From a bacterium HR11 (GTDB taxonomy: Bacteria > Acidobacteriota > HRBIN11): a stretch of DNA of 64,000 bases. The notes beneath the pieces were generated by a model that saw only the letters and a list, made by a program, of their open reading frames with translations, had not been told where the DNA came from and made no database searches. Positions 1 through 64,000 of the stretch are shown here, one piece after another. Positions within the stretch are counted from its first letter, which is position 1. Every line of letters starts with the position of its first letter. The DNA is taken from positions 62,001-126,000 of the forward strand of contig BEHN01000001.1 in assembly GCA_002898535.1 (NCBI GenBank), read 5' to 3'. Both the position numbers and the translations under genes were made by a program.

Positions 1-1151
1 CCCGTGATGTGCTCCCCGATGATCAGGGTGTGGATGTCGTGGGTCCCCTCGTAGGTATACACCGATTCCAGGTTGCACAGGTGGCGGGCGACCTGGTACT
101 CGTACATGATGCCGTTGGCCCCCAGGATGTCCCGGGCCAGGCGGGCGATCTGGAGGGCATGGTAGACGTTGTTCATCTTCCCCATCGAGACCTGCACGTG
201 CGTGACCTTCCCCCGGTCCTTGAGGCGCCCCAGCCTCAGACAGAGGAGTTGCATCTTCGTGATCTCCGTCAGCATGTAAACGAGCTTCTGCTGGACGAGC
301 TGATAGCCGGCGATGGGACGGTCGAACTGGATGCGATTTTTAGCATACTCGAGGGCCACTTCATAGCAGGCCATGGCCGCCCCGATGGCGCCCCAAGCGA
401 TGCCGTACCGGGCCTGGGTCAGACACCGCAGGGCCGCCTTCAGGCCGTTCGCCTCGGGGAGGCGATTTTCCTCAGGAATGCGGACGTCCTCCAGGACGAG
501 CTCGCCCGTGTCCGAGGCCCGGAGGGAGAACTTATCGGTAATCTTGTTCTGTCGGAAGCCGGGCGTCCCCTTCTCGACCAGGAAGCCCCGGATGACGCCC
601 TCGTCGTCCTTCGCCCAGACGAGGGCCACGTCGGCGATCGTCCCGTTGGTGATCCACATCTTGGTCCCGTTCAGGACCCACGAAGAGCCGTCCCTCCGGG
701 CTCGCGTGATGAGACCGGCCGGGTTCGACCCGTAGTCCGGCTCCGTCAGGCCAAAACAGCCGATGACCTCGCCCCGGGCCATCTTGGGGAGCCAGTACTG
801 CTTTTGCTTCTCTGAGCCGTACTCCTGAATCGGCCACATGACGAGGGACGACTGGACGGACACGAAGCTCCGCAGGCCGCTATCGCCCCGTTCCAGCTCC
901 TGCATGATGAGGCCATAGGCGACGTTGTTGAGGCCCGCACAGCCGTACTTCGGGTCGAGGTTTGCCCCCAGTAGGTTCAGCTCGGCCATCTGGGGGACGA
1001 GATGGAGCGGGAACGTGCCGGCCTCAAAGTGGCGAGCGATGATGGGTAGGACTTGGTCGTCGACCCAGCGGCGGACCTCGTCCCGGACCATCCGTTCTTC
1101 GGACGAAAGCTCCTCATCGAGTCCGAGAAAATCGACGCCTCGAAAGCCCAT
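1..1151 (-). CDS. gcdH: Glutaryl-CoA dehydrogenase-like acyl-CoA dehydrogenase (3' end cut by window edge)
   Basis: Flavoprotein expected to oxidise and decarboxylate glutaryl-CoA to crotonyl-CoA, passing electrons to ETF; cytoplasmic. Translation from the ATG at 1151 gives about 383 residues and runs off the left edge, so roughly the last ten residues are missing. The FAD/substrate segment CFGLTEPDYGSNP is present near residue 135, and the C-terminal YTYEGTHDIHTLIIG contains the glutamate that serves as catalytic base in this family and is typical of glutaryl-CoA rather than simple acyl-CoA dehydrogenases. The start is supported by a GGGAGG Shine-Dalgarno just upstream. A crotonase gene lies 132 bp upstream on the same strand, which fits a shared acyl-CoA pathway. 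A related acyl-CoA substrate cannot be excluded. Confidence 0.88.
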   Translation of the reverse strand, partial: MGFRGVDFLGLDEELSSEERMVRDEVRRWVDDQVLPIIARHFEAGTFPLHLVPQMAELNLLGANLDPKYGCAGLNNVAYGLIMQELERGDSGLRSFVSVQSSLVMWPIQEYGSEKQKQYWLPKMARGEVIGCFGLTEPDYGSNPAGLITRARRDGSSWVLNGTKMWITNGTIADVALVWAKDDEGVIRGFLVEKGTPGFRQNKITDKFSLRASDTGELVLEDVRIPEENRLPEANGLKAALRCLTQARYGIAWGAIGAAMACYEVALEYAKNRIQFDRPIAGYQLVQQKLVYMLTEITKMQLLCLRLGRLKDRGKVTHVQVSMGKMNNVYHALQIARLARDILGANGIMYEYQVARHLCNLESVYTYEGTHDIHTLIIGEHIT

Positions 1152-1283
1152 TTGGGCCTCCCGTCCCAAGAGCTATGGCGATAGGGCCCATGGGCCGGGC
1201 CGACGGCTCCATGCGAACGACAGAGCGAGGAAGTCCCCCCAGGCACCGCTTACGGCCGACGGCCCTATGAGCCTGACTGCCCC

Positions 1284-2114
1284 TTATTCCGTCCACGTCG
1301 GGGTCCGGCGTTCCAGCCACGCCCGGATGCCCTCCCGGGCGTCCGGTGTCGTCGCATGTTGGACCAGGTAGATTTCCTCGAGGGCCGCGACGGCCTCGTC
1401 CCAGTTCGAGAGGACCGACGCCCAGAACGCCCGCCGGCCATGGTGTAGGACCGACGTGCTCATCCCCGTCAGGTGTTGGACGAAACGTTCGGCCTGGGTC
1501 CGCCACTGGTCGGCCGGGAGCGCCCAGGCGACGAGGCCCCAGGCGGCCGCCGTCTTGGCGTCGACGACCTCCCCGCTGAGGGCCAAGTACAAGGCTCGGT
1601 TCTTCGGCATCAGGCGGGGATACAAAAGCATCGCCAGGGGCGTGAAATGGCCGTACCGGACCTCCGGATGGCCAAGGCGGACACCCTCCGGGGCAAAGGT
1701 AAAGTCGCAGACGGCCGCCAGGACACAACCGGCCCCAAAGGCGTGGCCGTTCAGGAGGCCGACGACGACGGCCGGCAGGGTCAGGACCTGTCGGACCACG
1801 CGATGGAACAGGTCGACCGTCAAAAACAGGTCCTCGTCCCGCATAGCCGCCGGGTCCAGACCGGCGGAGAAGTACTCCCCGCTGGCCGTCAGCGTGACGA
1901 CCTTCAGGCGGCCGTCGAAGGCCACCTCGGCCAAGACCCCCTGGAGCTCCCGCAGGAAGTCCGGGTCCATGTAATGGAGCGGGGGGCGCTGAAAGGTAAT
2001 CTGCAGGAGGGCCGGCGTCGGACGTTGGGCCTGGACGTATTGCCGATGGACGGCCTCGGCCGTGACCTCCGGCTCCACCCCTTCAAGGTCTTCGGGGCCC
2101 CACTCGTGGACCAT
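1284..2114 (-). CDS. Enoyl-CoA hydratase/isomerase (crotonase) family protein with one catalytic Glu missing
   Basis: A 276-residue crotonase-fold protein acting on a CoA thioester. The oxyanion-hole segments are visible (FSAGLD near residue 84 and NGHAFGAGC near 122-130). Standard enoyl-CoA hydratase uses two glutamates; here the first, normally in a GCELA motif, is replaced by Val131 (GCVLA), while the second is kept as Glu151 in HPEV. Proteins with only the second glutamate are often isomerases, dienoyl-CoA hydratases or ring hydrolases rather than hydratases of the FadB type. An unusual 30-residue N-terminal extension precedes the fold. It lies between gcdH and the ROK kinase on the same strand. 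Substrate is not identifiable from sequence alone. Confidence 0.8.
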   Translation of the reverse strand: MVHEWGPEDLEGVEPEVTAEAVHRQYVQAQRPTPALLQITFQRPPLHYMDPDFLRELQGVLAEVAFDGRLKVVTLTASGEYFSAGLDPAAMRDEDLFLTVDLFHRVVRQVLTLPAVVVGLLNGHAFGAGCVLAAVCDFTFAPEGVRLGHPEVRYGHFTPLAMLLYPRLMPKNRALYLALSGEVVDAKTAAAWGLVAWALPADQWRTQAERFVQHLTGMSTSVLHHGRRAFWASVLSNWDEAVAALEEIYLVQHATTPDAREGIRAWLERRTPTWTE

Positions 2115-2168
2115 CGGGTCAAGCCTCCATGGGGAGTGCCTTCGGAGACACCACCGGGCCTATGATAG

Positions 2169-3134
2169 CTACGCTGGCCTCGAAAGTCCAGAACGGATCT
2201 GCAAGCGGGCCCAGGCGGCCGCCCCGACGAGGCCGCCGTGACGGCCCAGGCCGGCCCGACGGACCTCTACGGTCCGGGCCGCCGAGGGCAGGGCCAGTTC
2301 CCGAATCGTCGCCGCCACGACCTCCGTCCACTCCGGGAAGCCCTGCAGGACCCCGCCGCCCAGGATCAAGCCCCGGGGGTTCAGGACATTGACGACCCCG
2401 ACCATCCCGATGCCCAGATAGCGGCCGAGCCGGGCTGACCATTCCCGGGCCCGGGGATGTCCCCGCCGGCAGAGGTCGGCCAGCGTTTCCGCCGTAAAAG
2501 TCTCCAGGGGGCCGACGCCGCCCCACGCGGCCGGATGGTCCCGAATGTCCTGCCGGACCTGTTCGGCGACGGCCCAGCCGCCGACGTACGCTTCCAGGCA
2601 TCCCCGGCCGCCGCACCGACAGGCCCGCCCGTCGGCGACGATGGGCATGTGGCCGACCTCGCCCAGGGAGCCGCTGGCGCCCGTCTGCAGACGCCCGCCC
2701 AGGATGACCCCGCCCCCGACGCCCGTGCCGACGAACACACAGACCAGGTCGTCCCAGTCCTGCCCGGCCCCGTAAGTCCGTTCGGCCCAGGCGGCCGCAT
2801 GGACGTCGTTGAGGACAAACACGGGCAGACCCAAGGCGCCTTCCAGCTCCGCCTTCAGGGGGACGTCTCGCCAGCCCGGCAGGTTGGGCGCATAGTAAAC
2901 GACGCCGGTCGACGCGTCGACCTGGCCGGCAAAGCCGATGCCGACGGCCCGGACGGGTCCCGGCGCTCGGTCCAGGGCGGCCTGGATGCAGGTCCGCAGG
3001 CGCTCCAAGACGGCCGCCGGTCCCAGGTCGGCCCGGGTCGCCTCCCGGTGGAGGCCCTGCACGGCACCCCCTTCGTCGACCAGGGCCGCCTCGATCTTCG
3101 TCCCGCCGATGTCCACGCCGACCGCCCAGTCCAT
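2169..3134 (-). CDS. ROK family sugar kinase (glucokinase-like)
   Basis: Cytoplasmic ATP-dependent sugar kinase of the ROK family, 321 residues. The N-terminal phosphate-binding motif DIGGTK is at 8-13 and the probable catalytic base Asp110 sits in LNDVHAA. The ROK zinc site is complete: His162 followed by Cys172, Cys174 and Cys179 in CRCGGRGCLE, with substrate-contacting Glu181. No N-terminal helix-turn-helix is present, so this is an enzyme rather than a ROK repressor. Glucose is the likeliest substrate, but N-acetylmannosamine or fructose kinases share these motifs. The start ATG lies just downstream of a heptamer repeat array. Confidence 0.88.
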   Translation of the reverse strand: MDWAVGVDIGGTKIEAALVDEGGAVQGLHREATRADLGPAAVLERLRTCIQAALDRAPGPVRAVGIGFAGQVDASTGVVYYAPNLPGWRDVPLKAELEGALGLPVFVLNDVHAAAWAERTYGAGQDWDDLVCVFVGTGVGGGVILGGRLQTGASGSLGEVGHMPIVADGRACRCGGRGCLEAYVGGWAVAEQVRQDIRDHPAAWGGVGPLETFTAETLADLCRRGHPRAREWSARLGRYLGIGMVGVVNVLNPRGLILGGGVLQGFPEWTEVVAATIRELALPSAARTVEVRRAGLGRHGGLVGAAAWARLQIRSGLSRPA

Positions 3135-3147
3135 AAGGCACCTCGCC

Positions 3148-3190
3148 GGATACAGGATGCAGGATACGGGATGCAGGATGCAAGATGCAG
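3148..3190. repeat. Heptamer tandem array (GGATGCA type)
   Basis: Six degenerate 7-bp units, GGATACA, GGATGCA, GGATACG, GGATGCA, GGATGCA, AGATGCA, followed by a CCCGGGTCCCG tract. It fills the gap between the divergent ROK kinase and mtaB. A related heptamer run occurs at 50436-50470. Confidence 0.8.
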
Positions 3191-3266
3191 ATTCCCGGGT
3201 CCCGTCTTGCGTCCGTCACCCCCGGTCCATATCTTGTATTCCGCATCTCGTCCTTCAGGACCGCCG

Positions 3267-4589
3267 ATGCGTGCACAACCCCAGACGTTTCACGTCGTGG
3301 CGATGGGCTGTAAGGTCAGTCAGTACGAGGCCCAGGCCCTGGGCGCCTACCTTCAACATCAGCTCGGCCTCCGGCCGGTCCCCCGGCCCGACGAGGCCGA
3401 CGTCGTCGTCCTGCAGACCTGTACGGTGACCCACCAGAGCGACCGGGAGGCCCGCAAGCTCGTGCGGCGCTTCAAGCGGGACGGCCGCGCCCGGGTCATC
3501 GTCACGGGATGCTACGCCCAGCGGGCCCCGGCCGAACTCCAAGAGGCCGGGGCCGACCTCGTCCTGGGGCACGGCGTGCGTCACCGGACCTGGCACATCC
3601 GGCGGTTTCTGTTCGGAGAAGACGTCCCCTTGCCGGACCTCCCCGAGTGGGCCGAGGCCTTCGGCCCGCCCGCCCTTCGAGAAGACCGGACTCGGGCGTA
3701 CCTGAAGGTCCATGACGGATGCGACGTCTTCTGCTCCTTCTGCATCATCCCCCACGTCCGGGGCCCCGGCCGGAGCCTCCCGCTCGACGAAGTCCTCCGC
3801 CGGGTCGAGGCCCTCGTCGAGCAAGGCATTCGGGAAATCATCCTGACGGGCGTCAACCTGGCCAGCTACGGTCGGGACCTGGGCCTGACCGACGGCCTCC
3901 TGCGGCTTTGCGAGCGCCTCGACGGCGTGGCCGCCGACGTCCAGTTCCGCCTCAGCTCCCTGGGTGCTTACGACCTGGACGAACGGTTGTTCGAGCTCGT
4001 GTGCGCCTCTCCCCGGTTCGCCCCCCACTTTCACCTGCCCCTGCAGAGCGCTTCGGACCGGGTCCTGCAGGATATGCGGCGGCCCTATCGTCTGCGGGAC
4101 TACGACCGGATCGTACGGTTCATCGCCGACCGGGGCGACCACGTCTGCATCGGCACCGACGTCATCGTCGGCTTCCCGACGGAGTCGGCGGCCGATTTCG
4201 AGGCCACGTACCGGTATATCGAAGAGAGTCCCATCGCCTACGTCCACGTGTTTCCCTACTCACCCCGGCCGGGAACCCTCTCGGCCAGCCTCTGGCGGGA
4301 GCTGGACCCGCGCGTCGTCGAGGAGCGCGCCCGCCGGCTCCGGGCCCTGTCGGCCCAGAAGCGGGAGCAGTTCTATCGCCGTCAGGTCGGCCGCTGGCTG
4401 AAGGCCCTGACGCTTCACCGCGCCGGCGACGGCCGGAGCCTTCGGGCCGTCACGGGCAACTACATCGAGTTCGCCCTTGACGATCCCGAGGCCCGATGGC
4501 CGGAGAACGCGTGGGTCCTCGTCCGATTCGGGGCCTACGAGAACGGCCGCTGGGTCGTCGCCGACGTCCGCCAAGCGCATGGGTCATAG
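3267..4589 (+). CDS. mtaB: tRNA t6A37 methylthiotransferase (MtaB-like)
   Basis: Radical-SAM enzyme that converts t6A at position 37 of ANN-decoding tRNAs to ms2t6A. The 440-residue protein has the three-part family layout: an N-terminal methylthiotransferase domain with cluster cysteines Cys15 (MGCKVSQYE), Cys52 and Cys82; a radical-SAM domain with CDVFCSFC (Cys152, Cys156, Cys159) binding the SAM-cleaving 4Fe-4S cluster; and a C-terminal TRAM-like region. The GCKVSQYE motif favours MtaB over MiaB or RimO. The ATG at 3267 is preceded by AGGA at suitable spacing; an open frame upstream of it has no conserved content. Another position-37 enzyme, miaA, is encoded at 36250-37197. Confidence 0.9.
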   Translation: MRAQPQTFHVVAMGCKVSQYEAQALGAYLQHQLGLRPVPRPDEADVVVLQTCTVTHQSDREARKLVRRFKRDGRARVIVTGCYAQRAPAELQEAGADLVLGHGVRHRTWHIRRFLFGEDVPLPDLPEWAEAFGPPALREDRTRAYLKVHDGCDVFCSFCIIPHVRGPGRSLPLDEVLRRVEALVEQGIREIILTGVNLASYGRDLGLTDGLLRLCERLDGVAADVQFRLSSLGAYDLDERLFELVCASPRFAPHFHLPLQSASDRVLQDMRRPYRLRDYDRIVRFIADRGDHVCIGTDVIVGFPTESAADFEATYRYIEESPIAYVHVFPYSPRPGTLSASLWRELDPRVVEERARRLRALSAQKREQFYRRQVGRWLKALTLHRAGDGRSLRAVTGNYIEFALDDPEARWPENAWVLVRFGAYENGRWVVADVRQAHGS

Positions 4590-4877
4590 GATGCGCCGGG
4601 ACCCGGCCGAAGCGCCCCCCATACGGCCTAATTGCCTTACTGCCTCGTTGCCCGCCCGTGAAGTCGTGGACAAAGGTCAGGCTTGAGCCTACTTTTTAGT
4701 GAGAGACGGCTCTGAGCGCGGGTGCCGGGCGACCGCCCAAGGGCGGTGCCCCGGACCTCGGGCGCCGGCTCGGGGACGCCGGCGCCCCCAAAAAGAGCCT
4801 CGACGAATGTCGCTCTGGCTGAGAGCGAAAAGACCTCAGCCCGGACCGGTCGGGTCCACGGCTCGGCCGGGCAACGA
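4590..4877. other. Intergenic region with octamer run and two strong hairpins
   Basis: No supportable gene. Directly after mtaB an octamer-type run (CCTAATTG, CCTTACTG, CCTCGTTG) occupies about 4627-4653. Two perfect inverted repeats follow: arms ACCGCCC/GGGCGGT at 4732-4747 with a 2-nt loop, and 10-bp arms GGGCGCCGGC/GCCGGCGCCC at 4760-4787 with an 8-nt loop. The second is followed by A residues, not T residues, on the plus strand, so it is not a canonical intrinsic terminator for mtaB. Confidence 0.6.
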
Positions 4878-5426
4878 ATGACCTTCCCCTTGATGGATTC
4901 GCCTTCAAAAGTCTTTGCATCTCCAACGAACTTCCCCCATGCCCTCTGGACCATCCGACCCGTCGCTCTTTCCGAGGACTGGCCCCGTCTGACCGACGTT
5001 TTCCAGAAAGCCTATGACGGGATGGAGGCTTACGGCTGCCGGACCCGTCAGGAACTCAAGCGCTACCTGAAATGGCTGTACCGTCGCTGTCCCCAGGGCT
5101 TCTTCGGCGTCTTTGACCCTAACGGACGGCTTCGGGCCTGGGCGGCCGTCGATGACCGATGGTGGAACGAAGAGGGTGAACGTGTCGGGGCCATCCATGA
5201 GATCGTCGTCGACCCCGACGTCCAGGGCCTCGGGATCGGGACGGCCCTGATGAAGTTTGTCATGACCTGGCTGGCCACCCGGGGCGTCCGGCGGCTGGAG
5301 CTCTGGGTCGGCGTCACGAACGGGAAGGCCCGTCGGTTCTACGAACGACTGGGCTTTCGCCCCGAGGGTCCGGCTCAGGGCCTGTGGCTCCGCATGACCC
5401 GCCCGGCTCCGACGCCGGCGGAGTGA
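4878..5426 (+). CDS. GNAT family N-acetyltransferase
   Basis: A 182-residue acetyl-CoA-dependent acetyltransferase of unknown substrate. The acetyl-CoA pyrophosphate-binding motif is QGLGIGTAL around residue 120, preceded by the beta-4 strand AIHEIVVDPDV and followed by RRFYERLGF, which closes the GNAT fold. The start is uncertain. ATG 4878 is used; ATG 4893 is an alternative, and neither has a clear Shine-Dalgarno. An upstream in-frame extension to 4722 covers the hairpin region and looks non-coding. The N-terminal 30 residues are poorly conserved in appearance. Transcribed alone, same direction as mtaB. Confidence 0.8.
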   Translation: MTFPLMDSPSKVFASPTNFPHALWTIRPVALSEDWPRLTDVFQKAYDGMEAYGCRTRQELKRYLKWLYRRCPQGFFGVFDPNGRLRAWAAVDDRWWNEEGERVGAIHEIVVDPDVQGLGIGTALMKFVMTWLATRGVRRLELWVGVTNGKARRFYERLGFRPEGPAQGLWLRMTRPAPTPAE

Positions 5427-5530
5427 CGGCGGGACGGGACCCATTCAATGGGAATGGGGAATAAGGCCCAGGTATCGGGTACCGGGTCCCCGGAGAGAGG
5501 TCCGGAGCTATTGCGGAATCAGCATCCCGG

Positions 5531-5554
5531 CCCCGCTCGCCTGAGAGCGGGGTC
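5531..5554. repeat. Dispersed palindrome CCCCGCTC-N-GAGCGGGG, copy 1
   Basis: Inverted-repeat hairpin related to three other copies (17182-17203, 27024-27045, 63555-63574). It reads in the opposite orientation to the others. Part of the 5427-5679 gap, which also holds a heptamer-like run near 5468-5500 and a candidate promoter. Confidence 0.7.
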
Positions 5555-5591
5555 ATTCATCGCCGCCCGCTCGCTCAAATCGGGGCCGAAA

Positions 5592-5620
5592 TTGGAGGGC
5601 GCCCGGCATTCGGATACAAT
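5592..5620 (+). promoter_or_regulatory. Candidate sigma-70-type promoter for the aminotransferase gene
   Basis: TTGGAG at 5592-5597 and TACAAT at 5615-5620 are separated by 17 bp. The -10 matches five of six consensus bases, the -35 only three. TACAAT recurs at suitable positions before other genes here (22814, 43981, 51543). Confidence 0.4.
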
Positions 5621-5679
5621 AAGGAACGTTCATATCCCGACAGGCCCTCCGCCCCGCGACCCTATATCGAGAGGCCCCG

Positions 5680-6825
5680 ATGCAAATGACGTCCCTTTAT
5701 CCGCCCTTCCGGGTCCTGATGGGACCCGGGCCCACGGAGGTCCATCCCCGCGTGCTGGCGGCGATGAGCCGCCCCCTCGTCAGCCACTTCGACCCCGTCT
5801 GCTTCCGCCTGATGGACGAGATTCGGGCACTTCTGCAATACGTCTTCCAGACCCGAAATGAAGCGACCCTCGTCATTTCCGGCCCCGGCACGGCCGGCAT
5901 GGAAACCTGCGTGGCAAACCTGGTCGAGCCCGGCGACAAGGTCATCGTCTGTCAGAACGGCTTTTTCAGCGGTCGCATCCGGGAGATGGTCGAGCGCCAC
6001 GGTGGGGTCGCCGTCGCCGTCGAGGACGAATGGGGCCGTCCGGTCGACCCCGAAAAGCTGGAAGACGCCCTCCGACGGCATCCGGACGCCAAGGTCGTCG
6101 CCTTCGTCCACGCCGAGACCTCGACGGGGGCCCTCTCGGATGCGGCGACCCTGGCTGAGATGGCCCACCGGCACGGGTGCCTGACCCTGGTCGATACGGT
6201 GACCTCCCTGGGCGGTGTCCCCGTGAAGGTCGATGAATGGGGCCTGGACGCCGTCTACTCGGGGAGTCAGAAGTGCCTGTCGGCGCCGCCGGGCCTCTCG
6301 CCGGTGACCTTCAGCGAGCGGGCGCTGGACGCCGTCCGACGTCGAAAAACGCCCGTCGTCAGCTTCTTCCTGGACGTCCGCGCCCTGACCGACTACTGGA
6401 TCGGAAAGTCCCCGTCGGTCGGCCCCAACGCCGGCCGGGTCTATCACCATACGGTCCCGGTCCCCCTGCTGTATGCCCTTCATGAAGCCCTGACCCTTCT
6501 ACGCGAAGAGGGCCTCGAAAATGCTTGGGCCCGGCATCGGGCCAACTACCATCGGCTTCGGGATGGCCTCGAGGCGATGGGCCTCACCTACTGGGTCCGC
6601 TCGGAGGCGGACCGCATTCCCCATCTGAACGTGATCCGCGTCCCCGACGGCGTGGACGACGCCGGGGTCCGCCGGCGTCTCCTGGAAGACTTCGGGATCG
6701 AAATCGGGGCTGGCCTGGGGCCCCTGGCCGGCCGGATCTGGCGGGTCGGCCTCATGGGCTACGGGAGTCATCCTCGGAACGTGGCGTACTTGCTGAATGC
6801 CCTCCGGGAAGTCTTGGCCCGGTGA
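5680..6825 (+). CDS. Alanine-glyoxylate/serine-glyoxylate-type aminotransferase (class V)
   Basis: PLP-dependent class V aminotransferase, 381 residues, full length for the AGXT family. The N-terminal GPGPTEVHPRV loop is characteristic. Asp172 (VDTVTS) should contact the PLP pyridine nitrogen, and Lys198 in SGSQKCLSAPPG is the Schiff-base lysine. Likely reaction: glyoxylate plus alanine or serine to glycine. That links it to the glycolate oxidase genes (7.3-11.6 kb), which make glyoxylate, and to the glycine cleavage operon (25.4-29.9 kb). The ATG at 5680 has GAGAGG seven bases upstream; a second ATG at 5686 is possible. Phosphonate transaminases of the same fold are a less likely alternative. 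Confidence 0.85.
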   Translation: MQMTSLYPPFRVLMGPGPTEVHPRVLAAMSRPLVSHFDPVCFRLMDEIRALLQYVFQTRNEATLVISGPGTAGMETCVANLVEPGDKVIVCQNGFFSGRIREMVERHGGVAVAVEDEWGRPVDPEKLEDALRRHPDAKVVAFVHAETSTGALSDAATLAEMAHRHGCLTLVDTVTSLGGVPVKVDEWGLDAVYSGSQKCLSAPPGLSPVTFSERALDAVRRRKTPVVSFFLDVRALTDYWIGKSPSVGPNAGRVYHHTVPVPLLYALHEALTLLREEGLENAWARHRANYHRLRDGLEAMGLTYWVRSEADRIPHLNVIRVPDGVDDAGVRRRLLEDFGIEIGAGLGPLAGRIWRVGLMGYGSHPRNVAYLLNALREVLAR

Positions 6826-6937
6826 AGAAGTTCGGCACTGGGTGTTCGGTGTGAAGGACCAGGGGGCCGACTTTTTCAGACCCCCCGACCCTCGATCCTT
6901 AAAAATCCAACACCCAGCGCCTAAGACCCAACCCCGG
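6826..6937. terminator. Repeat-built hairpin region between convergent genes
   Basis: The gap between two convergent genes contains GGCACTGGGTGTT at 6834-6846 and its near-perfect inverse AACACCCAGCGCC at 6909-6921 (12 of 13 pair), both in heptamer-like surroundings. Between them lie a GGGGG/CCCCCC pair around a T-rich loop and a short AAAAA run. It could terminate both transcripts, but this is inference from position and structure. Confidence 0.4.
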
Positions 6938-7291
6938 TTAGCATCCCGAACGCCGCAGGGCCACGCACTCGAGGACCCACAGGTTCAGGTGCAGACGGGT
7001 GTCTTCCAGCGCCACATAGACCCGCTGGGGGACCTGCAGACGCAGGCGGACGACACCGGCGTCGTCGGTCAGACAAACGGCCGCCTGCCCGTCGGGGTCC
7101 TCAGCGATCCAGACCCGGGCACGGCGGACCTTCGGCGGGCGGACGACCCGGTACCGGAGGGTCACGCGCACCGCATAGGGCGGGACGGCCTGTGAGAGGT
7201 CGACCGCTTGAAACGTCGGGCGCGTCCCGTTCGGGAGGGTACCAGCCTTTGGCCTGTGGGTCGGACATCTGCCAAGCCGTCGAGCCTTCAC
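6938..7291 (-). CDS. Hypothetical protein translationally coupled to glcF
   Basis: Not recognised as any family. A GTG at 7291 overlaps the TGA of glcF (sequence GTGTGA), a typical coupling arrangement, and opens a frame of 117 codons. The C-terminal two thirds look protein-like, with alternating hydrophobic and charged residues such as YAVRVTLRYRVV and VVRLRLQVPQRVYVALED, suggesting a small beta-rich fold. The first 30 residues are arginine-rich and less convincing. No signal peptide, metal site or catalytic motif is visible. An upstream in-frame ATG at 7309 is an alternative start. Confidence 0.4.
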   Translation of the reverse strand: MKARRLGRCPTHRPKAGTLPNGTRPTFQAVDLSQAVPPYAVRVTLRYRVVRPPKVRRARVWIAEDPDGQAAVCLTDDAGVVRLRLQVPQRVYVALEDTRLHLNLWVLECVALRRSGC

Positions 7292-8664
7292 ACGTCGGGA
7301 CACGCCCATGCCAGGACCTCCATAAGGTGGGCGACCCGCACGTCGAGACCCCGTTCTCGAAGGCCCCGCTCGATCTGAAGCGTACACCCGGGGTTACCGC
7401 TGACGACGACGGCGGCGCCCGTCCGGCGGATGTTCTCGACCTTCTGGGCAAGCAGGGCCTCGGCCGTCTTCGGATGAAGGATGTTATAGACGCCGGCGCT
7501 CCCACAGCACACGTCAGCCTCGGGAAGTTCGACGAGACGCAGGCCCGGGACGGACCGGAGGATATCCCGGGGCGCCCGACGGATGCGCTGGGCATGGACC
7601 AGGTGGCATGCGTCGTGGTAGGTGACCGTCAGGTCCAGCCGCCGGAAGTGTCCGTCCAGGGGCAGGCGGGCGACCAACTCGGCGACGTCCCGGACGCGGC
7701 GGGCGAAGGCCTCGGCCCGGTCGGCGTAAGCCGGGTCGTCCCGTAAAAGCTCCCCGTAAGCCTTCATGACCGAACCGCACCCGGCCGCATTGACGGCAAC
7801 CCAATCGACGCCGGCCCGCTCGAAGACGTCGATCGTCCGTCGGGCCAGGACCTGGCCCCGGGCCCGCATGCCTTCGTGGACCAGTAGGGACCCACAGCAG
7901 ACCTGGTCTCGGGGGATGATGACCTCGTAACCCAAAGTACTCAGGACCCGCACCGTCGCCCGATGGACGTGGGGAAACAAAAACCGCTGGACACAGCCCA
8001 TCAGCAGGCCGACCCGTCCCTGGGACTCTCCCCGGGGCGGTATGACTTGTGGCCACGCGCGAAGGGACTTCGGCATCGAAACTTTAGGTAGCAGGGCTTC
8101 CATCGCCCGGAAGCGCTTCAGGGGTCGCAGGATACCCGAGACGCGGACGAGCGTCTGAAGGCCCGAACGCTGGTAAAGCCACAGACCTCCCATGAGGACG
8201 CCCAGGCGCCGGACGTCCGTGAGGGTCCCCAGTAAAAGGCGCCGGAAGGCCCGTTCGACCGGCGGATACCGGCGGTCCTGGTCGAGCTGGCTTCGAGCCA
8301 TCTCCATTAAGGCGCCAAACTGCACGCCCGAGGGACACGCTGTCTCACAAGCCCGGCACAAAAGACAGAGGTCCATGTGTCGAACAAAGGCCGGGCTCAT
8401 GGGGGCCTGTCCTTCGGCGGCCGACCGGATCAGCCAGATGCGACCGCGGGGGCTGTCCATTTCGTTGCCGATCACCCGGTAGGTCGGACAAGCCGGCAGA
8501 CAAAAGCCGCAGTGGACGCAGTCCAGGTATAAGGGGGCCCGAGTACCGGCTCCCAGGTCCCAGGAGTTCGTGGAGGAGGGGGGAGTACTGGATACGGAAG
8601 TATCTTCTAAAGACCCGGGCAACTCGAGGGTTCCATTCCGTGGGTCTGGCCCTCTTGTTTCCAT
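7288..8664 (-). CDS. glcF: Glycolate oxidase iron-sulfur subunit GlcF
   Basis: Electron-transfer subunit of a GlcDEF-type glycolate (or D-lactate) oxidase. The 458-residue protein has two ferredoxin-type 4Fe-4S motifs, CVHCGFCLPACP and CLLCRACETACP, in the first quarter. They are followed by two CCG domains marked by DQVCCGSLLVHEG and DVCCGSAGVYN with conserved upstream cysteines. The ATG at 8664 has GGGAGAGG five bases upstream, which favours it over an ATG six codons earlier. It follows the fused GlcD-GlcE gene after a 140-bp gap rich in heptamer repeats and is coupled to the downstream small gene. Confidence 0.92.
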   Translation of the reverse strand: METRGPDPRNGTLELPGSLEDTSVSSTPPSSTNSWDLGAGTRAPLYLDCVHCGFCLPACPTYRVIGNEMDSPRGRIWLIRSAAEGQAPMSPAFVRHMDLCLLCRACETACPSGVQFGALMEMARSQLDQDRRYPPVERAFRRLLLGTLTDVRRLGVLMGGLWLYQRSGLQTLVRVSGILRPLKRFRAMEALLPKVSMPKSLRAWPQVIPPRGESQGRVGLLMGCVQRFLFPHVHRATVRVLSTLGYEVIIPRDQVCCGSLLVHEGMRARGQVLARRTIDVFERAGVDWVAVNAAGCGSVMKAYGELLRDDPAYADRAEAFARRVRDVAELVARLPLDGHFRRLDLTVTYHDACHLVHAQRIRRAPRDILRSVPGLRLVELPEADVCCGSAGVYNILHPKTAEALLAQKVENIRRTGAAVVVSGNPGCTLQIERGLRERGLDVRVAHLMEVLAWACPDV

Positions 8665-8770
8665 GCGTCCTCTCCCAGCCAACGGGGTGTGGAGGCGGCC
8701 GGCTGTTGTCGCAGACCCCAGACTCGTGCCCGGCCATTGGCGGTCTACGGTCTGTAGCCTCTCATCGCTT

Positions 8771-8799
8771 TCCCGGGACCCGGTACCCGAGACCCGGGG
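8771..8799. repeat. Heptamer array, CCCGGGACCCGG type
   Basis: Degenerate 7-bp units (GGGACCC, GGTACCC, GAGACCC) in the glcDE-glcF gap. The same motif recurs near 18894-18921, 59050-59072 and 62000-62031. It is self-complementary and could form a hairpin in the transcript. Confidence 0.65.
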
Positions 8800-8804
8800 C
8801 CTTT

Positions 8805-11609
8805 TTATATTCCCTCGACGAATCGCCCGGGATTCAGGATGGAATAGGGATCAAAAGCCTTCTTCAGGCGGCTCATCAGTCGTAGGACCTCGTCAGAGAC
8901 ACCGCCCCATGTGTCGACGTGGGTTTTCAGCTCAGCCGGGGCCGCCAAGACGACCACGTACCCGCCCGACGATAGGGTCCGAACCCGGAGCGATCTTATC
9001 AAGGCGACGACCTTCAAAAGAAATCCGGTCGGGTCGTCCGTATCGGCGGAGACATAAAGGCGCAGGATGCCGACCCCGGCCTCACCGACGATGCCCAGTC
9101 GCAGGTTCGCCCCTTGCGCCATCTCTTCCGCCCACGTGACCGTCGAGCCGACCTCGGCGATGGGGACGCCGACCTTGAGGACGACGCCCCCTCGGTCCCA
9201 GGGAAAGTCCCGGACGGCCTGCCAGAAGCGGTCGTGAAGCTCGCCCTTCAAGTCGGCCTCGGAACGGGCGCCGGCCGACCGGCCGATGGCTCGAGTGCGT
9301 TCGACCTGGGCGGCGACCGCCGGGGCGCACGGGCTCCCGAAGGCGACGGCCAGGCCATACCGTCCGTCCGGCCACGGGAGGCCGACCGAGCCGGCGACGG
9401 CCCGCATGGCCGTCGGATTCAGGAGTTCGACGGTCGTCGGGACCAAGGGAGCGTCCAAAACGCCGGCGACGGTCGCCTGGACCGCCGTTACGTCATCGAA
9501 GGCCATCAGGCACGTCGCCTCGAAGGCCGGCCGGGGATAGACGCGAAAGGTCGCCTCGACGATGACGCCCAGGGTCCCGAGCGACCCGATGTACAGCTTG
9601 GGCATATCGTAGCCGGCGACGTTCTTGACGACCTTCGCCCCGCCGCGGGTGACCGTCCCGTCGGCGTGGACGACCCGGAGGGCCAGGACGAGGTCCCGGG
9701 GCGTCCCGTACCGATGGCGCCAGGGGCCGCTGGCGGCCGTGGCGAGAATGCCCCCGAGGGTCGCCCGGTCGGCGCCCGGCGGGTCTAGGGGGATGAACTG
9801 ACCGTGGGCCGCCAGGAGGGCCTGCGCGTCTTGGAGGGTCGTGCCGGCCCGGAAGGAGGCCGTCATATCGGCCGGCTCGTAGTCGACGACGCCGGTCAGG
9901 TCCGACAGGTCGAGGGCCAAGTCCACCCGGAGGGGCGGTCGGCCCAGGCCGATCATCGTCCCCCCGCCCCAGGGCACGACCTTGAGGTCATGTCGGCAGG
10001 CCAAAGCCAGGATGTCCGAGACCTCTTCGACTGTCCGAGGCCAGGTGATGAGGCGGGGCGTTTGTCCATCGACACTGTACTGGGGGGCCTCCAGCGAGCC
10101 ACCCACGCGCTCGGGACCGATGATATGCCCCAGGTCGGCGATGAGGCGGTCTGGGATCGATAGATGTTCGAGGATGGCGTCCACGGACGGCGGAGTCGGA
10201 TTTGGCTCCAAGCTTGGGTTCGGCAGGTAGTCCCGCGGGAAGACCTTACCGGGATTCAGGAGGCCTTGCGGGTCGAAGACTCGCTTGACCCTCTGCATGG
10301 CGGCCAGGTCTTCGTCCCGGAACATGAGCGGCATGTAGTCCCGCTTTTCGAGACCGATGCCGTGCTCGCCGGTGAGGCTTCCGCCGGCCTCGACGCAGGC
10401 CCGCAGGATTTCGGCCCCCAGGGCTTCGGCCTTCTGAAGCTCCCCAGGCCGACGGGCGTCAAACAGGATGAGGGGATGGAGGTTGCCGTCGCCGGCATGA
10501 AATACGTTGGCGACCCGCAGGCCGTACTGCCGGGACAGCTCCTCGATCCGCTTCATGATGGCCGGGAGCCGCGTCCGGGGGATGACGGCGTCCTGCACGT
10601 AGTAGTCCGGACTGAGCTGACCCATCGAGGCGAAGGCCGCCTTCCGGCCCCGCCAGAGGCGGAGGCGCTCCTCCTCGTCCCGGGCGACCCGGACCTCCCG
10701 GACCCGCCAGGCACGACAGACTTCGAGGACCGGCTCGACGAGGGCCTCGACCTCCTCCCGGGGTCCGTCCAGCTCGATGAGGAGGACGGCCCCGGCGTCT
10801 AAGGGGTAGCCGGCCGCCACGCCCTTCTCGACGGCCTGAATGCTGAGGTTGTCCATCATCTCGATGGCCACGGGGATGATCCCCCGAGCCACGATGGCCG
10901 ACACGGCGTTCGAGGCGTCCTCGACCGTCTCGAACACGGCCATCAGCGTCCGGACCGCCTCGGGCTTCCGCAAGATACGAACGATGACCTTCGTGACGAT
11001 GCCCAGCGTGCCCTCCGAGCCGACGAGGAGGCCCACAAAGTCGTAGCCCGGGACGTCCGGCACCTTCCCCCCAAATAGGACGACCTCTCCGTCGGGCAGG
11101 ACGACCTCGAGGCCGAGGACGTGGTGCGTCGTGACGCCGTACTTGGGCGTGCGGGGACCGCCCGAGTTCTCGGCCACGTTGCCGCCGATGGTGCAGGCCG
11201 TCTGGCTGGCCGGGTCCGGGGCATAGTAGTAGCCCCGTGAGGCCAGAGCCTCGCTGAGGCGGGCATTGATCACGCCGGGCTCGACGACGGCCCGCAGATT
11301 CGGATAGTCGACCTCCAGGATACGGTCCATCCGGTTCAGGGCGATGAGCACGCCCCCGGCCAGGGGGAGGGCACCACCCGAGAGGCCCGTCCCGGCCCCG
11401 CGGGCGACGAAGGGGACCCCCTCGCGGACGCAGACCTGCACGATGCGGGCGACCTGCTCGGTCGTCCGGGGCAGGACGACGACGTCCGGCGTGGCCTGAA
11501 ACACGGTCAGGCCGTCCGTCTCGTAAACCCGCCGCTCGACGGGGTCGGCGATGACGCCGTCCTTCCCGACGATACGGACCAGTTCCCGAACGAAGCGTCG
11601 CTTCTTCAT
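8805..11609 (-). CDS. Fused glycolate oxidase GlcD-GlcE (two FAD-binding subunits in one chain)
   Basis: A 934-residue fusion of two vanillyl-alcohol-oxidase-type flavoproteins. Residues about 1-470 match GlcD: the FAD-binding PCMH segment PFVARGAGTGLSGG and the C-terminal HAGDGNLHPLILFD and GEHGIGLEK motifs. Residues about 490-934 match GlcE, with a second FAD-binding segment (WPRTVEEV, then VPWGGGTMIGLG) and a family-typical LKKAFDPYSILNPGRF end. With GlcF it should oxidise glycolate or D-lactate at the membrane. The start is ambiguous. A GTG at 11672 overlaps the upstream stop, but the 21 codons it adds are heptamer-like repeat sequence, so ATG 11609 is preferred despite a weak ribosome-binding site. 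In E. coli GlcD and GlcE are separate. Confidence 0.9.
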   Translation of the reverse strand: MKKRRFVRELVRIVGKDGVIADPVERRVYETDGLTVFQATPDVVVLPRTTEQVARIVQVCVREGVPFVARGAGTGLSGGALPLAGGVLIALNRMDRILEVDYPNLRAVVEPGVINARLSEALASRGYYYAPDPASQTACTIGGNVAENSGGPRTPKYGVTTHHVLGLEVVLPDGEVVLFGGKVPDVPGYDFVGLLVGSEGTLGIVTKVIVRILRKPEAVRTLMAVFETVEDASNAVSAIVARGIIPVAIEMMDNLSIQAVEKGVAAGYPLDAGAVLLIELDGPREEVEALVEPVLEVCRAWRVREVRVARDEEERLRLWRGRKAAFASMGQLSPDYYVQDAVIPRTRLPAIMKRIEELSRQYGLRVANVFHAGDGNLHPLILFDARRPGELQKAEALGAEILRACVEAGGSLTGEHGIGLEKRDYMPLMFRDEDLAAMQRVKRVFDPQGLLNPGKVFPRDYLPNPSLEPNPTPPSVDAILEHLSIPDRLIADLGHIIGPERVGGSLEAPQYSVDGQTPRLITWPRTVEEVSDILALACRHDLKVVPWGGGTMIGLGRPPLRVDLALDLSDLTGVVDYEPADMTASFRAGTTLQDAQALLAAHGQFIPLDPPGADRATLGGILATAASGPWRHRYGTPRDLVLALRVVHADGTVTRGGAKVVKNVAGYDMPKLYIGSLGTLGVIVEATFRVYPRPAFEATCLMAFDDVTAVQATVAGVLDAPLVPTTVELLNPTAMRAVAGSVGLPWPDGRYGLAVAFGSPCAPAVAAQVERTRAIGRSAGARSEADLKGELHDRFWQAVRDFPWDRGGVVLKVGVPIAEVGSTVTWAEEMAQGANLRLGIVGEAGVGILRLYVSADTDDPTGFLLKVVALIRSLRVRTLSSGGYVVVLAAPAELKTHVDTWGGVSDEVLRLMSRLKKAFDPYSILNPGRFVEGI

Positions 11610-11668
11610 AGCCGAATTCGGGTCCCAGGCAAGCGGACTCCAAGACGACAGACCCTGGACCCCAGACG

Positions 11669-14600
11669 TCACTCCGTAGGGCCGCCGCTCACGGTCAGAC
11701 GGCCCACGTCGGTCCGGCCTCGAATCTCCGGTCGGTACATCACCTGGGCCGAGGCGGCAGGCCGGAAGAACTCGCCGGACGTCACGACCCGGGCCAGGTA
11801 GTAGTACGAACGCGTGACGGCCCCCGGGAGGCGACCAAACACGACGATCCGGTCGTCCCGGACGTCCACGTACTCAGGGGCCCATAAACGGTTTCGGTCC
11901 ACCCAGGTCAGCAAAGGGCTTTCGCCCAGGCGGGGATTCTGGACTTCCAGGGCGGCCGGGAGCCGGTCCTCGACGGCCACGTTGTCCAGGACGACGTGTT
12001 GCGCCGAGGTCACCGTCAATTCGACGACGACCAGGTCCTTGAGCCGGAAATCCTGGACGGGCCGACCCTCCAATGTCCAGTAGCGACGCTCGACACGGAG
12101 GCCGGCCGATTCAGGCGGCGGCGCGGCCGTCGTGGGGAAACCTTCTGTCTCGATCGACAAGTATAGGTCGCCGGAGCCCTGGTGGCGAAGCACGAGGCTC
12201 TCGAGGCTGGCCGCGTTTTCGACCGTCCACGTCAGCCCCTGGGGCGTGGACACGGCCCGGACCGAACGGCCGTCGGCCCGAAGCTCGGCTTCCGGCAAGG
12301 ATTCGTACCGCACGTGGCTGATACGAAGCCCCAGGGCCAGGACGGCCCAGGCGAGTTCCTGCGTGCTGTAAAAGTCGCTGGCCTTCCGCAGGCGTTCGAC
12401 CAGCGTGCGGACGAGGCCCTCGTGTTCGGGGGCGCCGGGACGAAGGGTCTCCAGAATGTAGAGCTGAACGCCCAAGGCCCGCAGGGGCGAATAGAAGTCG
12501 CCGGCGAGGCGACGCTCGGCTTCTGGACGCTGGTGGAGCGTCGCCTGAAGCGCCTTCTCGGCCGTCGCCGTGCGGCCGCCGTGGTGGAGCGCCCCGATGA
12601 GGAAGAGCCGGTCCTCGAAGGAAAGCTTCTGCTCGAGGAGCTGGGCGATCCGGTCCAGGTCGGGACCCTGAAGCCGACGACCCAGAGCCAGGACGTAGTA
12701 GCCGAAGGGCCGGGCTCGGGCGTGGCCCTCGATGTATCGGAGGGCATCCTCCAGGGTCGACGCCGGCACGGGATAGCCCGCCTGCTGAGCGGCCCAGAGG
12801 ACAAAGGTCGCATAGATGGACGCCCACTCGGCCGGGTCGGTCCCGCCCGGCCAGAAGGCAAAGCCGCCCGAGGGCGTCTGCATGGCGACCAAACGCCCGA
12901 TGCCGCTTCGGACCCGGTCGGCCCAGTTCAACTCTCGTGCAAAGGCCGGGTCGAGGTGCTCGACGATCGGCTGGAGCCGCAGGAGGGGCAGGAGCGACGA
13001 GGCCGTCTGCTCGACACAGCCGTAGGGGTACCCCGTCAAGTACTTCAGGTGGGTCAGTGACAAGAAGCCCTGGATGGGCGAGAGGATGATGCGGGTCTTC
13101 TGCATGGAGGGGAGCCAGTCCCGGACATAGGGCTTCAGGTCGGTCTCCCCGGGCGGGACGGCGACGTAGACGGCCTGCCGTTCGTAGGGTCGGTCCGGCG
13201 AGACGGCCAGACGAAACGTGTCGGCATACCGGTCGCTGGACCAAGCGGCCCGGATGCGGACCTCCAGGGTCCCCATCGGCCGGGTCACCCGTAGGGGCAC
13301 CCAGACGGTGCGGGTCCCCTGAGGCGGCAATTCGACCGTCCGGGGCGGCCGGTCCGGGAACTCGGCGCCGTCGGCCTCGACGTCGAGGCGGACCGTCTCC
13401 GGGCGGGCCGTCGTGTTCGTCAGCGTCACGGGGAATCGGAAGGTATCTCCGGCGTGGACAAAACGGGGAAGTGTGGGGAGTACGACGACGTCGGAGCTGA
13501 CCCGCACGGACTTTTCGGCGCCCCCGAGCCGCTCGGCGTCGGCCGCCACGACCATCACGCGGAGCCGTCCCTGGTACGGCGGGACCGTAAAGGTCACCTC
13601 CAGGCGTCCCCGGTCGTCGCTCCGGACCAGGCCGCTCCAGTAAGAGACCAGACGGGTGAAAGTCGGCGTCGGCGTCGGGACAGGCCGCTCGCCGCCGCCC
13701 GTCGCCTGGACGACCTTGCTGATGACCCAGCCCAGCGTCTCGGCCGTACGGACGACGGCCGCCCAGGGGGCGAACACGGCCCCGTAAGCGTCCGGCGTGG
13801 CAAAGCGGGTGATCTGTAAAATCCCCTCGTCCACGACGGCGACGGTCGCCCGGAAGGGCCGGTCGGCCTGGACGCGCACCTTCAGGTCAGAGCCGGGCCG
13901 GACATGTTCAGGTGCCTCGACGGCCAGGTTCAGCCGATGTCGGGCCGGCCGTACGAGCAGGCGCTGGACGCCGAAGGCTCGCGTGACGGCGTAGTTCGGG
14001 CCGGTCCGAAACAGGAGGGCCGACACGTACACCGTCGAGACGCCCGTCGGGACCTGGAACTTCCACGAGGCCGTCGTCCCCCGGGCGTCCTGCCATTCGG
14101 AGCGGACGAGGGCGTCCGTCTCGAGCGTCCACAGGATGCGGCCCTCAAAGGGCAGGAGGGCCTGAGCTTCGACCGTCGCCCCGTAATCGGCTTCTGACTT
14201 ATCGAGTCGAATCTTCAGGACCTCGGGCGAATCCGGCCGCTCGGTCTCACCCCACCAGCCCCAGCCGGTCAGCCAGACTCGGGCCGTCGCCCCCGAGTCC
14301 GGCGCCCGGACCTGAACGACGTAGTCGTACCAGTAATCGGTCGGCGTGAATTGGACCTGGAAGCGGCCGCCTTGAGCCGTCACGGGCACCGCCTCCACCA
14401 TCGGGAATTCCCGACGGGTCCACTGCCATCGGAAGCCGCCCTGGGGGTCGTAGACGCGCACGTAGTCCCGGGAGGCCAGGTAAATCTCGTAGACGAGACG
14501 GGTCTCCCCGGCGACCGGCCGTCCGTCCGGGTCGAGGACGATCCCCTGAACCTGCACGGGCCGGTTCGGGAGAATCCGCCGGCTGGCCGGCTTCAAGCCG

Positions 14601-17098
14601 ATGAGGACCGGGAATCGGTGGACCGTCGTCTCGGCCCGGCCTTTCGTCGAGCGGCCGCTCCCGGCCTCGAAGACGTCCAATTGCAAAGCCACCCGGACCG
14701 GATTCAGAAAACGCTGAAGGTCCGGCGGCCGGCACGTCACGACGGCCGCGCCCTTTTCGTCGAGTCGGCCCTCGACCTCGACCTGGGCGGAAGGGGCTTC
14801 TTCATCGGGGCCACGTATGTAACCGAAGCTGTAATCCGGAAATTCCGGTGACCGGAAGGGCGCCTCCGTGAAGCCACAGGTGCCCTTATAGGCTTCCCCG
14901 GCGGCCGGGGCCCCGAACAGGTAGTCGGCCTGAACCCGAAAGCTCGGCTCTTCCCCTTCTTGGAATCGAGGCTTTTCCGGCGTGACCCGGACGGCCATCC
15001 GCTCCGGGACAAAGGTCTCGATGAAGGCGTAGCCCGTCGTCGCCAGTCGCTCGCCGACCCAGACCTCCAGGGCATAGCGGCCGGTCGGGGCGTTGGAGGG
15101 CGTCTGAAAGGCAAAGGCCTTCATGCCGGCCGCATCGGTCGAGCCCGTCAGTTCGGTAAAGAGCCGTCCCCGGGGGTCCTTCACCCGGACGACGACCGGG
15201 AGGGACAGGCCCCGGAAGGTTCCCCGCTCCCGCAAGACGACGGCAAAGTGGACCTCTTCGCCGGGTCGGTACAGGTCCCGCTCCATATAGACATAGGGCA
15301 CGTAGTTGATGGTCCAGTAGTCGGGGCCCGAGACCTCGAAGGGCTCCATCGACAGGGCGGACGTGTCTATGTGGAGGAACGTCCAGTCTGACCCCCGACG
15401 GCCGATGAGGAGGTAGGGCCGCCGCTCTCGAACGTCTTCATACGGCGCCTCGCAGAAGCCCTGCCGGTCGGTCACGCAGTGGCCGATGACGACGTTCCGG
15501 TCGCTCAGGACCCGCACGTCGACGTCGCTCAGGGGCTTTCCGGCGTCGGCGCTCACGGCCCAGACGTAGACCCGCCGGGGAGCCGTCTTGGCGATGAGGG
15601 CCACGTCGGAGATGACGACGTAGGCCGAGTCCCGCCGTTGCGAACTCTCGTCATAGAGGTCTTCCCCAAAGTCCTCACCTTCTTCCTCGGCTTCCGCCTC
15701 GGCGGGCGGGGGTCCGGGCCTTGGAGGCCGGGGCAGTTCGACGACGACCTCGTACAGCCCCGGCTCGCGGGTGTCCATCAGGCCGTCCAGGTCCAGCCAG
15801 GTCAACGGGCTTTTCTCCGACGTCTCGACCGGGACGGCCCGGTCCCGGACGACCGGCTCGCTCAGGCCCCGGAAGCCGTATTCCCCGGCGTACAGCGCTT
15901 CATACCAGGGGACGAGATTCTCGGGCGGAAGCCGGTAGACCGAGACCTGAAGCTGGGAAGCCTGCCGGACCTGAACGGGAAGCTTGACCCCGCCCTGCCG
16001 ACCCAGGTAACGACCTCGAACGGCGATCCGCACCCGCGGGGCCGGTCGCGGGACCTGGACCGTGAACTCCTGGTCCTCGGGCAGGACGGCCCCCTCGGCC
16101 GTCGCCAGCCCGGCCCGAATGCGCACCCGGTAAGTCTGCTCCGGGAAGAACTCGGCGAAGAGGTCGATGCCGTCGGTCGTGACGATGAACCGATAGGGAA
16201 TCGGGGGGTCCAGTTGAATCGACGGTCGCACGGTCGCGACGTCCGGCCGGCAGGTCCCCGCTCCTCGCACGCTACATCGGACCTCCAGCGTGAAGCCTTC
16301 CGACCCCTCCCGCAGGCGTACGGACGACACGTAGACTTCCTTTCGGGGGATGCGGACCTCGACGGATTCATCCCGGGGCATCTGCAGACCGGCCCGGGCC
16401 AGCGGGAAGCCCTTCCGGAGGACGACCCGATAGACGTCGGCCCCCGTGTTCTCAAAGACGACCCGGACGGCCGTCGGCCGGGGGTCCGGCTCGACGGCCC
16501 GCACGGACGCCGTCCGGCCCCGGGCGTCCTCGACGGCGATGAAGGACTCGACGCCCGCCTGCTGGAGCGGATAGTTGGCCTCCAGACGGGCCGTGACGTT
16601 CGCCTCGTCCCACCGCTGAACGTACCCGCTCAGGACCGTCGGGACCGGCGGTACGATCTCGACCTTTTGCTCCGACGTCGCCACCGACCGGTCCGGCCGG
16701 AGGGGCACGCAGGCAATCGTCAGTCGATAGGGCTGGCCCGGTTCGAGGGGGGCCGCCAGCCGATACTCAAAGGTGTGACCCGAAGTCCAGACGACCCGAC
16801 CCGGCACCGGGGGGTCCAGCCGAATGCACGCCCGGGCGTGCTCGGCCGAGAGCTCCAGGTCCGGCTCCCCCGTCACGGGTCCGGCCATGTGGAACACGAG
16901 ACGGTCCGGCGGGGGTCCCTCCAGACGGCCCGTCGGCTGGACCCACACTCGAACGGCCATGCGGGCCGCCGGCGGAGCCGGCTTTTTCTCGACCCGCAGG
17001 CGACCGGGCCGGTGAAGCCACCCGAGCCGCCACAGACCGACGACGACCCCGCATAAGGCGACGACGCCGAAAAGCCCCAGGAGCCACCTACGGCGCAT
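11669..17098 (-). CDS. Bacterial alpha-2-macroglobulin (thioester-containing, membrane-anchored)
   Basis: Large periplasmic protease-trapping protein of the YfaS/alpha-2-macroglobulin family, 1809 residues. The N-terminus has a basic start followed by one transmembrane helix (about residues 5-28) with no lipobox, so it is probably anchored in the inner membrane. The thioester motif CVEQ begins at Cys1361 within PYGCVEQTAS and is followed by the alpha-helical thioester domain. Upstream are repeated beta-sandwich MG domains. Colonisation-linked bacterial homologues usually sit beside penicillin-binding protein 1C; no such gene is present here. Instead it directly precedes and slightly overlaps the glycolate oxidase genes. 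The start has AAGGGGG upstream. Confidence 0.9.
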   Translation of the reverse strand: MRRRWLLGLFGVVALCGVVVGLWRLGWLHRPGRLRVEKKPAPPAARMAVRVWVQPTGRLEGPPPDRLVFHMAGPVTGEPDLELSAEHARACIRLDPPVPGRVVWTSGHTFEYRLAAPLEPGQPYRLTIACVPLRPDRSVATSEQKVEIVPPVPTVLSGYVQRWDEANVTARLEANYPLQQAGVESFIAVEDARGRTASVRAVEPDPRPTAVRVVFENTGADVYRVVLRKGFPLARAGLQMPRDESVEVRIPRKEVYVSSVRLREGSEGFTLEVRCSVRGAGTCRPDVATVRPSIQLDPPIPYRFIVTTDGIDLFAEFFPEQTYRVRIRAGLATAEGAVLPEDQEFTVQVPRPAPRVRIAVRGRYLGRQGGVKLPVQVRQASQLQVSVYRLPPENLVPWYEALYAGEYGFRGLSEPVVRDRAVPVETSEKSPLTWLDLDGLMDTREPGLYEVVVELPRPPRPGPPPAEAEAEEEGEDFGEDLYDESSQRRDSAYVVISDVALIAKTAPRRVYVWAVSADAGKPLSDVDVRVLSDRNVVIGHCVTDRQGFCEAPYEDVRERRPYLLIGRRGSDWTFLHIDTSALSMEPFEVSGPDYWTINYVPYVYMERDLYRPGEEVHFAVVLRERGTFRGLSLPVVVRVKDPRGRLFTELTGSTDAAGMKAFAFQTPSNAPTGRYALEVWVGERLATTGYAFIETFVPERMAVRVTPEKPRFQEGEEPSFRVQADYLFGAPAAGEAYKGTCGFTEAPFRSPEFPDYSFGYIRGPDEEAPSAQVEVEGRLDEKGAAVVTCRPPDLQRFLNPVRVALQLDVFEAGSGRSTKGRAETTVHRFPVLIGLKPASRRILPNRPVQVQGIVLDPDGRPVAGETRLVYEIYLASRDYVRVYDPQGGFRWQWTRREFPMVEAVPVTAQGGRFQVQFTPTDYWYDYVVQVRAPDSGATARVWLTGWGWWGETERPDSPEVLKIRLDKSEADYGATVEAQALLPFEGRILWTLETDALVRSEWQDARGTTASWKFQVPTGVSTVYVSALLFRTGPNYAVTRAFGVQRLLVRPARHRLNLAVEAPEHVRPGSDLKVRVQADRPFRATVAVVDEGILQITRFATPDAYGAVFAPWAAVVRTAETLGWVISKVVQATGGGERPVPTPTPTFTRLVSYWSGLVRSDDRGRLEVTFTVPPYQGRLRVMVVAADAERLGGAEKSVRVSSDVVVLPTLPRFVHAGDTFRFPVTLTNTTARPETVRLDVEADGAEFPDRPPRTVELPPQGTRTVWVPLRVTRPMGTLEVRIRAAWSSDRYADTFRLAVSPDRPYERQAVYVAVPPGETDLKPYVRDWLPSMQKTRIILSPIQGFLSLTHLKYLTGYPYGCVEQTASSLLPLLRLQPIVEHLDPAFARELNWADRVRSGIGRLVAMQTPSGGFAFWPGGTDPAEWASIYATFVLWAAQQAGYPVPASTLEDALRYIEGHARARPFGYYVLALGRRLQGPDLDRIAQLLEQKLSFEDRLFLIGALHHGGRTATAEKALQATLHQRPEAERRLAGDFYSPLRALGVQLYILETLRPGAPEHEGLVRTLVERLRKASDFYSTQELAWAVLALGLRISHVRYESLPEAELRADGRSVRAVSTPQGLTWTVENAASLESLVLRHQGSGDLYLSIETEGFPTTAAPPPESAGLRVERRYWTLEGRPVQDFRLKDLVVVELTVTSAQHVVLDNVAVEDRLPAALEVQNPRLGESPLLTWVDRNRLWAPEYVDVRDDRIVVFGRLPGAVTRSYYYLARVVTSGEFFRPAASAQVMYRPEIRGRTDVGRLTVSGGPTE

Positions 17099-17121
17099 AA
17101 GGGAACCCCCTTATGGATAGA

Positions 17122-17165
17122 TCGGCAGTTCGGGAGTTCGGGAATCCGGGAGTTCGGCGGGTAGG
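17122..17165. repeat. Octamer tandem array (GGCAGTTC/GGGAATTC type)
   Basis: Five 8-bp units, GGCAGTTC, GGGAGTTC, GGGAATCC, GGGAGTTC, GGCGGGTA, immediately upstream of the alpha-2-macroglobulin ribosome-binding site. Confidence 0.85.
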
Positions 17166-17181
17166 CCCTTTTTGTCCAGGC

Positions 17182-17203
17182 CCCCGCTCTCAGACGAGCG
17201 GGG
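17182..17203. repeat. Dispersed palindrome CCCCGCTC-N6-GAGCGGGG, copy 2
   Basis: Perfect 8-bp arms around TCAGAC, followed by CTTG. Close match to the copy at 27024-27045. Confidence 0.75.
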
Positions 17204-17276
17204 CTTGATTTCCGTTGGCTCTGTGGACATCCCTGCGCCATCGTCTCAAAGCCCCCTGCGGCGTCCATCCCCATCC

Positions 17277-17370
17277 GAACGCCGGGAGTCATCCCGGCGT
17301 CCATCCCATCCGGACGCCGGGCGTCATCCCGGCGTCCCTCGGTCCCGGCGCCGCCGGTGACGGCGGCGTC
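17277..17370. repeat. Tandem REP-like hairpins
   Basis: Three GC-rich hairpins about 35 bp apart. The first pairs GAACGCCGGG with CCCGGCGTCC around AGTCAT (17277-17302). The second pairs GGACGCCGGG with CCCGGCGTCC around CGTCAT (17312-17337, perfect 10-bp arms). The third is a CGCCGCC/GGCGGCG pair near 17349-17367. Each ends GCGTCC and is followed by CATCCC or similar. The layout resembles REP/BIME elements; no RAYT transposase gene is in the window. Confidence 0.7.
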
Positions 17371-17377
17371 CATCCCG

Positions 17378-17457
17378 CCTGAATTTTTTGGGCTCTCCTC
17401 GGCGGGCCCATGGCCTCCGGGCCTCCCCAGAAGCCTGAAGAGGCTATCAACAGAGCC
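17378..17457. repeat. 80-bp dispersed repeat, copy 1
   Basis: Begins CCTGAATTTTTTGGG and ends ATCAACAGAGCC. It matches 24831-24910 with about nine differences in 80 bp by eye. The AACAGAGCC terminus is shared with the core element family. Confidence 0.85.
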
Positions 17458-17468
17458 ATTTCCGTTCT

Positions 17469-17521
17469 GCATTCCCCTGCCCATCTGCCGAATCCTCCCC
17501 GAACTGCTGAACTCCCGAATC
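17469..17521. repeat. Octamer array abutting the NUDIX stop codon
   Basis: Degenerate 8-bp units of CATCTGCC/GAACTGCT/GAACTCCC type run up to and into the stop codon of the minus-strand NUDIX gene. Confidence 0.8.
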
Positions 17522-17966
17522 AGTGCAACAACCCCAGCCGTCGCAGGTGGGCCAGACTGTCCCGGATGATGACGTCGTGATCGAAGGCCAACGGAGGGAG
17601 GCTCTCGACCGGAAACCAGGCGGCCCGGGCGGCGTCGTCACCGCCCTGGACCTCGACGGGGGCCGGCACGACGACGACATAGGCGACCGTGATGACCCGC
17701 CCCCGGGGGTCCCGGCCCGGTGCGTCATAGATGCCGACCAACAGGAGGTCCGATTCCTGGACCTGAATCCCCGTCTCTTCCGCTAACTCTCGGACCGCGC
17801 ACGTGGCGACCCGCTCGTGGGGTTCCAGGAATCCGCCGGGGATCGCCCAGGTGCCTTCAAAGGGCGGCCGCCCCCGTTGAATGAGCAGGACCTGGGGTGA
17901 CGGCGTCCGGGCGACGACCAGGACGTCGGCTGTCAGGGCATAGCCCATCTCCGGGATGGCATGCAT
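17520..17966 (-). CDS. NUDIX hydrolase (ADP-ribose pyrophosphatase-like)
   Basis: Cytoplasmic nucleoside-diphosphate-linked hydrolase of 148 residues. The Nudix box is intact, running from GGFLEPHE to RELAEETGI (about residues 43-66), with the REXXEE metal ligands. The preceding strand LLIQRGRPPFEGTWAIPGG is typical of ADP-ribose or 8-oxo-dGTP-type members; substrate is unresolved. The chosen ATG at 17966 is where family similarity begins. The open frame continues upstream only through an octamer array whose translation (for example PNGPSAEFPNFRIAET) is not protein-like. No good Shine-Dalgarno precedes the start; only GGTGG is close. Confidence 0.85.
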   Translation of the reverse strand: MHAIPEMGYALTADVLVVARTPSPQVLLIQRGRPPFEGTWAIPGGFLEPHERVATCAVRELAEETGIQVQESDLLLVGIYDAPGRDPRGRVITVAYVVVVPAPVEVQGGDDAARAAWFPVESLPPLAFDHDVIIRDSLAHLRRLGLLH

Positions 17967-17976
17967 GGCCACCGTC

Positions 17977-18047
17977 TCGGCAATTCGGAAGTTCGGGAAT
18001 TCGGCAGACGGGCCGTTCGGCAGTCGGCAGGTGGGCGGGTGGGGGTC
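17977..18047. repeat. Octamer array upstream of the NUDIX start
   Basis: Units such as GGCAATTC, GGAAGTTC, GGGAATTC, GGCAGACG, GGCAGTCG, GGCAGGTG. It ends about 10 bp from the start codon. Further REP-like inverted sequence (GATGACAGCGGGATGATGCCCGCCC region) lies at about 18070-18120 in the same 300-bp gap, which holds no gene. Confidence 0.85.
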
Positions 18048-18222
18048 CGAGGGGAATGGCCTGCATTCCCATCCGGTGCCGCTCGGGATGACAGCGGGAT
18101 GATGCCCGCCCCTGCGGCGGGTACTCCGAGCCGAGGCGACCCGACGGGCCGGCCCGACCGCCGCCGTTCCCGGCGGCCCCCGCATAGACAACCCCCGGGG
18201 TCGTCTCTACCCTTGTATCTTC

Positions 18223-18276
18223 TATCTGCCCACCTGCCGACTGCCAAACTGCCCGTCTGCCGAACCCCCGAACTCA
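18223..18276. repeat. Octamer array at the ruvA stop codon
   Basis: Units ATCTGCCC, ACCTGCCG, ACTGCCAA, ACTGCCCG, TCTGCCGA run directly into the ruvA stop at 18274, so the ruvA transcript ends in the repeat. Confidence 0.85.
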
Positions 18277-18870
18277 CGAAGCGGCCTTTCGGCGGAGGAC
18301 CTTCCGGAGGACGTCTTCGATGGGCTCGTCCGGCGGCGACTGCTGAAGCACGTCCCGGACGAGGGCTTCGACCTCCCGTCGGCTGTATCCCAGGACCTCT
18401 AAGGCCCGGAGGACCTCCTGAAAGCGGCCCTCGGAGACGGCCGTCGGGGAAGGCGCCTTTTCGGCCGCCACGCTCCATCGCTCCATAATAGGGGCCAGCT
18501 CGACGACGATCCGTTCACTGACCTTGGGGCCCACACCGGGGATTTCCCGCAGGCGCCGAGCGTCCCGCCGACGGACGATCTGAACAAACTCATCGGGCGT
18601 CATGTGAGACAGGATGCTCATCCCGATACGGGGACCGACGCCCTGGACCTTCAAGAGATGCTCGAACAGGCGGAGCTGGCGGTCGTCTTCAAAGCCGTAC
18701 AGCGTGATCTGGTCATCGGTGACATGGGTGTATATCCGAAGGGCCAGGGTCTGACCGACGGCCGCATGCAGGGTCAGGGGGACGTGCACGACGTAGCCGA
18801 CGCCTTGCACGTCCAGCAAAAGGCGTGTCGGCTCCCGTTCCAGGACTTGACCCCGGAGGTATCCGATCAT
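18274..18870 (-). CDS. ruvA: Holliday junction branch-migration protein RuvA
   Basis: Tetrameric junction-binding protein that recruits the RuvB motor; 198 residues, the usual length. Domain I (OB-fold) occupies about 1-63. Domain II carries two helix-hairpin-helix motifs, KVQGVGPRIG and REIPGVGPKV. The C-terminal RuvB-binding domain III is at about 150-198. It overlaps ruvC by 4 bp (ATGA), the common ruvC-ruvA arrangement; ruvB is not in the window. Confidence 0.95.
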   Translation of the reverse strand: MIGYLRGQVLEREPTRLLLDVQGVGYVVHVPLTLHAAVGQTLALRIYTHVTDDQITLYGFEDDRQLRLFEHLLKVQGVGPRIGMSILSHMTPDEFVQIVRRRDARRLREIPGVGPKVSERIVVELAPIMERWSVAAEKAPSPTAVSEGRFQEVLRALEVLGYSRREVEALVRDVLQQSPPDEPIEDVLRKVLRRKAAS

Positions 18871-19385
18871 CGACGACCCGAGTCGGCCCGAATTCCCGGT
18901 CCCGGGTCCCGGGACCGGGTCAGGATGTGACAGTAAGCCACGGCCAGAGCGTCAAAAGCGTCATCCGGCATGTGCGCCCACCGACGGGTCTCCGGCAGGA
19001 GGGCGTAGAGATACCGTCGGACGGCGCTCTTATCGGCATGGCCGGCCCCCACCACGGAGCGTCGGACGACCGAGGCCGGATACTCCGTCCACGGGTAGCC
19101 GTTGCGGGCAAGGGCCGTCACGACGACGCTCAGGACGTGCTCGACCCGAAGACCGCTCCGGGGGTACCGGGGATGGATAAAGGGGGCCTCAACGGCGACG
19201 GCGTCCGGCCCATACGTCTGGAGCCAGGCCTCCACGGCGTCGTATAAGTCCCGAATCCGGTCCACCCAACGGGTACACGAAGGACGCCAGTATCCCAACT
19301 CGACGACCCGTCCGACCGAGCCGTCCCACGCCAGGAGGGCGAAACCTGTGCACAGCGTACCCGGATCGATGCCCAGGACCTGCAT
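18867..19385 (-). CDS. ruvC: Holliday junction resolvase RuvC
   Basis: Dimeric endonuclease that resolves Holliday junctions; 172 residues. The four acidic active-site residues of the family can be placed: Asp7 (LGIDPG), Glu66 (AVEAPF), Asp142 and Asp145 (PDDAFDALAVAYCH). The C-terminal 15 residues (SRDPGPGIRADSGRR) are encoded by a CCCGGGACCCGG-type heptamer repeat (18894-18921) and extend past the usual end of the fold. It lies six bp downstream of yebC and is coupled to ruvA. Confidence 0.94.
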   Translation of the reverse strand: MQVLGIDPGTLCTGFALLAWDGSVGRVVELGYWRPSCTRWVDRIRDLYDAVEAWLQTYGPDAVAVEAPFIHPRYPRSGLRVEHVLSVVVTALARNGYPWTEYPASVVRRSVVGAGHADKSAVRRYLYALLPETRRWAHMPDDAFDALAVAYCHILTRSRDPGPGIRADSGRR

Positions 19386-19391
19386 GCCCCG

Positions 19392-20150
19392 TCACGCCGC
19401 CGTCGCCCGCTGGAGGACCTCGTCGGTCAGTTCCATGTTTGTCCAGACCCGCTGGACGTCGTCGTGGTCCTCCAGGGCCTCGACCAGCCGCATGACCTTC
19501 AGGGCCTCTTCGACGGGGGGCGTGATGTAATTCTGGGGGATCATCGCCAGTTCCGCATGCTGGATGGGAATCTGATAGCGCTCCAGGCCTTCCCGGACCC
19601 GCCAGAAGTCCCCGACGTCGGTGTAAATCGCCCACGAATCACCTTCGTCCCGAACGTCCTCGGCCTCCAGCTCGAGGGCGATCTCATACAGCCGGTCCTC
19701 GGACACGGCCGTCTTCGGGATCTGGATGAAGCCCCGTCGCTGAAACATCCAGGCCACACAGCCCGCCTCGCCCAAGCTACCGCCGTGCTTGGAGAACAGG
19801 TGCCGGAGCTCCGAGCTCGTGCGGTTCCGATTGTCCGTCATCGCCTCGACGTAGATGGCCACGCCCCCCGGACCGTAGCCCTCGTAGGTGACTTCCTGAA
19901 GCGAGGCCGATTCGTCGGCCAGCTCGCCGGTCCCCTTCTTGATGGCCCGCTCGATGTTCTCCATCGGCATGTTGAAGGCCCGGGCGTTTTCGATGGCCGC
20001 CCGCAGGCGGGGGTTGTAATCCGGGTCGCCGCCGCCCAAACGGGCCGCCACGGTGATCTCCCGGAAGAGCTTGCCGAAGATCTTGCCCCGCTTCCGGTCC
20101 TGGGCCTCCTTCTTGTGACGGATGTTGGCCCATCGAGAATGACCCGCCAT
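19392..20150 (-). CDS. yebC: YebC/PmpR family regulatory protein
   Basis: Conserved DNA/ribosome-associated protein of the YebC/PmpR (TACO1-like) family, 252 residues. Members act as transcriptional regulators or, as shown for TACO1-like proteins, relieve ribosome stalling at polyproline. The family N-terminus MAGHSRWANIRHKK and the segments TYEGYGPGGVAIYVE and FSKHGGSLGEAGCVAWMF are all present. The order yebC-ruvC-ruvA is widely conserved. An octamer-built hairpin separates it from the upstream zinc-ribbon gene. Confidence 0.94.
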   Translation of the reverse strand: MAGHSRWANIRHKKEAQDRKRGKIFGKLFREITVAARLGGGDPDYNPRLRAAIENARAFNMPMENIERAIKKGTGELADESASLQEVTYEGYGPGGVAIYVEAMTDNRNRTSSELRHLFSKHGGSLGEAGCVAWMFQRRGFIQIPKTAVSEDRLYEIALELEAEDVRDEGDSWAIYTDVGDFWRVREGLERYQIPIQHAELAMIPQNYITPPVEEALKVMRLVEALEDHDDVQRVWTNMELTDEVLQRATAA

Positions 20151-20165
20151 CGTCCACTCCGTTCA

Positions 20166-20237
20166 GGCCGGTCGGCCGGTCGGCCGTAGGACAGAGCAGG
20201 GGTCCTGTAGCCTACCGGCCTATCGGCCCATCGGCTC
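20166..20237. repeat. Inverted octamer arrays forming a long hairpin
   Basis: GGCCGGTC units on the left and CCTACCGG/CCTATCGG/CCCATCGG units on the right flank an inner AGGAC/GTCCT stem. The whole 85-bp yebC-zinc-ribbon gap is this structure, and the right end touches the zinc-ribbon stop codon. Confidence 0.8.
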
Positions 20238-20424
20238 AAGACTCCCGGACGACGTCAAAGACGGTCCGGCAGGTCCGGCAGTAGTACTGGGCGACCGACA
20301 GAAAGGGGCCCCATACGGAGAGCCGTTCCGTGTCGTCCCGATGACACCACGGGCAGACGACCCGGGTGTCCCGGTCTTCCTCCGAGAGCACCTCGGACCT
20401 CGGACGCGTCGTCATGACGGTCAT
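20236..20424 (-). CDS. Stand-alone zinc-ribbon protein corresponding to the PaaD C-terminal domain
   Basis: Only 62 residues. Four cysteines in two pairs, CPWC and CRTC, and the spacing and flanking residues (SVWGPFLSVAQYYCRTC) match the C-terminal zinc ribbon of PaaD/PaaJ, which normally follows the DUF59 domain in the same chain. Here the DUF59 part is a separate gene at 21446-21790. The two are separated by paaB and paaC, all on one strand, so both could be made from one transcript. The ATG at 20424 is used; ATG 20412 is also possible. Function as the missing half of PaaD is inference from similarity and neighbourhood. Confidence 0.72.
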   Translation of the reverse strand: MTVMTTRPRSEVLSEEDRDTRVVCPWCHRDDTERLSVWGPFLSVAQYYCRTCRTVFDVVRES

Positions 20425-20519
20425 GGCCTCTCCCTATGTTTAAGTCTAATCCGGCATTAGGTCCCCGGCGTCGGGGGTCGGTCCGGGGTCCACGACCCGA
20501 CCCCGACGGTTCATCCAGC

Positions 20520-21251
20520 TTACTCGTCCAGCCGCAGACGCCGCCACGCCGGGTCCCAACGGTCCCAGGGAATGGCGACGGCCGCCGGCCGAAGGCCCAG
20601 TAGCTCTAAAGCCGGCCGAACCCCCTGGCTGTATCGTTCTCGAAGTCCGTCCGCATCGGCACTGAGGACCCCGGCCATCCGCAGGGGGGCCAGGTCGCCG
20701 GGGGGCCCAAACCAGGCCATCGCCTCGGTGAAGGCCCGGTGGGCCCATTCGGCCATGACTCGGCGGACGGCAGGCATGCGGGCCAGGCGCTCGAGCCAGT
20801 GGGACCCGTAAAGCGCGTGGTACCGCTCTTCTTCGACCATCTTCCGGGTCCGCCGCTGGAGGGGCAGGAAGGCCGACGTCGTGGCCGCTTCCACGAGCGT
20901 CGTCAGGGCCGAGTCCAACAGGACGACGGTGACGACCAGGTGGGCCCACGTCTCAAAAGGCCGGGTCAGGACCGAAAGGCCCCATCCCTCGACCGTCCAG
21001 TCGGCGTCGCCCGTCGCCGGCACGCCCCGCAGTTCCTCCAAGAGGCCGTACAGGACCCGGGAATGGCCCAGCTCGTCTTGCGTCATCGCCGAAAGGGCGA
21101 TGGCCGCCTCCAGGGTCGGCCCGCCGACGGACCATTCGCTGTAGCGTCGGCCCAGGAGCTTCTTGTTTTCGGCCAGCGAATGGACCAGGGCCTCCAGCAG
21201 AGACCGCCCGCCATCCCCGACGTCGGGGATATCAGTCCGCCCCTCACTCAT
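20520..21251 (-). CDS. paaC: Phenylacetyl-CoA 1,2-epoxidase subunit PaaC
   Basis: Structural ferritin-like partner of PaaA in the phenylacetyl-CoA epoxidase; 243 residues. It has the PaaC-type helical core with QDELGHSRVLYGLL and VEEERYHALYG segments, which resemble diiron sites but in PaaC support the heterodimer rather than catalysis. It overlaps paaB by 8 bp. The cluster order A-D-B-C differs from the E. coli order A-B-C-D-E, and no PaaE reductase is encoded nearby, so electrons must come from elsewhere. Confidence 0.88.
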   Translation of the reverse strand: MSEGRTDIPDVGDGGRSLLEALVHSLAENKKLLGRRYSEWSVGGPTLEAAIALSAMTQDELGHSRVLYGLLEELRGVPATGDADWTVEGWGLSVLTRPFETWAHLVVTVVLLDSALTTLVEAATTSAFLPLQRRTRKMVEEERYHALYGSHWLERLARMPAVRRVMAEWAHRAFTEAMAWFGPPGDLAPLRMAGVLSADADGLRERYSQGVRPALELLGLRPAAVAIPWDRWDPAWRRLRLDE

Positions 21252-21492
21252 GGCCGAACCTCCGGGACGACCCGCCGTAGCGGGGTTCGACGGGCATCAT
21301 CGCCGAACGGGGCACGACGACCATCGCGTCCCACATGTCCTCGTCGTAAATGACCCGGGCATACAGACGGGCCATCTCGGCATTCGGGGCCGTCACGGTC
21401 CCGACGTGCCGGAGGGGCTCTTCCCGCCGGTGGCGGGCGAAGACTTCATAGACCTCCACGTGATCGAGCACGGGCACGGACGACGACTCCAT
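21244..21492 (-). CDS. paaB: Phenylacetyl-CoA epoxidase subunit PaaB
   Basis: Small 82-residue subunit that bridges PaaAC heterodimers. The pattern VYEVFARHRREEPLRHVGTV and the later ARVIYDEDMWDAMVVVPR match PaaB; length is slightly below the typical 90-95. It overlaps the upstream paaD-like gene by 47 bp and paaC by 8 bp, indicating tight translational coupling. Confidence 0.86.
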   Translation of the reverse strand: MESSSVPVLDHVEVYEVFARHRREEPLRHVGTVTAPNAEMARLYARVIYDEDMWDAMVVVPRSAMMPVEPRYGGSSRRFGHE

Positions 21493-21790
21493 ATCGGGCG
21501 AGGGCTTCCCGGGCCGGCGGTCGGATGTCCGCCGGCGTCCACGGGGGGTCCCAGACGACCCGGACGTCGACCCGACCGACGCCGGGCAGCCGGGCCAGGC
21601 GCGCCCGAATGTCGTCCTGAATCCATCCCATACACGGACAGCCCATCGCCGTAAAGGTGACCTCGACGGTCACGCCGTCCCCCTCGACCCGGACCCCCCG
21701 GACCAGCCCCAGGTCCACGATGGACACGGGAAGCTCGGGATCCTCGACCCTTTGCAAGACCTGCCAAACCTGATCGGCCGTCACGCCCAT
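21446..21790 (-). CDS. paaD: PaaD N-terminal (DUF59/MIP18) domain protein lacking its zinc ribbon
   Basis: A 114-residue MIP18/DUF59 protein with VEDPELPVSIVDLGLV at the start and MGCPCMGW carrying the conserved cysteine. Canonical PaaD, thought to help mature or load the epoxidase metal centre, continues into a C-terminal four-cysteine zinc ribbon. This one stops at about residue 114, and a free-standing ribbon is found downstream at 20236-20424. The ATG at 21790 overlaps the paaA end by 10 bp, consistent with coupling. A general SufT-like iron-sulfur assembly role is the alternative; operon context favours PaaD. Confidence 0.8.
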   Translation of the reverse strand: MGVTADQVWQVLQRVEDPELPVSIVDLGLVRGVRVEGDGVTVEVTFTAMGCPCMGWIQDDIRARLARLPGVGRVDVRVVWDPPWTPADIRPPAREALARYGVVVRARARSRGGL

Positions 21791-22731
21791 CCGAGGCCCT
21801 CCTGCGCCGCCCGCCACGCCCGGAGCTGGCGGTACCCCCGCCGGACCTGCTCGACAAAGACTTCATTGTAAGGGCCCCGCTGTTTCCACCGCCGCAGGAC
21901 GTCGTCCCACGTGCAGGGCCGGTCGAAGTGCCATCGCTTTTCCTCAGGGTCGAACTCACAGGGCAGGGGATAGTCCAATACGTACCTGTCCTGGGCAGGG
22001 TCGTAATGGGCCGGCACGCGAATCCCTAAAGACTCGCAGAAGGGGACGACCTCCCGGAGCCACGACTGACGAAGCTGGTCGTTGCTCAGCCCCTTGATCC
22101 GAAACGTCAGCTGGGCCGGATGCCGCTTGAGGTCGTCCGGCAGGCCGAACCATTCGACCGTCAGGGGGAACATCCAGTCGACGGCCCGCTGGAGTTCGGC
22201 CCGGAGGGCCGGGTCCTTGGCCAGACGCCGCATCCACATCTCCCCATGCCGGACGTGGAAGATCTCCTCCTTATCGACCTTGGCCAGGGCCCGTTTCCAG
22301 GGCCCGTAAGACGTGTGGTGATAGACGTCCCCCAACAGCTTATAGCCGGCCCGGTCGTAGAAGGCGTTGGCGACGACCATCTCGACCCACGACTCCAGGG
22401 GGATGTCGAAGGCGTAGGGGTACTTCCACTGAGACGGCGGCCGCTCGTAGATGAGCTGTTCGACGTCCACGCCGATGTCTTCCAAGATTCGGTACGCGAT
22501 GTGGGCGTGGCCCAATTCGTCCTGAATGATGGCCATCAGGGAGATGTAGGCGTTCACCGAGGGCGCCTTCTGCGCCGCATGATAGTAGGCCGGGGCGCTG
22601 AGGAGCTCCGTGTCGCCGGAGACGATCAACGTGACCCGCAGGGCCTCCCGATAGGCCTCGCTCATCTCATCGACGGACTCGATGAGGCCGCCCTGCCGGA
22701 TGCGCTCCAGGACTTCAGTGTCCGTCACCAT
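21781..22731 (-). CDS. paaA: Phenylacetyl-CoA 1,2-epoxidase catalytic subunit PaaA
   Basis: Diiron oxygenase that epoxidises the ring of phenylacetyl-CoA; 316 residues, full length. Diiron-ligand segments are visible as IIQDELGHAHIAYRIL and KVDKEEIFHVRHGEM, both with the E-x-x-H spacing. The ATG at 22731 has a GGAGG eight bases upstream and gives the family-length protein; the frame upstream of it is repeat-derived. It is the first gene of the paa cluster, with a candidate promoter at 22814-22842. It lies just downstream of dnaA on the same strand. Confidence 0.92.
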   Translation of the reverse strand: MVTDTEVLERIRQGGLIESVDEMSEAYREALRVTLIVSGDTELLSAPAYYHAAQKAPSVNAYISLMAIIQDELGHAHIAYRILEDIGVDVEQLIYERPPSQWKYPYAFDIPLESWVEMVVANAFYDRAGYKLLGDVYHHTSYGPWKRALAKVDKEEIFHVRHGEMWMRRLAKDPALRAELQRAVDWMFPLTVEWFGLPDDLKRHPAQLTFRIKGLSNDQLRQSWLREVVPFCESLGIRVPAHYDPAQDRYVLDYPLPCEFDPEEKRWHFDRPCTWDDVLRRWKQRGPYNEVFVEQVRRGYRQLRAWRAAQEGLGWA

Positions 22732-22744
22732 GCCAGGCCTCCGG

Positions 22745-22811
22745 AAAGGGTCTACGGCTCCCCAAGTCCGGGGTCGGGGGCCGAATATACCCGGCACCCC
22801 ACACCCGACCT
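22745..22811. repeat. Heptamer arrays in inverted arrangement upstream of paaA
   Basis: Units like GTCCGGG/GTCGGGG on the left and CCCGGCA/CCCCACA/CCCGACC on the right. They lie in the putative 5' untranslated region of the paa transcript and could fold back on each other. Confidence 0.6.
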
Positions 22812-22813
22812 CC

Positions 22814-22842
22814 ATTGTACCCGAATCAAAAAGGCGGATCAT
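22814..22842 (-). promoter_or_regulatory. Candidate promoter for the paa cluster
   Basis: On the minus strand, ATGATC, a 17-bp spacer and TACAAT. The -10 matches five of six consensus bases, the -35 three. It lies about 85 bp before the paaA start. Confidence 0.4.
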
Positions 22843-22909
22843 ACTCCCTTGATCCGGGCGGTATCAGGAAATCCGTCCAGACGGGTCGGAATCGGTCGCC
22901 CCTCAGTCG

Positions 22910-24241
22910 TCATTCAGAGGATGGACGGAGGATTTGAAAGATGCCGTGGAGGTCCTGCTGAAGGCGGGGGTCCGAATGGAGGTTCTCCTCGATTTTGCGG
23001 ATGGCATACATGACGGTCGTGTGGTGCTTGCCCCCAAAGGCCTGACCGATTTCGTTCAGGGAGGCTTCCAGGTGGTGTCGGGCCAGATACATGGCGATCT
23101 GGCGGGGGTACACGACCTGGGGCCGATTCGTCCGGGATACGAGCTCCTCCGGTGACAATTTGAAATAAGTGGCCACGGCGCGAATGACGTCCTGAATCGA
23201 AATCCGCATCGGGGCCGACCCCAAAGTCGGGCCCGGCGTCGGGCGGCTCAGGGATTCCAGAAGCGGCGTGATCGCCTCCCGAGCCAGCTCGATAGAAAGG
23301 GTCTGGCTCTTCATCGAGGCCAGGAACACCAGGCGTCGGAGGGCTCCTTCCAGGGTCCGGACGTTATCGACGATTCGCTCCGCGATGAACAGGGCCACGT
23401 CGTCGGGGATGTGCACGCCCATCAACATGGCCTTCTTGTGAAGGATGGCGATCCGGGTCTCCAACTCGGGCGGCTGGATGTCGGCGATGAGGCCCCAGGA
23501 GAAGCGGGAGACCAGACGCTCTTCTAAGTTGGCCAAGGCCTGGGGGGGCTGGTCCGCCGTCAGCACGATTTGCTTCTGGGCCTGATAGAGGATGTTGAAG
23601 ATGGAAAAGACCTCTTCCTGGGTCCGTTCCTTGCCGGCCAACGTGTGGACGTCGTCCAAGAGGAGGACGTCGGCCGCCCGGTAGTACTGACGGAGGTCGT
23701 GCACGTTGCCCCGCTGGTAGGCCTCGACCAGCTGATTCATCAGAGCGTCGCACGACACATAGATGACCCGCAAGTCCGGACGGTTTTGGCTGATACGGTT
23801 GCCGATAGCATGAAGCAAATGGGTCTTGCCCAGGCCGACGCCCCCATAGATGAAGAGGGGATTGTACACGTGACCCGGGTGGTCGGCCACGGCCGTCGAG
23901 GCGGCATGAGCCGCCTGATTACTGACGCCGACGACAAAGTTCTCAAAGGTGTAAATCGGATTGAGGCCTCCGTCCGTGGTCATCTCCCGGGCATGGGCTT
24001 TTTCCAGCTCCTCGTTGGTCAGGAATTCCAACTCCTTGGGGGGGAGCTGGGCCTCCTGGATACAGGCCTGGATGTCCTGGGCGTAAGACCGCTGGATGAC
24101 CTCCCGGAAGAACTTGCTGGGGATGAGGATCTGCACGCGGCGGTCGTCTTCATAGAACTGGACGGTCGGCCGGAACCAACTGTTAAAGGACTGCGGGCGA
24201 AGGCGCCGTTGGAGACCCTGGAGGATCTTGACCCAATACAT
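22910..24241 (-). CDS. dnaA: Chromosomal replication initiator DnaA
   Basis: AAA+ initiator of replication; 443 residues. Domain I (LQGLQRRLRPQSFNSWF) is at 5-22. The AAA+ core has Walker A GGVGLGKTH near residue 133 and Walker B VLLLDDVHTL. The C-terminal DNA-binding helix-turn-helix ends with the signature GGKHHTTVMYA. The interdomain linker (domain II) is short. ATG 24241 is chosen because it begins at the conserved domain I and has GCGGAGG seven bases upstream; an in-frame ATG 27 codons earlier adds non-conserved residues. dnaN is not adjacent. A strikingly AT-rich stretch lies upstream. Confidence 0.95.
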   Translation of the reverse strand: MYWVKILQGLQRRLRPQSFNSWFRPTVQFYEDDRRVQILIPSKFFREVIQRSYAQDIQACIQEAQLPPKELEFLTNEELEKAHAREMTTDGGLNPIYTFENFVVGVSNQAAHAASTAVADHPGHVYNPLFIYGGVGLGKTHLLHAIGNRISQNRPDLRVIYVSCDALMNQLVEAYQRGNVHDLRQYYRAADVLLLDDVHTLAGKERTQEEVFSIFNILYQAQKQIVLTADQPPQALANLEERLVSRFSWGLIADIQPPELETRIAILHKKAMLMGVHIPDDVALFIAERIVDNVRTLEGALRRLVFLASMKSQTLSIELAREAITPLLESLSRPTPGPTLGSAPMRISIQDVIRAVATYFKLSPEELVSRTNRPQVVYPRQIAMYLARHHLEASLNEIGQAFGGKHHTTVMYAIRKIEENLHSDPRLQQDLHGIFQILRPSSE

Positions 24242-24349
24242 CCAAGCCTCCGCGAAGAAGCCCCTGGGTCGGGGGAAGAGGGCGGGGTTTCTCTCCCCAG
24301 GCCCGATGCATCCGACCGTCATCTTACCCGAGGCCCCGGGGCCGGCAAA

Positions 24350-24466
24350 ACCGTATAAATCAACAAATTAAGCATGAATATTTCATGAAAAGCTGAAATT
24401 AAGACACAAATGAATAAATACTATTTTAAAATCGCCGAGTACGGATAAATATTAGTTTTAGGCCGT
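24350..24466. other. AT-rich stretch upstream of dnaA (candidate replication origin or promoter element)
   Basis: About 115 bp with roughly a quarter G+C by eye, the only such stretch in an otherwise GC-rich window. It contains CATGAA-TAT-TTCATG (24373-24387) and many A/T runs. The best DnaA-box-like site is TTATCCGTA on the minus strand near 24440-24448, seven of nine bases of the E. coli consensus. No box cluster is evident, so an origin is possible but not shown. Confidence 0.4.
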
Positions 24467-24830
24467 GGGGGCCCTTCCCTCAGGCCCCCGGACCGGTCGA
24501 CGAGTCTACGACGTCGCAGAAGGAAAAACCTCCCCGGGACGGGGCGCCGCCCCGTCCCCCTCCCATCGAGTCCCTCCGCCTGTCCCAATCCGTTCTATAT
24601 TCATAGAAGCGCTCTTATAAATCTGACCATAGATCGCAGACCATAGACTGGCTTGGGTCCAAGGGGTCTCCCCGTCTGGAGGGGATGGCTTGGGGAATCC
24701 ATCGGGCTCCGTTGATATCCTGGAGCCATCGTCTCAAAAGTGGTCCCGGCGGGCCTGCCCCCTCCCGGGGCCCGTTCACCCGACCCCAGCGCCCGGCCCT
24801 CCGGCGGGGGCGGGCCTACGACAGCGACCG

Positions 24831-24910
24831 CCTGAAATTTTGGGGCTCTCTTCAGCGGGCCCATAGCCTCCGGGCCTCTCCAGAAGCCTGAAGAAGAGAT
24901 CAACAGAGCC
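24831..24910. repeat. 80-bp dispersed repeat, copy 2
   Basis: Matches 17378-17457 in the same orientation, from CCTGAAATTTTGGGG to ATCAACAGAGCC. Confidence 0.85.
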
Positions 24911-25133
24911 AATCTATCTCAAGTCCTTCTCTGATGGCCGAGACGTTCGGTTAGGAGAAATGCTGTTCCCATCAGGGAAAACGATGGCCCGGCCATCTCG
25001 ATGTTTCAAGCTTCCTCCGGATGACCCGGCCAAGACGGGCGGTTCATAAGGATAACGCCCGCAGGACGGCGGGCTCTCTACGGAAGCCACCGGCATGACG
25101 GCCGGTGTTCCGGAGATAGACGCCAGTCGCCCG

Positions 25134-25200
25134 ACCTGCCCACCTGCCCATCTGCCCATCTGCCAAATGCCCATCTGCCTATCTGCCGACCGCCCATCCC
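25134..25200. repeat. Octamer array (CTGCCCAT type)
   Basis: About eight units: CTGCCCAC, CTGCCCAT, CTGCCCAT, CTGCCAAA, TGCCCAT, CTGCCTAT, CTGCCGAC, CGCCCATC. It is the clearest long octamer run in the window and is followed by an inverted core element. Confidence 0.88.
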
Positions 25201-25358
25201 TTTCCGAAGGGTCGAAAAAGCCGAATCCATGCGGGTTTTCACCCACCGAAAGGATGTCAACAGAGCCCGATGGATTCCCCAAGCCATCCCCTCCAGACGG
25301 GGAGACCCCCTGGACCCAAGCCAGCCTATGGTCTGTGGTCTGTGGTCTATGGTCGGAT

Positions 25359-26891
25359 TCATGAGAGCGCTTCTGTACCCTTGGTCCCCTTCCAGGCCGG
25401 CGGGAAGTCCTGGGGCGACCACCGAAGGATGGGGTGCCGGGCCGCCTCGACTTCGTCGAATCGCCGGAAGGCACTTTTCTGGGGGGCCGAGCGGACGATC
25501 TCGGGTTGTTCGGCCGCCTCTCGGGCGATCTGGATCATGGCTTCGACGAAGCGGTCCAGTTCTTCGATACTCTCCGTCTCGGTCGGTTCGATCATGAGGG
25601 CACCCGGGACGATCAGGGGAAAATACACGGTCGGCGGGTGGAGGCCGTAGTCGATCAGCCGCTTGGCGATGTCCATCGTCGTCACGCCGGAGGGGTTCTG
25701 GCGCCGGTCGTTGAAGACGACCTCGTGCATGACCCTTCGGTCGTAAGGCAGATGATAGTAAGGCTTTAATCGGGCCATGAGGTAGTTGGCGTTGAGGACG
25801 GCATGGACGGCGATGTCTCGCAGGTGGTCTCGGCCGAAGGACAGGATGTACGCCAGGGCCCGGACGTGGACGCCGAAGTGGCCCTGGAAGGCCTTGACGC
25901 GACCGATGGACTTAGGACTTTCCCAGACCCGACGGTAGCGGTCACCTTCCCGGGCGACCCGGGGCACAGGTAAGTAGGGAGCCAAGGAGGCTTTGACGCA
26001 TACGGGTCCGCTCCCCGGACCACCGCCGCCGTGGGGCGTGCTGAAGGTCTTATGGAGGTTCAGGTGGAGGACGTCGACGCCCATGTCGCCGGGCCGGGCG
26101 ATGCCGACGAGGGCGTTCATGTTGGCACCATCCATGTACAGGAAGGCGCCCCACTCGTGGAGGACGTCGGCGATTTCCAGGATGTTCTCCTCGAAGAGGC
26201 CCAAGGTGTTCGGATTTGTAATCATCAAGGCGGCGACATCCCGGCTCATCGCCGCTCGGAGGGTCGAGGGACTGAGCAGGCCCCGTTCGTCCGACTTGAG
26301 GTGGACGACCTCGAAGCCCCCGAGGGCGGCGCTGGCGGGGTTCGTCCCGTGGGCCGAGTCCGGGACGAGGATCCGGGTTCGCTTCTCCCCCCGGTCTTCC
26401 AGGTAGGCTCGAATAAGGAGCAGACCCGTGAGCTCTCCGTGAGCTCCGGCGGCCGGTTGGAGGGTCGCCGCGTCCATCCCGGTGATCTCGCATAGGTAGC
26501 GTTCGAGGTGCCACTGAATCGCCAGGCACCCCTGGACGAACTCGTCGGGCAGGTACGGATGGGCCTCGGTGAAGGCGGTCCATCGGGCGATGGCCTCGTT
26601 CAGACGGGGGTTATACTTCATCGTGCAGGAGCCGAGGGGGTAGATCCCCCGGTCGATGCAGTAGTTCCACTGGGCCAGGCGGTTGAAGTGGCGGACGACG
26701 TCGAATTCCGAGAGTTCCGGCAGGCCCTCGACCCGGTCTCGCCGTAGATGGGCTGGGACCAGGTCCTCGACGGGGGCCTCGGGGACGCCCGTCGGGGGAA
26801 GGCTGTAGCCGACGCGACCAGGTTGGCTCCGCTCGAACAGGAGGGGTTCTTCCAAGGCGATGTGTTGCGTCGTACGATTCGAGTCCCGCAT
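25359..26891 (-). CDS. gcvPB: Glycine dehydrogenase (decarboxylating) subunit 2, GcvPB
   Basis: PLP-carrying half of the split P-protein of the glycine cleavage system; 510 residues. The PLP lysine lies in LNLHKTFSTPHGGGGPG, with PLGSCTMKYNP and AHGTNPASAA as further family motifs. It pairs with GcvPA (27112-28458) to decarboxylate glycine onto the lipoyl arm of GcvH. ATG 26891 has an AGG-containing site six bases upstream; ATG 26903 is an alternative. The final residues EALS and the stop codon are encoded within the right inverted arm of the composite repeat, so the native C-terminus appears to have been replaced. Confidence 0.93.
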   Translation of the reverse strand: MRDSNRTTQHIALEEPLLFERSQPGRVGYSLPPTGVPEAPVEDLVPAHLRRDRVEGLPELSEFDVVRHFNRLAQWNYCIDRGIYPLGSCTMKYNPRLNEAIARWTAFTEAHPYLPDEFVQGCLAIQWHLERYLCEITGMDAATLQPAAGAHGELTGLLLIRAYLEDRGEKRTRILVPDSAHGTNPASAALGGFEVVHLKSDERGLLSPSTLRAAMSRDVAALMITNPNTLGLFEENILEIADVLHEWGAFLYMDGANMNALVGIARPGDMGVDVLHLNLHKTFSTPHGGGGPGSGPVCVKASLAPYLPVPRVAREGDRYRRVWESPKSIGRVKAFQGHFGVHVRALAYILSFGRDHLRDIAVHAVLNANYLMARLKPYYHLPYDRRVMHEVVFNDRRQNPSGVTTMDIAKRLIDYGLHPPTVYFPLIVPGALMIEPTETESIEELDRFVEAMIQIAREAAEQPEIVRSAPQKSAFRRFDEVEAARHPILRWSPQDFPPAWKGTKGTEALS

Positions 26892-27111
26892 GTCATGCCT
26901 CATGGCAAATCGCCAATGACGAACAGTGAGTAGTGAAAAATCGTCCCGCTCCTATGCGGGACCGGGTAAAAATCGCCCTTCGGCCCATTCGGCCGAATTC
27001 TTGAACGGCTCCATGGCTCCGGACCCCGCTCTCAGGCGAGCGGGGCTTGGATGAAAATGCCCATGGACCCATCTGCCGAATTGCCGAATTCCCGAACTCC
27101 CGGATAGCACC
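26892..27111. repeat. Repeat-filled gap between gcvPA and gcvPB
   Basis: Contains a GTCCCGC/GCGGGAC hairpin (26943-26962), an octamer patch (26978-27000), the dispersed palindrome CCCCGCTC-N6-GAGCGGGG (27024-27045) and an octamer array (27067-27105) just after the gcvPA stop. No gene is seen. The repeats lie inside the presumed gcv transcript. Confidence 0.78.
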
Positions 27112-28458
27112 TTATGGGGCCTTCGCCATCTGGACGAGTCGTTCGATCTGGTCCGGGGGATTCATCTCCGTGACACACATCAAGAGGTCCCGGTCCAGCT
27201 CGGGATACCACCGGTGCAGGGGCAGACCGGCGACGATACCTTGAGTCAGCAGGTGCTCCCATATCGTCGGGGCCTTCGGATGGCGGACGACGAATTCGTT
27301 GAAGAACGGGCCGCGGAAGGGCCGAACCCAGCCCTCGGCCTCCAGGCAGCGGGCCAGATAGTGGGCCCGCTGGGCATTCAGGAGGGCCAACTGACGGAGA
27401 CCCTCAGGCCCCAGGAGGGCCAGGTACACGGTCACGGCCAAGGCGCAGAGGGCCTGATTCGTACAGATGTTACTGGTCGCCTTTTCCCGCCGGATGTGCT
27501 GTTCCCGGGCCGCCAGGGTCAGGACGAATCCCCGTCGGCCGTTGCGGTCGTAAGCCACGCCGACCAAACGGCCGGGCATGCGGCGGACATACTCCATGCG
27601 GGTCGCCATGAGGCCGACGTGGGGGCCCCCGAACTGGACGGGGAGACCCAGGGACTGGCCTTCCCCGACGACGATGTCAAAGCCGAATTCGCCGGGCGGC
27701 TTCAGGATGCCCAGGCTGAGGGCCTCCGTGAAGCAGGCGACCCGGACGGCTGGATGGTCCCCCAGGGCAGCCCGGACGGCGGCCCAGTCCTCGATGACGC
27801 CCAGGGCGTTGGGGGACTGGACGACGACGGCAAACGTATCGTCCCGGAGGCGGGTCTGGAGGGCGTTCAGGTCGAGTTGGCCCGTCTCGGGTTCCCAGGG
27901 GACGGGCTCGATGGAGACGCCAAAGTGGCGGAGATACGTGTTTACGACCTGCTGGTATTCCGGGTGGACGCTCCGGGCGACCAGGACGTGGCGGCCCTCC
28001 CGGATGCGGCGGGCCATCAGGACGGCCTCGGCGAGGGCCGTCGCCCCGTCGTACATCGAGGCGTTGGCGACCTCCATGCCCGTGAGCTGGCAGACCATCG
28101 TCTGGAACTCAAAGATGCTCTGCAGGGTCCCCTGGCTGACCTCGGGCTGGTAGGGCGTGTAGGCCGTAAAGAATTCGGGCTTCCGAAGGACGTCCTCGAC
28201 GACGGCCGGGACGTAGTGCCGGTATGCCCCGGCGCCCAGAAAGGACACGACCTCCGGCGGGACCCGGTTCATCGAGGCCCACCGGCGAAACGTCTCCAGG
28301 ACCTCCATCTCCGACATGGCCGGCGGCAGGTCCAGGTCCGTCTTCAGACGGACGGCTTCCGGGATCGGTTGGAATAAGGCCTCGACCGAATCGACGCCGA
28401 TGACTTCCAACATGCGTCGAATGTCTTCCGAGGCGTGGGGTAAGTATCGCACGCTCAT
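27112..28458 (-). CDS. gcvPA: Glycine dehydrogenase (decarboxylating) subunit 1, GcvPA
   Basis: Non-PLP-lysine half of the split P-protein; 448 residues, normal for the family. The N-terminus (RYLPHASEDIRRMLEVIG) and the segments FLGAGAYRHYVPAVV, TAYTPYQPEVSQGTLQ and NICTNQALCALA are characteristic. The start ATG overlaps the gcvH stop by 4 bp, so translation is coupled. Together with GcvPB, GcvH and GcvT it converts glycine to CO2, ammonia and methylene-tetrahydrofolate. Confidence 0.94.
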   Translation of the reverse strand: MSVRYLPHASEDIRRMLEVIGVDSVEALFQPIPEAVRLKTDLDLPPAMSEMEVLETFRRWASMNRVPPEVVSFLGAGAYRHYVPAVVEDVLRKPEFFTAYTPYQPEVSQGTLQSIFEFQTMVCQLTGMEVANASMYDGATALAEAVLMARRIREGRHVLVARSVHPEYQQVVNTYLRHFGVSIEPVPWEPETGQLDLNALQTRLRDDTFAVVVQSPNALGVIEDWAAVRAALGDHPAVRVACFTEALSLGILKPPGEFGFDIVVGEGQSLGLPVQFGGPHVGLMATRMEYVRRMPGRLVGVAYDRNGRRGFVLTLAAREQHIRREKATSNICTNQALCALAVTVYLALLGPEGLRQLALLNAQRAHYLARCLEAEGWVRPFRGPFFNEFVVRHPKAPTIWEHLLTQGIVAGLPLHRWYPELDRDLLMCVTEMNPPDQIERLVQMAKAP

Positions 28459-28841
28459 GACGACTGCTCGACGTAAGCTTCGTACTCTTGCGCCGACATC
28501 AGGCGGTCGAATTCCGTCGGGTCGTGGACGCGAATCCGTATCAGCCACCCCCGCTCGTGAGGCGACTGGTTGACGATCTCCGGATGGTTGACGACTTCCT
28601 GATTGACCTCGACGACTTCCCCGCTCATAGGCATGTACAGGTCGGCGGCCGTCTTGACGCTTTCGACCGTCCCGAAGGCTTGGAGCTGGCGAAACGCTTG
28701 ACCCACGGCGGGAAGTTCGATGTAAACGATGTCGCCGAGCTGTTCCTGGGCGTAGTGGGTGATGCCGACCGTCCCGATGTCGCCCTGCAGATGAATCCAT
28801 TCGTGTTCCCGGGTGTACCGATAGGCTTCCGGGTACTTCAT
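28455..28841 (-). CDS. gcvH: Glycine cleavage system H protein
   Basis: Lipoyl-carrier protein of 128 residues. The lipoylation site is Lys63 in ESVKTAADLYMP, flanked by the usual glycine-rich turns. It starts at MKYPEAYRYTREHEW, the conserved N-terminus, and overlaps gcvT by 4 bp upstream and gcvPA by 4 bp downstream. No lipoate ligase or LipA gene is in the window. Confidence 0.95.
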   Translation of the reverse strand: MKYPEAYRYTREHEWIHLQGDIGTVGITHYAQEQLGDIVYIELPAVGQAFRQLQAFGTVESVKTAADLYMPMSGEVVEVNQEVVNHPEIVNQSPHERGWLIRIRVHDPTEFDRLMSAQEYEAYVEQSS

Positions 28842-29944
28842 GACGTGCGACTCCGTCGGTAGAAGGGTAGCGGCACGATGCGGGCTTCCCGGAGGCTCTG
28901 ACGGATGTCGACCCACAGGCGAGTCGCCTCGTAGGGCATCTGAATGAGGGCCAGGCCGATCGCCTTCTTCAGATACGGCGCGAAGGTCCCGCTGGTGACA
29001 CGGCCGATCGGCTCATGTCCTTCACCCAGGACCGGGTAACCGGACCGGGGGATGCCGGCATCGACCATCTCGAAACCGACCAGCCGCCGTCGCAGGCCCA
29101 CCTGTAAGACCCTCTCCAGGGCCGCTTTTCCGACGAAATCCCCCTTGTCCATCCGGACGACCCAGCCCAGGCCGACCTCGAAGGGGTTCGTCTGCTCGTC
29201 CATGTCCTGGCCGTAGAGGAGCATCCCGGCTTCCAGGCGGAGCGTGTCCCGGGCGCCCAGCCCGCAGGGCCGGATACCCCACGGCCGGCCGGCCTCCAGG
29301 ATGCGTTCCCAGACGCGGGGGGCCGCCTCGGCCGGGCAGAAGACTTCGAAGCCGTCCTCGCCGGTGTAACCCGTCCGGCTACAGAGGACGGGGACGCCGT
29401 CCAGGCGAGTTTCTACGAAATGGTAGTAGTGGACGGCCCGGATATCGGCGGGGACCAGGGTGCTGAGCACGTCGACGGCCCGGGGGCCCTGGACGGCCAG
29501 GAGGGCCGTCTCGGCGCTACAGTCCGTGACTTCCACGGCGGCCGGGGCGTGGGCCCGGAGCCAAGCGTAGTCCCGCTCGGTCGTCGCCGCATTGACGACG
29601 GCCAGCCATTCGTCCTCAGCGAGGCGGTACAGGATGAGGTCGTCCAGGATACCGCCGTCGTCGTTCAGCATGAGGTTGTATTGCGCCCGCCCGGGTTCCA
29701 TCGCCCGGGTCCGGTTCGTAAACATCCGGTCCACGAAGGACGGACTCCCCGGCCCCCGGATGCGAATCTCCCCCATGTGGCTGACGTCGAAGACGCCGAC
29801 GGCCGTGCGGACGGCCATGTGTTCTTCGAGGACGCCCGTGTACTGGACCGGTAGCTCGAAGCCGGCAAACGCCGTCATCCGAGCGCCCATCTGCCGATGG
29901 GTCTCGTACAGGGCGGTCCGTCGGAGGGCAACCCCAGATCGCAT
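28838..29944 (-). CDS. gcvT: Glycine cleavage system aminomethyltransferase (T protein)
   Basis: Tetrahydrofolate-dependent aminomethyltransferase of 368 residues. The family segments GVFDVSHMGEI, GYTGEDGFEVFCP, LRLEAGMLLYGQD and GRVTSGTFAPYLKKAIG are all present. It is first in the gcvT-H-PA-PB operon. A well-formed promoter lies about 40 bp upstream, leaving a leader of only some 30 nt, too short for a glycine riboswitch. Confidence 0.94.
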   Translation of the reverse strand: MRSGVALRRTALYETHRQMGARMTAFAGFELPVQYTGVLEEHMAVRTAVGVFDVSHMGEIRIRGPGSPSFVDRMFTNRTRAMEPGRAQYNLMLNDDGGILDDLILYRLAEDEWLAVVNAATTERDYAWLRAHAPAAVEVTDCSAETALLAVQGPRAVDVLSTLVPADIRAVHYYHFVETRLDGVPVLCSRTGYTGEDGFEVFCPAEAAPRVWERILEAGRPWGIRPCGLGARDTLRLEAGMLLYGQDMDEQTNPFEVGLGWVVRMDKGDFVGKAALERVLQVGLRRRLVGFEMVDAGIPRSGYPVLGEGHEPIGRVTSGTFAPYLKKAIGLALIQMPYEATRLWVDIRQSLREARIVPLPFYRRSRTS

Positions 29945-29983
29945 CGTATGAGTCCATTCGCAAAGCCCGTCGTCGGGCCTCCC

Positions 29984-30013
29984 AAGATATCACAGGCTCG
30001 TCGAGCTTGTCAA
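29984..30013 (-). promoter_or_regulatory. Promoter of the gcv operon
   Basis: On the minus strand, a perfect -35 TTGACA, an 18-bp spacer and TATCTT as -10, with TGA immediately before it giving an extended -10 character. It is the best consensus match in the window. Confidence 0.6.
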
Positions 30014-30042
30014 AGGATTCGGCCTTAGGCCTTAGCAAGGCG

Positions 30043-30072
30043 TTGACTTAGCGGGGGACGGAGTAGTATGCT
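30043..30072 (+). promoter_or_regulatory. Candidate promoter of the SPOR/GspE-like gene pair
   Basis: TTGACT at 30043-30048 and TATGCT at 30067-30072 with an 18-bp spacer. It is divergent from the gcv promoter. The start codon is 28 bp downstream, with AGGGAAG as ribosome-binding site. Confidence 0.45.
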
Positions 30073-30099
30073 GAAAGCCGGATAGGCAGGGAAGCAGAG

Positions 30100-30717
30100 A
30101 TGGCACGGTTTCAGTCGCCACCGGAAAATGCCGTCCAGGTCCCCCTGACGAGACGGCGGGTCGTCCTACTCTTTATCGGCCAGCTTGTGCTCCTGGGGGC
30201 TGTTTTCCTCCTGGGTTTCTGGGTCGGTCGAGGCCAACGTCACTTGGAGGAACAGCTATCGACGCCTGTGACGCCGCCGGTCATTACCGAGCCGGGACCC
30301 CCGGTGACGCCGGTCGAGGAGCCCATGCCGTCTTCAGCGGGCGCGCCTCCGACGGGCGGGATGCCCTCTGCCCCGCCGCCGACGCCTTCAGCGAGTCCGT
30401 CCCCGGCGCCCCCGGCCGGACCAGCCGAGGTGCCGTCTCCGAAGCCGCCTCCGTCGTCGCCTCCGACCGAACCCCCGTCGGTGCCGGCGGGAAAATTTGT
30501 CCTCCAAGTCATCGCCCTTCAGGATTCGGCGAAAGCCCACGCCCTGGTCGAGAAGCTGAAAGCGCAAGGGCTCCCGGCCTATATGGAGCCCTCGGCGAAG
30601 GGCCTGTACCGCGTCCGGGTCGGACCCTATGCGACCCGTCGGGAGGCAGAGGATGCGATCACGCAAGTCCTGAAGGTCATCCCTGAGAGCAAACCCGTGG
30701 TCCAGAGTACGCCGTGA
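30100..30717 (+). CDS. Membrane-anchored SPOR-domain protein
   Basis: A 205-residue single-pass inner-membrane protein. After a short basic N-terminus comes one transmembrane helix (about 19-43). Then follows a long Pro/Ser/Thr-rich periplasmic linker (about 52-130) and a C-terminal SPOR domain (about 131-205) with FVLQVIALQDSAKAHALVEKL and YRVRVGPYATRREAEDAI. SPOR domains bind denuded septal peptidoglycan, so a cell-division or envelope role is likely. The stop overlaps the start of the next gene by 4 bp, linking it to the degenerate secretion-ATPase-like protein. Confidence 0.87.
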   Translation: MARFQSPPENAVQVPLTRRRVVLLFIGQLVLLGAVFLLGFWVGRGQRHLEEQLSTPVTPPVITEPGPPVTPVEEPMPSSAGAPPTGGMPSAPPPTPSASPSPAPPAGPAEVPSPKPPPSSPPTEPPSVPAGKFVLQVIALQDSAKAHALVEKLKAQGLPAYMEPSAKGLYRVRVGPYATRREAEDAITQVLKVIPESKPVVQSTP

Positions 30718-32363
30718 CGCCGGTGGGTGAGTGGCTGATATCGACGGGTCTATTGACGCCCGTACAAGTCCAACAGCTTCTCCGATCGGCAGAGGGGGCC
30801 GACGACCTCACTTTAGCGGCGTTGGCCGTCGAGCGAGGATGGATCTCGGCGGGTGAGCTCTTTTATACCCTGAACCATGCGCCGATCCCGTCGGCATCCG
30901 ACGTCGGCTCGGCCGATGACCTTGCCTCGGTCGAGACGGGACCCGAAGCCATCGCCCGGCCCTGGGCCTTGATCCCTTGGGGACGCTGGGGAGAAGCGAT
31001 CGTCATCGGGAGCTTCCGATGGGTCCCGACTCCCCTGCGAGCGGCTCTCGCCTGGTTGTCGGACCGCCCCCTCCGCTGGGTCCTCCTGCCCGTGGACGCG
31101 TGGCGTCCCTGGGGTCGGCAACGTCGCTCGGAATGGTCTCGACTGGAGGCGGCGGGTTTTCAGGTGGACGTCCTACGACCCTGGGTCTTTTCACCCCGGG
31201 CGGGGGAAGACACCTTTTGGTCCTTTCAACTTCAGGAGAGCATCCGCTACCGGCGGTCCTTTTTTACGGTCCATCAGACAGGCGGTGAAGCGTGGGTCGA
31301 CTATCACACACCGGAACGGGCCGTCCGGGTTTTAGAGCCGTCGTTATTCGAGCAAGTCTGGCGTCAGGCCGACATGGGTCAGGCTTGGATGGACCTGGCC
31401 TTTTTCCCAGAGCGGTCCGGGCTGTGGTGGGTCGACCTGCACCGCCGACGGCTGGCGTGGCTGTTTCAACTGACCCGCCGGGGGGACCATCGGCTCGGCT
31501 GGATGCGGCTGATCGAGCCGACCCGTTGGCAGCGCACGCTCGAAGAAAACATTCACTGGGGCGACCTCTGGGCGGCCCTCCGCCGGTGGGCGACCCAGGA
31601 AGCCGCCGGGGTCTGGCTCTTGGTCGGGCCGACGGACATCGTCAAGGCGTGGTGGACGGTCCGACTCGTCCAGCAACTTGCAGAAGTGACGCCCTTTCCC
31701 TGGGTCGGGGTCCATGACCGGTGGGGTCAGTGGGACGGCCTGACGGAGGTCGTCCCGACCGAGGCCTTTCCCCGATGGCTGGAGAAGCATATGGACGAGC
31801 CAGGTGGCATCCTGGCCGAATGGAATGGCCTACCCCAGATGTTCCAGGCGCTCCTGCTGGCCAGTAGCCGGAAGCCGGTCCTGGTCAGCGTCGCTTATCC
31901 GACGCCCCTCCATGCGATTCATCGGCTGTGGCACATGGGCTTCGCGTCGGCCCTCCGGGCCGGTCGTCTCCGGGGTTGGGTGGCCGTCGTCACGCCTCGG
32001 GTGAACTGCGGATGGTGTGCCGAGCCTTACCGCATGCCGACCGCCCGGACCGCCTCCCAGGTCCCTGCGGGGATAGAACTCGCCCCTTCCGATTTGGGGG
32101 CCTATTCCCGGGGATGCTCCGTCTGTCAGTTCATGGCCCCTTGGCAGGATGCCGAGGCCCTGTATGAAGCGATGGTCCTCCCCACGGAAGCGTTGCGCTC
32201 CCTCCGCACGTTCCAGGACTTGGTCCACGTCTTGCCCCCCGCCCCGAAAACGCTCTTGGCCGCCCAGGTCCTTGAAGGGTTACGGTCAGGCCGCATCGAT
32301 GCCCGCTGGGCCCTGCGATTCCTGGCGAACATGGCGACTTGGCCAGCCGGCGAGTCCGAGTAA
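30714..32363 (+). CDS. Degenerate GspE/PilB-type secretion ATPase-like protein (probable pseudo-ATPase)
   Basis: A 549-residue protein whose C-terminal half follows the GspE/PilB layout. Its Walker A position reads GPTDIVKAWW (305-314): Lys311 survives, but two of the three glycines and the Ser/Thr of GPTGSGKTT are gone. The Asp/Walker B region (normally VGEIRD) reads AEWNG. The segment HAIHRLWHMGF and the four-cysteine zinc site (Cys432, Cys435, Cys468, Cys471; NCGWCAEPY then GCSVC) remain as in GspE. The N-terminal 55 residues resemble the helical MshEN/GspE-N repeat. It overlaps the SPOR gene by 4 bp. Its last 78 bp overlap the convergent lnt gene. ATP hydrolysis is unlikely; a structural or regulatory role is inferred. 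Confidence 0.72.
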   Translation: MTPVGEWLISTGLLTPVQVQQLLRSAEGADDLTLAALAVERGWISAGELFYTLNHAPIPSASDVGSADDLASVETGPEAIARPWALIPWGRWGEAIVIGSFRWVPTPLRAALAWLSDRPLRWVLLPVDAWRPWGRQRRSEWSRLEAAGFQVDVLRPWVFSPRAGEDTFWSFQLQESIRYRRSFFTVHQTGGEAWVDYHTPERAVRVLEPSLFEQVWRQADMGQAWMDLAFFPERSGLWWVDLHRRRLAWLFQLTRRGDHRLGWMRLIEPTRWQRTLEENIHWGDLWAALRRWATQEAAGVWLLVGPTDIVKAWWTVRLVQQLAEVTPFPWVGVHDRWGQWDGLTEVVPTEAFPRWLEKHMDEPGGILAEWNGLPQMFQALLLASSRKPVLVSVAYPTPLHAIHRLWHMGFASALRAGRLRGWVAVVTPRVNCGWCAEPYRMPTARTASQVPAGIELAPSDLGAYSRGCSVCQFMAPWQDAEALYEAMVLPTEALRSLRTFQDLVHVLPPAPKTLLAAQVLEGLRSGRIDARWALRFLANMATWPAGESE

Positions 32364-33899
32364 ACCCAGCGTCGCTACCCAGCTCAATGTATCGACGGCC
32401 CATCCCCACCGGACCCAGACGGTGAGACCGCCGGTCATTAAAGGAACCCGGCCGTCGTCTACGGCCGTCTCGACCCACAGCGGCGTCTTCCACCGAAGCG
32501 TTCCGTCGGGGTCCAGACGGGCCGAAATCCCCGAGTTGGCCACAAACAGCATGGCCCGTCGGGTTTCGACGACCCGCAGACGCGTGTGGAGCAGGTGCTG
32601 AAAGGCCCCCGAACTCCGGCCGAACCAGGCGTCGTTCGTGACCGTAATGAGCAGACGGGCCCCGGTCCGGACGAGACGCCGGCTCAGGTCCGGGAAGATG
32701 CTTTCGAAGCAGACCTGAACACCCAGGCGCCCCCAGGGCGATTCGATGGGCTTTAAGCGGGTGCCCGGCGCGAAGTCTCCGATCCCCTGGACCATCCGTT
32801 CGACAAAGAAGAGGACGGAAGCCAGGGGGACATACTCCCCAAAGGGGACCAGGTGAACCTTGTCGTAGAAGTCCACGACCCGAAGCTCGGGGTCGAGCAG
32901 AAACACACTGTTATGGACGACTGGTGGACTTCGGCGTGCCCACCGATCGGCTCCGAGGAGCAGGTAGGCCCGATTGTGGGACTGGAGGTCCTGTAAAAGA
33001 CCCCACCAGACGGTGTCCGGCCCGAGGTAAAAGGGGACGGACCCCTCGGGCCACACGACCAATTGAACTCGGCCCGGCTCGTCCAGGTAGCTGAGGTCGA
33101 CCTGCCGACGGAACCAGTCCAAGGCCCGGAGGGCCGTCATCTTGAGGTCCTGGGGGATGCTGGGCTGGACGATACGAACGGACAGGGTCTCGGTCCGGGC
33201 CGCCTGAGCCCGCCAGTACCGCTGGGCCCACCGCCCGTAAGCCCACGGCAGGACCCACAGCAAAATCAGTACAAAGATGGCACGTAGCGACCGGCGAATG
33301 GCAAGTCCCAAATTCGCCATTCGCCATTCGCCATTCGCCATCCCCATGAGGGCCCAGCCGGCCAACAGGAGCCATCCCCCCAAAGCAAAACCGCCCAGGA
33401 GGTCGGCCCATTGCACGACCCAGGGCCATTCGACCAGGAGAGTTTCGACCTGACCCCACGGGAAGCCTGTCAGTACAGTCGAACGGACCTGCGAGAGACC
33501 CACCCACAGAAGCGCCCCTACCCAGGGCCAAGCCCAAGCCCCCCAGGGGTATCGACGGAGGCGCACGACAGTCCACGCCCAGAGGCCCCAGTATGTCCCC
33601 AGGTAAGCGTCCAGCAAGAGGATCAGGAGCCATGCGACCGGCCCGGGCGTCGTCGAGTACGTCACGACGGTCCCCGGAAGCCATGCCAAGACAGGCACGT
33701 AGAAGAGAGTCCCGGCGGCCCAGCCGACCCAGCCAGCCCGGCCGGCTGAATCGATCCGACCGACCCATCGAGTCCAGAACGCCGCCCCGACGACGGCCAG
33801 GACGGGCCTCAACCAAGGCGGGGTCTCCTGAAAAAACCCGGCCGCCCATACGACGGCCCCGGCGAAGGGCTCCCACGGGACCTGCACCTTCCATCCCAT
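32286..33899 (-). CDS. lnt: Apolipoprotein N-acyltransferase
   Basis: Inner-membrane enzyme that adds the third acyl chain to lipoproteins; 537 residues. The N-terminal half is a multi-pass membrane region, followed by a nitrilase-like periplasmic domain with the catalytic triad Glu285 (VVWPEG), Lys347 (YDKVHLVPFGEY) and Cys397 (VQVCFES), then a final helix. Residues about 187-200 (MANGEWRMANLG) are encoded by a 9-bp tandem repeat that has inserted in frame into a loop between membrane helices. Its 3' end overlaps the convergent GspE-like gene by 78 bp. Presence of Lnt supports a diderm envelope. Confidence 0.93.
   Translation of the reverse strand: MGWKVQVPWEPFAGAVVWAAGFFQETPPWLRPVLAVVGAAFWTRWVGRIDSAGRAGWVGWAAGTLFYVPVLAWLPGTVVTYSTTPGPVAWLLILLLDAYLGTYWGLWAWTVVRLRRYPWGAWAWPWVGALLWVGLSQVRSTVLTGFPWGQVETLLVEWPWVVQWADLLGGFALGGWLLLAGWALMGMANGEWRMANLGLAIRRSLRAIFVLILLWVLPWAYGRWAQRYWRAQAARTETLSVRIVQPSIPQDLKMTALRALDWFRRQVDLSYLDEPGRVQLVVWPEGSVPFYLGPDTVWWGLLQDLQSHNRAYLLLGADRWARRSPPVVHNSVFLLDPELRVVDFYDKVHLVPFGEYVPLASVLFFVERMVQGIGDFAPGTRLKPIESPWGRLGVQVCFESIFPDLSRRLVRTGARLLITVTNDAWFGRSSGAFQHLLHTRLRVVETRRAMLFVANSGISARLDPDGTLRWKTPLWVETAVDDGRVPLMTGGLTVWVRWGWAVDTLSWVATLGLLGLAGWPSRHVRQESQGPAGIDAA
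33311..33342. repeat. 9-bp tandem repeat inside lnt
   Basis: Three and a half units of ATTCGCCAT, read on the coding strand as ATGGCGAAT. Because 9 is divisible by 3, the frame is kept. A related 9-bp array is intergenic at 47168-47216. Confidence 0.88.
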
Positions 33900-34050
33900 G
33901 CGTCGGCTCTGGGTAAGATTAGGGATGAGGCCTTTCGGCCGGCGCCGGCGGTCGGCGACAGGAGGGGGCGAAGAGTCAGGAAAGCTTCAGGGAGACGTAG
34001 GGACTTGGAACGATGGATGCCCCTTGCCTTCTACGTCGGCCGCCGAACGT

Positions 34051-34170
34051 CCTTCCCGGATTCCCGAACGGCCGAACTCCCGAATGGCCCTTTTGCTTGA
34101 AAAATCGTCTTTCCCAAAGGGTCCCAAAAGCCGAATCCATGCGGGTTTTCACGAACCGCACGGCTCTGCT
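34051..34170. repeat. Octamer array plus inverted core element
   Basis: Octamers (GGATTCCC, GAACGGCC, GAACTCCC, GAATGGCC) at about 34057-34090 lead straight into an inverted core (34095-34170), which runs from GCTTGAAAAATCG to CGGCTCTGCT. The core ends 6 bp before the stop codon of the phosphatidyltransferase gene. The rest of the 33900-34176 gap shows no gene. Confidence 0.82.
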
Positions 34171-34176
34171 AAAGGG

Positions 34177-34779
34177 TTAAAGGGTTTTCTCCGGGGCGGA
34201 CAGGACCCGCCAGGTATACACGATACGCTGGACACCGGTGAGGTTGGCGAATATGGCCACGATGAGGAGGGCCTGGGGCATACGGTCCAGGAAGGCCCCA
34301 AGGACCAGCATGGCGATGCGTTCCGGGCGTTCGAAAAACCCGACCTTGCAAGAAGAAATGATGCACTCGGCCCGGGCCCGGGTGTAACTGGTCATGACGG
34401 AACCGATAACGGCCAGGCCTACGATGAAGAGCATCCAGTGGTCATGAGACCGGCTGTAATACAGCCAAAGGGCCGACATGAGGGTCAAGTCCGCATAACG
34501 GTCGACGACTGAGTCCAGAAAGGCGCCAAAGGGGCTGACCTGGCCGGTGCGACGGGCCAGACGCCCGTCGAAGACGTCCAGCAAGTTCGCCATCAGGATC
34601 AAGGCGGCGGCCCATCGGAACCGGCCCAGATACAGTGTCCCGGCGGCGACCAGGTTGAGGACCAGACCCGCCAGCGTCAGGACGTTCGGTCGAATGCCCC
34701 AGCGGGCCAGACCGCCGACGATGAAGTCCAAGGGCCTTTCAAGGATGTGACCGATCAGACCGGTGACGCCGGAGACCAT
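34177..34779 (-). CDS. CDP-alcohol phosphatidyltransferase
   Basis: Integral-membrane phospholipid synthase of 200 residues. The family motif is complete: DVFDGRLARR, then Gly, Asp and Asp at the right spacing in FGAFLDSVVDRYAD (about residues 68-95). The later YTRARAE and FFERPER segments resemble phosphatidylinositol-phosphate or archaetidylinositol-phosphate synthases more than PgsA, so a phosphoinositol product is possible; phosphatidylglycerophosphate is the alternative. Four or more further membrane segments follow. A candidate promoter is 35-65 bp upstream. Confidence 0.88.
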   Translation of the reverse strand: MVSGVTGLIGHILERPLDFIVGGLARWGIRPNVLTLAGLVLNLVAAGTLYLGRFRWAAALILMANLLDVFDGRLARRTGQVSPFGAFLDSVVDRYADLTLMSALWLYYSRSHDHWMLFIVGLAVIGSVMTSYTRARAECIISSCKVGFFERPERIAMLVLGAFLDRMPQALLIVAIFANLTGVQRIVYTWRVLSAPEKTL

Positions 34780-34815
34780 AGGCCACCTCTCGGGGCAAGG
34801 GATGTCACCATGCCG

Positions 34816-34844
34816 ATTCTATGCCAGAGTCGCTCCCTTGGCGA
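34816..34844 (-). promoter_or_regulatory. Candidate promoter of the phosphatidyltransferase gene
   Basis: Minus strand TCGCCA, 17-bp spacer, TAGAAT. The -35 matches four and the -10 five of six consensus bases. Confidence 0.42.
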
Positions 34845-35090
34845 GAGGGCCGGTCCGACCGATTGCCAAGGGACCGGAAGGCCAGATATCATGGTATTTG
34901 GCAGTTCGGGCATGAGGGTGTCGGTCCGAATCTCCTGAAGCACTCACGATCATGCCGGTGGCCTGAGCCGCGATGTACCTCATCGCGGCGTCCGGACTCA
35001 GCGCTTCCGGGAAAGGCGCCGGACGTCCCGGGGGCCGCTACTTCTCCCAGGACCGGCGGCACCCCGAGGCGTTACTATCGCCTGTCTATC

Positions 35091-35152
35091 CCCAGACTGC
35101 CGAATGGCCGGACTCCCGAATTCCCGAACGGCCGGATTCCCGAAGGGCCAGC
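35091..35152. repeat. Octamer array before the PATAN-like gene
   Basis: About seven units: CCCAGACTG, CCGAATGG, CCGGACTC, CCGAATTC, CCGAACGG, CCGGATTC, CCGAAGGG. It ends next to a GGAGG ribosome-binding site at 35155-35159. Confidence 0.85.
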
Positions 35153-35164
35153 ATGGAGGCATCC

Positions 35165-36241
35165 ATGGATGCCTTGCGCGGCACCCATGGCGAAGTCCCT
35201 GTATGGATATGCCTGAAGTGGCTGGAGCGAACGCCGACGCGCGGCCTCCTGGGTTTCCAGACAGCCGGGGTGGAACGTTGGTTCTGGGTGCTGGACGGCC
35301 ACGTGGTCTTTGCCTGGAGCGGCAACCCCGCCGAGCATCTGTTCGACCGCTGGCGGTCGGCCGGTTGGGTCCCGGACGTCGCCGCTGTCGGGACGGGGCC
35401 TCCGTCCTCCATGGCTCCCGAGAGCCTTCTCTCGGCTTTGCCGCCGGCCGTGACGGAAGCCTCCGAGTGGGAGTCCTTTTGGACTGGCTACTACGTCGAG
35501 CTCCTGAGTCGGGTCCTGCAAGCCCTGCCTGACGTGCAGTACTTATGGGTTCCGCATGCTTGGACCTCCCATCCTCGGATGGTCGCCCTCCCGATAGCGG
35601 TCTGGGTCGAACAGGCCATCGAGCGAGTGCCCGAGGTGGCCGTCCTGCGGGACGAACTGACTCGAGTGGGGACGTCGCTGGAAGTCCGCGTCCCGACCGT
35701 TCCCGCGCCTGAATCCCTCCGACCGAGTCAGCGACAGGTCCTCGACTTGATCCAGGGGCCCGTCCCCTTAGCGGAGCTCCTGCAAGCCCCTCTTTTTCAG
35801 GACGACGCCTACCTTCGGGCCCTCTGGACCCTCGTGTACCGGGGCACGCTCCAGATCCAGCCGGCGACCCGGTCGGCTCCGACGCTTCAGGAACTCCTGG
35901 ACTTTTACTCGGCGGCCTTCTCGGCCGTAGGCCGCTACCTGGAGCGGGAAATCGAGAGCCTGGCCCCCCTGGTCCTTCAGAAGAACGTGACCCGGATGGA
36001 GGCGACGTATCCAGAGGTTTTTGAGAACCTCACGCTGGGTCCGGACTACCGGATCGACCACTGGGAGCCCCAGTTGAGGTCCCTCCTTCGTCAGCGGCTT
36101 ATCACGTTGGATGACCTGCGTCACTTCCTGGAGGAGACGCTCATGCTCCACCTGCTGAGCGTCCAAAACATCCTGGGCCCCGCCCATTACACGACGGTCG
36201 TCGAGATCCTGCAGGCCCTCCCGACGACCCCGGCCCGGTAG
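35165..36241 (+). CDS. PATAN/DUF4388-like domain protein
   Basis: A 358-residue cytoplasmic protein of uncertain role. The N-terminal 50 residues (LERTPTRGLLGFQTAG, then WFWVLDGHVVFAWSG) resemble the DUF4388/PATAN fold found in response-regulator-associated and gliding-motility proteins. The remainder is largely helical, with no catalytic motif and no transmembrane segment; the C-terminal 120 residues look like a helical bundle. The ATG at 35165 follows GGAGG by 5 bp. An open frame upstream to 34973 reads through the octamer array and is not considered coding. It sits 8 bp upstream of miaA and is probably co-transcribed with it. Confidence 0.6.
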   Translation: MDALRGTHGEVPVWICLKWLERTPTRGLLGFQTAGVERWFWVLDGHVVFAWSGNPAEHLFDRWRSAGWVPDVAAVGTGPPSSMAPESLLSALPPAVTEASEWESFWTGYYVELLSRVLQALPDVQYLWVPHAWTSHPRMVALPIAVWVEQAIERVPEVAVLRDELTRVGTSLEVRVPTVPAPESLRPSQRQVLDLIQGPVPLAELLQAPLFQDDAYLRALWTLVYRGTLQIQPATRSAPTLQELLDFYSAAFSAVGRYLEREIESLAPLVLQKNVTRMEATYPEVFENLTLGPDYRIDHWEPQLRSLLRQRLITLDDLRHFLEETLMLHLLSVQNILGPAHYTTVVEILQALPTTPAR

Positions 36242-36249
36242 CCCCGCTC

Positions 36250-37197
36250 ATGGCCTGGGTGGTATTCATCGTAGGCCCGACCGCCAGCGGCAAGTCGGCC
36301 TGGGCGTTGGACCTGGCCGTCCGATGGAACGGGGCCATCGTGAACGCCGACTCCCGTCAGTTCTACCGAGATGCCCGTATCGGGACGGCCTGTCCCCCGG
36401 TCGAGTGGTTCCAGCGGGTGCCTCATCGGCTCTATGCCTTTCTCCCGCCGGACCGATGGCTCTCAGCGGGGACCTATGCCGGGATGGCCTGGGGTGCCAT
36501 CCAAGAGTGCTGGCGTTTGGGCCGTCTGCCCATCGTCGTCGGGGGGTCGGGCCTCTACTATCGGGCCGTGCGGTACGGCTTGCATCCACCCGTCGGGGCC
36601 GACCCGGCGGTCCGCCGACGCCTGGAGGAACGATGTCGGCAAGAGGGCGTGGCGGCGCTCTATGCGGAGCTTCAGGCCGTCGACCCGGCGACCGCCCGGC
36701 GGATTCACCCCAACGACGCCCGGCGGGTCCTGCGGGCACTGGAGATCTACTACCAGACCGGCGAGCCTCCGTCCCGCTGGCGGCCGGGCTGGCGACACCC
36801 GGTCCTTCCCTCGGCGGCCCTGGGTCTCCTGCCCCCACCGGACCGTCTTCAGGAGCAGATCGTGCGACGGAATCGGGCCTTCTGGTCGATGGGCTGGCTC
36901 GACGAGGTCGTCCGACTGATCGAACAGGGCGTACCCCTCGACGCCCCCGTCTTTGAGTCGATCGGGTATCGGCGGATCGCCGAGTGGTGGCAGGCCGGCC
37001 GCCCCATCTCTGAGGCGGACCTCCTGGCCCAGGTCGACCGGGAGGTGTGGGGCCTGGCCCGACGTCAGATCAAATGGTTTCGCCGAGAGCCAGACGTCCT
37101 GTGGTGGACCGAGCCGCCGCCCTTGCCTGTCGTCGAACGATTCCTCCGCCCGAAGCTCCGCTGGCCCTCGGGACTCGGCATCGGGTACCCCTCATGA
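36250..37197 (+). CDS. miaA: tRNA dimethylallyltransferase MiaA
   Basis: Transfers the dimethylallyl group from DMAPP to A37 of UNN-decoding tRNAs; 315 residues. The P-loop GPTASGKS is at 9-16. NADSRQFYR and GGSGLYYRAVRYGL are diagnostic family motifs, and the C-terminal region has RRQIKWFRRE. Starts 8 bp after the PATAN-like gene. Its 3' end overlaps the convergent exonuclease gene by 6 bp, leaving no room for a separate terminator. Confidence 0.94.
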   Translation: MAWVVFIVGPTASGKSAWALDLAVRWNGAIVNADSRQFYRDARIGTACPPVEWFQRVPHRLYAFLPPDRWLSAGTYAGMAWGAIQECWRLGRLPIVVGGSGLYYRAVRYGLHPPVGADPAVRRRLEERCRQEGVAALYAELQAVDPATARRIHPNDARRVLRALEIYYQTGEPPSRWRPGWRHPVLPSAALGLLPPPDRLQEQIVRRNRAFWSMGWLDEVVRLIEQGVPLDAPVFESIGYRRIAEWWQAGRPISEADLLAQVDREVWGLARRQIKWFRREPDVLWWTEPPPLPVVERFLRPKLRWPSGLGIGYPS

Positions 37198-39249
37198 AAC
37201 GACTTGGGCCTTGTAGTTGAGGCGTTGCCAGTCGATGTTCAAAAGGCGGACGGTGACTTTCGCGTCGAGGTCGAGGGTCCCGGGATACGAGAGGACGCCT
37301 TCCAGAAGGTAGTCGTCCAGCTCGATGATGTAGAGGCCGCCGGCCTTCTTTTCGATGACCGTCGCCGTATAGACGGCCGTCGGCGGCTGTTCGGCCAGGT
37401 ATCGTAAGATCCAGTAGCGTCGGCGGCGTTCCTCCAGCTCTTTTCGGAGGGCCGTTTGTTCCTCGATGACCGTCATGAGCCGCAGGAGGGCTTCCCGGGT
37501 ATACAGGGGGCGGCCGCTCTGGAGACAGGCCAGGACCTGCCGTTGGGTCACTAAGTCGGCATATCGCCGGATCGGCGAGCTGGCCTGGATGTATGCTGGC
37601 AGGCCCAGGGCCCAGTGTTCCCGGGGCGAGGGCCACAGCGTCGAGCGTCGGAACTGCCGGATCAAGGCCCGAAAGACGGAAGGCCGGTAGGTATCCAGGA
37701 CGGCCCATTCCGCCGGAAGGGGCTCTTCCGGGGGGTCCTGGGACCGGTAGATCATCGGTACGTCGTGAGCGACGGCCCACTCGGCCACGCGGGCGTTATA
37801 GGCGATCATCCATTCCCGGACCAGCATGTGGGCCGGCGTTTCCAGGTCCAGCCGCTCGATGCGGATCGACGGCTGAGCTTCAGATGCCCCCTGGACTCGG
37901 ACTTTCACCTCCGGCCGGACCAGGTGGAAGGCACCGCGGGCCCGACGTTCGTCGAAGAACTGCCGAGCCCGCTGGGCCAGAAAGTGAAGGGCCGGATAGA
38001 GTTCGTGGGAAGGGTCCCGGAGAATTTCGTCGGCCTGTCGGTACGTAAGACGCTGCCGGACGCTGATCCAACGGGGTTCGAGGGACCAGGCGCGGAGTTG
38101 ACCCTCCGGCGTCCATTCCGTGAGGAGGCTCAGGACCGGCCGCGGCCGGCCAGCGACCAGGCTGGCTTTATCGGTCGAGACGGGCGGCGGAAGCATGTAG
38201 AGGGTGGCTTCGGGAAGATAGACGGTCGTGACCCGCCGCTCGGCGCACCGGTCCAGAGGGGTGTCCTTGCGGACAAAGTAAGCCGCCTCGGCGATGTGGA
38301 CGCCGACCTCGACCGTCCCGTCGGGACGAAAGCCGACGCTGAAGGCATCGTCGACCTCCTGCGTTTCGGGGTCGTCGATACTGAAGGTCCAGCCCTCGAC
38401 GGGCTTGCGCGCCGACGTCCCGACGGCCGGGGCGGCCTCCGGAACCCGCTCGCGGGTCGAGGCGGGCGTCTCCGGCGGGACAAAGGCGGGGATGGTCTCG
38501 GCCAGACGCTCTTCCTCGGGTTCGAAGGACGACTCCACACCGTAATAAATGAGCAGGCCCTCCAGCTCGCTCTGGACCAGGCCCATCGCCTGGATGATAG
38601 GAATCAACACGGTCGGGTCTTCTTGCAGGGCCGGGACGGCCGCAAAAGCTTGCTGAAGGTCATGGACCGTGCGGTCGTCGGCCTTCCGTTGAAAGTACGC
38701 CAATACAGTCTCGGCCAGCCGACGGTCCTCCTCGGTCCAGGGCGCCGCCGGAGAATGGAGCCACCGGGTCAGTCGCCGGACGATGGACTCGACCCGGCTT
38801 TGGCGAGCCTGTTCGGCTTCCCGTTGATGCCGCAAGGCCTCGACTTGCTCCGGCGACCGGACCTCATAGAGGTCGCCCCGAGGGCGGAAGTAAAGGGTCT
38901 CCGAGATGAGCCGAAGGTAGAGCGCCGCCCGCTCCTCCGGGAGCGGCCGGGGACCAAAGTACAGGCGGGTTAGTTCATCGAAACTCCAGCCGACCCGCCC
39001 CTCTTCCCAGGCCAGGGCGCCCAGAAGGGCCATGTCGATATCCTGGGCCAATTCTTCGACCCGCCGTCGAACGGCATCGATGGGCGCGGAGGACTCCAGA
39101 TCGGTCGGCTGGAATTCAAAGAGGACCCGCTTGCGAGGGACCCACGCCTGTTGACCCCGTTCATCCTGGACTCTGAGTTTTTCCCGGCTGTCCTCCAGGA
39201 TGACGGCCCACCGGACGCTGTCCCTGTCCTCCAATAGGACCACCTTCAT
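37192..39249 (-). CDS. RNase II/R-family 3'-5' exoribonuclease (RNB domain)
   Basis: Hydrolytic exoribonuclease of 685 residues. The RNB active-site motif FSIDDPETQEVDDAF lies near residues 289-303; one of the four acidic positions is Glu instead of Asp, as in plastid and cyanobacterial RNase II-like enzymes. QASSPIRRYADLVTQRQ is the second RNB signature. A C-terminal S1-like barrel is short, and the N-terminal 250 residues lack an obvious cold-shock pair, so it is closer to RNase II-type than to RNase R. Upstream lies a repeat composite (39298-39814). Confidence 0.87.
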   Translation of the reverse strand: MKVVLLEDRDSVRWAVILEDSREKLRVQDERGQQAWVPRKRVLFEFQPTDLESSAPIDAVRRRVEELAQDIDMALLGALAWEEGRVGWSFDELTRLYFGPRPLPEERAALYLRLISETLYFRPRGDLYEVRSPEQVEALRHQREAEQARQSRVESIVRRLTRWLHSPAAPWTEEDRRLAETVLAYFQRKADDRTVHDLQQAFAAVPALQEDPTVLIPIIQAMGLVQSELEGLLIYYGVESSFEPEEERLAETIPAFVPPETPASTRERVPEAAPAVGTSARKPVEGWTFSIDDPETQEVDDAFSVGFRPDGTVEVGVHIAEAAYFVRKDTPLDRCAERRVTTVYLPEATLYMLPPPVSTDKASLVAGRPRPVLSLLTEWTPEGQLRAWSLEPRWISVRQRLTYRQADEILRDPSHELYPALHFLAQRARQFFDERRARGAFHLVRPEVKVRVQGASEAQPSIRIERLDLETPAHMLVREWMIAYNARVAEWAVAHDVPMIYRSQDPPEEPLPAEWAVLDTYRPSVFRALIRQFRRSTLWPSPREHWALGLPAYIQASSPIRRYADLVTQRQVLACLQSGRPLYTREALLRLMTVIEEQTALRKELEERRRRYWILRYLAEQPPTAVYTATVIEKKAGGLYIIELDDYLLEGVLSYPGTLDLDAKVTVRLLNIDWQRLNYKAQVVS

Positions 39250-39832
39250 CGGAGTTCAGCCTGTCCCCACGAATCGAACAGCTATGTCGATCCTATCAGA
39301 GCCGTTCGGTTCATGAAAACCCGCATGGATTCGGCTTTTTCGACCCTTCGGGGAGGACGGTTTTTCAAGCCAAGGTCCATTCGGGAGTTCGGGAATTCGG
39401 GAATCCGGGAGTTCGGCCGAGGGTCCCAAGAACCCTGCCATCCGGGGCTCCATCGGTCCAAGGCCGTGGATCGTCCCTTCCCCGACGCCCGGGTGGCCGG
39501 ATGGCCGCGACCCCTTGGATAAAAAACAGCCCATTGGCCGACCTGGTTCCTCCGTCCCTTCGTTCCTTCGTCCCTCCGTCCCTTCCATAGACCATAGACC
39601 CCAGACCATAGACCGGCTGGGGCCCAGGGGGTCTATGGTCCATGGTCTATGGTCGGATATCGAGGGTCCGATCCCGGCCTCGTCGGATTTATAAGTAGTT
39701 TGCACGCCGCTCCTGGCCGTTTTTCCGGACGAAGGGGTTCTGATATCTTGAAGGATCGGAAAGGATCGGAAGGGCCGAATCCGTACGAGTTTTCACGAAC
39801 CGAACGGCTGTGTTGAACTGCGGGGGCCGGGG
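39250..39832. repeat. Composite repeat region between the exonuclease and transporter genes
   Basis: No gene. A plus-oriented core (39298-39370, from AGAGCCGTTCGGTTC to TTTTTCAAGC) is followed by an octamer array (39380-39420) and a different 8-bp array of CGTCCCTT type (39549-39587). Next comes the 110-bp heptamer-bearing repeat (39585-39694) that recurs at 43761-43885. An inverted core (39746-39814) ends 19 bp before the next start. The outer cores give the region an inverted-repeat frame like the one at 50111-50627. Confidence 0.82.
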
Positions 39833-41272
39833 ATGAAACGTCGTGGGTGGTTGGCTCTCGGCTTCATCGTAGTGGGAGAAGCCGCCTTGGCGACGTGGGT
39901 CGGACCGGCCTTGACGCCGCCGGCCCGTCGGCTCCTGCTCTGGGCCTGGGTGCCTCTGGTCCTGTGGCTGACCGAGGCCGTCCCCCTGGGCGTGGCGGCC
40001 CTCCTTATCCCCGTGGGTGGGGTCGTGCTGGGCGTGGCCTCCGAGCGAGAGGCCTTCGGGCCCTTTGCAGACCCCGTCATTTTCCTGTTTCTGGGCAGTT
40101 TTCTGGTCGCCCGGGCCTTAGAGAAGCACGGGGCCGCCGCCTGGATGGCCGGTCGGGTCGTGGCGCTCCGATTTTTTGCCGGAGGTCCCTACCGGATGAC
40201 CCTGGGCATCGGCCTGGCGGCGTTCGGCCTCTCCATGTGGCTGAGTAACACGGCGACGGCGGCGACCCTCCTACCCGTCGTGGCCGCCTTGGGTCAACAT
40301 CTGCCCGATGGGACTCTCCGCCGGCAATTTTACAAACCGGCCCTGCTCCTGGTCGCCTATGGCGCCAGTATCGGGGGTACGGCCACGCCGATCGGGACGC
40401 CGCCGAACTTAATCGCCTTGGGCCTCTTGGAACGGCTGGCGCCGGAGGCGCCCCGTCCGTCCTTTGTCGCCTGGGTCGGGATGGCTCTTCCTATCGCCCT
40501 AACCCTCTTCCTGTTGGTCCACGCCTGGCTGTACGTTCGATGGCTCCGGCACGTCCCATGGGAGGAAGTCCGGCCCGGGGCGGGCGAGGCCCTGTCGGTA
40601 GCCGGTCGAAGGGTCCTGGGGGTCTTTGCCATCTTGGTCGTCCTGTGGTTCCTACCCGGGATTCTCCAGTGGGCCTTGCCAGAGGCGCACCCCCTACGGG
40701 TATTCCTGGCCTCCCGATGGCCGGAATCGATCCCGCCGGTCCTGATCGCCATCTTGCTTTTCTTGATCTCGGCGGGTCCGGGCCAGGGGCCTCTGTTAGA
40801 ACGGGCGGACATCACCCGGATCGATTGGGATACACTCCTGCTGTTTGGTGGCGGCCTGTCCTTGGGGACCATGCTTCACCGGACAGGCCTGCTGAATCAA
40901 GTCGTGGGCGCCTTGACAGGTCCCATCCCGTGGACTTGGGGGGTGGCCTTGCTGATCTCGACAGCCTTGGGTGTCTTCCTGACGGACCTCATGTCCAACA
41001 CGGCGTCTGCGAACCTTTTGATCCCCTTGGTCATCACGCTGGCCCGAACGTTTCACCTACCGGTCGTTCCCTTAGTGATGGGGACGACGCTGGGGACGAG
41101 CATGGCCTTTCTGCTCCCGGTCTCGACGCCCCCGAACGCCATCGTGTTCGGCACGGGTCACCTTCGCCTGCGGGACATGGTCGGGGCCGGGGTCGTAGCG
41201 GACCTCCTCAGCCTCTTGCTCATCACGGGGGGTCTCATCCTTATGCACCGGTGGGGGTGGATGGGTCTATGA
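39833..41272 (+). CDS. SLC13/DASS family sodium-coupled anion transporter
   Basis: Inner-membrane symporter of 479 residues with about 11-12 hydrophobic segments. The two SNT motifs of the divalent anion/Na+ symporter fold are LSNTATAA and MSNTASAN, each followed by the second family element (GGTATPIGTPPN and LLPVSTPPN). Substrates in this family are dicarboxylates, citrate, sulfate or phosphate; none can be singled out. It overlaps mltG by 4 bp, an unusual partner. Confidence 0.9.
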   Translation: MKRRGWLALGFIVVGEAALATWVGPALTPPARRLLLWAWVPLVLWLTEAVPLGVAALLIPVGGVVLGVASEREAFGPFADPVIFLFLGSFLVARALEKHGAAAWMAGRVVALRFFAGGPYRMTLGIGLAAFGLSMWLSNTATAATLLPVVAALGQHLPDGTLRRQFYKPALLLVAYGASIGGTATPIGTPPNLIALGLLERLAPEAPRPSFVAWVGMALPIALTLFLLVHAWLYVRWLRHVPWEEVRPGAGEALSVAGRRVLGVFAILVVLWFLPGILQWALPEAHPLRVFLASRWPESIPPVLIAILLFLISAGPGQGPLLERADITRIDWDTLLLFGGGLSLGTMLHRTGLLNQVVGALTGPIPWTWGVALLISTALGVFLTDLMSNTASANLLIPLVITLARTFHLPVVPLVMGTTLGTSMAFLLPVSTPPNAIVFGTGHLRLRDMVGAGVVADLLSLLLITGGLILMHRWGWMGL

Positions 41273-42312
41273 GAGAGCGGTATAGACGGCGTCGAGGGCT
41301 TCTTCGATGGCTCGAGGTCGTTCTCGTCTTGACCGTTGGAGTCTTGGGAGGCCTGGGATGGCTCCGATGGCTCTTGACGCAACCCCAATGTCAGTTGAGC
41401 CAGCCCGTGCGGGTCGAGGTTCGACCGGGTACGCCCCTTCGGGAGGTCGTGGCCCAACTTGAGGCGGCCGGCGTCGTGCGTCGGCCCTGGCTCCTCGAGG
41501 GCCTCTTCCGATGGTACCGGGCGGACCGGCAGGTCCGGGCCGGTCTGTATGAGTTCCGGGGAACGCTGTCCACGTGGGACGTTTACCGGCAACTCTTAGA
41601 AGGCCATTACATCGTCCGGACCCTGACCATCGTCGAGGGGTGGGACCGGTTCGACGTCGCCCGCTACTTGGAAGAACAGGGCATCGCATCCCGCGCCGTG
41701 ACGCTTCAGCGCATCGCTGATGCCCGGCTGGCGACTTGGGTCCGGGACCTGGACCCCGAAGCCCCGGACCTGGAGGGCTACCTGTATCCATCGACCTATG
41801 AAGTCTTTGCCAATGCGACCTTGGACGAAGTCCTCTTTCGGGCCGTCCAGACGTTTCGCCGTCAGTGGCGGCCGGAATGGACCGAACGGGCCTCCCAGAT
41901 GGGCCTAACGGTCCGGCAAGTCGTCACCCTGGCGTCCCTCATCGAGAAGGAGACGCCGCGGCCGGAAGAGCGTCCGATGGTTTCCGCCGTGTATCACAAC
42001 CGTCTCCGTCATGGGATGCGCCTGGAATGCGACCCGACGGTCATCTACGCCTGGCGCTGGCTGGGCATCACGCCCGTGCCCCTCGTTCGGGCCGACATGA
42101 ACATCGACTCGCCGTACAATACGTACCGCTATGCCGGCCTCCCGCCAGGCCCCATCGCCAATCCAGGCCGGGCGTCCCTGGAGGCGGCCCTGTATCCCGC
42201 CGACGGGGACTGGCTGTACTTCGTCGCCGATGGCCAAGGGGGTCACCGTTTCGCCCGCACGTATGCCGAGCACCTCCGCAACGTCCGCCTGTACCGTGGA
42301 CGTGGGGAGTAG
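41269..42312 (+). CDS. mltG: Endolytic murein transglycosylase MltG
   Basis: Inner-membrane enzyme that cleaves nascent glycan strands and sets their length; 347 residues. One N-terminal transmembrane helix (about 13-36) is followed by a LysM-like subdomain and the YceG catalytic domain. The catalytic glutamate is Glu226 in LASLIEKET; YHNRL, LECDPTVIYA and NTYRYAGLPPGPIANPG are conserved family segments. The ATG overlaps the transporter stop (ATGA). The gene ends in a gap with two hairpins before the convergent apgM. Confidence 0.93.
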   Translation: MRERYRRRRGLLRWLEVVLVLTVGVLGGLGWLRWLLTQPQCQLSQPVRVEVRPGTPLREVVAQLEAAGVVRRPWLLEGLFRWYRADRQVRAGLYEFRGTLSTWDVYRQLLEGHYIVRTLTIVEGWDRFDVARYLEEQGIASRAVTLQRIADARLATWVRDLDPEAPDLEGYLYPSTYEVFANATLDEVLFRAVQTFRRQWRPEWTERASQMGLTVRQVVTLASLIEKETPRPEERPMVSAVYHNRLRHGMRLECDPTVIYAWRWLGITPVPLVRADMNIDSPYNTYRYAGLPPGPIANPGRASLEAALYPADGDWLYFVADGQGGHRFARTYAEHLRNVRLYRGRGE

Positions 42313-42440
42313 CGAAGCGCCCATGCCTAAGACTCGGTCCTGAGGCAGGCCATCCAGCTCCTACCTCTGGGCGGACCGTCGGGATTTTTCGGCCGCCCGG
42401 CCTCGGCACTGTGAGCGTCTCGAGCGACTCCCCTGAACGC
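42313..42440. terminator. Hairpins between convergent mltG and apgM
   Basis: GGGCGG/CCGCCC arms at 42369-42398 enclose a T-rich loop. A second inverted pair TGAGCG/CGCTCA (about 42412-42441) touches the apgM stop. Neither is followed by a clear U-tract, so termination is inferred from position. Confidence 0.35.
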
Positions 42441-43655
42441 TCAGGCCCCGAATTTCTGGAGGCGGCGGGCGTTGGCCAGAAGCATCGCCAACGCATACCG
42501 CATGGGGAACCGACCGAGGGTCCCCCGGGCACAGTCCCGCTCGGTAAACGTCAGGGAGGCGTCGTAGCGTTCGTATCGAGAAAACAGCAGAAACGGCACG
42601 GGGTGCCACCCGTGACCCTTCAGGAGGGCCGGGGTCGAGTGGTCACCCGTGACGGCAAACACGTCCGGGTTCAGGCCCAGCAAGATGGGAAGGGCCTTAT
42701 CGACTTCCTCTAAGGCCTTGACCTTTCCCTCGAAGTTGCCGTCCTCCCCGTAGCTGTCCGTCTTCTTGAAGTGGACGAAAAAGAAGTCGTACTGGTCCCA
42801 TCGGCGTTGGACTTCGAGGAAGGTCGCCGGGGCCCGTTCGTCACATGCGGCGACGTCCATCCCGACGAGGCGGGCCAAGCCTCGGTACATCGGGTAGGCG
42901 GCCAGACCGACGGCCCGAAGGCGGTAGAGTTCCGGGAAGGGAGGAACCTCGGGACGCCGGTCCAGGCCCCGCAGGAGGACCATGTTGGCGGGGGTTTCCG
43001 AACGTAGGACCTCTCGAGCCCGCTCGACCCAGGCTCGCAGGATGCGGGCCGTGCGCTCGGCCTGCGGGCTTCGGGCCTGGGGTTCTCGAGGCGGCACGCC
43101 CTCTCGTTGGGGATCTGTATCCGTCACGCCGGGGTCCAGGCCCTCACCCCGCAGGACGAGCACGAAGCGGTGTTCCTTCTCGGGTCGCACGATGACCTCG
43201 ACGTCTTCGATGGAGGGGACCTCGACCTGCAATCGTTCGCACAGACGTACACACAAGTCCGTCGGGATCCGGCCCGCCCGACGGTCGGTGATGACCCCCG
43301 TCGTCGGGTCAGCCGTGGCGAAGTTCCCACGAGCCGCCACGTCCCCGGGCTGAAGCTCGAGCCCGACACCGAGAGCCGAGAGGACGCCCCGACCGACTCG
43401 GTAGACCAAGGGATCGTATCCGAAGAGGGCCAGGTGGCCCGGGCCGCTCCCCGGCGTGATCCCGGGGCCTACAGGGTCGGCCAAGCCGAGGGCCGACTTG
43501 CGGGCCAGGGCGTCCAGGTTCGGCTTCTGGGCCGCTTCCAGGGCCGTCTTCCCCCCTTGGAAGGGGGCATCGCCCAGGCCGTCACAAACCAACAGGACGA
43601 TCTTCGTCGTGTTCTCAACGACCAATTCGTGCAGAAGAGCCATCCAGGCATCCAT
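42441..43655 (-). CDS. apgM: Cofactor-independent phosphoglycerate mutase, archaeal type (ApgM)
   Basis: Alkaline-phosphatase-fold enzyme interconverting 3- and 2-phosphoglycerate with two metal ions; 404 residues. The first metal ligand is Asp25 in VCDGLGD. The catalytic serine is Ser70 in the SGPGHLALFGYDP segment, and TGDHSTP provides C-terminal ligands. The layout matches the ApgM family common in archaea and some deep-branching bacteria, not the 510-residue bacterial GpmI. GTG/ATG choices differ by four codons; ATG 43655 has GAGG six bases upstream. Confidence 0.9.
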   Translation of the reverse strand: MDAWMALLHELVVENTTKIVLLVCDGLGDAPFQGGKTALEAAQKPNLDALARKSALGLADPVGPGITPGSGPGHLALFGYDPLVYRVGRGVLSALGVGLELQPGDVAARGNFATADPTTGVITDRRAGRIPTDLCVRLCERLQVEVPSIEDVEVIVRPEKEHRFVLVLRGEGLDPGVTDTDPQREGVPPREPQARSPQAERTARILRAWVERAREVLRSETPANMVLLRGLDRRPEVPPFPELYRLRAVGLAAYPMYRGLARLVGMDVAACDERAPATFLEVQRRWDQYDFFFVHFKKTDSYGEDGNFEGKVKALEEVDKALPILLGLNPDVFAVTGDHSTPALLKGHGWHPVPFLLFSRYERYDASLTFTERDCARGTLGRFPMRYALAMLLANARRLQKFGA

Positions 43656-43760
43656 CGAGGGCCTCGTTCAGGACATTCGAAGGAGGCCTCAGTTTACCAT
43701 AACTGGGGGCCTGGGGCGACCTATACAGGCCCTTCAGACATGGGCGGCCTCTCTACCCGA

Positions 43761-43885
43761 CCATAGACCATAGACCCCAGACCGTAGACCGGCTTGGGCC
43801 CAGGGGGTCTAGGGTCCATGGTCCATGGTCTGTGGTCTTTGGTCGGCATCGAGGGTCCGATCCCGGTCCCGTCGGATTTATGAGA
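43761..43885. repeat. Heptamer-bearing repeat, copy 2
   Basis: ACCATAG-type heptamers, a central GGGCCCAGGGGG turn and inverse CTATGGT-type heptamers form a hairpin-like module, followed by a conserved tail GTCGGATTTAT. The copy at 39585-39694 has the same order and orientation. Confidence 0.85.
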
Positions 43886-43957
43886 CGGGTTCTATCAGAT
43901 TCGACACGCGTGTCGAGTCCGATAAACAGGCCAACGTCGTAGCTTGCACCGTAGAAT

Positions 43958-43986
43958 TTGCCTTAAGTCGCCCGGCGACCTACAAT
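43958..43986 (+). promoter_or_regulatory. Promoter candidate for the ureohydrolase operon
   Basis: TTGCCT at 43958-43963, a 17-bp spacer and TACAAT at 43981-43986; four and five of six consensus bases. It lies 97 bp upstream of the start codon. Confidence 0.52.
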
Positions 43987-44082
43987 GCAAAGGCACCACG
44001 CTGGACTCGAGCCCTTTCCTCTCGTCAAGAGGGGAGGCTTGTCCGAATCATCTTCATCCGTCCTTCCCGGAGAGGCATGGCC

Positions 44083-45120
44083 ATGAAGACGATGCGGATG
44101 CCTTACGCCGGTCATGTCTCCTTCCTGGGCGCTCCTGTCTGGCGCAGTGAGGAAGACCTCGCCTGGGCCGACATCGCCGTCCTGGGCGTTCCCATCGACA
44201 TGGCGACGACGAACCGACCCGGGGCTCGATACGGTCCCCGGGCCATCCGGGAAGCCTCGATGCTCTATACCTACGATGAGGCCGGGGTCGTCGCCGCCCA
44301 CGGCCCCCTGAAAGGCCTGACAGGCCTTTACGACGTGGACGAACGGAAAACCATCCTCCAGGGATACCATCTCCTGGACTGCGGGGACGTGCCGGTCCTG
44401 GCCTCGGAACTCCAGGTCACCTTCGACCGCATCACCGCGGCGGCCCGGATGCTGTTCGAGCGGCCCCTCTTTCCCGTCTTCCTGGGCGGCGACCACTCGA
44501 TGACGTACCCCATCTTGCGGGCCTGGCCGGGTCACGCGCCCGTCCATGTCGTTCATTTCGATACCCACATGGACGTGCTGGACCAGCTGGACGGCGCCCG
44601 GTTTACCCACGGCAGTCCCTTCCGCCACGTGATGACCCTGCCCTTTTTCGACGGCCTTACCCAGGTCGGCATCCGGGGCATCTTAAACGACGAGGTGTAC
44701 CACCGGGAGCTCGAATCGATGGGTTTCACGGTCCTCACGACCGGCGACATCAAGCTCCACGGCCCGGCGGCCTGGACCGACCGCCTGCCCCGGGGGAAGA
44801 ACGTCTACATCTCCATCGACATCGACGTCTTTGACCCCAGCATCGCTCCCGGGACGGGCACGCCCGAGCCGGGCGGCCTGACTTACTGGGAGGCCCGCCT
44901 TCTCTTGCGAGAAGTGTGTACCCGTAACCGAGTCATCGGCCTGGACGTCGTGGAGGTCGCCCCGCCTTACGACGTGGCGGGACTGACGGCTCACCTGGCC
45001 GCCCGCGTCATCATCGACGTCCTGGGGTACGTGTTGGGCAATAAGCACAAGCCCCCCGAGGCCGACCGGGAGATGGTCCGGAGCTCGCTTTATCCTCGGG
45101 ACCCCGCGAAGGGTTCTTAG
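44083..45120 (+). CDS. Ureohydrolase (agmatinase-like)
   Basis: Binuclear-manganese ureohydrolase of 345 residues that should release urea from a guanidino compound. All metal ligands are visible: His138 (GGDHSM), Asp160, His162 and Asp164 (HFDTHMD), Asp246 and Asp248 (SIDIDVFDP). THGSPFR and GTPEPGG line the substrate pocket. The pattern is closest to agmatinase, but guanidinobutyrase, guanidinopropionase or guanidine hydrolase share it. ATG 44083 has GGAGAGG at proper spacing; the ATG two codons earlier is too close. It is followed after 32 bp by an asparaginase-like hydrolase. Confidence 0.87.
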   Translation: MKTMRMPYAGHVSFLGAPVWRSEEDLAWADIAVLGVPIDMATTNRPGARYGPRAIREASMLYTYDEAGVVAAHGPLKGLTGLYDVDERKTILQGYHLLDCGDVPVLASELQVTFDRITAAARMLFERPLFPVFLGGDHSMTYPILRAWPGHAPVHVVHFDTHMDVLDQLDGARFTHGSPFRHVMTLPFFDGLTQVGIRGILNDEVYHRELESMGFTVLTTGDIKLHGPAAWTDRLPRGKNVYISIDIDVFDPSIAPGTGTPEPGGLTYWEARLLLREVCTRNRVIGLDVVEVAPPYDVAGLTAHLAARVIIDVLGYVLGNKHKPPEADREMVRSSLYPRDPAKGS

Positions 45121-45152
45121 CGGGACTCGACCCCCTCCGGAGGAGCGGCCCG

Positions 45153-46238
45153 ATGTGGACACGCCGACGTTTTATCCAAACGATGGCGGGCTTCGGAAGC
45201 TTATTCTCCGCTCGGTGGGTCGTCGGCCGAGCGTCCCAGTCCAAATCGGCCGATGCCGTTCGCTTTCCGGACCGACCCTGGCGATATGAGGGTCCCCCCC
45301 GGGGCCCCGTCGCCATCGCCAGCTTCAATGGCCTTCAGGCCGTTCAGCGAGCCTACGAACTGATGAAAGCCGGCCAGCCGGCCCTGGAGGCCGTCCTCGC
45401 CGGCGTCCAGATCAACGAACTCGACCCCAACGACAATACCGTCGGCTACGGCGGTCTCCCGAATGCCTTGGGCGTCGTCGAGCTGGACGCCGCCGTCATG
45501 GACGGGCGGACCTGGCGGGCCGGTGCCGTCGGGGCCCTCCAAGGCATTAAGACGCCCTCGGCCGTCGCCCGGGTCATCATGGAGCGGACGGACCATATCT
45601 TCTTGGTCGGTGAGGGTGCCCATCGGTTCGCCCTCGAGTATGGCTTTTCGCATGAAGACCTGCTCACGCCGGAATCCCGCCAGCGGTGGCTCGAATGGCG
45701 GGACCGATTGAACCCCGGGGATAATTACCTGGAACCGGAACAGCGAGATGTCTTGGACGACCGTCCCTACGGGACGATTCATGTGAGCGCCCTGGACCTC
45801 CAGGGGCATCTGGCGGCGGCGACGTCGACCAGCGGCCTGGCCTTTAAAATTCCGGGTCGTGTCGGAGATTCACCCATCATCGGGGCTGGCCTCTACTGTG
45901 ACGATGATGTCGGTTCGGCGGGCAGTACGGGTCGGGGCGAGGCGAACATCAAGATTTGCGGGGCCCATACGATCGTCGAGTTACTCCGCTGGGGGATGCA
46001 CCCGAAGGACGCTTGTATCGAGGCCCTTCGTCGAGTCGTCGCCACGACGAAGGAGAAACGCCTCTTGGACGATCAGGGACGACCCCGGTTTCAACTCAAG
46101 TTTTACGCCCTTCGCAAAGATGGGGTCTTTGGGTGTTCGGCCCTGTGGGGGACACGGGACGCCCGCATGGCCGTCTGTGACGACCAGGGGCCCCGCTTCG
46201 TCGAGTGTGCCGTCCTCTACGAAGTCAAGGGGCAATAA
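45153..46238 (+). CDS. Tat-exported glycosylasparaginase-like Ntn hydrolase
   Basis: A 361-residue N-terminal-nucleophile amidohydrolase of the N4-(beta-N-acetylglucosaminyl)-L-asparaginase family. A twin-arginine signal (RRRFIQTMAGFGSLFSA) directs folded export. The autocatalytic cleavage site and nucleophile are most likely Thr208 in PYGTIHVSALD, where the usual motif is HDTIGMVALD. GSAGSTGRGEANIKICG is the conserved C-terminal subunit motif. Likely substrates are glycosylated asparagine or aspartylated peptides outside the cytoplasm. The TAA stop forms the first bases of a truncated core repeat. Confidence 0.87.
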   Translation: MWTRRRFIQTMAGFGSLFSARWVVGRASQSKSADAVRFPDRPWRYEGPPRGPVAIASFNGLQAVQRAYELMKAGQPALEAVLAGVQINELDPNDNTVGYGGLPNALGVVELDAAVMDGRTWRAGAVGALQGIKTPSAVARVIMERTDHIFLVGEGAHRFALEYGFSHEDLLTPESRQRWLEWRDRLNPGDNYLEPEQRDVLDDRPYGTIHVSALDLQGHLAAATSTSGLAFKIPGRVGDSPIIGAGLYCDDDVGSAGSTGRGEANIKICGAHTIVELLRWGMHPKDACIEALRRVVATTKEKRLLDDQGRPRFQLKFYALRKDGVFGCSALWGTRDARMAVCDDQGPRFVECAVLYEVKGQ

Positions 46239-46264
46239 CAGAGCCGTTCGGTTCGTGAGAATGG
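46237..46264. repeat. Truncated core element overlapping the hydrolase stop codon
   Basis: AACAGAGCCGTTCGGTTC begins inside the TAA stop and is cut after about 28 bp. An octamer run (46355-46383) closes the gap to tlpA. Confidence 0.8.
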
Positions 46265-46356
46265 GGGGATTCATCCATCAAAACTGAAACAAACGCCATG
46301 CCGACGCCGGTCCCATGTCGAGCGCGACCGGGCACGGACCCGGATGCCCCTCCGCC

Positions 46357-46914
46357 TTACTGCCTTATTGCCCGATTGCCCTCGATCAGGGGTCGGACCA
46401 TCGCCTCGAACTCTTTCAGGCTCTGGGGGCCGATGATACGCCGGACCCGGAAGCCCTGGCGATCGTATAGAAAGGTCGTCGGCAGGGCTACGATGCCGCC
46501 GAAGGCCTTCGCGGCCGGGCCGTCGTCCCCGTCCCAAAAGATGGGGTATGAAAACTTGTGTTCCTCCACAAACTTCTTTGCGTCCTCCAAAGAGGCGTCG
46601 ACCGAAATCCCGATGACGACCAGGCCCCGGTCCTTCCACCGGTCATAGAGCCGCTGGAGGTCCGGCATTTCCTCCTTACAGGGGCCGCACCAGGAGGCCC
46701 AGAAGTTGATGAGCAGGGCCTTTCCTGCAAACGAGTCCAGCGATACAGTCTGACCGTTCAGGTCCTTCAATGGGACACTCTGAGGAAGGGGTGGACCGCT
46801 CCGGGCATCCGAGTCTCGGGAAGAGGCACCCTTTTTACAGGCGACCTCACCGAGACCGGTCGCCACGGCGATCGCTACGGTCAGGATCCTAAGGGTCCAC
46901 GTTTTCTTATCCAC
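46357..46914 (-). CDS. TlpA/ResA-like thioredoxin-fold protein
   Basis: Exported thiol-disulfide oxidoreductase of 185 residues. A hydrophobic N-terminus (LRILTVAIAVATGLGEVAC) may be a lipoprotein signal with Cys26 as the lipidated residue, although Glu at -3 is atypical. The redox motif WCGPC has Cys76 and Cys79, and the cis-proline loop is VALPTTFLYD. GTG 46914 is chosen because GCGGAGG lies six bases upstream; an ATG 13 codons earlier adds residues that mask the signal. The final residues NRAIRQ and stop are encoded by octamer units (GGCAATCG, GGCAATAA, GGCAGTAA). Confidence 0.85.
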   Translation of the reverse strand: MDKKTWTLRILTVAIAVATGLGEVACKKGASSRDSDARSGPPLPQSVPLKDLNGQTVSLDSFAGKALLINFWASWCGPCKEEMPDLQRLYDRWKDRGLVVIGISVDASLEDAKKFVEEHKFSYPIFWDGDDGPAAKAFGGIVALPTTFLYDRQGFRVRRIIGPQSLKEFEAMVRPLIEGNRAIRQ

Positions 46915-46954
46915 GAAGGGCCTCCGCAGATTTTTTCCAAGAGCATAAGGCATT

Positions 46955-47120
46955 AACAGGGCTATTCAACCCGTGAGAGTGGCGCCGGGTCGGCCTTTTC
47001 CGTCACCGGGAAGCACGATGTTTCAAGAAAAGCGACGGAGTACTTGCTTGAAAAACCGTCCTTCCCGCGGGATCCGAAGAGACGATCTGATCGGCGTTCT
47101 CACGAAGTGAACTTCTCTGG
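46955..47120. repeat. Pair of core elements in inverted orientation
   Basis: A plus-oriented core (46955-47027, ending GATGTTTCAAG) and a minus-oriented core (47046-47120, beginning GCTTGAAAAACCG) face each other 18 bp apart, giving one long interrupted palindrome. No gene is present in 46915-47244. Confidence 0.8.
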
Positions 47121-47167
47121 TAAGGACCGGGAACTTTACGCGGAAACCTGGGGGATGTTCCACTGAC

Positions 47168-47216
47168 CATTCCCTATTCACAATCCGCAATTCGAAATTC
47201 CCTATTCGCAATCTAC
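47168..47216. repeat. 9-bp tandem array (ATTCGCAAT type)
   Basis: Degenerate units ATTCCCTATT, CACAATCCG, CAATTCGAA, ATTCCCTATT, CGCAATC near the recX stop. Related to the 9-bp repeat inside lnt. Confidence 0.7.
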
Positions 47217-47244
47217 CCTCATTACGTCTTTCCCCGACTCGACG

Positions 47245-47676
47245 TTACGGACGACCCGTCTCACCGCTTTGCCAGCGGAGGACCCAACGGCGGGCGAAGC
47301 CCTGCTGGCGGGCCCGGCGGACGACCTCCGCGGCCAACCGACCACGGTATCGTTGAAGCCATCGCTGGAAGATTTCCCATTCCCGTTCCAGCGGATACCA
47401 CCGGTCCAGGGCCTTTCGAACGACGTCCCTCGGGATGCCTCGCCGACGAAGGTCCCGGGCCGTGCGGCGTCGGCTCCACAGGCGACGCTGGGCGTTCTCG
47501 ACACGGCTCTGGAGAACCCAGGCGTCTCGCAGGTACCCAAGCCGCGCCAAGGCTTGGAGGACGTCCCGGACCTGGGACCGCTCATACCCCTTCCGTAAGA
47601 GCCATCGGGCCAGCTCCCATCGGGTGACGGCGTATCGTCGCAGATAGTCGATCGCCGCTTCCAAGGGCGGCTTCAT
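47245..47676 (-). CDS. recX: Regulatory protein RecX
   Basis: Small helical modulator of RecA filament formation; 143 residues. The family three-helix repeats appear as YAVTRWELARWLLRKGY, VLQALARLGYL and RRTARDLRRRGIPRDVV. It is very rich in Arg and Trp. It overlaps pilT by 4 bp at its start, an uncommon pairing since recX usually follows recA, which is not in the window. Confidence 0.82.
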   Translation of the reverse strand: MKPPLEAAIDYLRRYAVTRWELARWLLRKGYERSQVRDVLQALARLGYLRDAWVLQSRVENAQRRLWSRRRTARDLRRRGIPRDVVRKALDRWYPLEREWEIFQRWLQRYRGRLAAEVVRRARQQGFARRWVLRWQSGETGRP

Positions 47677-48872
47677 TCGATGTCCAGAGGCGGTGAGGTG
47701 TCCACCCCGGCGGGGTTTTCCGTCTCTTCCAGACCTAAGCCGCTGGTATAGCTGAGGACGGACTCTTCGAGCTCCCGGGCGATATCCGACGTCGACTGGA
47801 TCCCCTGCACGCGGAGCTTGAATTCATCAGGTTTCGAGGCCCATCGCAGGGCTTCTTCGTACGTGATGAGATTCTTCTTGTACAAGAAGAACAGGCTCTG
47901 GTCAAAGGTCTGCATGCCGTACTGGACGTTGCCGGCGGCGATGGCCTCGGGAATCAGGCGAGTCTTCTCCTTGTTCAGGATGCACTCTCGGATGAACGGC
48001 GTGTTGATCATGATCTCGACGGCCGGGACTCGGCCCTTGCCGTCGGCGCGCGGGACCAACCGTAAGGAGATGACGGCCCGCAGGACGCTGGCCAACTGGA
48101 TACGGATCTGCTTCTGCTGATGAGGTGGGAACACGGAGATGATGCGGTTGATCGTCTCGGTCGCGTCCAGGGTGTGGAGGGTCGAGAAGACCAGGTGGCC
48201 TGTCTCGGCGGCCAGCAGGGCCGTCTCGATGGTCTCGTAGTCCCGCATCTCACCGACGAGGATGACGTCGGGGTCCTGTCGCAAGGCGCTCCGGAGGGCA
48301 TCGGCGAAAGACCGAGTATCCACGCCGACTTCCCGTTGATTGACGATGGACTTTTTGTCCCGGTGGAGATACTCGATGGGGTCCTCGATCGTGATGATGT
48401 GGGTCCGCCGATGCGTGTTGATGTAGTCGATCATGGCCGCCAGGGTCGTGGACTTACCGGAGCCCGTCGTCCCCGTGCACAGGATCAGGCCCCGCTCCTC
48501 CATCGCCAGCTTTTCCAGGATGATCGGCAGGTTCAACTCCCGGATGCTACGGATTTTGGTCGGGATCATCCGCAGGACCAGTCCGACCGTGCCCCGTTGC
48601 TGAAAGATGTTGACCCGAAATCGGCCCAAGCCCGGGACGCTGTAAGCGATGTCGATCTCCAGGTTCTCCTTGAACTTCTGCTTCTGACGATTGTTCATGA
48701 TGCTGAAGGCCATAGCGATGGTGTCTTCCTGCATGAGACGTCGGAACTCCAGCATCGGCCGCAGGTCCCCGTCGACCCGAATGACGGGATGGGAGCCGAC
48801 CTTGAGGTGGAGGTCGGAAGCGCCATACTCGATGGCCTTCCGCAGTAGGTCGTTGATGTGTAAAGCCTCCAT
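47673..48872 (-). CDS. pilT: Type IV pilus retraction ATPase PilT
   Basis: Hexameric cytoplasmic ATPase that powers pilus retraction (twitching, DNA uptake); 399 residues. Walker A is GTTGSGKST with Lys140. The Asp box is IEDPIEYLHR, Walker B DVILVGEMRD and the His box TGHLVFSTLHT. The C-terminal 40 residues extend beyond usual PilT. No pilin, PilB or PilC gene is present. Unlike the degenerate GspE-like protein at 30714-32363, all catalytic motifs are intact. AGGAG precedes the start. Confidence 0.94.
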   Translation of the reverse strand: MEALHINDLLRKAIEYGASDLHLKVGSHPVIRVDGDLRPMLEFRRLMQEDTIAMAFSIMNNRQKQKFKENLEIDIAYSVPGLGRFRVNIFQQRGTVGLVLRMIPTKIRSIRELNLPIILEKLAMEERGLILCTGTTGSGKSTTLAAMIDYINTHRRTHIITIEDPIEYLHRDKKSIVNQREVGVDTRSFADALRSALRQDPDVILVGEMRDYETIETALLAAETGHLVFSTLHTLDATETINRIISVFPPHQQKQIRIQLASVLRAVISLRLVPRADGKGRVPAVEIMINTPFIRECILNKEKTRLIPEAIAAGNVQYGMQTFDQSLFFLYKKNLITYEEALRWASKPDEFKLRVQGIQSTSDIARELEESVLSYTSGLGLEETENPAGVDTSPPLDIE

Positions 48873-49024
48873 ACCGTTTGCTTCTCCTGCGTTTCAGTCC
48901 GGTCCGCCTCGATAGGTCCCAGGTCCCGGCGCACGGATATAAGTCCGTCCCTCTCCATGGCCCGGGGTCTCTATTCCGGGGGCCTGGGACCTGACGCCCG
49001 GGACTTAATATCTTGGACCTCTCC
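48873..49024. repeat. Heptamer-like tracts between pilT and ilvE
   Basis: Degenerate GTCCCAG/GTCCCGG and inverse CTGGGAC/CCGGGAC units around 48918-49010 could fold back on each other. No gene. Confidence 0.5.
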
Positions 49025-49951
49025 TTATACGTATGTCAACCACTGGTATCGGTCGGGCCACCGGCCTTGGATGAGGCCAAAGAAGGCGTCTTGGATCCGG
49101 CGGGTCACCTCCCCGGGCTCGCCCCGGCCGATGACGATGTCGTCGATGGACCGCACGGGGGTGATCTCGGCGGCCGTCCCGGTCAGGAAGACTTCGTCGG
49201 CGATGTAAAGCATTTCCCGGGGGATCCAGGTCTCGACGACCGGGATGTTCAGGTCTCGGGCCAGCGTGATGACTGAATCGCGCGTAATGCCCAACAAGAT
49301 CGACGCGGCCAGGGCCGGCGTATAGAGTGTCCCCTTATAGACCAGGAAGAGGTTTTCCCCGCTCCCCTCGCTGACAAAGCCGTGGACGTCTAAGGCGATC
49401 CCCTCGATTCGATTCCGGTGCTTGGCTTCCAGCTTGATCAGTTGAGCGTTCATGTAATTGGCCGCCGCCTTCGCCAGGGACGGCGTCGTGTTGGGAGCAT
49501 TTCGGGACCACGAACTGACGATGACGTCCACGCCCCGTTGGAGAGCCTCGTCGCCCAAATACTTACCCCATTTCCACATCAGGATGGCGACGTCCACGGG
49601 GCATCCCGCCGGGTCTACACCCAACGCCCCATACCCGCGATACACGATGGGCCGAATGTAACACTCCTCGACCTGGTTTTTCCGAATCAGGTCGAGGATG
49701 GCCTGACGGAGGGTCTCCATCGGATAGGGGACGTCCATGCGGTAGATCTTGCAGGAGTAATACATCCGTTCCAGGTGGGCGTCTAACCGGAAGACGGCCG
49801 TGCCGCGAGGCGTCTTGTAAGCCCGGATGCCTTCAAAGACAGCCGAACCGTAGTGGACGACGTGGGAAGCGATGTGGATCTTAGCGTCTTCCCACCGGAC
49901 CAGCTCTCCATTCATCCATATCCATTCGGTCTTGCCCGGAAAATCCGTCAT
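49025..49951 (-). CDS. ilvE: Branched-chain amino acid aminotransferase
   Basis: Fold-type IV PLP aminotransferase interconverting Leu/Ile/Val and their 2-oxoacids; 308 residues. The Schiff-base lysine is Lys161 in SLAKAAANYMNAQ. VVHYGSAVFEGIRAY near residue 32 and the SEGSGENLF and EVFLTGTAAEITPV segments are typical. The start has AGAGGGG immediately upstream. A TGATACAAT extended -10 lies on the minus strand at about 50079-50087. Confidence 0.93.
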   Translation of the reverse strand: MTDFPGKTEWIWMNGELVRWEDAKIHIASHVVHYGSAVFEGIRAYKTPRGTAVFRLDAHLERMYYSCKIYRMDVPYPMETLRQAILDLIRKNQVEECYIRPIVYRGYGALGVDPAGCPVDVAILMWKWGKYLGDEALQRGVDVIVSSWSRNAPNTTPSLAKAAANYMNAQLIKLEAKHRNRIEGIALDVHGFVSEGSGENLFLVYKGTLYTPALAASILLGITRDSVITLARDLNIPVVETWIPREMLYIADEVFLTGTAAEITPVRSIDDIVIGRGEPGEVTRRIQDAFFGLIQGRWPDRYQWLTYV

Positions 49952-50624
49952 AGCCCCTCTCCTCTGTCACCGGGATTCGGGGCTGGGTATCGGATCTTCA
50001 GGAGTCGGGCCAGAAAGCCGGGATGTCCCGACCCCTGTCCCCCGAAGGACCGAACACCCGGCACCCAAGACCGGAGTCATTGTATCACCGCCGTCGGACA
50101 AAAATCTAATAGAGCCGTTCGGTTCGGGAGAATGGCGTCAGAACAATCTTTCCCATCCCCCGGAAGGCACGATGTTTCAAGCATTCGGCAGGTGGGCAGT
50201 CGGCAGATAGGCAGGTCGGCAGATGGGCAGGTCGGGCGACGGGCGTCTATCCTCGGAACACCGGCCGTCATGCGGGCGTCCTCCTTATGCACCGCCCGTC
50301 CTGGCCGGGTCGATCCCCTCTGAACACCGCCAGGGATGGCGGTGTCATCCTTAACAGAGCCGTTCGGTTCGGGAGAATGGTGTCCGATCGACTTTTCTCG
50401 ACTTTTCCCGTCGCACGGGAAGCACGATGTTTCAAGGATACGGGATACGAGGTGCGAGATACGGGATCCCGAGGGGCTTGGGGCCTCGGGGACGGCTTTT
50501 CCCGTCCCGTGGCCCTATCGGCCGACGGCCGACCGGCCCATCGGCCGAATGCTTGAAACATCGTCTTTCCCGGAGGGCCGGAAAAGTTGAATTTATGAGG
50601 CTTTTCACGGACCGAACGGCTCTG
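49952..50624. repeat. Composite repeat region between ilvE and ispD
   Basis: No gene. Its modules are: a heptamer tract (about 50023-50070); a plus core (50111-50182); an octamer array (50183-50232); a segment repeated at 25020-25140 (50225-50312); a perfect hairpin ACACCGCC/GGCGGTGT (50324-50345); and a second plus core (50353-50437). These are followed by a heptamer run (50436-50470), an octamer patch (50513-50551) and an inverted core (50551-50627). The last core ends in the TAA stop of ispD. Confidence 0.85.
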
Positions 50625-51341
50625 TTAAGACGGCCGCACGTCGCTTTGGAAAATCCCAGTATCGATGAGCCACGCCGCCAGTTGCAGGTCTTCGGGGTAC
50701 GTGACCTTGATGTTCCACCGGAAGCCCTCGACGGCCGTCACGGCGTGTCCCAGCCGTTCGACGGCGGCGGCCTCGTCGGTGACGACCGTCCCCTGTTCTT
50801 GGACAAAGCGATAGGCCTGCCGGAGCAGGTCCAGCCGAAAGGCCTGGGGCGTCTGGCTCAGGAAGAGCCGATCCCGGTCTAACGTCTGGACGACCCGACG
50901 GGCCTCGACGACCTTGACGGTCTCCAAGACCGGCAGGACCGGCACAGCCGCTCCGGTGACCTGGACGGCCTCCCACAGACGCTGGATGAGCACCCCAGGT
51001 ACGAAGGGGCGGGCGCCGTCGTGAACCATGACCACACTGTCGTCGGGAGCCGAGACGGCCTGGAGGCCGTTCCACACGCTGTCCTGCCGACGGACCCCCC
51101 CGGGGACCCATTGGATGGGTGGGTGGACGCTGACGGTCGCCTCGACGGCTTGCAGGTCCTGCAGGTCGATGCCCGGCGGATGGACGATGACCCACCGCGT
51201 CCAAAGGTCCCATCGACTCAGGGCCTCCAGGGTCCAGGCCAGGAGAGGACGACCTTTCAGGGGGACCCACGCCTTGGGCTGGACGGCCCCCAGGCGCCGG
51301 CCGATGCCGGCGGCCACGACGATGGCAATCACTTCCGGCAC
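50625..51341 (-). CDS. ispD: 2-C-methyl-D-erythritol 4-phosphate cytidylyltransferase
   Basis: MEP-pathway enzyme joining CTP and methylerythritol phosphate; 238 residues. The CTP-binding loop VVAAGIGRRLG, with PKAWVPLKGRPLL, is at the N-terminus. VHDGARPFV, VLETVKVV and TDEAAAVERLG are conserved downstream. It supplies precursors for the polyprenyl synthase at 54167 and for MiaA. The stop codon TAA is shared with the AACAGAGCC end of an inverted core repeat. A longer in-frame extension upstream is repeat-derived. Confidence 0.94.
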   Translation of the reverse strand: MPEVIAIVVAAGIGRRLGAVQPKAWVPLKGRPLLAWTLEALSRWDLWTRWVIVHPPGIDLQDLQAVEATVSVHPPIQWVPGGVRRQDSVWNGLQAVSAPDDSVVMVHDGARPFVPGVLIQRLWEAVQVTGAAVPVLPVLETVKVVEARRVVQTLDRDRLFLSQTPQAFRLDLLRQAYRFVQEQGTVVTDEAAAVERLGHAVTAVEGFRWNIKVTYPEDLQLAAWLIDTGIFQSDVRPS

Positions 51342-51721
51342 GGATGCCCCCCGGTAATTCGGCCATCCGGCAGTGCGGCCGATAGGGGACTACCGAGGTG
51401 AGGTTCCCCCATATCCCTGTTCCAAGCCGGTATCCCGCATCCTCATGACCTACTCTACCCAAACTGCCGAATCGCCGAACTGCCGGATTCCCGAATCCCG
51501 CGTTTGGCCCGTGGGACATTTTGCGCTATCATGGATATCGTGTACAATGCATCCGAATCATTCGGCCATCCGGGAGTCCGGGAATTCGGGAGTTGGGCCG
51601 ATAGGAGGCCAAGAGAACAGGGAGCGGGCTCCATTTTCATCACCTGCCTATCCGTCGGATTGCCGAACTGCCGAATTCCCGGATTCCCGAATTCCTGAAG
51701 GACCTCTTGGAGGAGAGGGTT
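51342..51721. repeat. Octamer arrays and promoter between ispD and the LysM gene
   Basis: No gene. Four octamer blocks occur: 51354-51382, 51460-51501 (GAACTGCC type), 51559-51604 (inverse, GGGAATTC type) and 51654-51700 (GAATTCCC type). They alternate in orientation and could fold into long hairpins. The promoter candidate lies between the second and third blocks. Confidence 0.82.
51521..51548 (+). promoter_or_regulatory. Candidate promoter of the LysM gene
   Basis: TTGCGC at 51521-51526, 16-bp spacer, TACAAT at 51543-51548. The 170-nt leader would include two octamer blocks. Confidence 0.4.
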
Positions 51722-52981
51722 ATGGGGCAACGGGCTCACGCCTTACGGTGGGCACTTGGCCTCTGGCTGACCCTGAGCGGGTCGCATCTGCTCCTGGGTC
51801 AGGCGTCTCCACCCCAGGCACCGAAAGAGGAGGCCAAACCGCCGGTGACGGCTGAACAGCCGACACCGGTCGCTCCCCACTGGACTCGCAATCCGGGCTA
51901 TCCGACGGAAATCCCGGCCCATACGCCTTATCACATCGTCGAAAAAGGGGACACCCTCTGGGACTTGGCGGGTAAGTACTTGAATAATCCGTTCCTGTGG
52001 CCGCAGATATGGGAGCTCAACAAGTACATCAAAGACCCCCACTGGATTTACCCGGGGGACCCCCTGATCCTCCCGACGGCGGCGGCCGAACGGATCGCGG
52101 AGAAGGTTGCCCCGCCGACTCCAGAGGAGGAGAAGCGGGTGCCGGAGGTCGCGATCCCACCGCCCCCGCCTCGGGAGTACGACATCGCTGAACGTTGGTA
52201 CTTCGAATGCACGGGCGAGGTCATGGAAAACGCCGGGGCCTTCCGGTACCGCGTGGCCGGTTCGGAGGTCGGCCCGTGGCATATGCACATGACGACGGAC
52301 GAAGTCCTCTTCATCGACGCCGGGGAGGCGGAGGGACTCCAGCCGGGTGACCGCCTGGTCGCATACCACGACCAGGGGCCCGTGCCGGGGCTGGGCCACT
52401 ACTTCCAGCGGATGGGCGTCGTCGAGGTCTTAGCCACGCAGGCTCACACGAGCTTGGCCATCGTGGTCTCGTCCTGCATGGACATCCGGCCCGGTGACTA
52501 CTTACGGGCCGAGGAGCCCATCTCGGTCCCGAAGGTCCGGACCTTCCCTGCCGTCCATCCCTATGAGGACTTCCCCCGAGAGACGGTCGGTCAAATCGTC
52601 GCGACCCATGACAGCCTGGCCGTCGCCCCACGGGGCCAGATCGTCACGACCCGTCGGGACTTCTTCGCCAGTGCCGCCGAAGGTCAGGCCATCATCGTCG
52701 ACATCGGCAAGGACCACGGGTTGGACGTCGGTTCCTGGCTGGTCGTCTACCAGGAACGACATGCCGGCCGCCCGGTCCCGCGTGCCGGTTACTTCCCGGC
52801 GCCTCGCTATGAGGGCCCCGTCCGGGAAGTCCGGGAACTCCCGGTCGAACCGCCGGTTCAGCCTCATGTCACGGCCATGGCCGTCGTCGTACGGGTCGGA
52901 CCGAATTGGGCCATCGCCAAGATCTATCGGTCCTGGGACGTTACCTACGTCGGCGACTACGTGACGCCGTACGCGCCGTAA
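51722..52981 (+). CDS. Exported LysM-domain protein
   Basis: A 419-residue secreted envelope protein of unknown precise role. A signal peptide (ALRWALGLWLTLSGSHLLLGQA) is followed by a Pro-rich stretch and one LysM domain (about 73-125: YHIVEKGDTLWDLAGKYL to WIYPGDPLIL) that should bind peptidoglycan. The remaining 290 residues form a beta-rich region with repeated GLQPGDRLV, DIRPGDYL and GLDVGSWLVVY motifs, as in LysM proteins of other Gram-negatives with a C-terminal barrel-like repeat. ATG 51722 has GGAGAGGG directly upstream. Convergent with mdh, 13 bp apart. Confidence 0.82.
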   Translation: MGQRAHALRWALGLWLTLSGSHLLLGQASPPQAPKEEAKPPVTAEQPTPVAPHWTRNPGYPTEIPAHTPYHIVEKGDTLWDLAGKYLNNPFLWPQIWELNKYIKDPHWIYPGDPLILPTAAAERIAEKVAPPTPEEEKRVPEVAIPPPPPREYDIAERWYFECTGEVMENAGAFRYRVAGSEVGPWHMHMTTDEVLFIDAGEAEGLQPGDRLVAYHDQGPVPGLGHYFQRMGVVEVLATQAHTSLAIVVSSCMDIRPGDYLRAEEPISVPKVRTFPAVHPYEDFPRETVGQIVATHDSLAVAPRGQIVTTRRDFFASAAEGQAIIVDIGKDHGLDVGSWLVVYQERHAGRPVPRAGYFPAPRYEGPVREVRELPVEPPVQPHVTAMAVVVRVGPNWAIAKIYRSWDVTYVGDYVTPYAP

Positions 52982-52994
52982 ACGTCCCGTAGAC

Positions 52995-53921
52995 CTATAT
53001 CGCCAAGGCCTCGATCTGCTCTCGGACAGCCTGGATAGAGCGTTGGAGGGCGGCTTGCTCCTCGGGCAAGAGCTCGATCTGGAAGATCCGTTCGATGCCC
53101 CGAGCCCCGAGGACGACGGGCACGCCGAGAAACACGCCGTGAGCGCCGTACTCGCCCTCACAGTAGACCGAGCAGGGTAAGATCTTGTGTCGGTCGTGAA
53201 TGATGGCGTCGACCATCTCCAGGATCGAGGCGGCCGGTGCATAAAAGGCACTTCCCGTCTTCAAGAGGTCCACGATTTCCCCACCGCCCCGACGGGTCCG
53301 TTCGACAAGGGCCTCGATCCGCTCCCTCGGCAAGAGATGGGTGATCGGGACGCCCGCCACGGTCGAATACCGGGGGAGGGGGACCATCTCGTCCCCGTGC
53401 CCGCCCAGGACGAAGGCATGGACGTTCTCGACCGAGACCCCCAGCTCTAAGGCGATAAATGTCCGAAAGCGGGCTGAATCCAAGACGCCCGCCATCCCGA
53501 TGACCCGCTCCTTCGGAAATCCGCTGACCCGATAGGCCAAATAAGCCATCGCATCCAGGGGATTCGTGACGACGATGAGGATGGCCCCCGGAGCGACGGC
53601 GACGACCTTTTCCACGACGTCCCGGACGATGGCCGCATTCGTCCGGAGGAGGTCGCTCCGACTCATCCCCGGTTTCCGAGGGACGCCGGCCGTGATGACG
53701 ACGATGTCCGAATCGGCGGCATCCCGGTAATCGTTGGTCCCGATGACCCGGGTGTCGAACCGAAGGATGGGAGCGGCTTCCTGAAGGTCCAGACCCTTGC
53801 CCTGAGGCAGGCCCTCGATGATATCGACGAGGACGACGTCAGCTAAGCCGCGCTCGGCGATCATGTGGGCCGTCGTGGCCCCTACGTGGCCGGCTCCGAC
53901 GACGGTGATTTTCCGACGCAT
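52995..53921 (-). CDS. mdh: Malate dehydrogenase (LDH-like family)
   Basis: NAD-dependent oxidoreductase of 308 residues. The dinucleotide-binding loop [11 protein letters not shown] is at 7-17 and Asp33 marks NAD preference. The mobile-loop [14 protein letters not shown] carries Arg where lactate dehydrogenases have Gln, indicating malate. The catalytic histidine is in [12 protein letters not shown]-type C-terminal segments match the homotetrameric class. No other TCA gene is adjacent. Confidence 0.93.
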
Positions 53922-54166
53922 GAGTCACCTCATCATAAGGCAGTTCGGGCGTTCGGCAGGTAGAAAGTAAGGAATGGCCCAGGGGTCGTCTCGCGCAGGG
54001 GCGACCCGCCGAGCCGTCCCCGTGGCCGCCGTGGCCGGCGACGCCAGGACAGGACGCCGACGGGGACGCCCGCGGGCCGGTCGGCTCATCAGGGGGACGC
54101 CCGGATGTTGGGACCGAACCCCTACTTCCCTACCTGCCGAATTGCCGAACGCCCGAACTGCCGACC
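53922..54166. repeat. Octamers and GC-rich hairpins between mdh and polyprenyl synthase
   Basis: Octamers at 53939-53966 and 54128-54166 bracket a GC-rich stretch (53985-54105) with inverted GGGGACG/CGTCCCC-type segments. No gene. Confidence 0.7.
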
Positions 54167-55183
54167 TTATGAGGGTCGATGGATGATGAAACGGATCAGG
54201 CCCTCCAGCAATTGACGGGCCTCGCCCAGGGGAAACGACTGAAGGACTGTCAAAGCTTGACGGGCGTATGTCTCGGCGACCCGTTGGACCTGAGGAAGGA
54301 TACGATACTTGTCCATCAGATGTCGGAGAGCTTGCGTGTCCAGGAGCGATGGGTCCCGGCGTTGAAAGGCCATCCGGACCGGGGCCATTTCCTCCGGGGC
54401 GGCTTGGCGCAGGAGGTAGTAGAACGGGAGGGTCACCTTCCCCTCCAAGAGGTCGTGCAGGACGGGTTTGCCCAGCAGGTGGGGATCGGCCGAGTAGTCC
54501 AGCATATCGTCCACGATTTGAAAAGCAATCCCCAGGTACCGTCCGAATTCGGCCAGGGAAGCCTCAAGACTCGGGGGCAAGCCGGCCAAGATAGCGGCGA
54601 TCTGACAGCAGCCCGAAAAAAGGCAAGCCGTCTTCCGGTAAATGATGTCCATGATTTGAGGTTCGGTGATCCACAGGTTGCCGTCTTGGACCTGTTCGGC
54701 GATCTCACCCTGGAGGGTTTGAAGCGTGATATTGGAGAGAATCCGCAAAATTTTAAGGTGGCCATAATCCAGGGCCAGGGCCATCGCCTTCGTGTAAAAG
54801 TAGTCCCCCAGCAAGACGGCCACGTGGTCGCCCCAGCGGCGGTTGGCCGACAGTTGACCCCGTCGTTCTTGGGCGTTGTCGATGATGTCGTCGTGGACCA
54901 GGGTCGCCGTGTGGATATACTCGACGACGACGCCGAAGAGGACGTCGTCGTCACCCAGGTAATCCCCCAGGCGAGCGGACACGATGAGGAGCAGGGGGCG
55001 CAGGCGTTTACCGCCGGCCTTCATGATGTAGAGGCCGGCTTCTCGAATGAATGGGGACTCCTGCAAGAGGAGGTCCTCGATCTGGCGTTCGACCCGGCTG
55101 AGCTTTTGTTCGACATACTCGATAAAGGCCGGCGAGCAATCGGCCAGGGTCTCGGCCCATGAACGGAACTGCGTGATCGCCAC
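54167..55183 (-). CDS. ispB: Long-chain polyprenyl diphosphate synthase
   Basis: Trans-prenyltransferase of 338 residues that makes the side chain of quinones. The first aspartate-rich motif is Asp98, Asp99 and Asp102 (VHDDIID), and the second Asp225, Asp226 and Asp229 (IVDDMLD). Small residues preceding the first motif suggest a long product (octaprenyl or longer). The start is a GTG with GGAGAGG upstream. The array at 54128-54166 begins right after its stop. Confidence 0.9.
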   Translation of the reverse strand: MAITQFRSWAETLADCSPAFIEYVEQKLSRVERQIEDLLLQESPFIREAGLYIMKAGGKRLRPLLLIVSARLGDYLGDDDVLFGVVVEYIHTATLVHDDIIDNAQERRGQLSANRRWGDHVAVLLGDYFYTKAMALALDYGHLKILRILSNITLQTLQGEIAEQVQDGNLWITEPQIMDIIYRKTACLFSGCCQIAAILAGLPPSLEASLAEFGRYLGIAFQIVDDMLDYSADPHLLGKPVLHDLLEGKVTLPFYYLLRQAAPEEMAPVRMAFQRRDPSLLDTQALRHLMDKYRILPQVQRVAETYARQALTVLQSFPLGEARQLLEGLIRFIIHRPS

Positions 55184-55198
55184 GGGCCCCTCTCCGCT

Positions 55199-55270
55199 GA
55201 TTCGACAGTTCGAGCGTCCGGCAGTTCGGGATCCAGCGGGAGGCTCCCAGACTGCCGAGTTGCCGAACCC
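55199..55270. repeat. Inverted octamer arrays
   Basis: CGACAGTT, CGAGCGTC, CGGCAGTT, CGGGATCC on the left and inverse units (ACTGCCGA, GTTGCCGA) on the right flank a GCGGGAGGCTCCC centre, a potential hairpin between merR and the polyprenyl synthase gene. Confidence 0.78.
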
Positions 55271-55286
55271 CAGGCGGGCTGGTCCG

Positions 55287-55706
55287 TCAGCCCAGCAAGC
55301 GCTTGAAGCCCCGACTCGGCCGGAGCTCCTCTTCGACGCGGTCCAGCCGCTCTTGGAGGGCCTGGACGGTCTTCCGGAGTTCGTACATTTGACCCATCAG
55401 GGCCTCCACGGCCTCGTTCAAGAGATTCAGTTCCTGGCGAAGCGTCTGGGGGTCCTCGCCCCGCAGGAGCCGTCGTTGGACGTCCCGCAAGGCCATGCCC
55501 TTTGTATGGATCAAGTACTTCAGGTACAGGAGCTGGCGAATCGTCTCGTCGGTAAAGCGCCGGTGGCCGCCCGGCGTCCGCGGCGTCTTTAGGAAGAAGC
55601 GGAACTCCCGAAGGTAGAACCGGATCGTCGAGACCGGCAAGCCGACCCGTTCAGCGACCTCGGCGATACGATACGTCCGCTCTTCCGGTTTTGCCTCCGG
55701 TGCCAT
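55287..55706 (-). CDS. MerR-family transcriptional regulator
   Basis: DNA-binding regulator of 139 residues. The winged helix-turn-helix is TYRIAEVAERVGLPVSTIRFYLREF (about 10-35), with the wing PGGHRRFTDETI. A dimerisation coiled coil extends over the last 60 residues. There is no cysteine pair for metal or redox sensing, so the inducer is unknown. The ATG at 55706 has GGGGG upstream; a GTG four codons earlier is possible. It starts 13 bp after lepB and may be co-transcribed with lepA-lepB. Confidence 0.85.
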   Translation of the reverse strand: MAPEAKPEERTYRIAEVAERVGLPVSTIRFYLREFRFFLKTPRTPGGHRRFTDETIRQLLYLKYLIHTKGMALRDVQRRLLRGEDPQTLRQELNLLNEAVEALMGQMYELRKTVQALQERLDRVEEELRPSRGFKRLLG

Positions 55707-55719
55707 CCATACCCCCACG

Positions 55720-56406
55720 TCAATGGATGACCCGAAACATCCGGGACCACCGGGTCCGAAGGGGATTCAAGACCGACAGAAAGTCCAGGACGGCATCGAG
55801 GCCCGTGCGATTCCGATGCGGGCTGTAGTAGTCCGCCGCCGGCGGCTCGAAGGACCAGTAAATCAAAAAGGCCCGTCCCTTAATCATATAGCCGGGCACG
55901 GTGCCCCAATACCGGCTGTCCTCACTGTTGTCCCGGTTGTCCCCCATGACGAAATAGTGACCCGCCGGCACCCGGACCGGCTGGTCTTTAGCGGCAAAGG
56001 TGTCTCGCAAGGCGAAGCCCCACTCGGCGTGCCGGTGGACGGCATAGGGTTCCAGCAGGGGGCGATGATTCACGTACACGACCCCCTCCACGCCGTAGAT
56101 TTCATCGCCACCGACGCCGATGACCCGCTTGATGTAGTCCAAGTCCGGCCGACCTGGGTACTTAAACACGATGACGTCGCCTCGCCGGATCTCCCGGACC
56201 GGCAAAAAGACCCGCTCGAAGGCAAAGACCGTATCCCCGTAAATGAACTTGTTCACGAAAATGTGATCGCCGACGAGGAGCGTGCGTTCCATCGAGCTGG
56301 ACGGAATTTTGAACGCCTGGATCACAAAGGTACGGGCATACAGGGCCAGGACTAAAGCCACCAGGAGGGCCTCGCCATACTCCAGCAGGGCACTTCTTCG
56401 CTCCAT
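55720..56406 (-). CDS. lepB: Signal peptidase I
   Basis: Membrane-bound serine/lysine protease that removes signal peptides; 228 residues. One N-terminal membrane helix (about 8-29) precedes the catalytic Ser38 in PSSSMERTL. The general base is Lys93 (DYIKRVIG), and GDNRDNSEDSRYWG is the conserved box E. The ATG at 56406 gives the usual family N-terminus; upstream in-frame sequence is octamer-derived. It follows lepA, as in many bacteria. Confidence 0.94.
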   Translation of the reverse strand: MERRSALLEYGEALLVALVLALYARTFVIQAFKIPSSSMERTLLVGDHIFVNKFIYGDTVFAFERVFLPVREIRRGDVIVFKYPGRPDLDYIKRVIGVGGDEIYGVEGVVYVNHRPLLEPYAVHRHAEWGFALRDTFAAKDQPVRVPAGHYFVMGDNRDNSEDSRYWGTVPGYMIKGRAFLIYWSFEPPAADYYSPHRNRTGLDAVLDFLSVLNPLRTRWSRMFRVIH

Positions 56407-56437
56407 CCGACCGTCTCCGATACACGGGATGAGCAAC

Positions 56438-56475
56438 CGTATCGGCCCATCGGCCGACTGCCCACCGGCCCCAAA
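56438..56475. repeat. Octamer patch between lepA and lepB
   Basis: CGTATCGG, CCCATCGG, CCGACTGC, CCACCGGC units within the 85-bp lepA-lepB gap. Confidence 0.65.
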
Positions 56476-56491
56476 GGAATCCCTCAGGATT

Positions 56492-58285
56492 CTAACTCGA
56501 ACGCCGCAGGACTGCAAGGAAGGCTTCCGGCGGTACGTCGACCTGACCGATCCGCTTGAGGCGCTTCTTCCCCTCTTTCTGCCGTTCCAGGAGCTTCTTC
56601 TTCCGGGTCACGTCCCCACCGTAGCACTTGGCCAGGACGTCCTTCCGCAGGGGCGGAATCCGCTCCCGGGCGATGACCCGTTTGCCGATAGAGGCCTGAA
56701 GGACGACTTCAAAGAGGTGCCGGGGGATGACCGCCCGGAGGCGCTCGACGACGGCTCGACCCCGATGGTAGGCTTGGGAGCGGTGGACGATCATCGAGAG
56801 GGCCTCGACGGGTTGACCATTGATAAGGATGTCCAGGCGCACCAAGTCCGAGGGCCGGTACCCGACCCACTCGTAGTCCATCGAGGCGTACCCGCGAGAG
56901 ACGCTCTTCAGTCGGTCGTAGAAGTCCGACATCAGCTCGGCCAGAGGCATCTCGTAAGTGATCATCGCCCGGTCCGGCGTGGGGTACTCGATGTTTTTCT
57001 GCTCGCCCCGGTACTCCTCACAGAGCTGAAGGACCGGTCCGATGTAGGCCGTCGGCGTCAGGATGAAGACCTTCATGTAGGGCTCTTCCAGGACTTCGAT
57101 TTGCTCCGGCGGCGGGAGTCGGCTCGGTGTGTCGATTTCAATGACCTCCCCGCCCCGCCGGCGGACCCGGTACCGCACGCTGGGGGCCGCCACGAGGACC
57201 TCGACCCCGAAGTCCCGTCGGAGCCGCTCCCGCACGATCTCCATGTGCAGAAACCCCAGGAAACCCATCCGAAAGCCGTGGCCCAGGGCCTCCGAATACT
57301 CCGGCTGGAAGGTCACCGAGGCGTCGACCAGACGGAGCTTTTCCAGGGCATTCCGCAGGTCGTCGTACTGCGTGTCCCCGATGGGATAAAAGCTGGCGAA
57401 GACCATCGGCTTGGCCGGCCGAAAACCCGGGAGGGGCACTGGCGCCGGTCGGTCAGCGTGCGTGATCGTATCCCCGATCCGGACTTCGGACAGGGTCTTG
57501 ATCCCGGCGATGACGAAGCCGACCTCACCGGGGCCCAAGACCTCCCGGGGCCGGTCGTGCGGGGTCCGGATACCCAAGCCGTGGACTTCATAGTCGAGGC
57601 CCGTCGACATGACCCGGATGCGGTCGCCGACCCGCAGGGTCCCGTGGAAGACCCGGACCATGACGACGACGCCCCGATAGGGGTCGTACCACGCATCAAA
57701 GATGAGGGCCTGGAGGGGAGCCGCGGGGTCGCCCTGGGGCGGCGGGACGACCTGGACGATCCGCTCCAGGAGCTCGGGGACGTTGGTCCCCTGCTTGGCG
57801 CTCACGAAGAGGATTTCGTCCCGCCGGAACCCGAGCCAGTTCTGGAGCTGTTCAGCCACGTGCCCGGGTTCCGCGCCCGGCAGGTCGATCTTGTTGACGA
57901 CGGGGATGATCTCCAGGCCGTGCTCCAGGGCCAAGTACGTGTTGGCGACCGTCTGGGCCTCGATGCCCTGGGTGGCGTCCACGACGAGGACGGCTCCCTC
58001 GCAGGCGGCCAGCGCCCGGGAGACCTCGTAGGAGAAGTCGACATGCCCGGGCGTGTCGATCAGGTTCAACGTGTACGTGTGGCCGTCCCGGGCCCGGTAA
58101 AAGAGCGTCACCGTGTGAGCCTTGATGGTGATGCCCTTCTCCCGCTCGAGCTCGTGGCTGTCGAGGACCTGCTCGACCATCTCCCGGGCCGACAGGGCCC
58201 CCGTCAGCTCCAAAAACCGGTCGGCCAGGGTCGACTTCCCGTGGTCGATGTGGGCGATGATGCAAAAGTTCCGAATCGTCTCCAT
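56492..58285 (-). CDS. lepA: Elongation factor 4 (LepA)
   Basis: Ribosome-associated GTPase that back-translocates or remodels stalled ribosomes; 597 residues, the normal length. G1 [10 protein letters not shown]3 DTPGHVDF and G4 NKIDLPGA are intact, and the LepA-specific C-terminal domain ends [14 protein letters not shown]. The ATG at 58285 has no Shine-Dalgarno; an octamer array ends five bases upstream of it. Confidence 0.96.
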
Positions 58286-58290
58286 AGCAC

Positions 58291-58333
58291 GGCAGTTCGG
58301 CAATTCGGGCGTTCGGGACTCGGGCGGTCGAGA
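58291..58333. repeat. Octamer array immediately upstream of lepA
   Basis: Units GGCAGTTC, GGCAATTC, GGGCGTTC, GGGACTCG, GGCGGTCG. It occupies the position where a ribosome-binding site would be expected. Confidence 0.88.
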
Positions 58334-58397
58334 CATCGTCTGGAAGTCGAAAGGACTTCCTTCCCGTCGAGCTTCACGCCTCCGGTCCCAGGCCCGT

Positions 58398-58982
58398 CTA
58401 TCTATTTCTATTTTCAGATCCCAGCGGGAAGTGGGCCAGGGGTGTATAGATGGCCCCCTGCGGGTGAAGGCGGCTCTCGAAGAGCGTGACCTGACGGACC
58501 CAGACGATACCGTAGCTCCGCTCCAGGGCCGACTTCTCCCGCTCCCGCAGCTTCTGAAGAGCGGCTGGGTGACTTTGTTTAATCCGGGCCAACGTCAGGT
58601 GCGGTACGAAAGGTCGCGTTTCGGGCGGATACCCGAGAGGCTCGACGGCCCGCTCGACGGCCGCCTGCAAAGCACCGAGGGTCTCGACAGCCGTCTGGAC
58701 ACCCACCCATAGGACTCGGGGCCGCCGCCAGTCCGGAAAGACACCGATGCCCCTCAGCTCCATCGAGAAGGCGGAAAACGGGCGGACGACCCGTTCGCAG
58801 GCATCCCGGATCGTCGGGATGCGGTCTTCTGGGGTGTCGCCCAGAAACTTCAGCGTCAAATGGAGACCCTCAGGGCGGACCCATGTCGCCTCGCCGAAGT
58901 AGGGTCGGAGGACCCGTTGAAGCTCCGTCAGGGCCGTCTTCACGTCGTCGGGTAGCTCAACGGCGATAAACAGTCGCTTCAT
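58398..58982 (-). CDS. thpR: RNA 2',3'-cyclic phosphodiesterase (ThpR, 2H family)
   Basis: Hydrolyses RNA 2',3'-cyclic phosphates, formerly annotated 2'-5' RNA ligase; 194 residues. The two catalytic HxTL motifs are at 41-44 (HLTLKFLGD) and 128-131 (HLTLARI), with FIAVELPDD at the N-terminus. It is in tandem with lepA but separated by about 110 bp. Confidence 0.91.
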
Positions 58983-59000
58983 CAGCCCCGCCTATAAGTA

Positions 59001-59073
59001 AGGTCCCAGGAGCCGGGTCCCCCCTGGGGCCTCAGGTGGATCGACTTCCCGGGACCCGGCACCCGGGACCGCG
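59001..59073. repeat. Heptamer arrays (GGTCCCAG / GGGACCC type)
   Basis: Left units GGTCCCAG, GAGCCGG, GTCCCCC and right units CCCGGGA, CCCGGCA, CCCGGGA fill the thpR-bamD gap and are partly self-complementary. Confidence 0.65.
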
Positions 59074-59077
59074 TCCC

Positions 59078-59866
59078 TTACGGTCGGGCATTTCGGTCGG
59101 CGGAGTTCAAGAGGGTCGCCGCTTCTCGGCTCCACGCCGTGCCCGGGAAGAGTTGGACGACCTGACGGAGATACTGCAAGCTCTCCTCGTACCGGCCCAT
59201 CTTCTGGAGGATCCGGTACGTCAACAGATAGGCCTCCGGATTGCACAGCTCGGGGGGGAATTGGGCAAACATGGTCTGGAAGCGGTTCAGGGCCGCCTCG
59301 TAATTTTTCTTTTTGTAGTAGTACTTGCCGATGATGAACTCGTGTTCGGCCAGGCGTTGCTGGGCCAGCCGTAAGTATTGCTTGGCTTTCTCAGCCCACT
59401 CGCCGGTCGGATAGCGCTCCAGGAGTTGTTGAAAGGCCTCGACGGCCTTCCGGGTATTTTCCTGCGTCCGTTGGGGCTTCTCGGCCTGCAAGAAGTAGCT
59501 CAGGCCGACCTGAAACATGGCGTAGGGAGCGTCCACGCTATTGGGATACAGACGCAAGAATTCCTGATAGGCCGAGATAGCCATCGGAAGGCCCTCCACG
59601 CCTTCCCGGAAGTACGTGTCGGCGATGTACAGGTATGCCTTTTCCCGGTAGGGGCTCTGCAGGAACATGCGGGTCAAGTACCGGAAGGCCTCCCGGGCCT
59701 CCGACCACCGTTTCTTCTCCATGGCCTGGAGGCCCCGCTGGAACAACTGCTGGTCCGTCATGTCGGCAAAGGAAGTGGCCGGCTTTCGGGCACAGCCTGC
59801 CAGGCTCAAGCCGAGACTGCCGACGACGATGACCCACAGAAACGTCTTGACAGGGGTCCAACGCAT
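59078..59866 (-). CDS. bamD: Outer-membrane assembly lipoprotein, BamD-like
   Basis: TPR lipoprotein of the BAM complex (BamD/ComL/YfiO family); 262 residues. The lipobox LAGC places the lipidated Cys at 25. Five tetratricopeptide-like repeats follow, including FQRGLQAMEKKRWSEAREAF and FIIGKYYYKKKNYEAALNRF, the latter a BamD hallmark. The start codon lies at the edge of a heptamer array, so the ribosome-binding site is poor. Supports a diderm cell. Confidence 0.88.
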   Translation of the reverse strand: MRWTPVKTFLWVIVVGSLGLSLAGCARKPATSFADMTDQQLFQRGLQAMEKKRWSEAREAFRYLTRMFLQSPYREKAYLYIADTYFREGVEGLPMAISAYQEFLRLYPNSVDAPYAMFQVGLSYFLQAEKPQRTQENTRKAVEAFQQLLERYPTGEWAEKAKQYLRLAQQRLAEHEFIIGKYYYKKKNYEAALNRFQTMFAQFPPELCNPEAYLLTYRILQKMGRYEESLQYLRQVVQLFPGTAWSREAATLLNSADRNARP

Positions 59867-59937
59867 GGCTCATAGCTCATGGCTCGTGGCTCATGGCGGA
59901 TGGGAAACAGCGATGAGCTACGACCCATGAGCCATCA
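59864..59937. repeat. Heptamer array (ATGGCTC type) spanning the bamD-thioesterase gap
   Basis: ATGGCTC, ATAGCTC, ATGGCTC, GTGGCTC, ATGGCGG on the left and inverse ATGAGCTA, ATGAGCC on the right. It starts in the bamD start codon and ends in the thioesterase stop codon. Confidence 0.85.
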
Positions 59938-60354
59938 GCGATTCGCCGTAGCCCATCGACGGAGGGCGTCGTAGACGGACGCCGGTAAGCGTCGCAAGCG
60001 GCCCGTCCCGTCGATGACGGCATGGCGGGTCCATCCCTCGGCCAGGAGGGTGCCTGTCGAAGGGTCCCACACGCGATACCGGAATTCCAACGTGAGACGG
60101 TTCACCTCATGCAAGACGGTCTCGACCTCGACTTCTTGGTCGTACTGGGCCGCCTTCCGGTATCGGGCATGGGCCTCGATGACCGGCAGGTGGTACCCCT
60201 GAGCGACGACTTCCTTATACGAGAGGCCGTACGCCCGCATGAGTTCTGTCCGACCCATCTCAAACCACACGAAGTATACCGTGTGGTGCGCCCATCCCAT
60301 CAAGTCGGCTTCGGGGAATCGCACCCGTACGCGAAGCCGATGGCCACGTCCCAT
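59935..60354 (-). CDS. Hot-dog-fold acyl-CoA thioesterase (YbgC-like)
   Basis: A 139-residue 4-hydroxybenzoyl-CoA-type thioesterase. RVRFPEADLMGWAHHTVYFVWFEMGR carries the conserved aspartate near residue 17 and the helix of the hot-dog fold; the usual His-Asn after it is His-Thr. Related YbgC proteins belong to the Tol-Pal region; no tol genes are here, but bamD is adjacent. Substrate unknown; a role in phospholipid or aromatic CoA metabolism is possible. Confidence 0.82.
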   Translation of the reverse strand: MGRGHRLRVRVRFPEADLMGWAHHTVYFVWFEMGRTELMRAYGLSYKEVVAQGYHLPVIEAHARYRKAAQYDQEVEVETVLHEVNRLTLEFRYRVWDPSTGTLLAEGWTRHAVIDGTGRLRRLPASVYDALRRWATANR

Positions 60355-60370
60355 CCGAGAGCCCCCTTGG

Positions 60371-60443
60371 CAAAGTCGGTCGGCTCACGAAGGTCCCGAC
60401 CGATTCGGCTTTTCCGACCTTTCGAGAGGGGCGGTTTTTCAGG
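60371..60443. repeat. Diverged core element
   Basis: CGGTCGGCTCACGAAGG, then CGATTCGGCTTTTCCGACC, then GCGGTTTTTCA. The order matches the core family, but the AACAGAGCC end is altered. It fills the gap between the thioesterase and rpe genes. Confidence 0.6.
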
Positions 60444-60472
60444 GCAGTGACGGAGCACCGCGAGGGACCGCC

Positions 60473-61144
60473 TCATTCGGACGCCAGGATCCGCTGTTTC
60501 AAGCGGCGGGCCGCCTCCGCCGGGTCCGGGGCGCAGAAGATGGCCGATCCGGCGACGATCCAGTTGGCCCCCGCTTGGACGACCTGGGCGACGTTTCCCT
60601 CGTGGATCCCCCCGTCGACTTCGATCAGGACCTCGAAGCCCCGGACATCGATCCACTCCCGGAGCAGGCGGACCTTTTCCAGACAGCCCTCGATCCAGGT
60701 CTGGCCGCCCCAGCCGGGATTGACCGTCATGACGACGACGTAATCGACGTATTCCAGCATCGACTCGACCCAGTTCAAGGGCGTCCCCGGGTTGAGGGCG
60801 ATCCCCGCCAGGGCGCCCTTTTTCCGGATCTGCTGGGCCAGCCGGTGCCAGTGGGGATAGGCCTCTACGTGGAAGGAGACGGCGTTGGCGCCGGCCTGGA
60901 TGAAGGCCTCGGCCCAGTCCTGCGGACGGGCGACCATCAGGTGGACGTCCATCGGGAGACGGGTGTACCGTCGCAGGGCTTCGACAACCAAGGGCCCCAT
61001 CGTCAGGTTCGGCACGAAGTGGCCGTCCATGATGTCCACGTGAAGCATGTCGGCGCCCGCCTGTTCGACTGTCTGGACTTGCTGAGCCAGATGGGCGAAG
61101 TCAGCCGACAGGATACTGGGTAAGAGTCGACGTACGTCACTCAT
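60473..61144 (-). CDS. rpe: Ribulose-phosphate 3-epimerase
   Basis: Pentose-phosphate enzyme interconverting ribulose-5- and xylulose-5-phosphate; 223-residue TIM barrel. LPSILSADFAHLAQQV, MLHVDIMDGHFVPNLT, MTVNPGWGGQ and VDGGIHEGNV include the catalytic aspartates and metal ligands. It overlaps the upstream PASTA gene by 4 bp (ATGA), a pairing seen in other bacteria near PASTA kinases. Confidence 0.95.
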   Translation of the reverse strand: MSDVRRLLPSILSADFAHLAQQVQTVEQAGADMLHVDIMDGHFVPNLTMGPLVVEALRRYTRLPMDVHLMVARPQDWAEAFIQAGANAVSFHVEAYPHWHRLAQQIRKKGALAGIALNPGTPLNWVESMLEYVDYVVVMTVNPGWGGQTWIEGCLEKVRLLREWIDVRGFEVLIEVDGGIHEGNVAQVVQAGANWIVAGSAIFCAPDPAEAARRLKQRILASE

Positions 61145-61866
61145 GGTGCCCGACTCACCGTCAGTTGGATGGTATCGTGTCGCTGCAGGGGATAGCCGCC
61201 CTTGGGGACCTGGCCGATGACGATCCCCGGCGGAAGGCCCGGATAGACCCGGGCCTCGACGTATCCCAAACGATAGCCTTTTTGCTTGAAGAAATCAACG
61301 ACGGCCTCCAGGGGCCGGCCGATCACGTCCGGCATGACGTAAGTGTCGGGACGGCCCCGATTGACAACCACGTGAACGGCCGTGCCCCCGGGGACCCATC
61401 GGCCCGGAGGCGGGTCCTGGGCCAAGATGGTATCGGGGGCTCCGGCCGTCTGAAGATAGAGGACCTGACCGAGCTCGAGGCCCAGCGTTTGCAGGGTCAG
61501 CCGGATCCCCCGGAGGCTTCGTCCGCTGAGGTCCGGAACCTGGACACGGGCGGGCCCCAGGCTGAGGGCGACTTCGACGGACCGACCCGGCTTGACCCAC
61601 GTCCCGGGGGGTGGGTCCTGCTCGGCAATCCGTTGGGGTGGGACGGTTTCACTGAAGGCACCGGAGGACCGGACGTCCAGACGAAGCTGAAGCCGCTCGG
61701 CCATTTCTATCGCTTGCTCCAGGGTCCTGCCCCGGAAGTCGGGGACCCGTATCGACTTTCGCAAGGTCACGACCCGCACGGTCACGAAGGCGGAAAGGGC
61801 TGTCAACAGGACGGCCCCGACGCCAAGGACCGTCAGACGAAACACCCATCGGAGAAGCCAGCGCAT
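61141..61866 (-). CDS. Membrane-anchored protein with three PASTA domains
   Basis: A 241-residue inner-membrane protein. One N-terminal transmembrane helix (about 8-32) is followed by three PASTA repeats beginning IRVPDFRGRTLEQAI, VQVPDLSGRSLRGI and YVMPDVIGRPLEAV, each ending in QxPPPG-type loops. PASTA domains bind peptidoglycan or beta-lactam-like ligands. No kinase domain is attached, so it may sense or scaffold rather than signal. ATG 61866 is preferred; a TTG 12 codons earlier is the alternative. Confidence 0.87.
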   Translation of the reverse strand: MRWLLRWVFRLTVLGVGAVLLTALSAFVTVRVVTLRKSIRVPDFRGRTLEQAIEMAERLQLRLDVRSSGAFSETVPPQRIAEQDPPPGTWVKPGRSVEVALSLGPARVQVPDLSGRSLRGIRLTLQTLGLELGQVLYLQTAGAPDTILAQDPPPGRWVPGGTAVHVVVNRGRPDTYVMPDVIGRPLEAVVDFFKQKGYRLGYVEARVYPGLPPGIVIGQVPKGGYPLQRHDTIQLTVSRAP

Positions 61867-61999
61867 CGCAATCGTCCCGACTTTTTGGGGAATAGGTTCC
61901 AACGGCCAGCCCGACTACCGGGACCTCCGTCACCGGGCGAGGTCGACCGGATGGCATGGTCAGACCTGCTGTCTGAGGCCCACCGTCGGTGATCCCTTT

Positions 62000-62036
62000 T
62001 CCCGGGACCCGAGGCCCGGCACCCGGGACCTGCCCC
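62000..62036. repeat. Heptamer array (CCCGGGA type)
   Basis: CCCGGGA, CCCGAGG, CCCGGCA, CCCGGGA, immediately downstream of the NUDIX stop codon. Confidence 0.7.
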
Positions 62037-62039
62037 GTG

Positions 62040-62675
62040 TCAGTACCCATACGCCTCGGCGAGGCTCTCCAGGAAGGCGACGATCATCCGGGCCGTCGCC
62101 CCCCAGATCAAGTAGGGCCCATACTGAAAACAGGGGCCCTGGTAAACGTCTGGACCCTTCCGCATTTCCAGCCATCGGTAGTGACTCGGGTCCATCAGGT
62201 GCGCCAGGGGCACGCGAATCCATGCTTCGACCTCTCGTCGATTCAGGCGGACCGGCCAGGCGGCGCGCAGGAAAGCCACGACTGGGCAGACCCAGAAGTC
62301 CGTCACGGTTCGGACCGGCGGCAGACTGCCCAGGGGTTCGGCGACTTCCGGCGGCAGGCCGACTTCCTCCCAAGCCTCCCGGAGGGCCGTCCCCCACGGG
62401 CCGGCGTCGCCGGGTCGGGCGACGCCCCCGGGGAAAGCGATCTGGCCCCGATGGAGGGTCATAGCCCGGGACCGCTGGATGACGTACAGGAACCAGGCCG
62501 GCGGGTCGGCCTGCCATTCCAAAGGGATCAGGACGGCCGCCGGCGTCAGGCCCGCTTCAGGCGCTGGCGGACACCGTTCCGGGATGGGTCGGAGATGAGC
62601 CTGGAGACGCTCTTTTAAATCGGGGTCCTGCCAGGGTTTTACGGGAAGGCCCGAAGGCTTCAGGCTCGGAACCAT
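62040..62675 (-). CDS. NUDIX CoA pyrophosphatase (NudL-like)
   Basis: A 211-residue NUDIX enzyme expected to cleave CoA or acyl-CoA to 3',5'-ADP and 4'-phosphopantetheine. The CoA-specific UPF0035 motif precedes the Nudix box (VIQRSRAMTLHRGQIAFPGG, then ALREAWEEVGL). The ATG at 62675 overlaps the stop of the ABC-like gene by 16 bp, indicating coupling. The open frame extends much further upstream in the ABC-like gene's alternative frame, which is not coding. Confidence 0.88.
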   Translation of the reverse strand: MVPSLKPSGLPVKPWQDPDLKERLQAHLRPIPERCPPAPEAGLTPAAVLIPLEWQADPPAWFLYVIQRSRAMTLHRGQIAFPGGVARPGDAGPWGTALREAWEEVGLPPEVAEPLGSLPPVRTVTDFWVCPVVAFLRAAWPVRLNRREVEAWIRVPLAHLMDPSHYRWLEMRKGPDVYQGPCFQYGPYLIWGATARMIVAFLESLAEAYGY

Positions 62676-63415
62676 TGGCGAAGCCGCTCCCACCAGGGAA
62701 ACTGGGTGCGGACCTCCCGGACGGCGCCGGTCGCCGGGTCGATGGAGACCACACGTCGGCAGAGCCAGGCGGCGAGGGCCTCGTCGCGAGTGAACAGGAG
62801 AAGCGTCAGGTCCCGGCCGACTCGCCGGACCAGACGACCCAGCTCGAAGGCCGTCGCCCCGTCCAAACGCTCGGTCGGATAGAATAGAATCAGCAGGTCC
62901 GGCGAAAAGGCCAACGCCCGGGCCAGATGGACCCGGAACCGAATGTCGGGGCCGGCCTCGCCCATCGGGCGTTCCAGGTCGGCCGGCCGGAGGCCCACTC
63001 GTCGAGCGAGGGTCCGAATCTCCGCGTACCGACGCTCGTCCATCGGGGTCGACCAGTCCATCGCAAAGGTCGCCATCAGACTGGCTTCGACGGGCCAGTC
63101 CTCTAACAGGGGCCACCGGTCGTCGTAGAGGCCGATCCGCTGGACGTAGGGAAACCATTCGGCCTCCGTGCGGAGCTCGGTCGTCGGGGTCCCAAAAAGG
63201 CGGATTTCTCCGGCATCGGGGAGGAAGCGACCCGTCAGGTGGTGCAGGAGGAGTTCGGCCTCGGCCTCCGGCATACCGACGATGGCCAGAGACTCACCCC
63301 GCCGCAAGGTCAACGCCGAGACTCGAAGGGCCGGCCGTCCGTAGACGGTCCGCTCGAAGTCCCGGACTTCTAAGACGTACTCGTCTGTCTTGGGACGTGA
63401 GGCGTCCACCGGCAT
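62660..63415 (-). CDS. ABC-transporter ATPase-like protein lacking catalytic motifs
   Basis: A 251-residue protein with the sequence layout of an ABC ATPase (strand GESLAIVG, helical domain, RVHLARALAFSPDLLIL, C-terminal switch region) but without its active site. The Walker A position reads GMPEAEAELLL instead of GxSGxGKSTLL. No Q-loop glutamine is found. The signature LSGGQ becomes GEAGP. The Walker B Asp-Glu pair becomes Phe-Tyr (LFYPTERLD), and the H-loop His becomes Arg (FTRDEA). No membrane partner is adjacent. It is probably a pseudo-ATPase with a structural or regulatory role. Start ATG 63415 has GGGAGG upstream. Confidence 0.72.
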   Translation of the reverse strand: MPVDASRPKTDEYVLEVRDFERTVYGRPALRVSALTLRRGESLAIVGMPEAEAELLLHHLTGRFLPDAGEIRLFGTPTTELRTEAEWFPYVQRIGLYDDRWPLLEDWPVEASLMATFAMDWSTPMDERRYAEIRTLARRVGLRPADLERPMGEAGPDIRFRVHLARALAFSPDLLILFYPTERLDGATAFELGRLVRRVGRDLTLLLFTRDEALAAWLCRRVVSIDPATGAVREVRTQFPWWERLRQWFRA

Positions 63416-63643
63416 CGAGCCTCCCACTTTTCAAGTATTTTTCAACGGAAGGGACGGCGTGATGACGGAACGGCGCTCATCCGACAAGTCGACCCACGGC
63501 GGACGGCGAACGGTCCACCCTGGACTCCGTCCCCTCGTCCCGTGGAAATGACGACCCCGCTCTTGCGAGCGGGGCTCGGATTCCCATTTCGCACCTTCCG
63601 CCCCCGCCGCCGGGACCCGGCCCCGGGCTTGAGGCCGATGTTC
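63416..63643. other. Intergenic region with dispersed palindrome
   Basis: No gene. The palindrome CCCCGCTC-TTGC-GAGCGGGG lies at 63555-63574, in the same orientation as the copies at 17182 and 27024. A short AT-rich stretch (63426-63445) may hold the promoter of the ABC-like gene. Confidence 0.6.
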
Positions 63644-64000
63644 CTACATCCACGCCTGGACGAGTCGGGCCCCCTCTTCCGGCGAGAGGCCCAGGGGTTG
63701 GTCGACGGGGATGCCCCGCTTGTAGGCCGGCTCCAGGTCTTCGTAAGTCTCGACTTCGATCTCGTAGAACAGGCCGATGGGGATGCGGTCTCCGAACTCC
63801 AGGGCCTTCTCGACGGCCCGGGCAAAGTCCGACGGGTCGTGGCCCTCATCTTCCAGGCGGTACACCCGCTGACGGAACCAGGCGTAGGTATTCACGTTGT
63901 TGTACGTGACGCAGGGGGAGAACACGTCGATCAGGGCAAACCCCCGATGGCGGATGCCGTGAGCCACGAGGGACGCCAGGTGATTCGGGTCCCCCGAAAA
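63644..64000 (-). CDS. 2-oxoacid:ferredoxin oxidoreductase beta subunit, C-terminal part
   Basis: C-terminal 118 residues of a TPP-binding beta subunit (KorB/PorB type); the frame is open through the right edge of the window. GFALIDVFSPCVTYNN is the family motif following the TPP-binding domain, and the end LSPEEGARLVQAWM fits. It would oxidise pyruvate or 2-oxoglutarate with ferredoxin reduction. The alpha subunit presumably lies upstream, beyond the window. Confidence 0.85.
   Translation of the reverse strand, partial: FSGDPNHLASLVAHGIRHRGFALIDVFSPCVTYNNVNTYAWFRQRVYRLEDEGHDPSDFARAVEKALEFGDRIPIGLFYEIEVETYEDLEPAYKRGIPVDQPLGLSPEEGARLVQAWM

Follow-up and report, generated by a model that had tools for sequence, protein, structure and literature searches.

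The window (the whole 64,000-nt stretch of DNA analysed) contains a gene pair coding for a SPOR-domain membrane protein and, directly downstream, for a highly diverged homologue of the PilB/GspE motor ATPases that has lost its catalytic motifs, referred to here as pseudo-PilB. Homologues of this kind were found in 30 of 396 Acidobacteriota genomes, in eight family-level lineages. The gene pairing and the motif losses suggest that the window protein may be a septum-linked, non-hydrolysing, PilB-derived adaptor or signal protein that acts on type IV pili or on a different machine of the envelope, a reading to which we assign a probability of about 0.45. An earlier note on this DNA had considered such a pair to have no obvious known counterpart; indeed, neither the SPOR/pseudo-PilB pair nor any PilB/GspE pseudoenzyme was found described in the open-access literature searched. 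As far as that literature shows, a conserved pseudoenzyme family of a PilB/GspE motor is undescribed, and it occurs in a large and poorly studied phylum.

RESULTS

The pseudo-PilB gene is intact and overlaps a SPOR gene

The pseudo-PilB gene begins with a GTG codon followed by an open frame (549 codons in all; Table 1). Its start and the stop codon of the SPOR gene share a GTGA tetranucleotide, an overlap that probably couples the translation of the two genes. The 4-bp coupling to a SPOR-domain protein had been correctly described in the earlier note; the word 'fused', however, does not apply, as these are two coupled genes rather than one.

Table 1. Features of the SPOR/pseudo-PilB locus (positions in the window)
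Feature	Position	Strand	Basis
SPOR-domain membrane protein, 205 aa	30100..30717	+	Pfam SPOR, hydropathy
SPOR domain; denuded (septal) peptidoglycan is its predicted ligand	30487..30669	+	Pfam, PMC6895207
Pseudo-PilB (549 aa), PilB/GspE homologue with degenerate catalytic motifs	30714..32363	+	Profile homology, dN/dS
GTGA overlap, 4 bp, SPOR stop/pseudo-PilB start	30714..30717	+	Sequence
N-terminal region resembling MshEN; in the window's genus its two c-di-GMP motifs have degenerated	30723..31010	+	phmmer match to PilB 26-123, motif residues
Remnant of Walker A, GPTDIVKAWW, with K311 but without Gly, Gly and Thr	31626..31655	+	Alignment
Remnant of Walker B, AEWNG, without the GE-RD signature	31815..31829	+	Alignment
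Zinc tetracysteine C432-x2-C435 ... C468-x2-C471	32007..32126	+	Kept in 26/26 pseudo-PilBs
lnt, apolipoprotein N-acyltransferase	32286..33899	-	Pfam LNT_N, CN_hydrolase

The gene was intact in three congeneric MAGs (identities of 95% and 86%). Within the genus, dN/dS was 0.14–0.23, indicating purifying selection, and changes at the three codon positions numbered 60, 28 and 132, third positions thus being dominant. The three MAGs and the purifying selection rule out an assembly or frameshift error. The possibility of an orphan gene confined to one genus was also discarded, the family being spread across the phylum. The branch leading to the window's genus is nevertheless very long (4.47 changes per column in the tree), and Trp makes up 6.9% of the window pseudo-PilB versus 0.3–0.7% of the relatives and intact PilBs checked. 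A high Trp content was also observed in the window ORFs at 32286-33899 (8.0%) and 36250-37197 (5.7%), compared with 0.3–0.7% in the genome's own PilBs; in the three ORFs this looks like compositional drift of the fast-evolving proteins of this genus.

The upstream protein matched Pfam SPOR over residues 130–190 (E-value 1.6e-13; 51.2 bits versus a curated cut-off of 21), and was homologous to the SPOR protein encoded upstream of pseudo-PilB at locus L023 (E-value 7e-19). Its short N-terminus, predicted to be cytoplasmic, carries an RRR cluster and is followed by a single predicted transmembrane helix at about residues 21–39 (hydropathy maximum at residue 21), a Pro-rich linker and the C-terminal SPOR domain. 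The hydrophobic stretch following the RRR cluster suggests an N-in topology. SPOR domains are described in PMC6895207 as binding denuded peptidoglycan, and a septal location of the protein is predicted from this domain. From the gene pairing we infer that the SPOR protein and pseudo-PilB associate physically.

Pseudo-PilB descends from PilB/GspE

The window pseudo-PilB had no match in Pfam or NCBIfam, so its recognition as a GspE/PilB-like protein needed independent proof. A single-sequence phmmer search of the PDB gave only a weak match to PilB (E-value 0.059), located at both ends of the query (residues 4–99 and a stretch around the Cys motif). When 60 relatives were searched with the single protein, matches were limited to the window's genus, and a contig scan with it returned two congeners only; the wider relatives emerged from profile searches. 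AlphaFold2, run on three near-identical sequences (those of the window and the two congeners), produced an unreliable model (pLDDT 37.3, pTM 0.30).

A profile of the genus gave weak matches to proteins of 550–570 aa in other Acidobacteriota. One of these, the 549-aa L023 protein from another family of the same class, contains PF00437 (E-value 1.7e-18) as well as MshEN; across L023, L064, L069 and L071 the PF00437 E-values ranged from 2.4e-17 to 5.4e-27. Aligned with hhalign, the genus profile matched six relatives with a probability of 97.4% over 485 columns. In the reverse direction, a profile of the relatives built without the window protein retrieved it from among the 321 ORFs of the window (E-value 3.8e-10), and a profile of intact PilBs did so with an E-value of 4.5e-5. 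Further, the profile of the SPOR-linked group (defined below) matched PilB in the PDB over nearly its full length (E-value 1.5e-91). These links through the relatives, together with the PilB match of the SPOR-linked group, make it well supported that the window protein descends from PilB/GspE and has diverged far from it. The earlier identification as a degenerate GspE/PilB-like protein was therefore borne out, with PilB ahead of GspE: the NCBIfam PilB model outscored that of GspE in every relative scanned (PilB E-values of 3.9e-25 to 7e-44). In the tree, all the pseudo-PilBs lay on one side of a branch with 99/99 support, separated from the intact PilBs; this is compatible with a single origin of the pseudo-PilBs, within the limits set by long branches and an inferred root.

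The catalytic motifs are lost and the zinc site is kept

The motifs were compared in 26 aligned pseudo-PilBs and 16 intact PilBs. A complete Walker A (GxxxxGK[ST]) was present in all 16 intact PilBs and in none of the pseudo-PilBs, and the same was true of the Glu at the Walker B column (16/16 versus 0/26). The Glu-Asp of the Asp box was kept in two of the 26 pseudo-PilBs and in all 16 intact PilBs. Orthologues with intact Walker motifs were looked for; the motifs were missing from those of the genus and from another 24 members of the family. Conversely, the four zinc Cys residues were conserved in every protein of both sets (26/26 and 16/16), and C432, C435, C468 and C471 of the window protein match them, in agreement with the tetracysteine first noticed. 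A zinc-bearing PilB scaffold can, it appears, persist without catalysis.

In the window pseudo-PilB the residues of the Asp box, the His box and the Arg fingers are all gone. Its Walker A segment reads GPTDIVKA, with K311 aligned to the Walker A Lys, while E369 lies one column off the Walker B Glu and could come into register if one gap were moved; the loss is thus of whole motifs and not of every residue. The earlier description of Walker A and Walker B as destroyed holds at the level of motifs, not of each residue. AEWNG is the Walker B segment as proposed, but it is not the Asp box, which is located further upstream and has also disappeared. These losses suggest a pseudo-PilB that does not hydrolyse ATP.

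Spread and gene order in Acidobacteriota

Two profile searches covered the 396 Acidobacteriota genomes, with neighbouring genes taken from mechanically called ORFs. The second search split the proteins cleanly, full-length members scoring at least 400 bits and intact PilBs at most 315; two of the 30 carriers (G214 and G356) contributed fragments. The orthologues with a SPOR neighbour suggested as a check were found: a SPOR gene lies directly upstream, on the same strand, in all 18 genomes of what is here called the SPOR-linked group, which comprises six family-level lineages (f1, f2, f3, f8, f19 and f47). The 4-bp overlap recurs at L011 and L012; in most other lineages the gap ranges from -4 to +10 nt, and at L023 it is 150 nt. 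No SPOR gene was seen beside the intact PilB loci scanned, several of which were short. The other 12 carriers, in lineages f5 and f31, have no SPOR neighbour, and a different small protein is encoded upstream (L030:5647-6108, L027:5508-5972 and similar). This protein has some 155 aa, a hydrophobic N-terminus and no Pfam match.

An lnt gene was found downstream of pseudo-PilB in f3, f19 and f47; of the two loci in f8, L069 has it as well. In these lineages it lies on the same strand, while in the window it is convergent and overlaps the pseudo-PilB gene tail-to-tail by 78 bp (32286-32363). We know of no role for lnt in pili. A band-7 (SPFH) gene was also among the neighbours; none of the SPOR, cyclase (see below), lnt and band-7 genes is a pilus gene. 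A 422-aa ORF of the window (34973-36241), flanked on both sides by well-annotated genes, has only a weak match to DUF4388 (E-value 0.029); proteins like DUF4388 may be encoded near the f31 pseudo-PilBs as well.

PilM was present, by our count, in 28 of the 30 carriers versus 311 of the 396 genomes overall; since most non-carriers have it too, its presence is uninformative as a tie to pili. An intact PilB-type match was found in the carriers checked, except in one genome that is 63% complete. On contig C187 of genome G003, the SPOR/pseudo-PilB pair (984-3386) lies about 15 kb from PilM (18113-19126); a PilM on the same contig was not seen in the other carriers for which its place was listed.

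A possible link to c-di-GMP in the relatives

In lineages f19 and f47 a diguanylate cyclase gene immediately precedes the SPOR gene. The RxxD and GGDEF motifs of the cyclase were intact in the eight loci that were read through, and a GGDEF frame precedes SPOR in two more. The c-di-GMP motif domain NF053729 scored above its cut-off in the proteins of L023, L064, L065, L071 and L025; it was not recognised in the window protein or in L069. In MshEN domains, c-di-GMP is bound by two 24-residue motifs of the form RLGxx..Q (PMC5013675). In all 26 pseudo-PilBs other residues stand in for the first Arg of motif I and for the final Gln of motif II, and in the window protein the Arg and Gln of both motifs have been lost. 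Given these replacements, the relatives could plausibly, though not certainly, bind c-di-GMP, and the window protein is unlikely to do so. The arrangement suggests an ancestral module of cyclase, SPOR protein and pseudo-PilB. The window's genus is the most diverged branch of this module, with neither a cyclase neighbour nor a c-di-GMP motif, and the c-di-GMP input appears to have been lost from it.

DISCUSSION

A possible function and its alternatives

The proposal that a catalytically dead secretion-motor homologue is tied to a septal peptidoglycan binder is supported by the loss of the motifs throughout the family and by the conserved gene pairing. In the reading we favour, the SPOR protein, with its N-terminus inside and its SPOR domain in the periplasm, would hold pseudo-PilB, on the cytoplasmic side, where septal peptidoglycan is denuded, at the division site and future pole. 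Held nucleotide-free, pseudo-PilB might dock the usual partners of PilB on the PilM/platform side, and so position or gate type IV pili or a different machine of the envelope; c-di-GMP would originally have exerted local control over this. Peptidoglycan-binding FimV and PilQ recruit the pilus machinery to future division sites (PMC5285504), a PilB deficient in ATP binding still signals in Myxococcus xanthus (PMC5544727), and a division-site cyclase sets the pilus machinery at new poles (PMC11255338); these three precedents make such placement and partners reasonable to propose. Against this, the link to pili is weak, as most non-carriers likewise have an intact PilB and PilM; the f5/f31 clade keeps pseudo-PilB without SPOR; the window's genus lacks the cyclase and the c-di-GMP motif; and lnt, with no known role in pili, is the commonest downstream gene.

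A second reading is a component of the divisome or envelope independent of pili. Here the PilB fold would have been co-opted as the cytoplasmic part of a regulator of division or the envelope that SPOR anchors and that c-di-GMP switched in the ancestor. The neighbours, with no pilus gene among them, and a distribution that does not track PilM are consistent with this, but pseudo-PilB descends from a pilus motor, no pilus-independent partner is indicated and the clustering with lnt may reflect the chromosomal background; we regard it as a doubtful explanation that nonetheless deserves consideration. In another reading, pseudo-PilB would join PilB hexamers, or compete with PilB for the platform protein, and tune pilus assembly as a subunit without hydrolysis, the SPOR gene being only co-transcribed. 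Its length and domain order are like those of PilB throughout, the carriers checked have an intact PilB-type match apart from the incomplete genome mentioned above, and motor partner pairs such as PilT-PilU, as well as TfpB, are known (PMC11656802). The loss of the intersubunit Arg-finger residues speaks against this, however, nor does it account for a pairing with SPOR that is obligate in six lineages, and we consider such modulation unlikely.

Two further alternatives concern the state of the window protein itself. Its long branch and unusual Trp content might reflect a relic losing its function in this genus after the c-di-GMP motif and the cyclase were lost; the frame, though, is intact in three species, dN/dS and the pattern of codon positions indicate constraint, and the zinc Cys residues and the SPOR overlap have been kept, all of which makes decay very improbable. 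A residual or unconventional ATPase, with K311 and the shifted E369 supporting nucleotide binding or slow hydrolysis, is barely credible: K311 is aligned, E369 is within one column and the relative L064 keeps GPDGSGRT, yet the Walker A glycines and Thr, the Asp and His boxes and the Arg fingers have all gone, and even the Lys is missing from most relatives.

One may tentatively envisage, with rather more doubt than confidence, a previously undescribed positioning module of Acidobacteriota controlled by c-di-GMP and consisting of a cyclase, a SPOR anchor and a dead PilB. In such a module a former motor would act as a landmark or relay at the division site, tying cytokinesis to the placement of an envelope machine, and the window's genus would carry a c-di-GMP-independent derivative. 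To our knowledge, the targeting of pilus machines to new poles has been described only in a few proteobacteria and myxobacteria. A dead motor paired with a binder of septal glycan, and in relatives with a cyclase, is a concrete candidate for coupling division, c-di-GMP and pilus placement.

Other PilB-like genes and comparison with known systems

Other PilB-like genes were observed in the same genome. On contig C24 (L006:799-2646), a second PilB-like protein (615 aa) is independently degenerate, with SSPPMHGAITT at Walker A. Its N-terminal segment is rich in Cys, and a c-di-GMP motif domain was recognised in it; membership of the SPOR-linked family was considered for this protein but rejected, as the tree groups it with the intact PilBs. 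A PilB/GspE-like ATPase on contig C22 (L003:697-2673) keeps Walker A and is followed by a kinase-like-looking ORF. On contig C1, near 55 kb (L007:231-2400), the gene of a PilT-like ATPase that also keeps Walker A comes right after an ORF for a protein kinase (Pfam Pkinase, 2e-19).

Several known systems resemble parts of the pair. The SPOR protein shares its domain with proteins of the FtsN/DedD/RlpA type, and its layout with one membrane helix is like that of FtsN and DedD; it differs in scoring below their full-length equivalog cut-offs and in being paired with a pseudo-PilB. A logic like that proposed here may be seen in the polar landmarks FimV, HubP and TspA, in which a peptidoglycan-binding membrane protein and a cytoplasmic partner place pili, although these are single proteins that carry both LysM and TPR domains and no PilB-derived part, and the likeness is one of analogy only. 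In M. xanthus, DmxA produces c-di-GMP at the division site and so places the pilus machinery at new poles; it is recruited through its own transmembrane domain, and the resemblance is to the cyclase-bearing relatives, not to the window. We know of no SPOR or pseudo-PilB partner of DmxA. The N-terminal region is homologous to that of the MshEN receptors of c-di-GMP (MshE, M. xanthus PilB and Thermus thermophilus PilF; NF053729), whose model recognises several relatives, but the family departs from them in the replaced Arg and Gln, and the domain of the window protein is unrecognised. PilB itself (TIGR02538; PF00437 and PF05157) is the best-scoring family for the relatives, and with it pseudo-PilB shares the domain order MshEN-N2D-CTD and the zinc tetracysteine; the window protein is 17% identical to the PilB of its own genome, and is set apart from PilB by the lost Walker A and B motifs, Asp box, His box and Arg fingers, and by a SPOR gene of its own.
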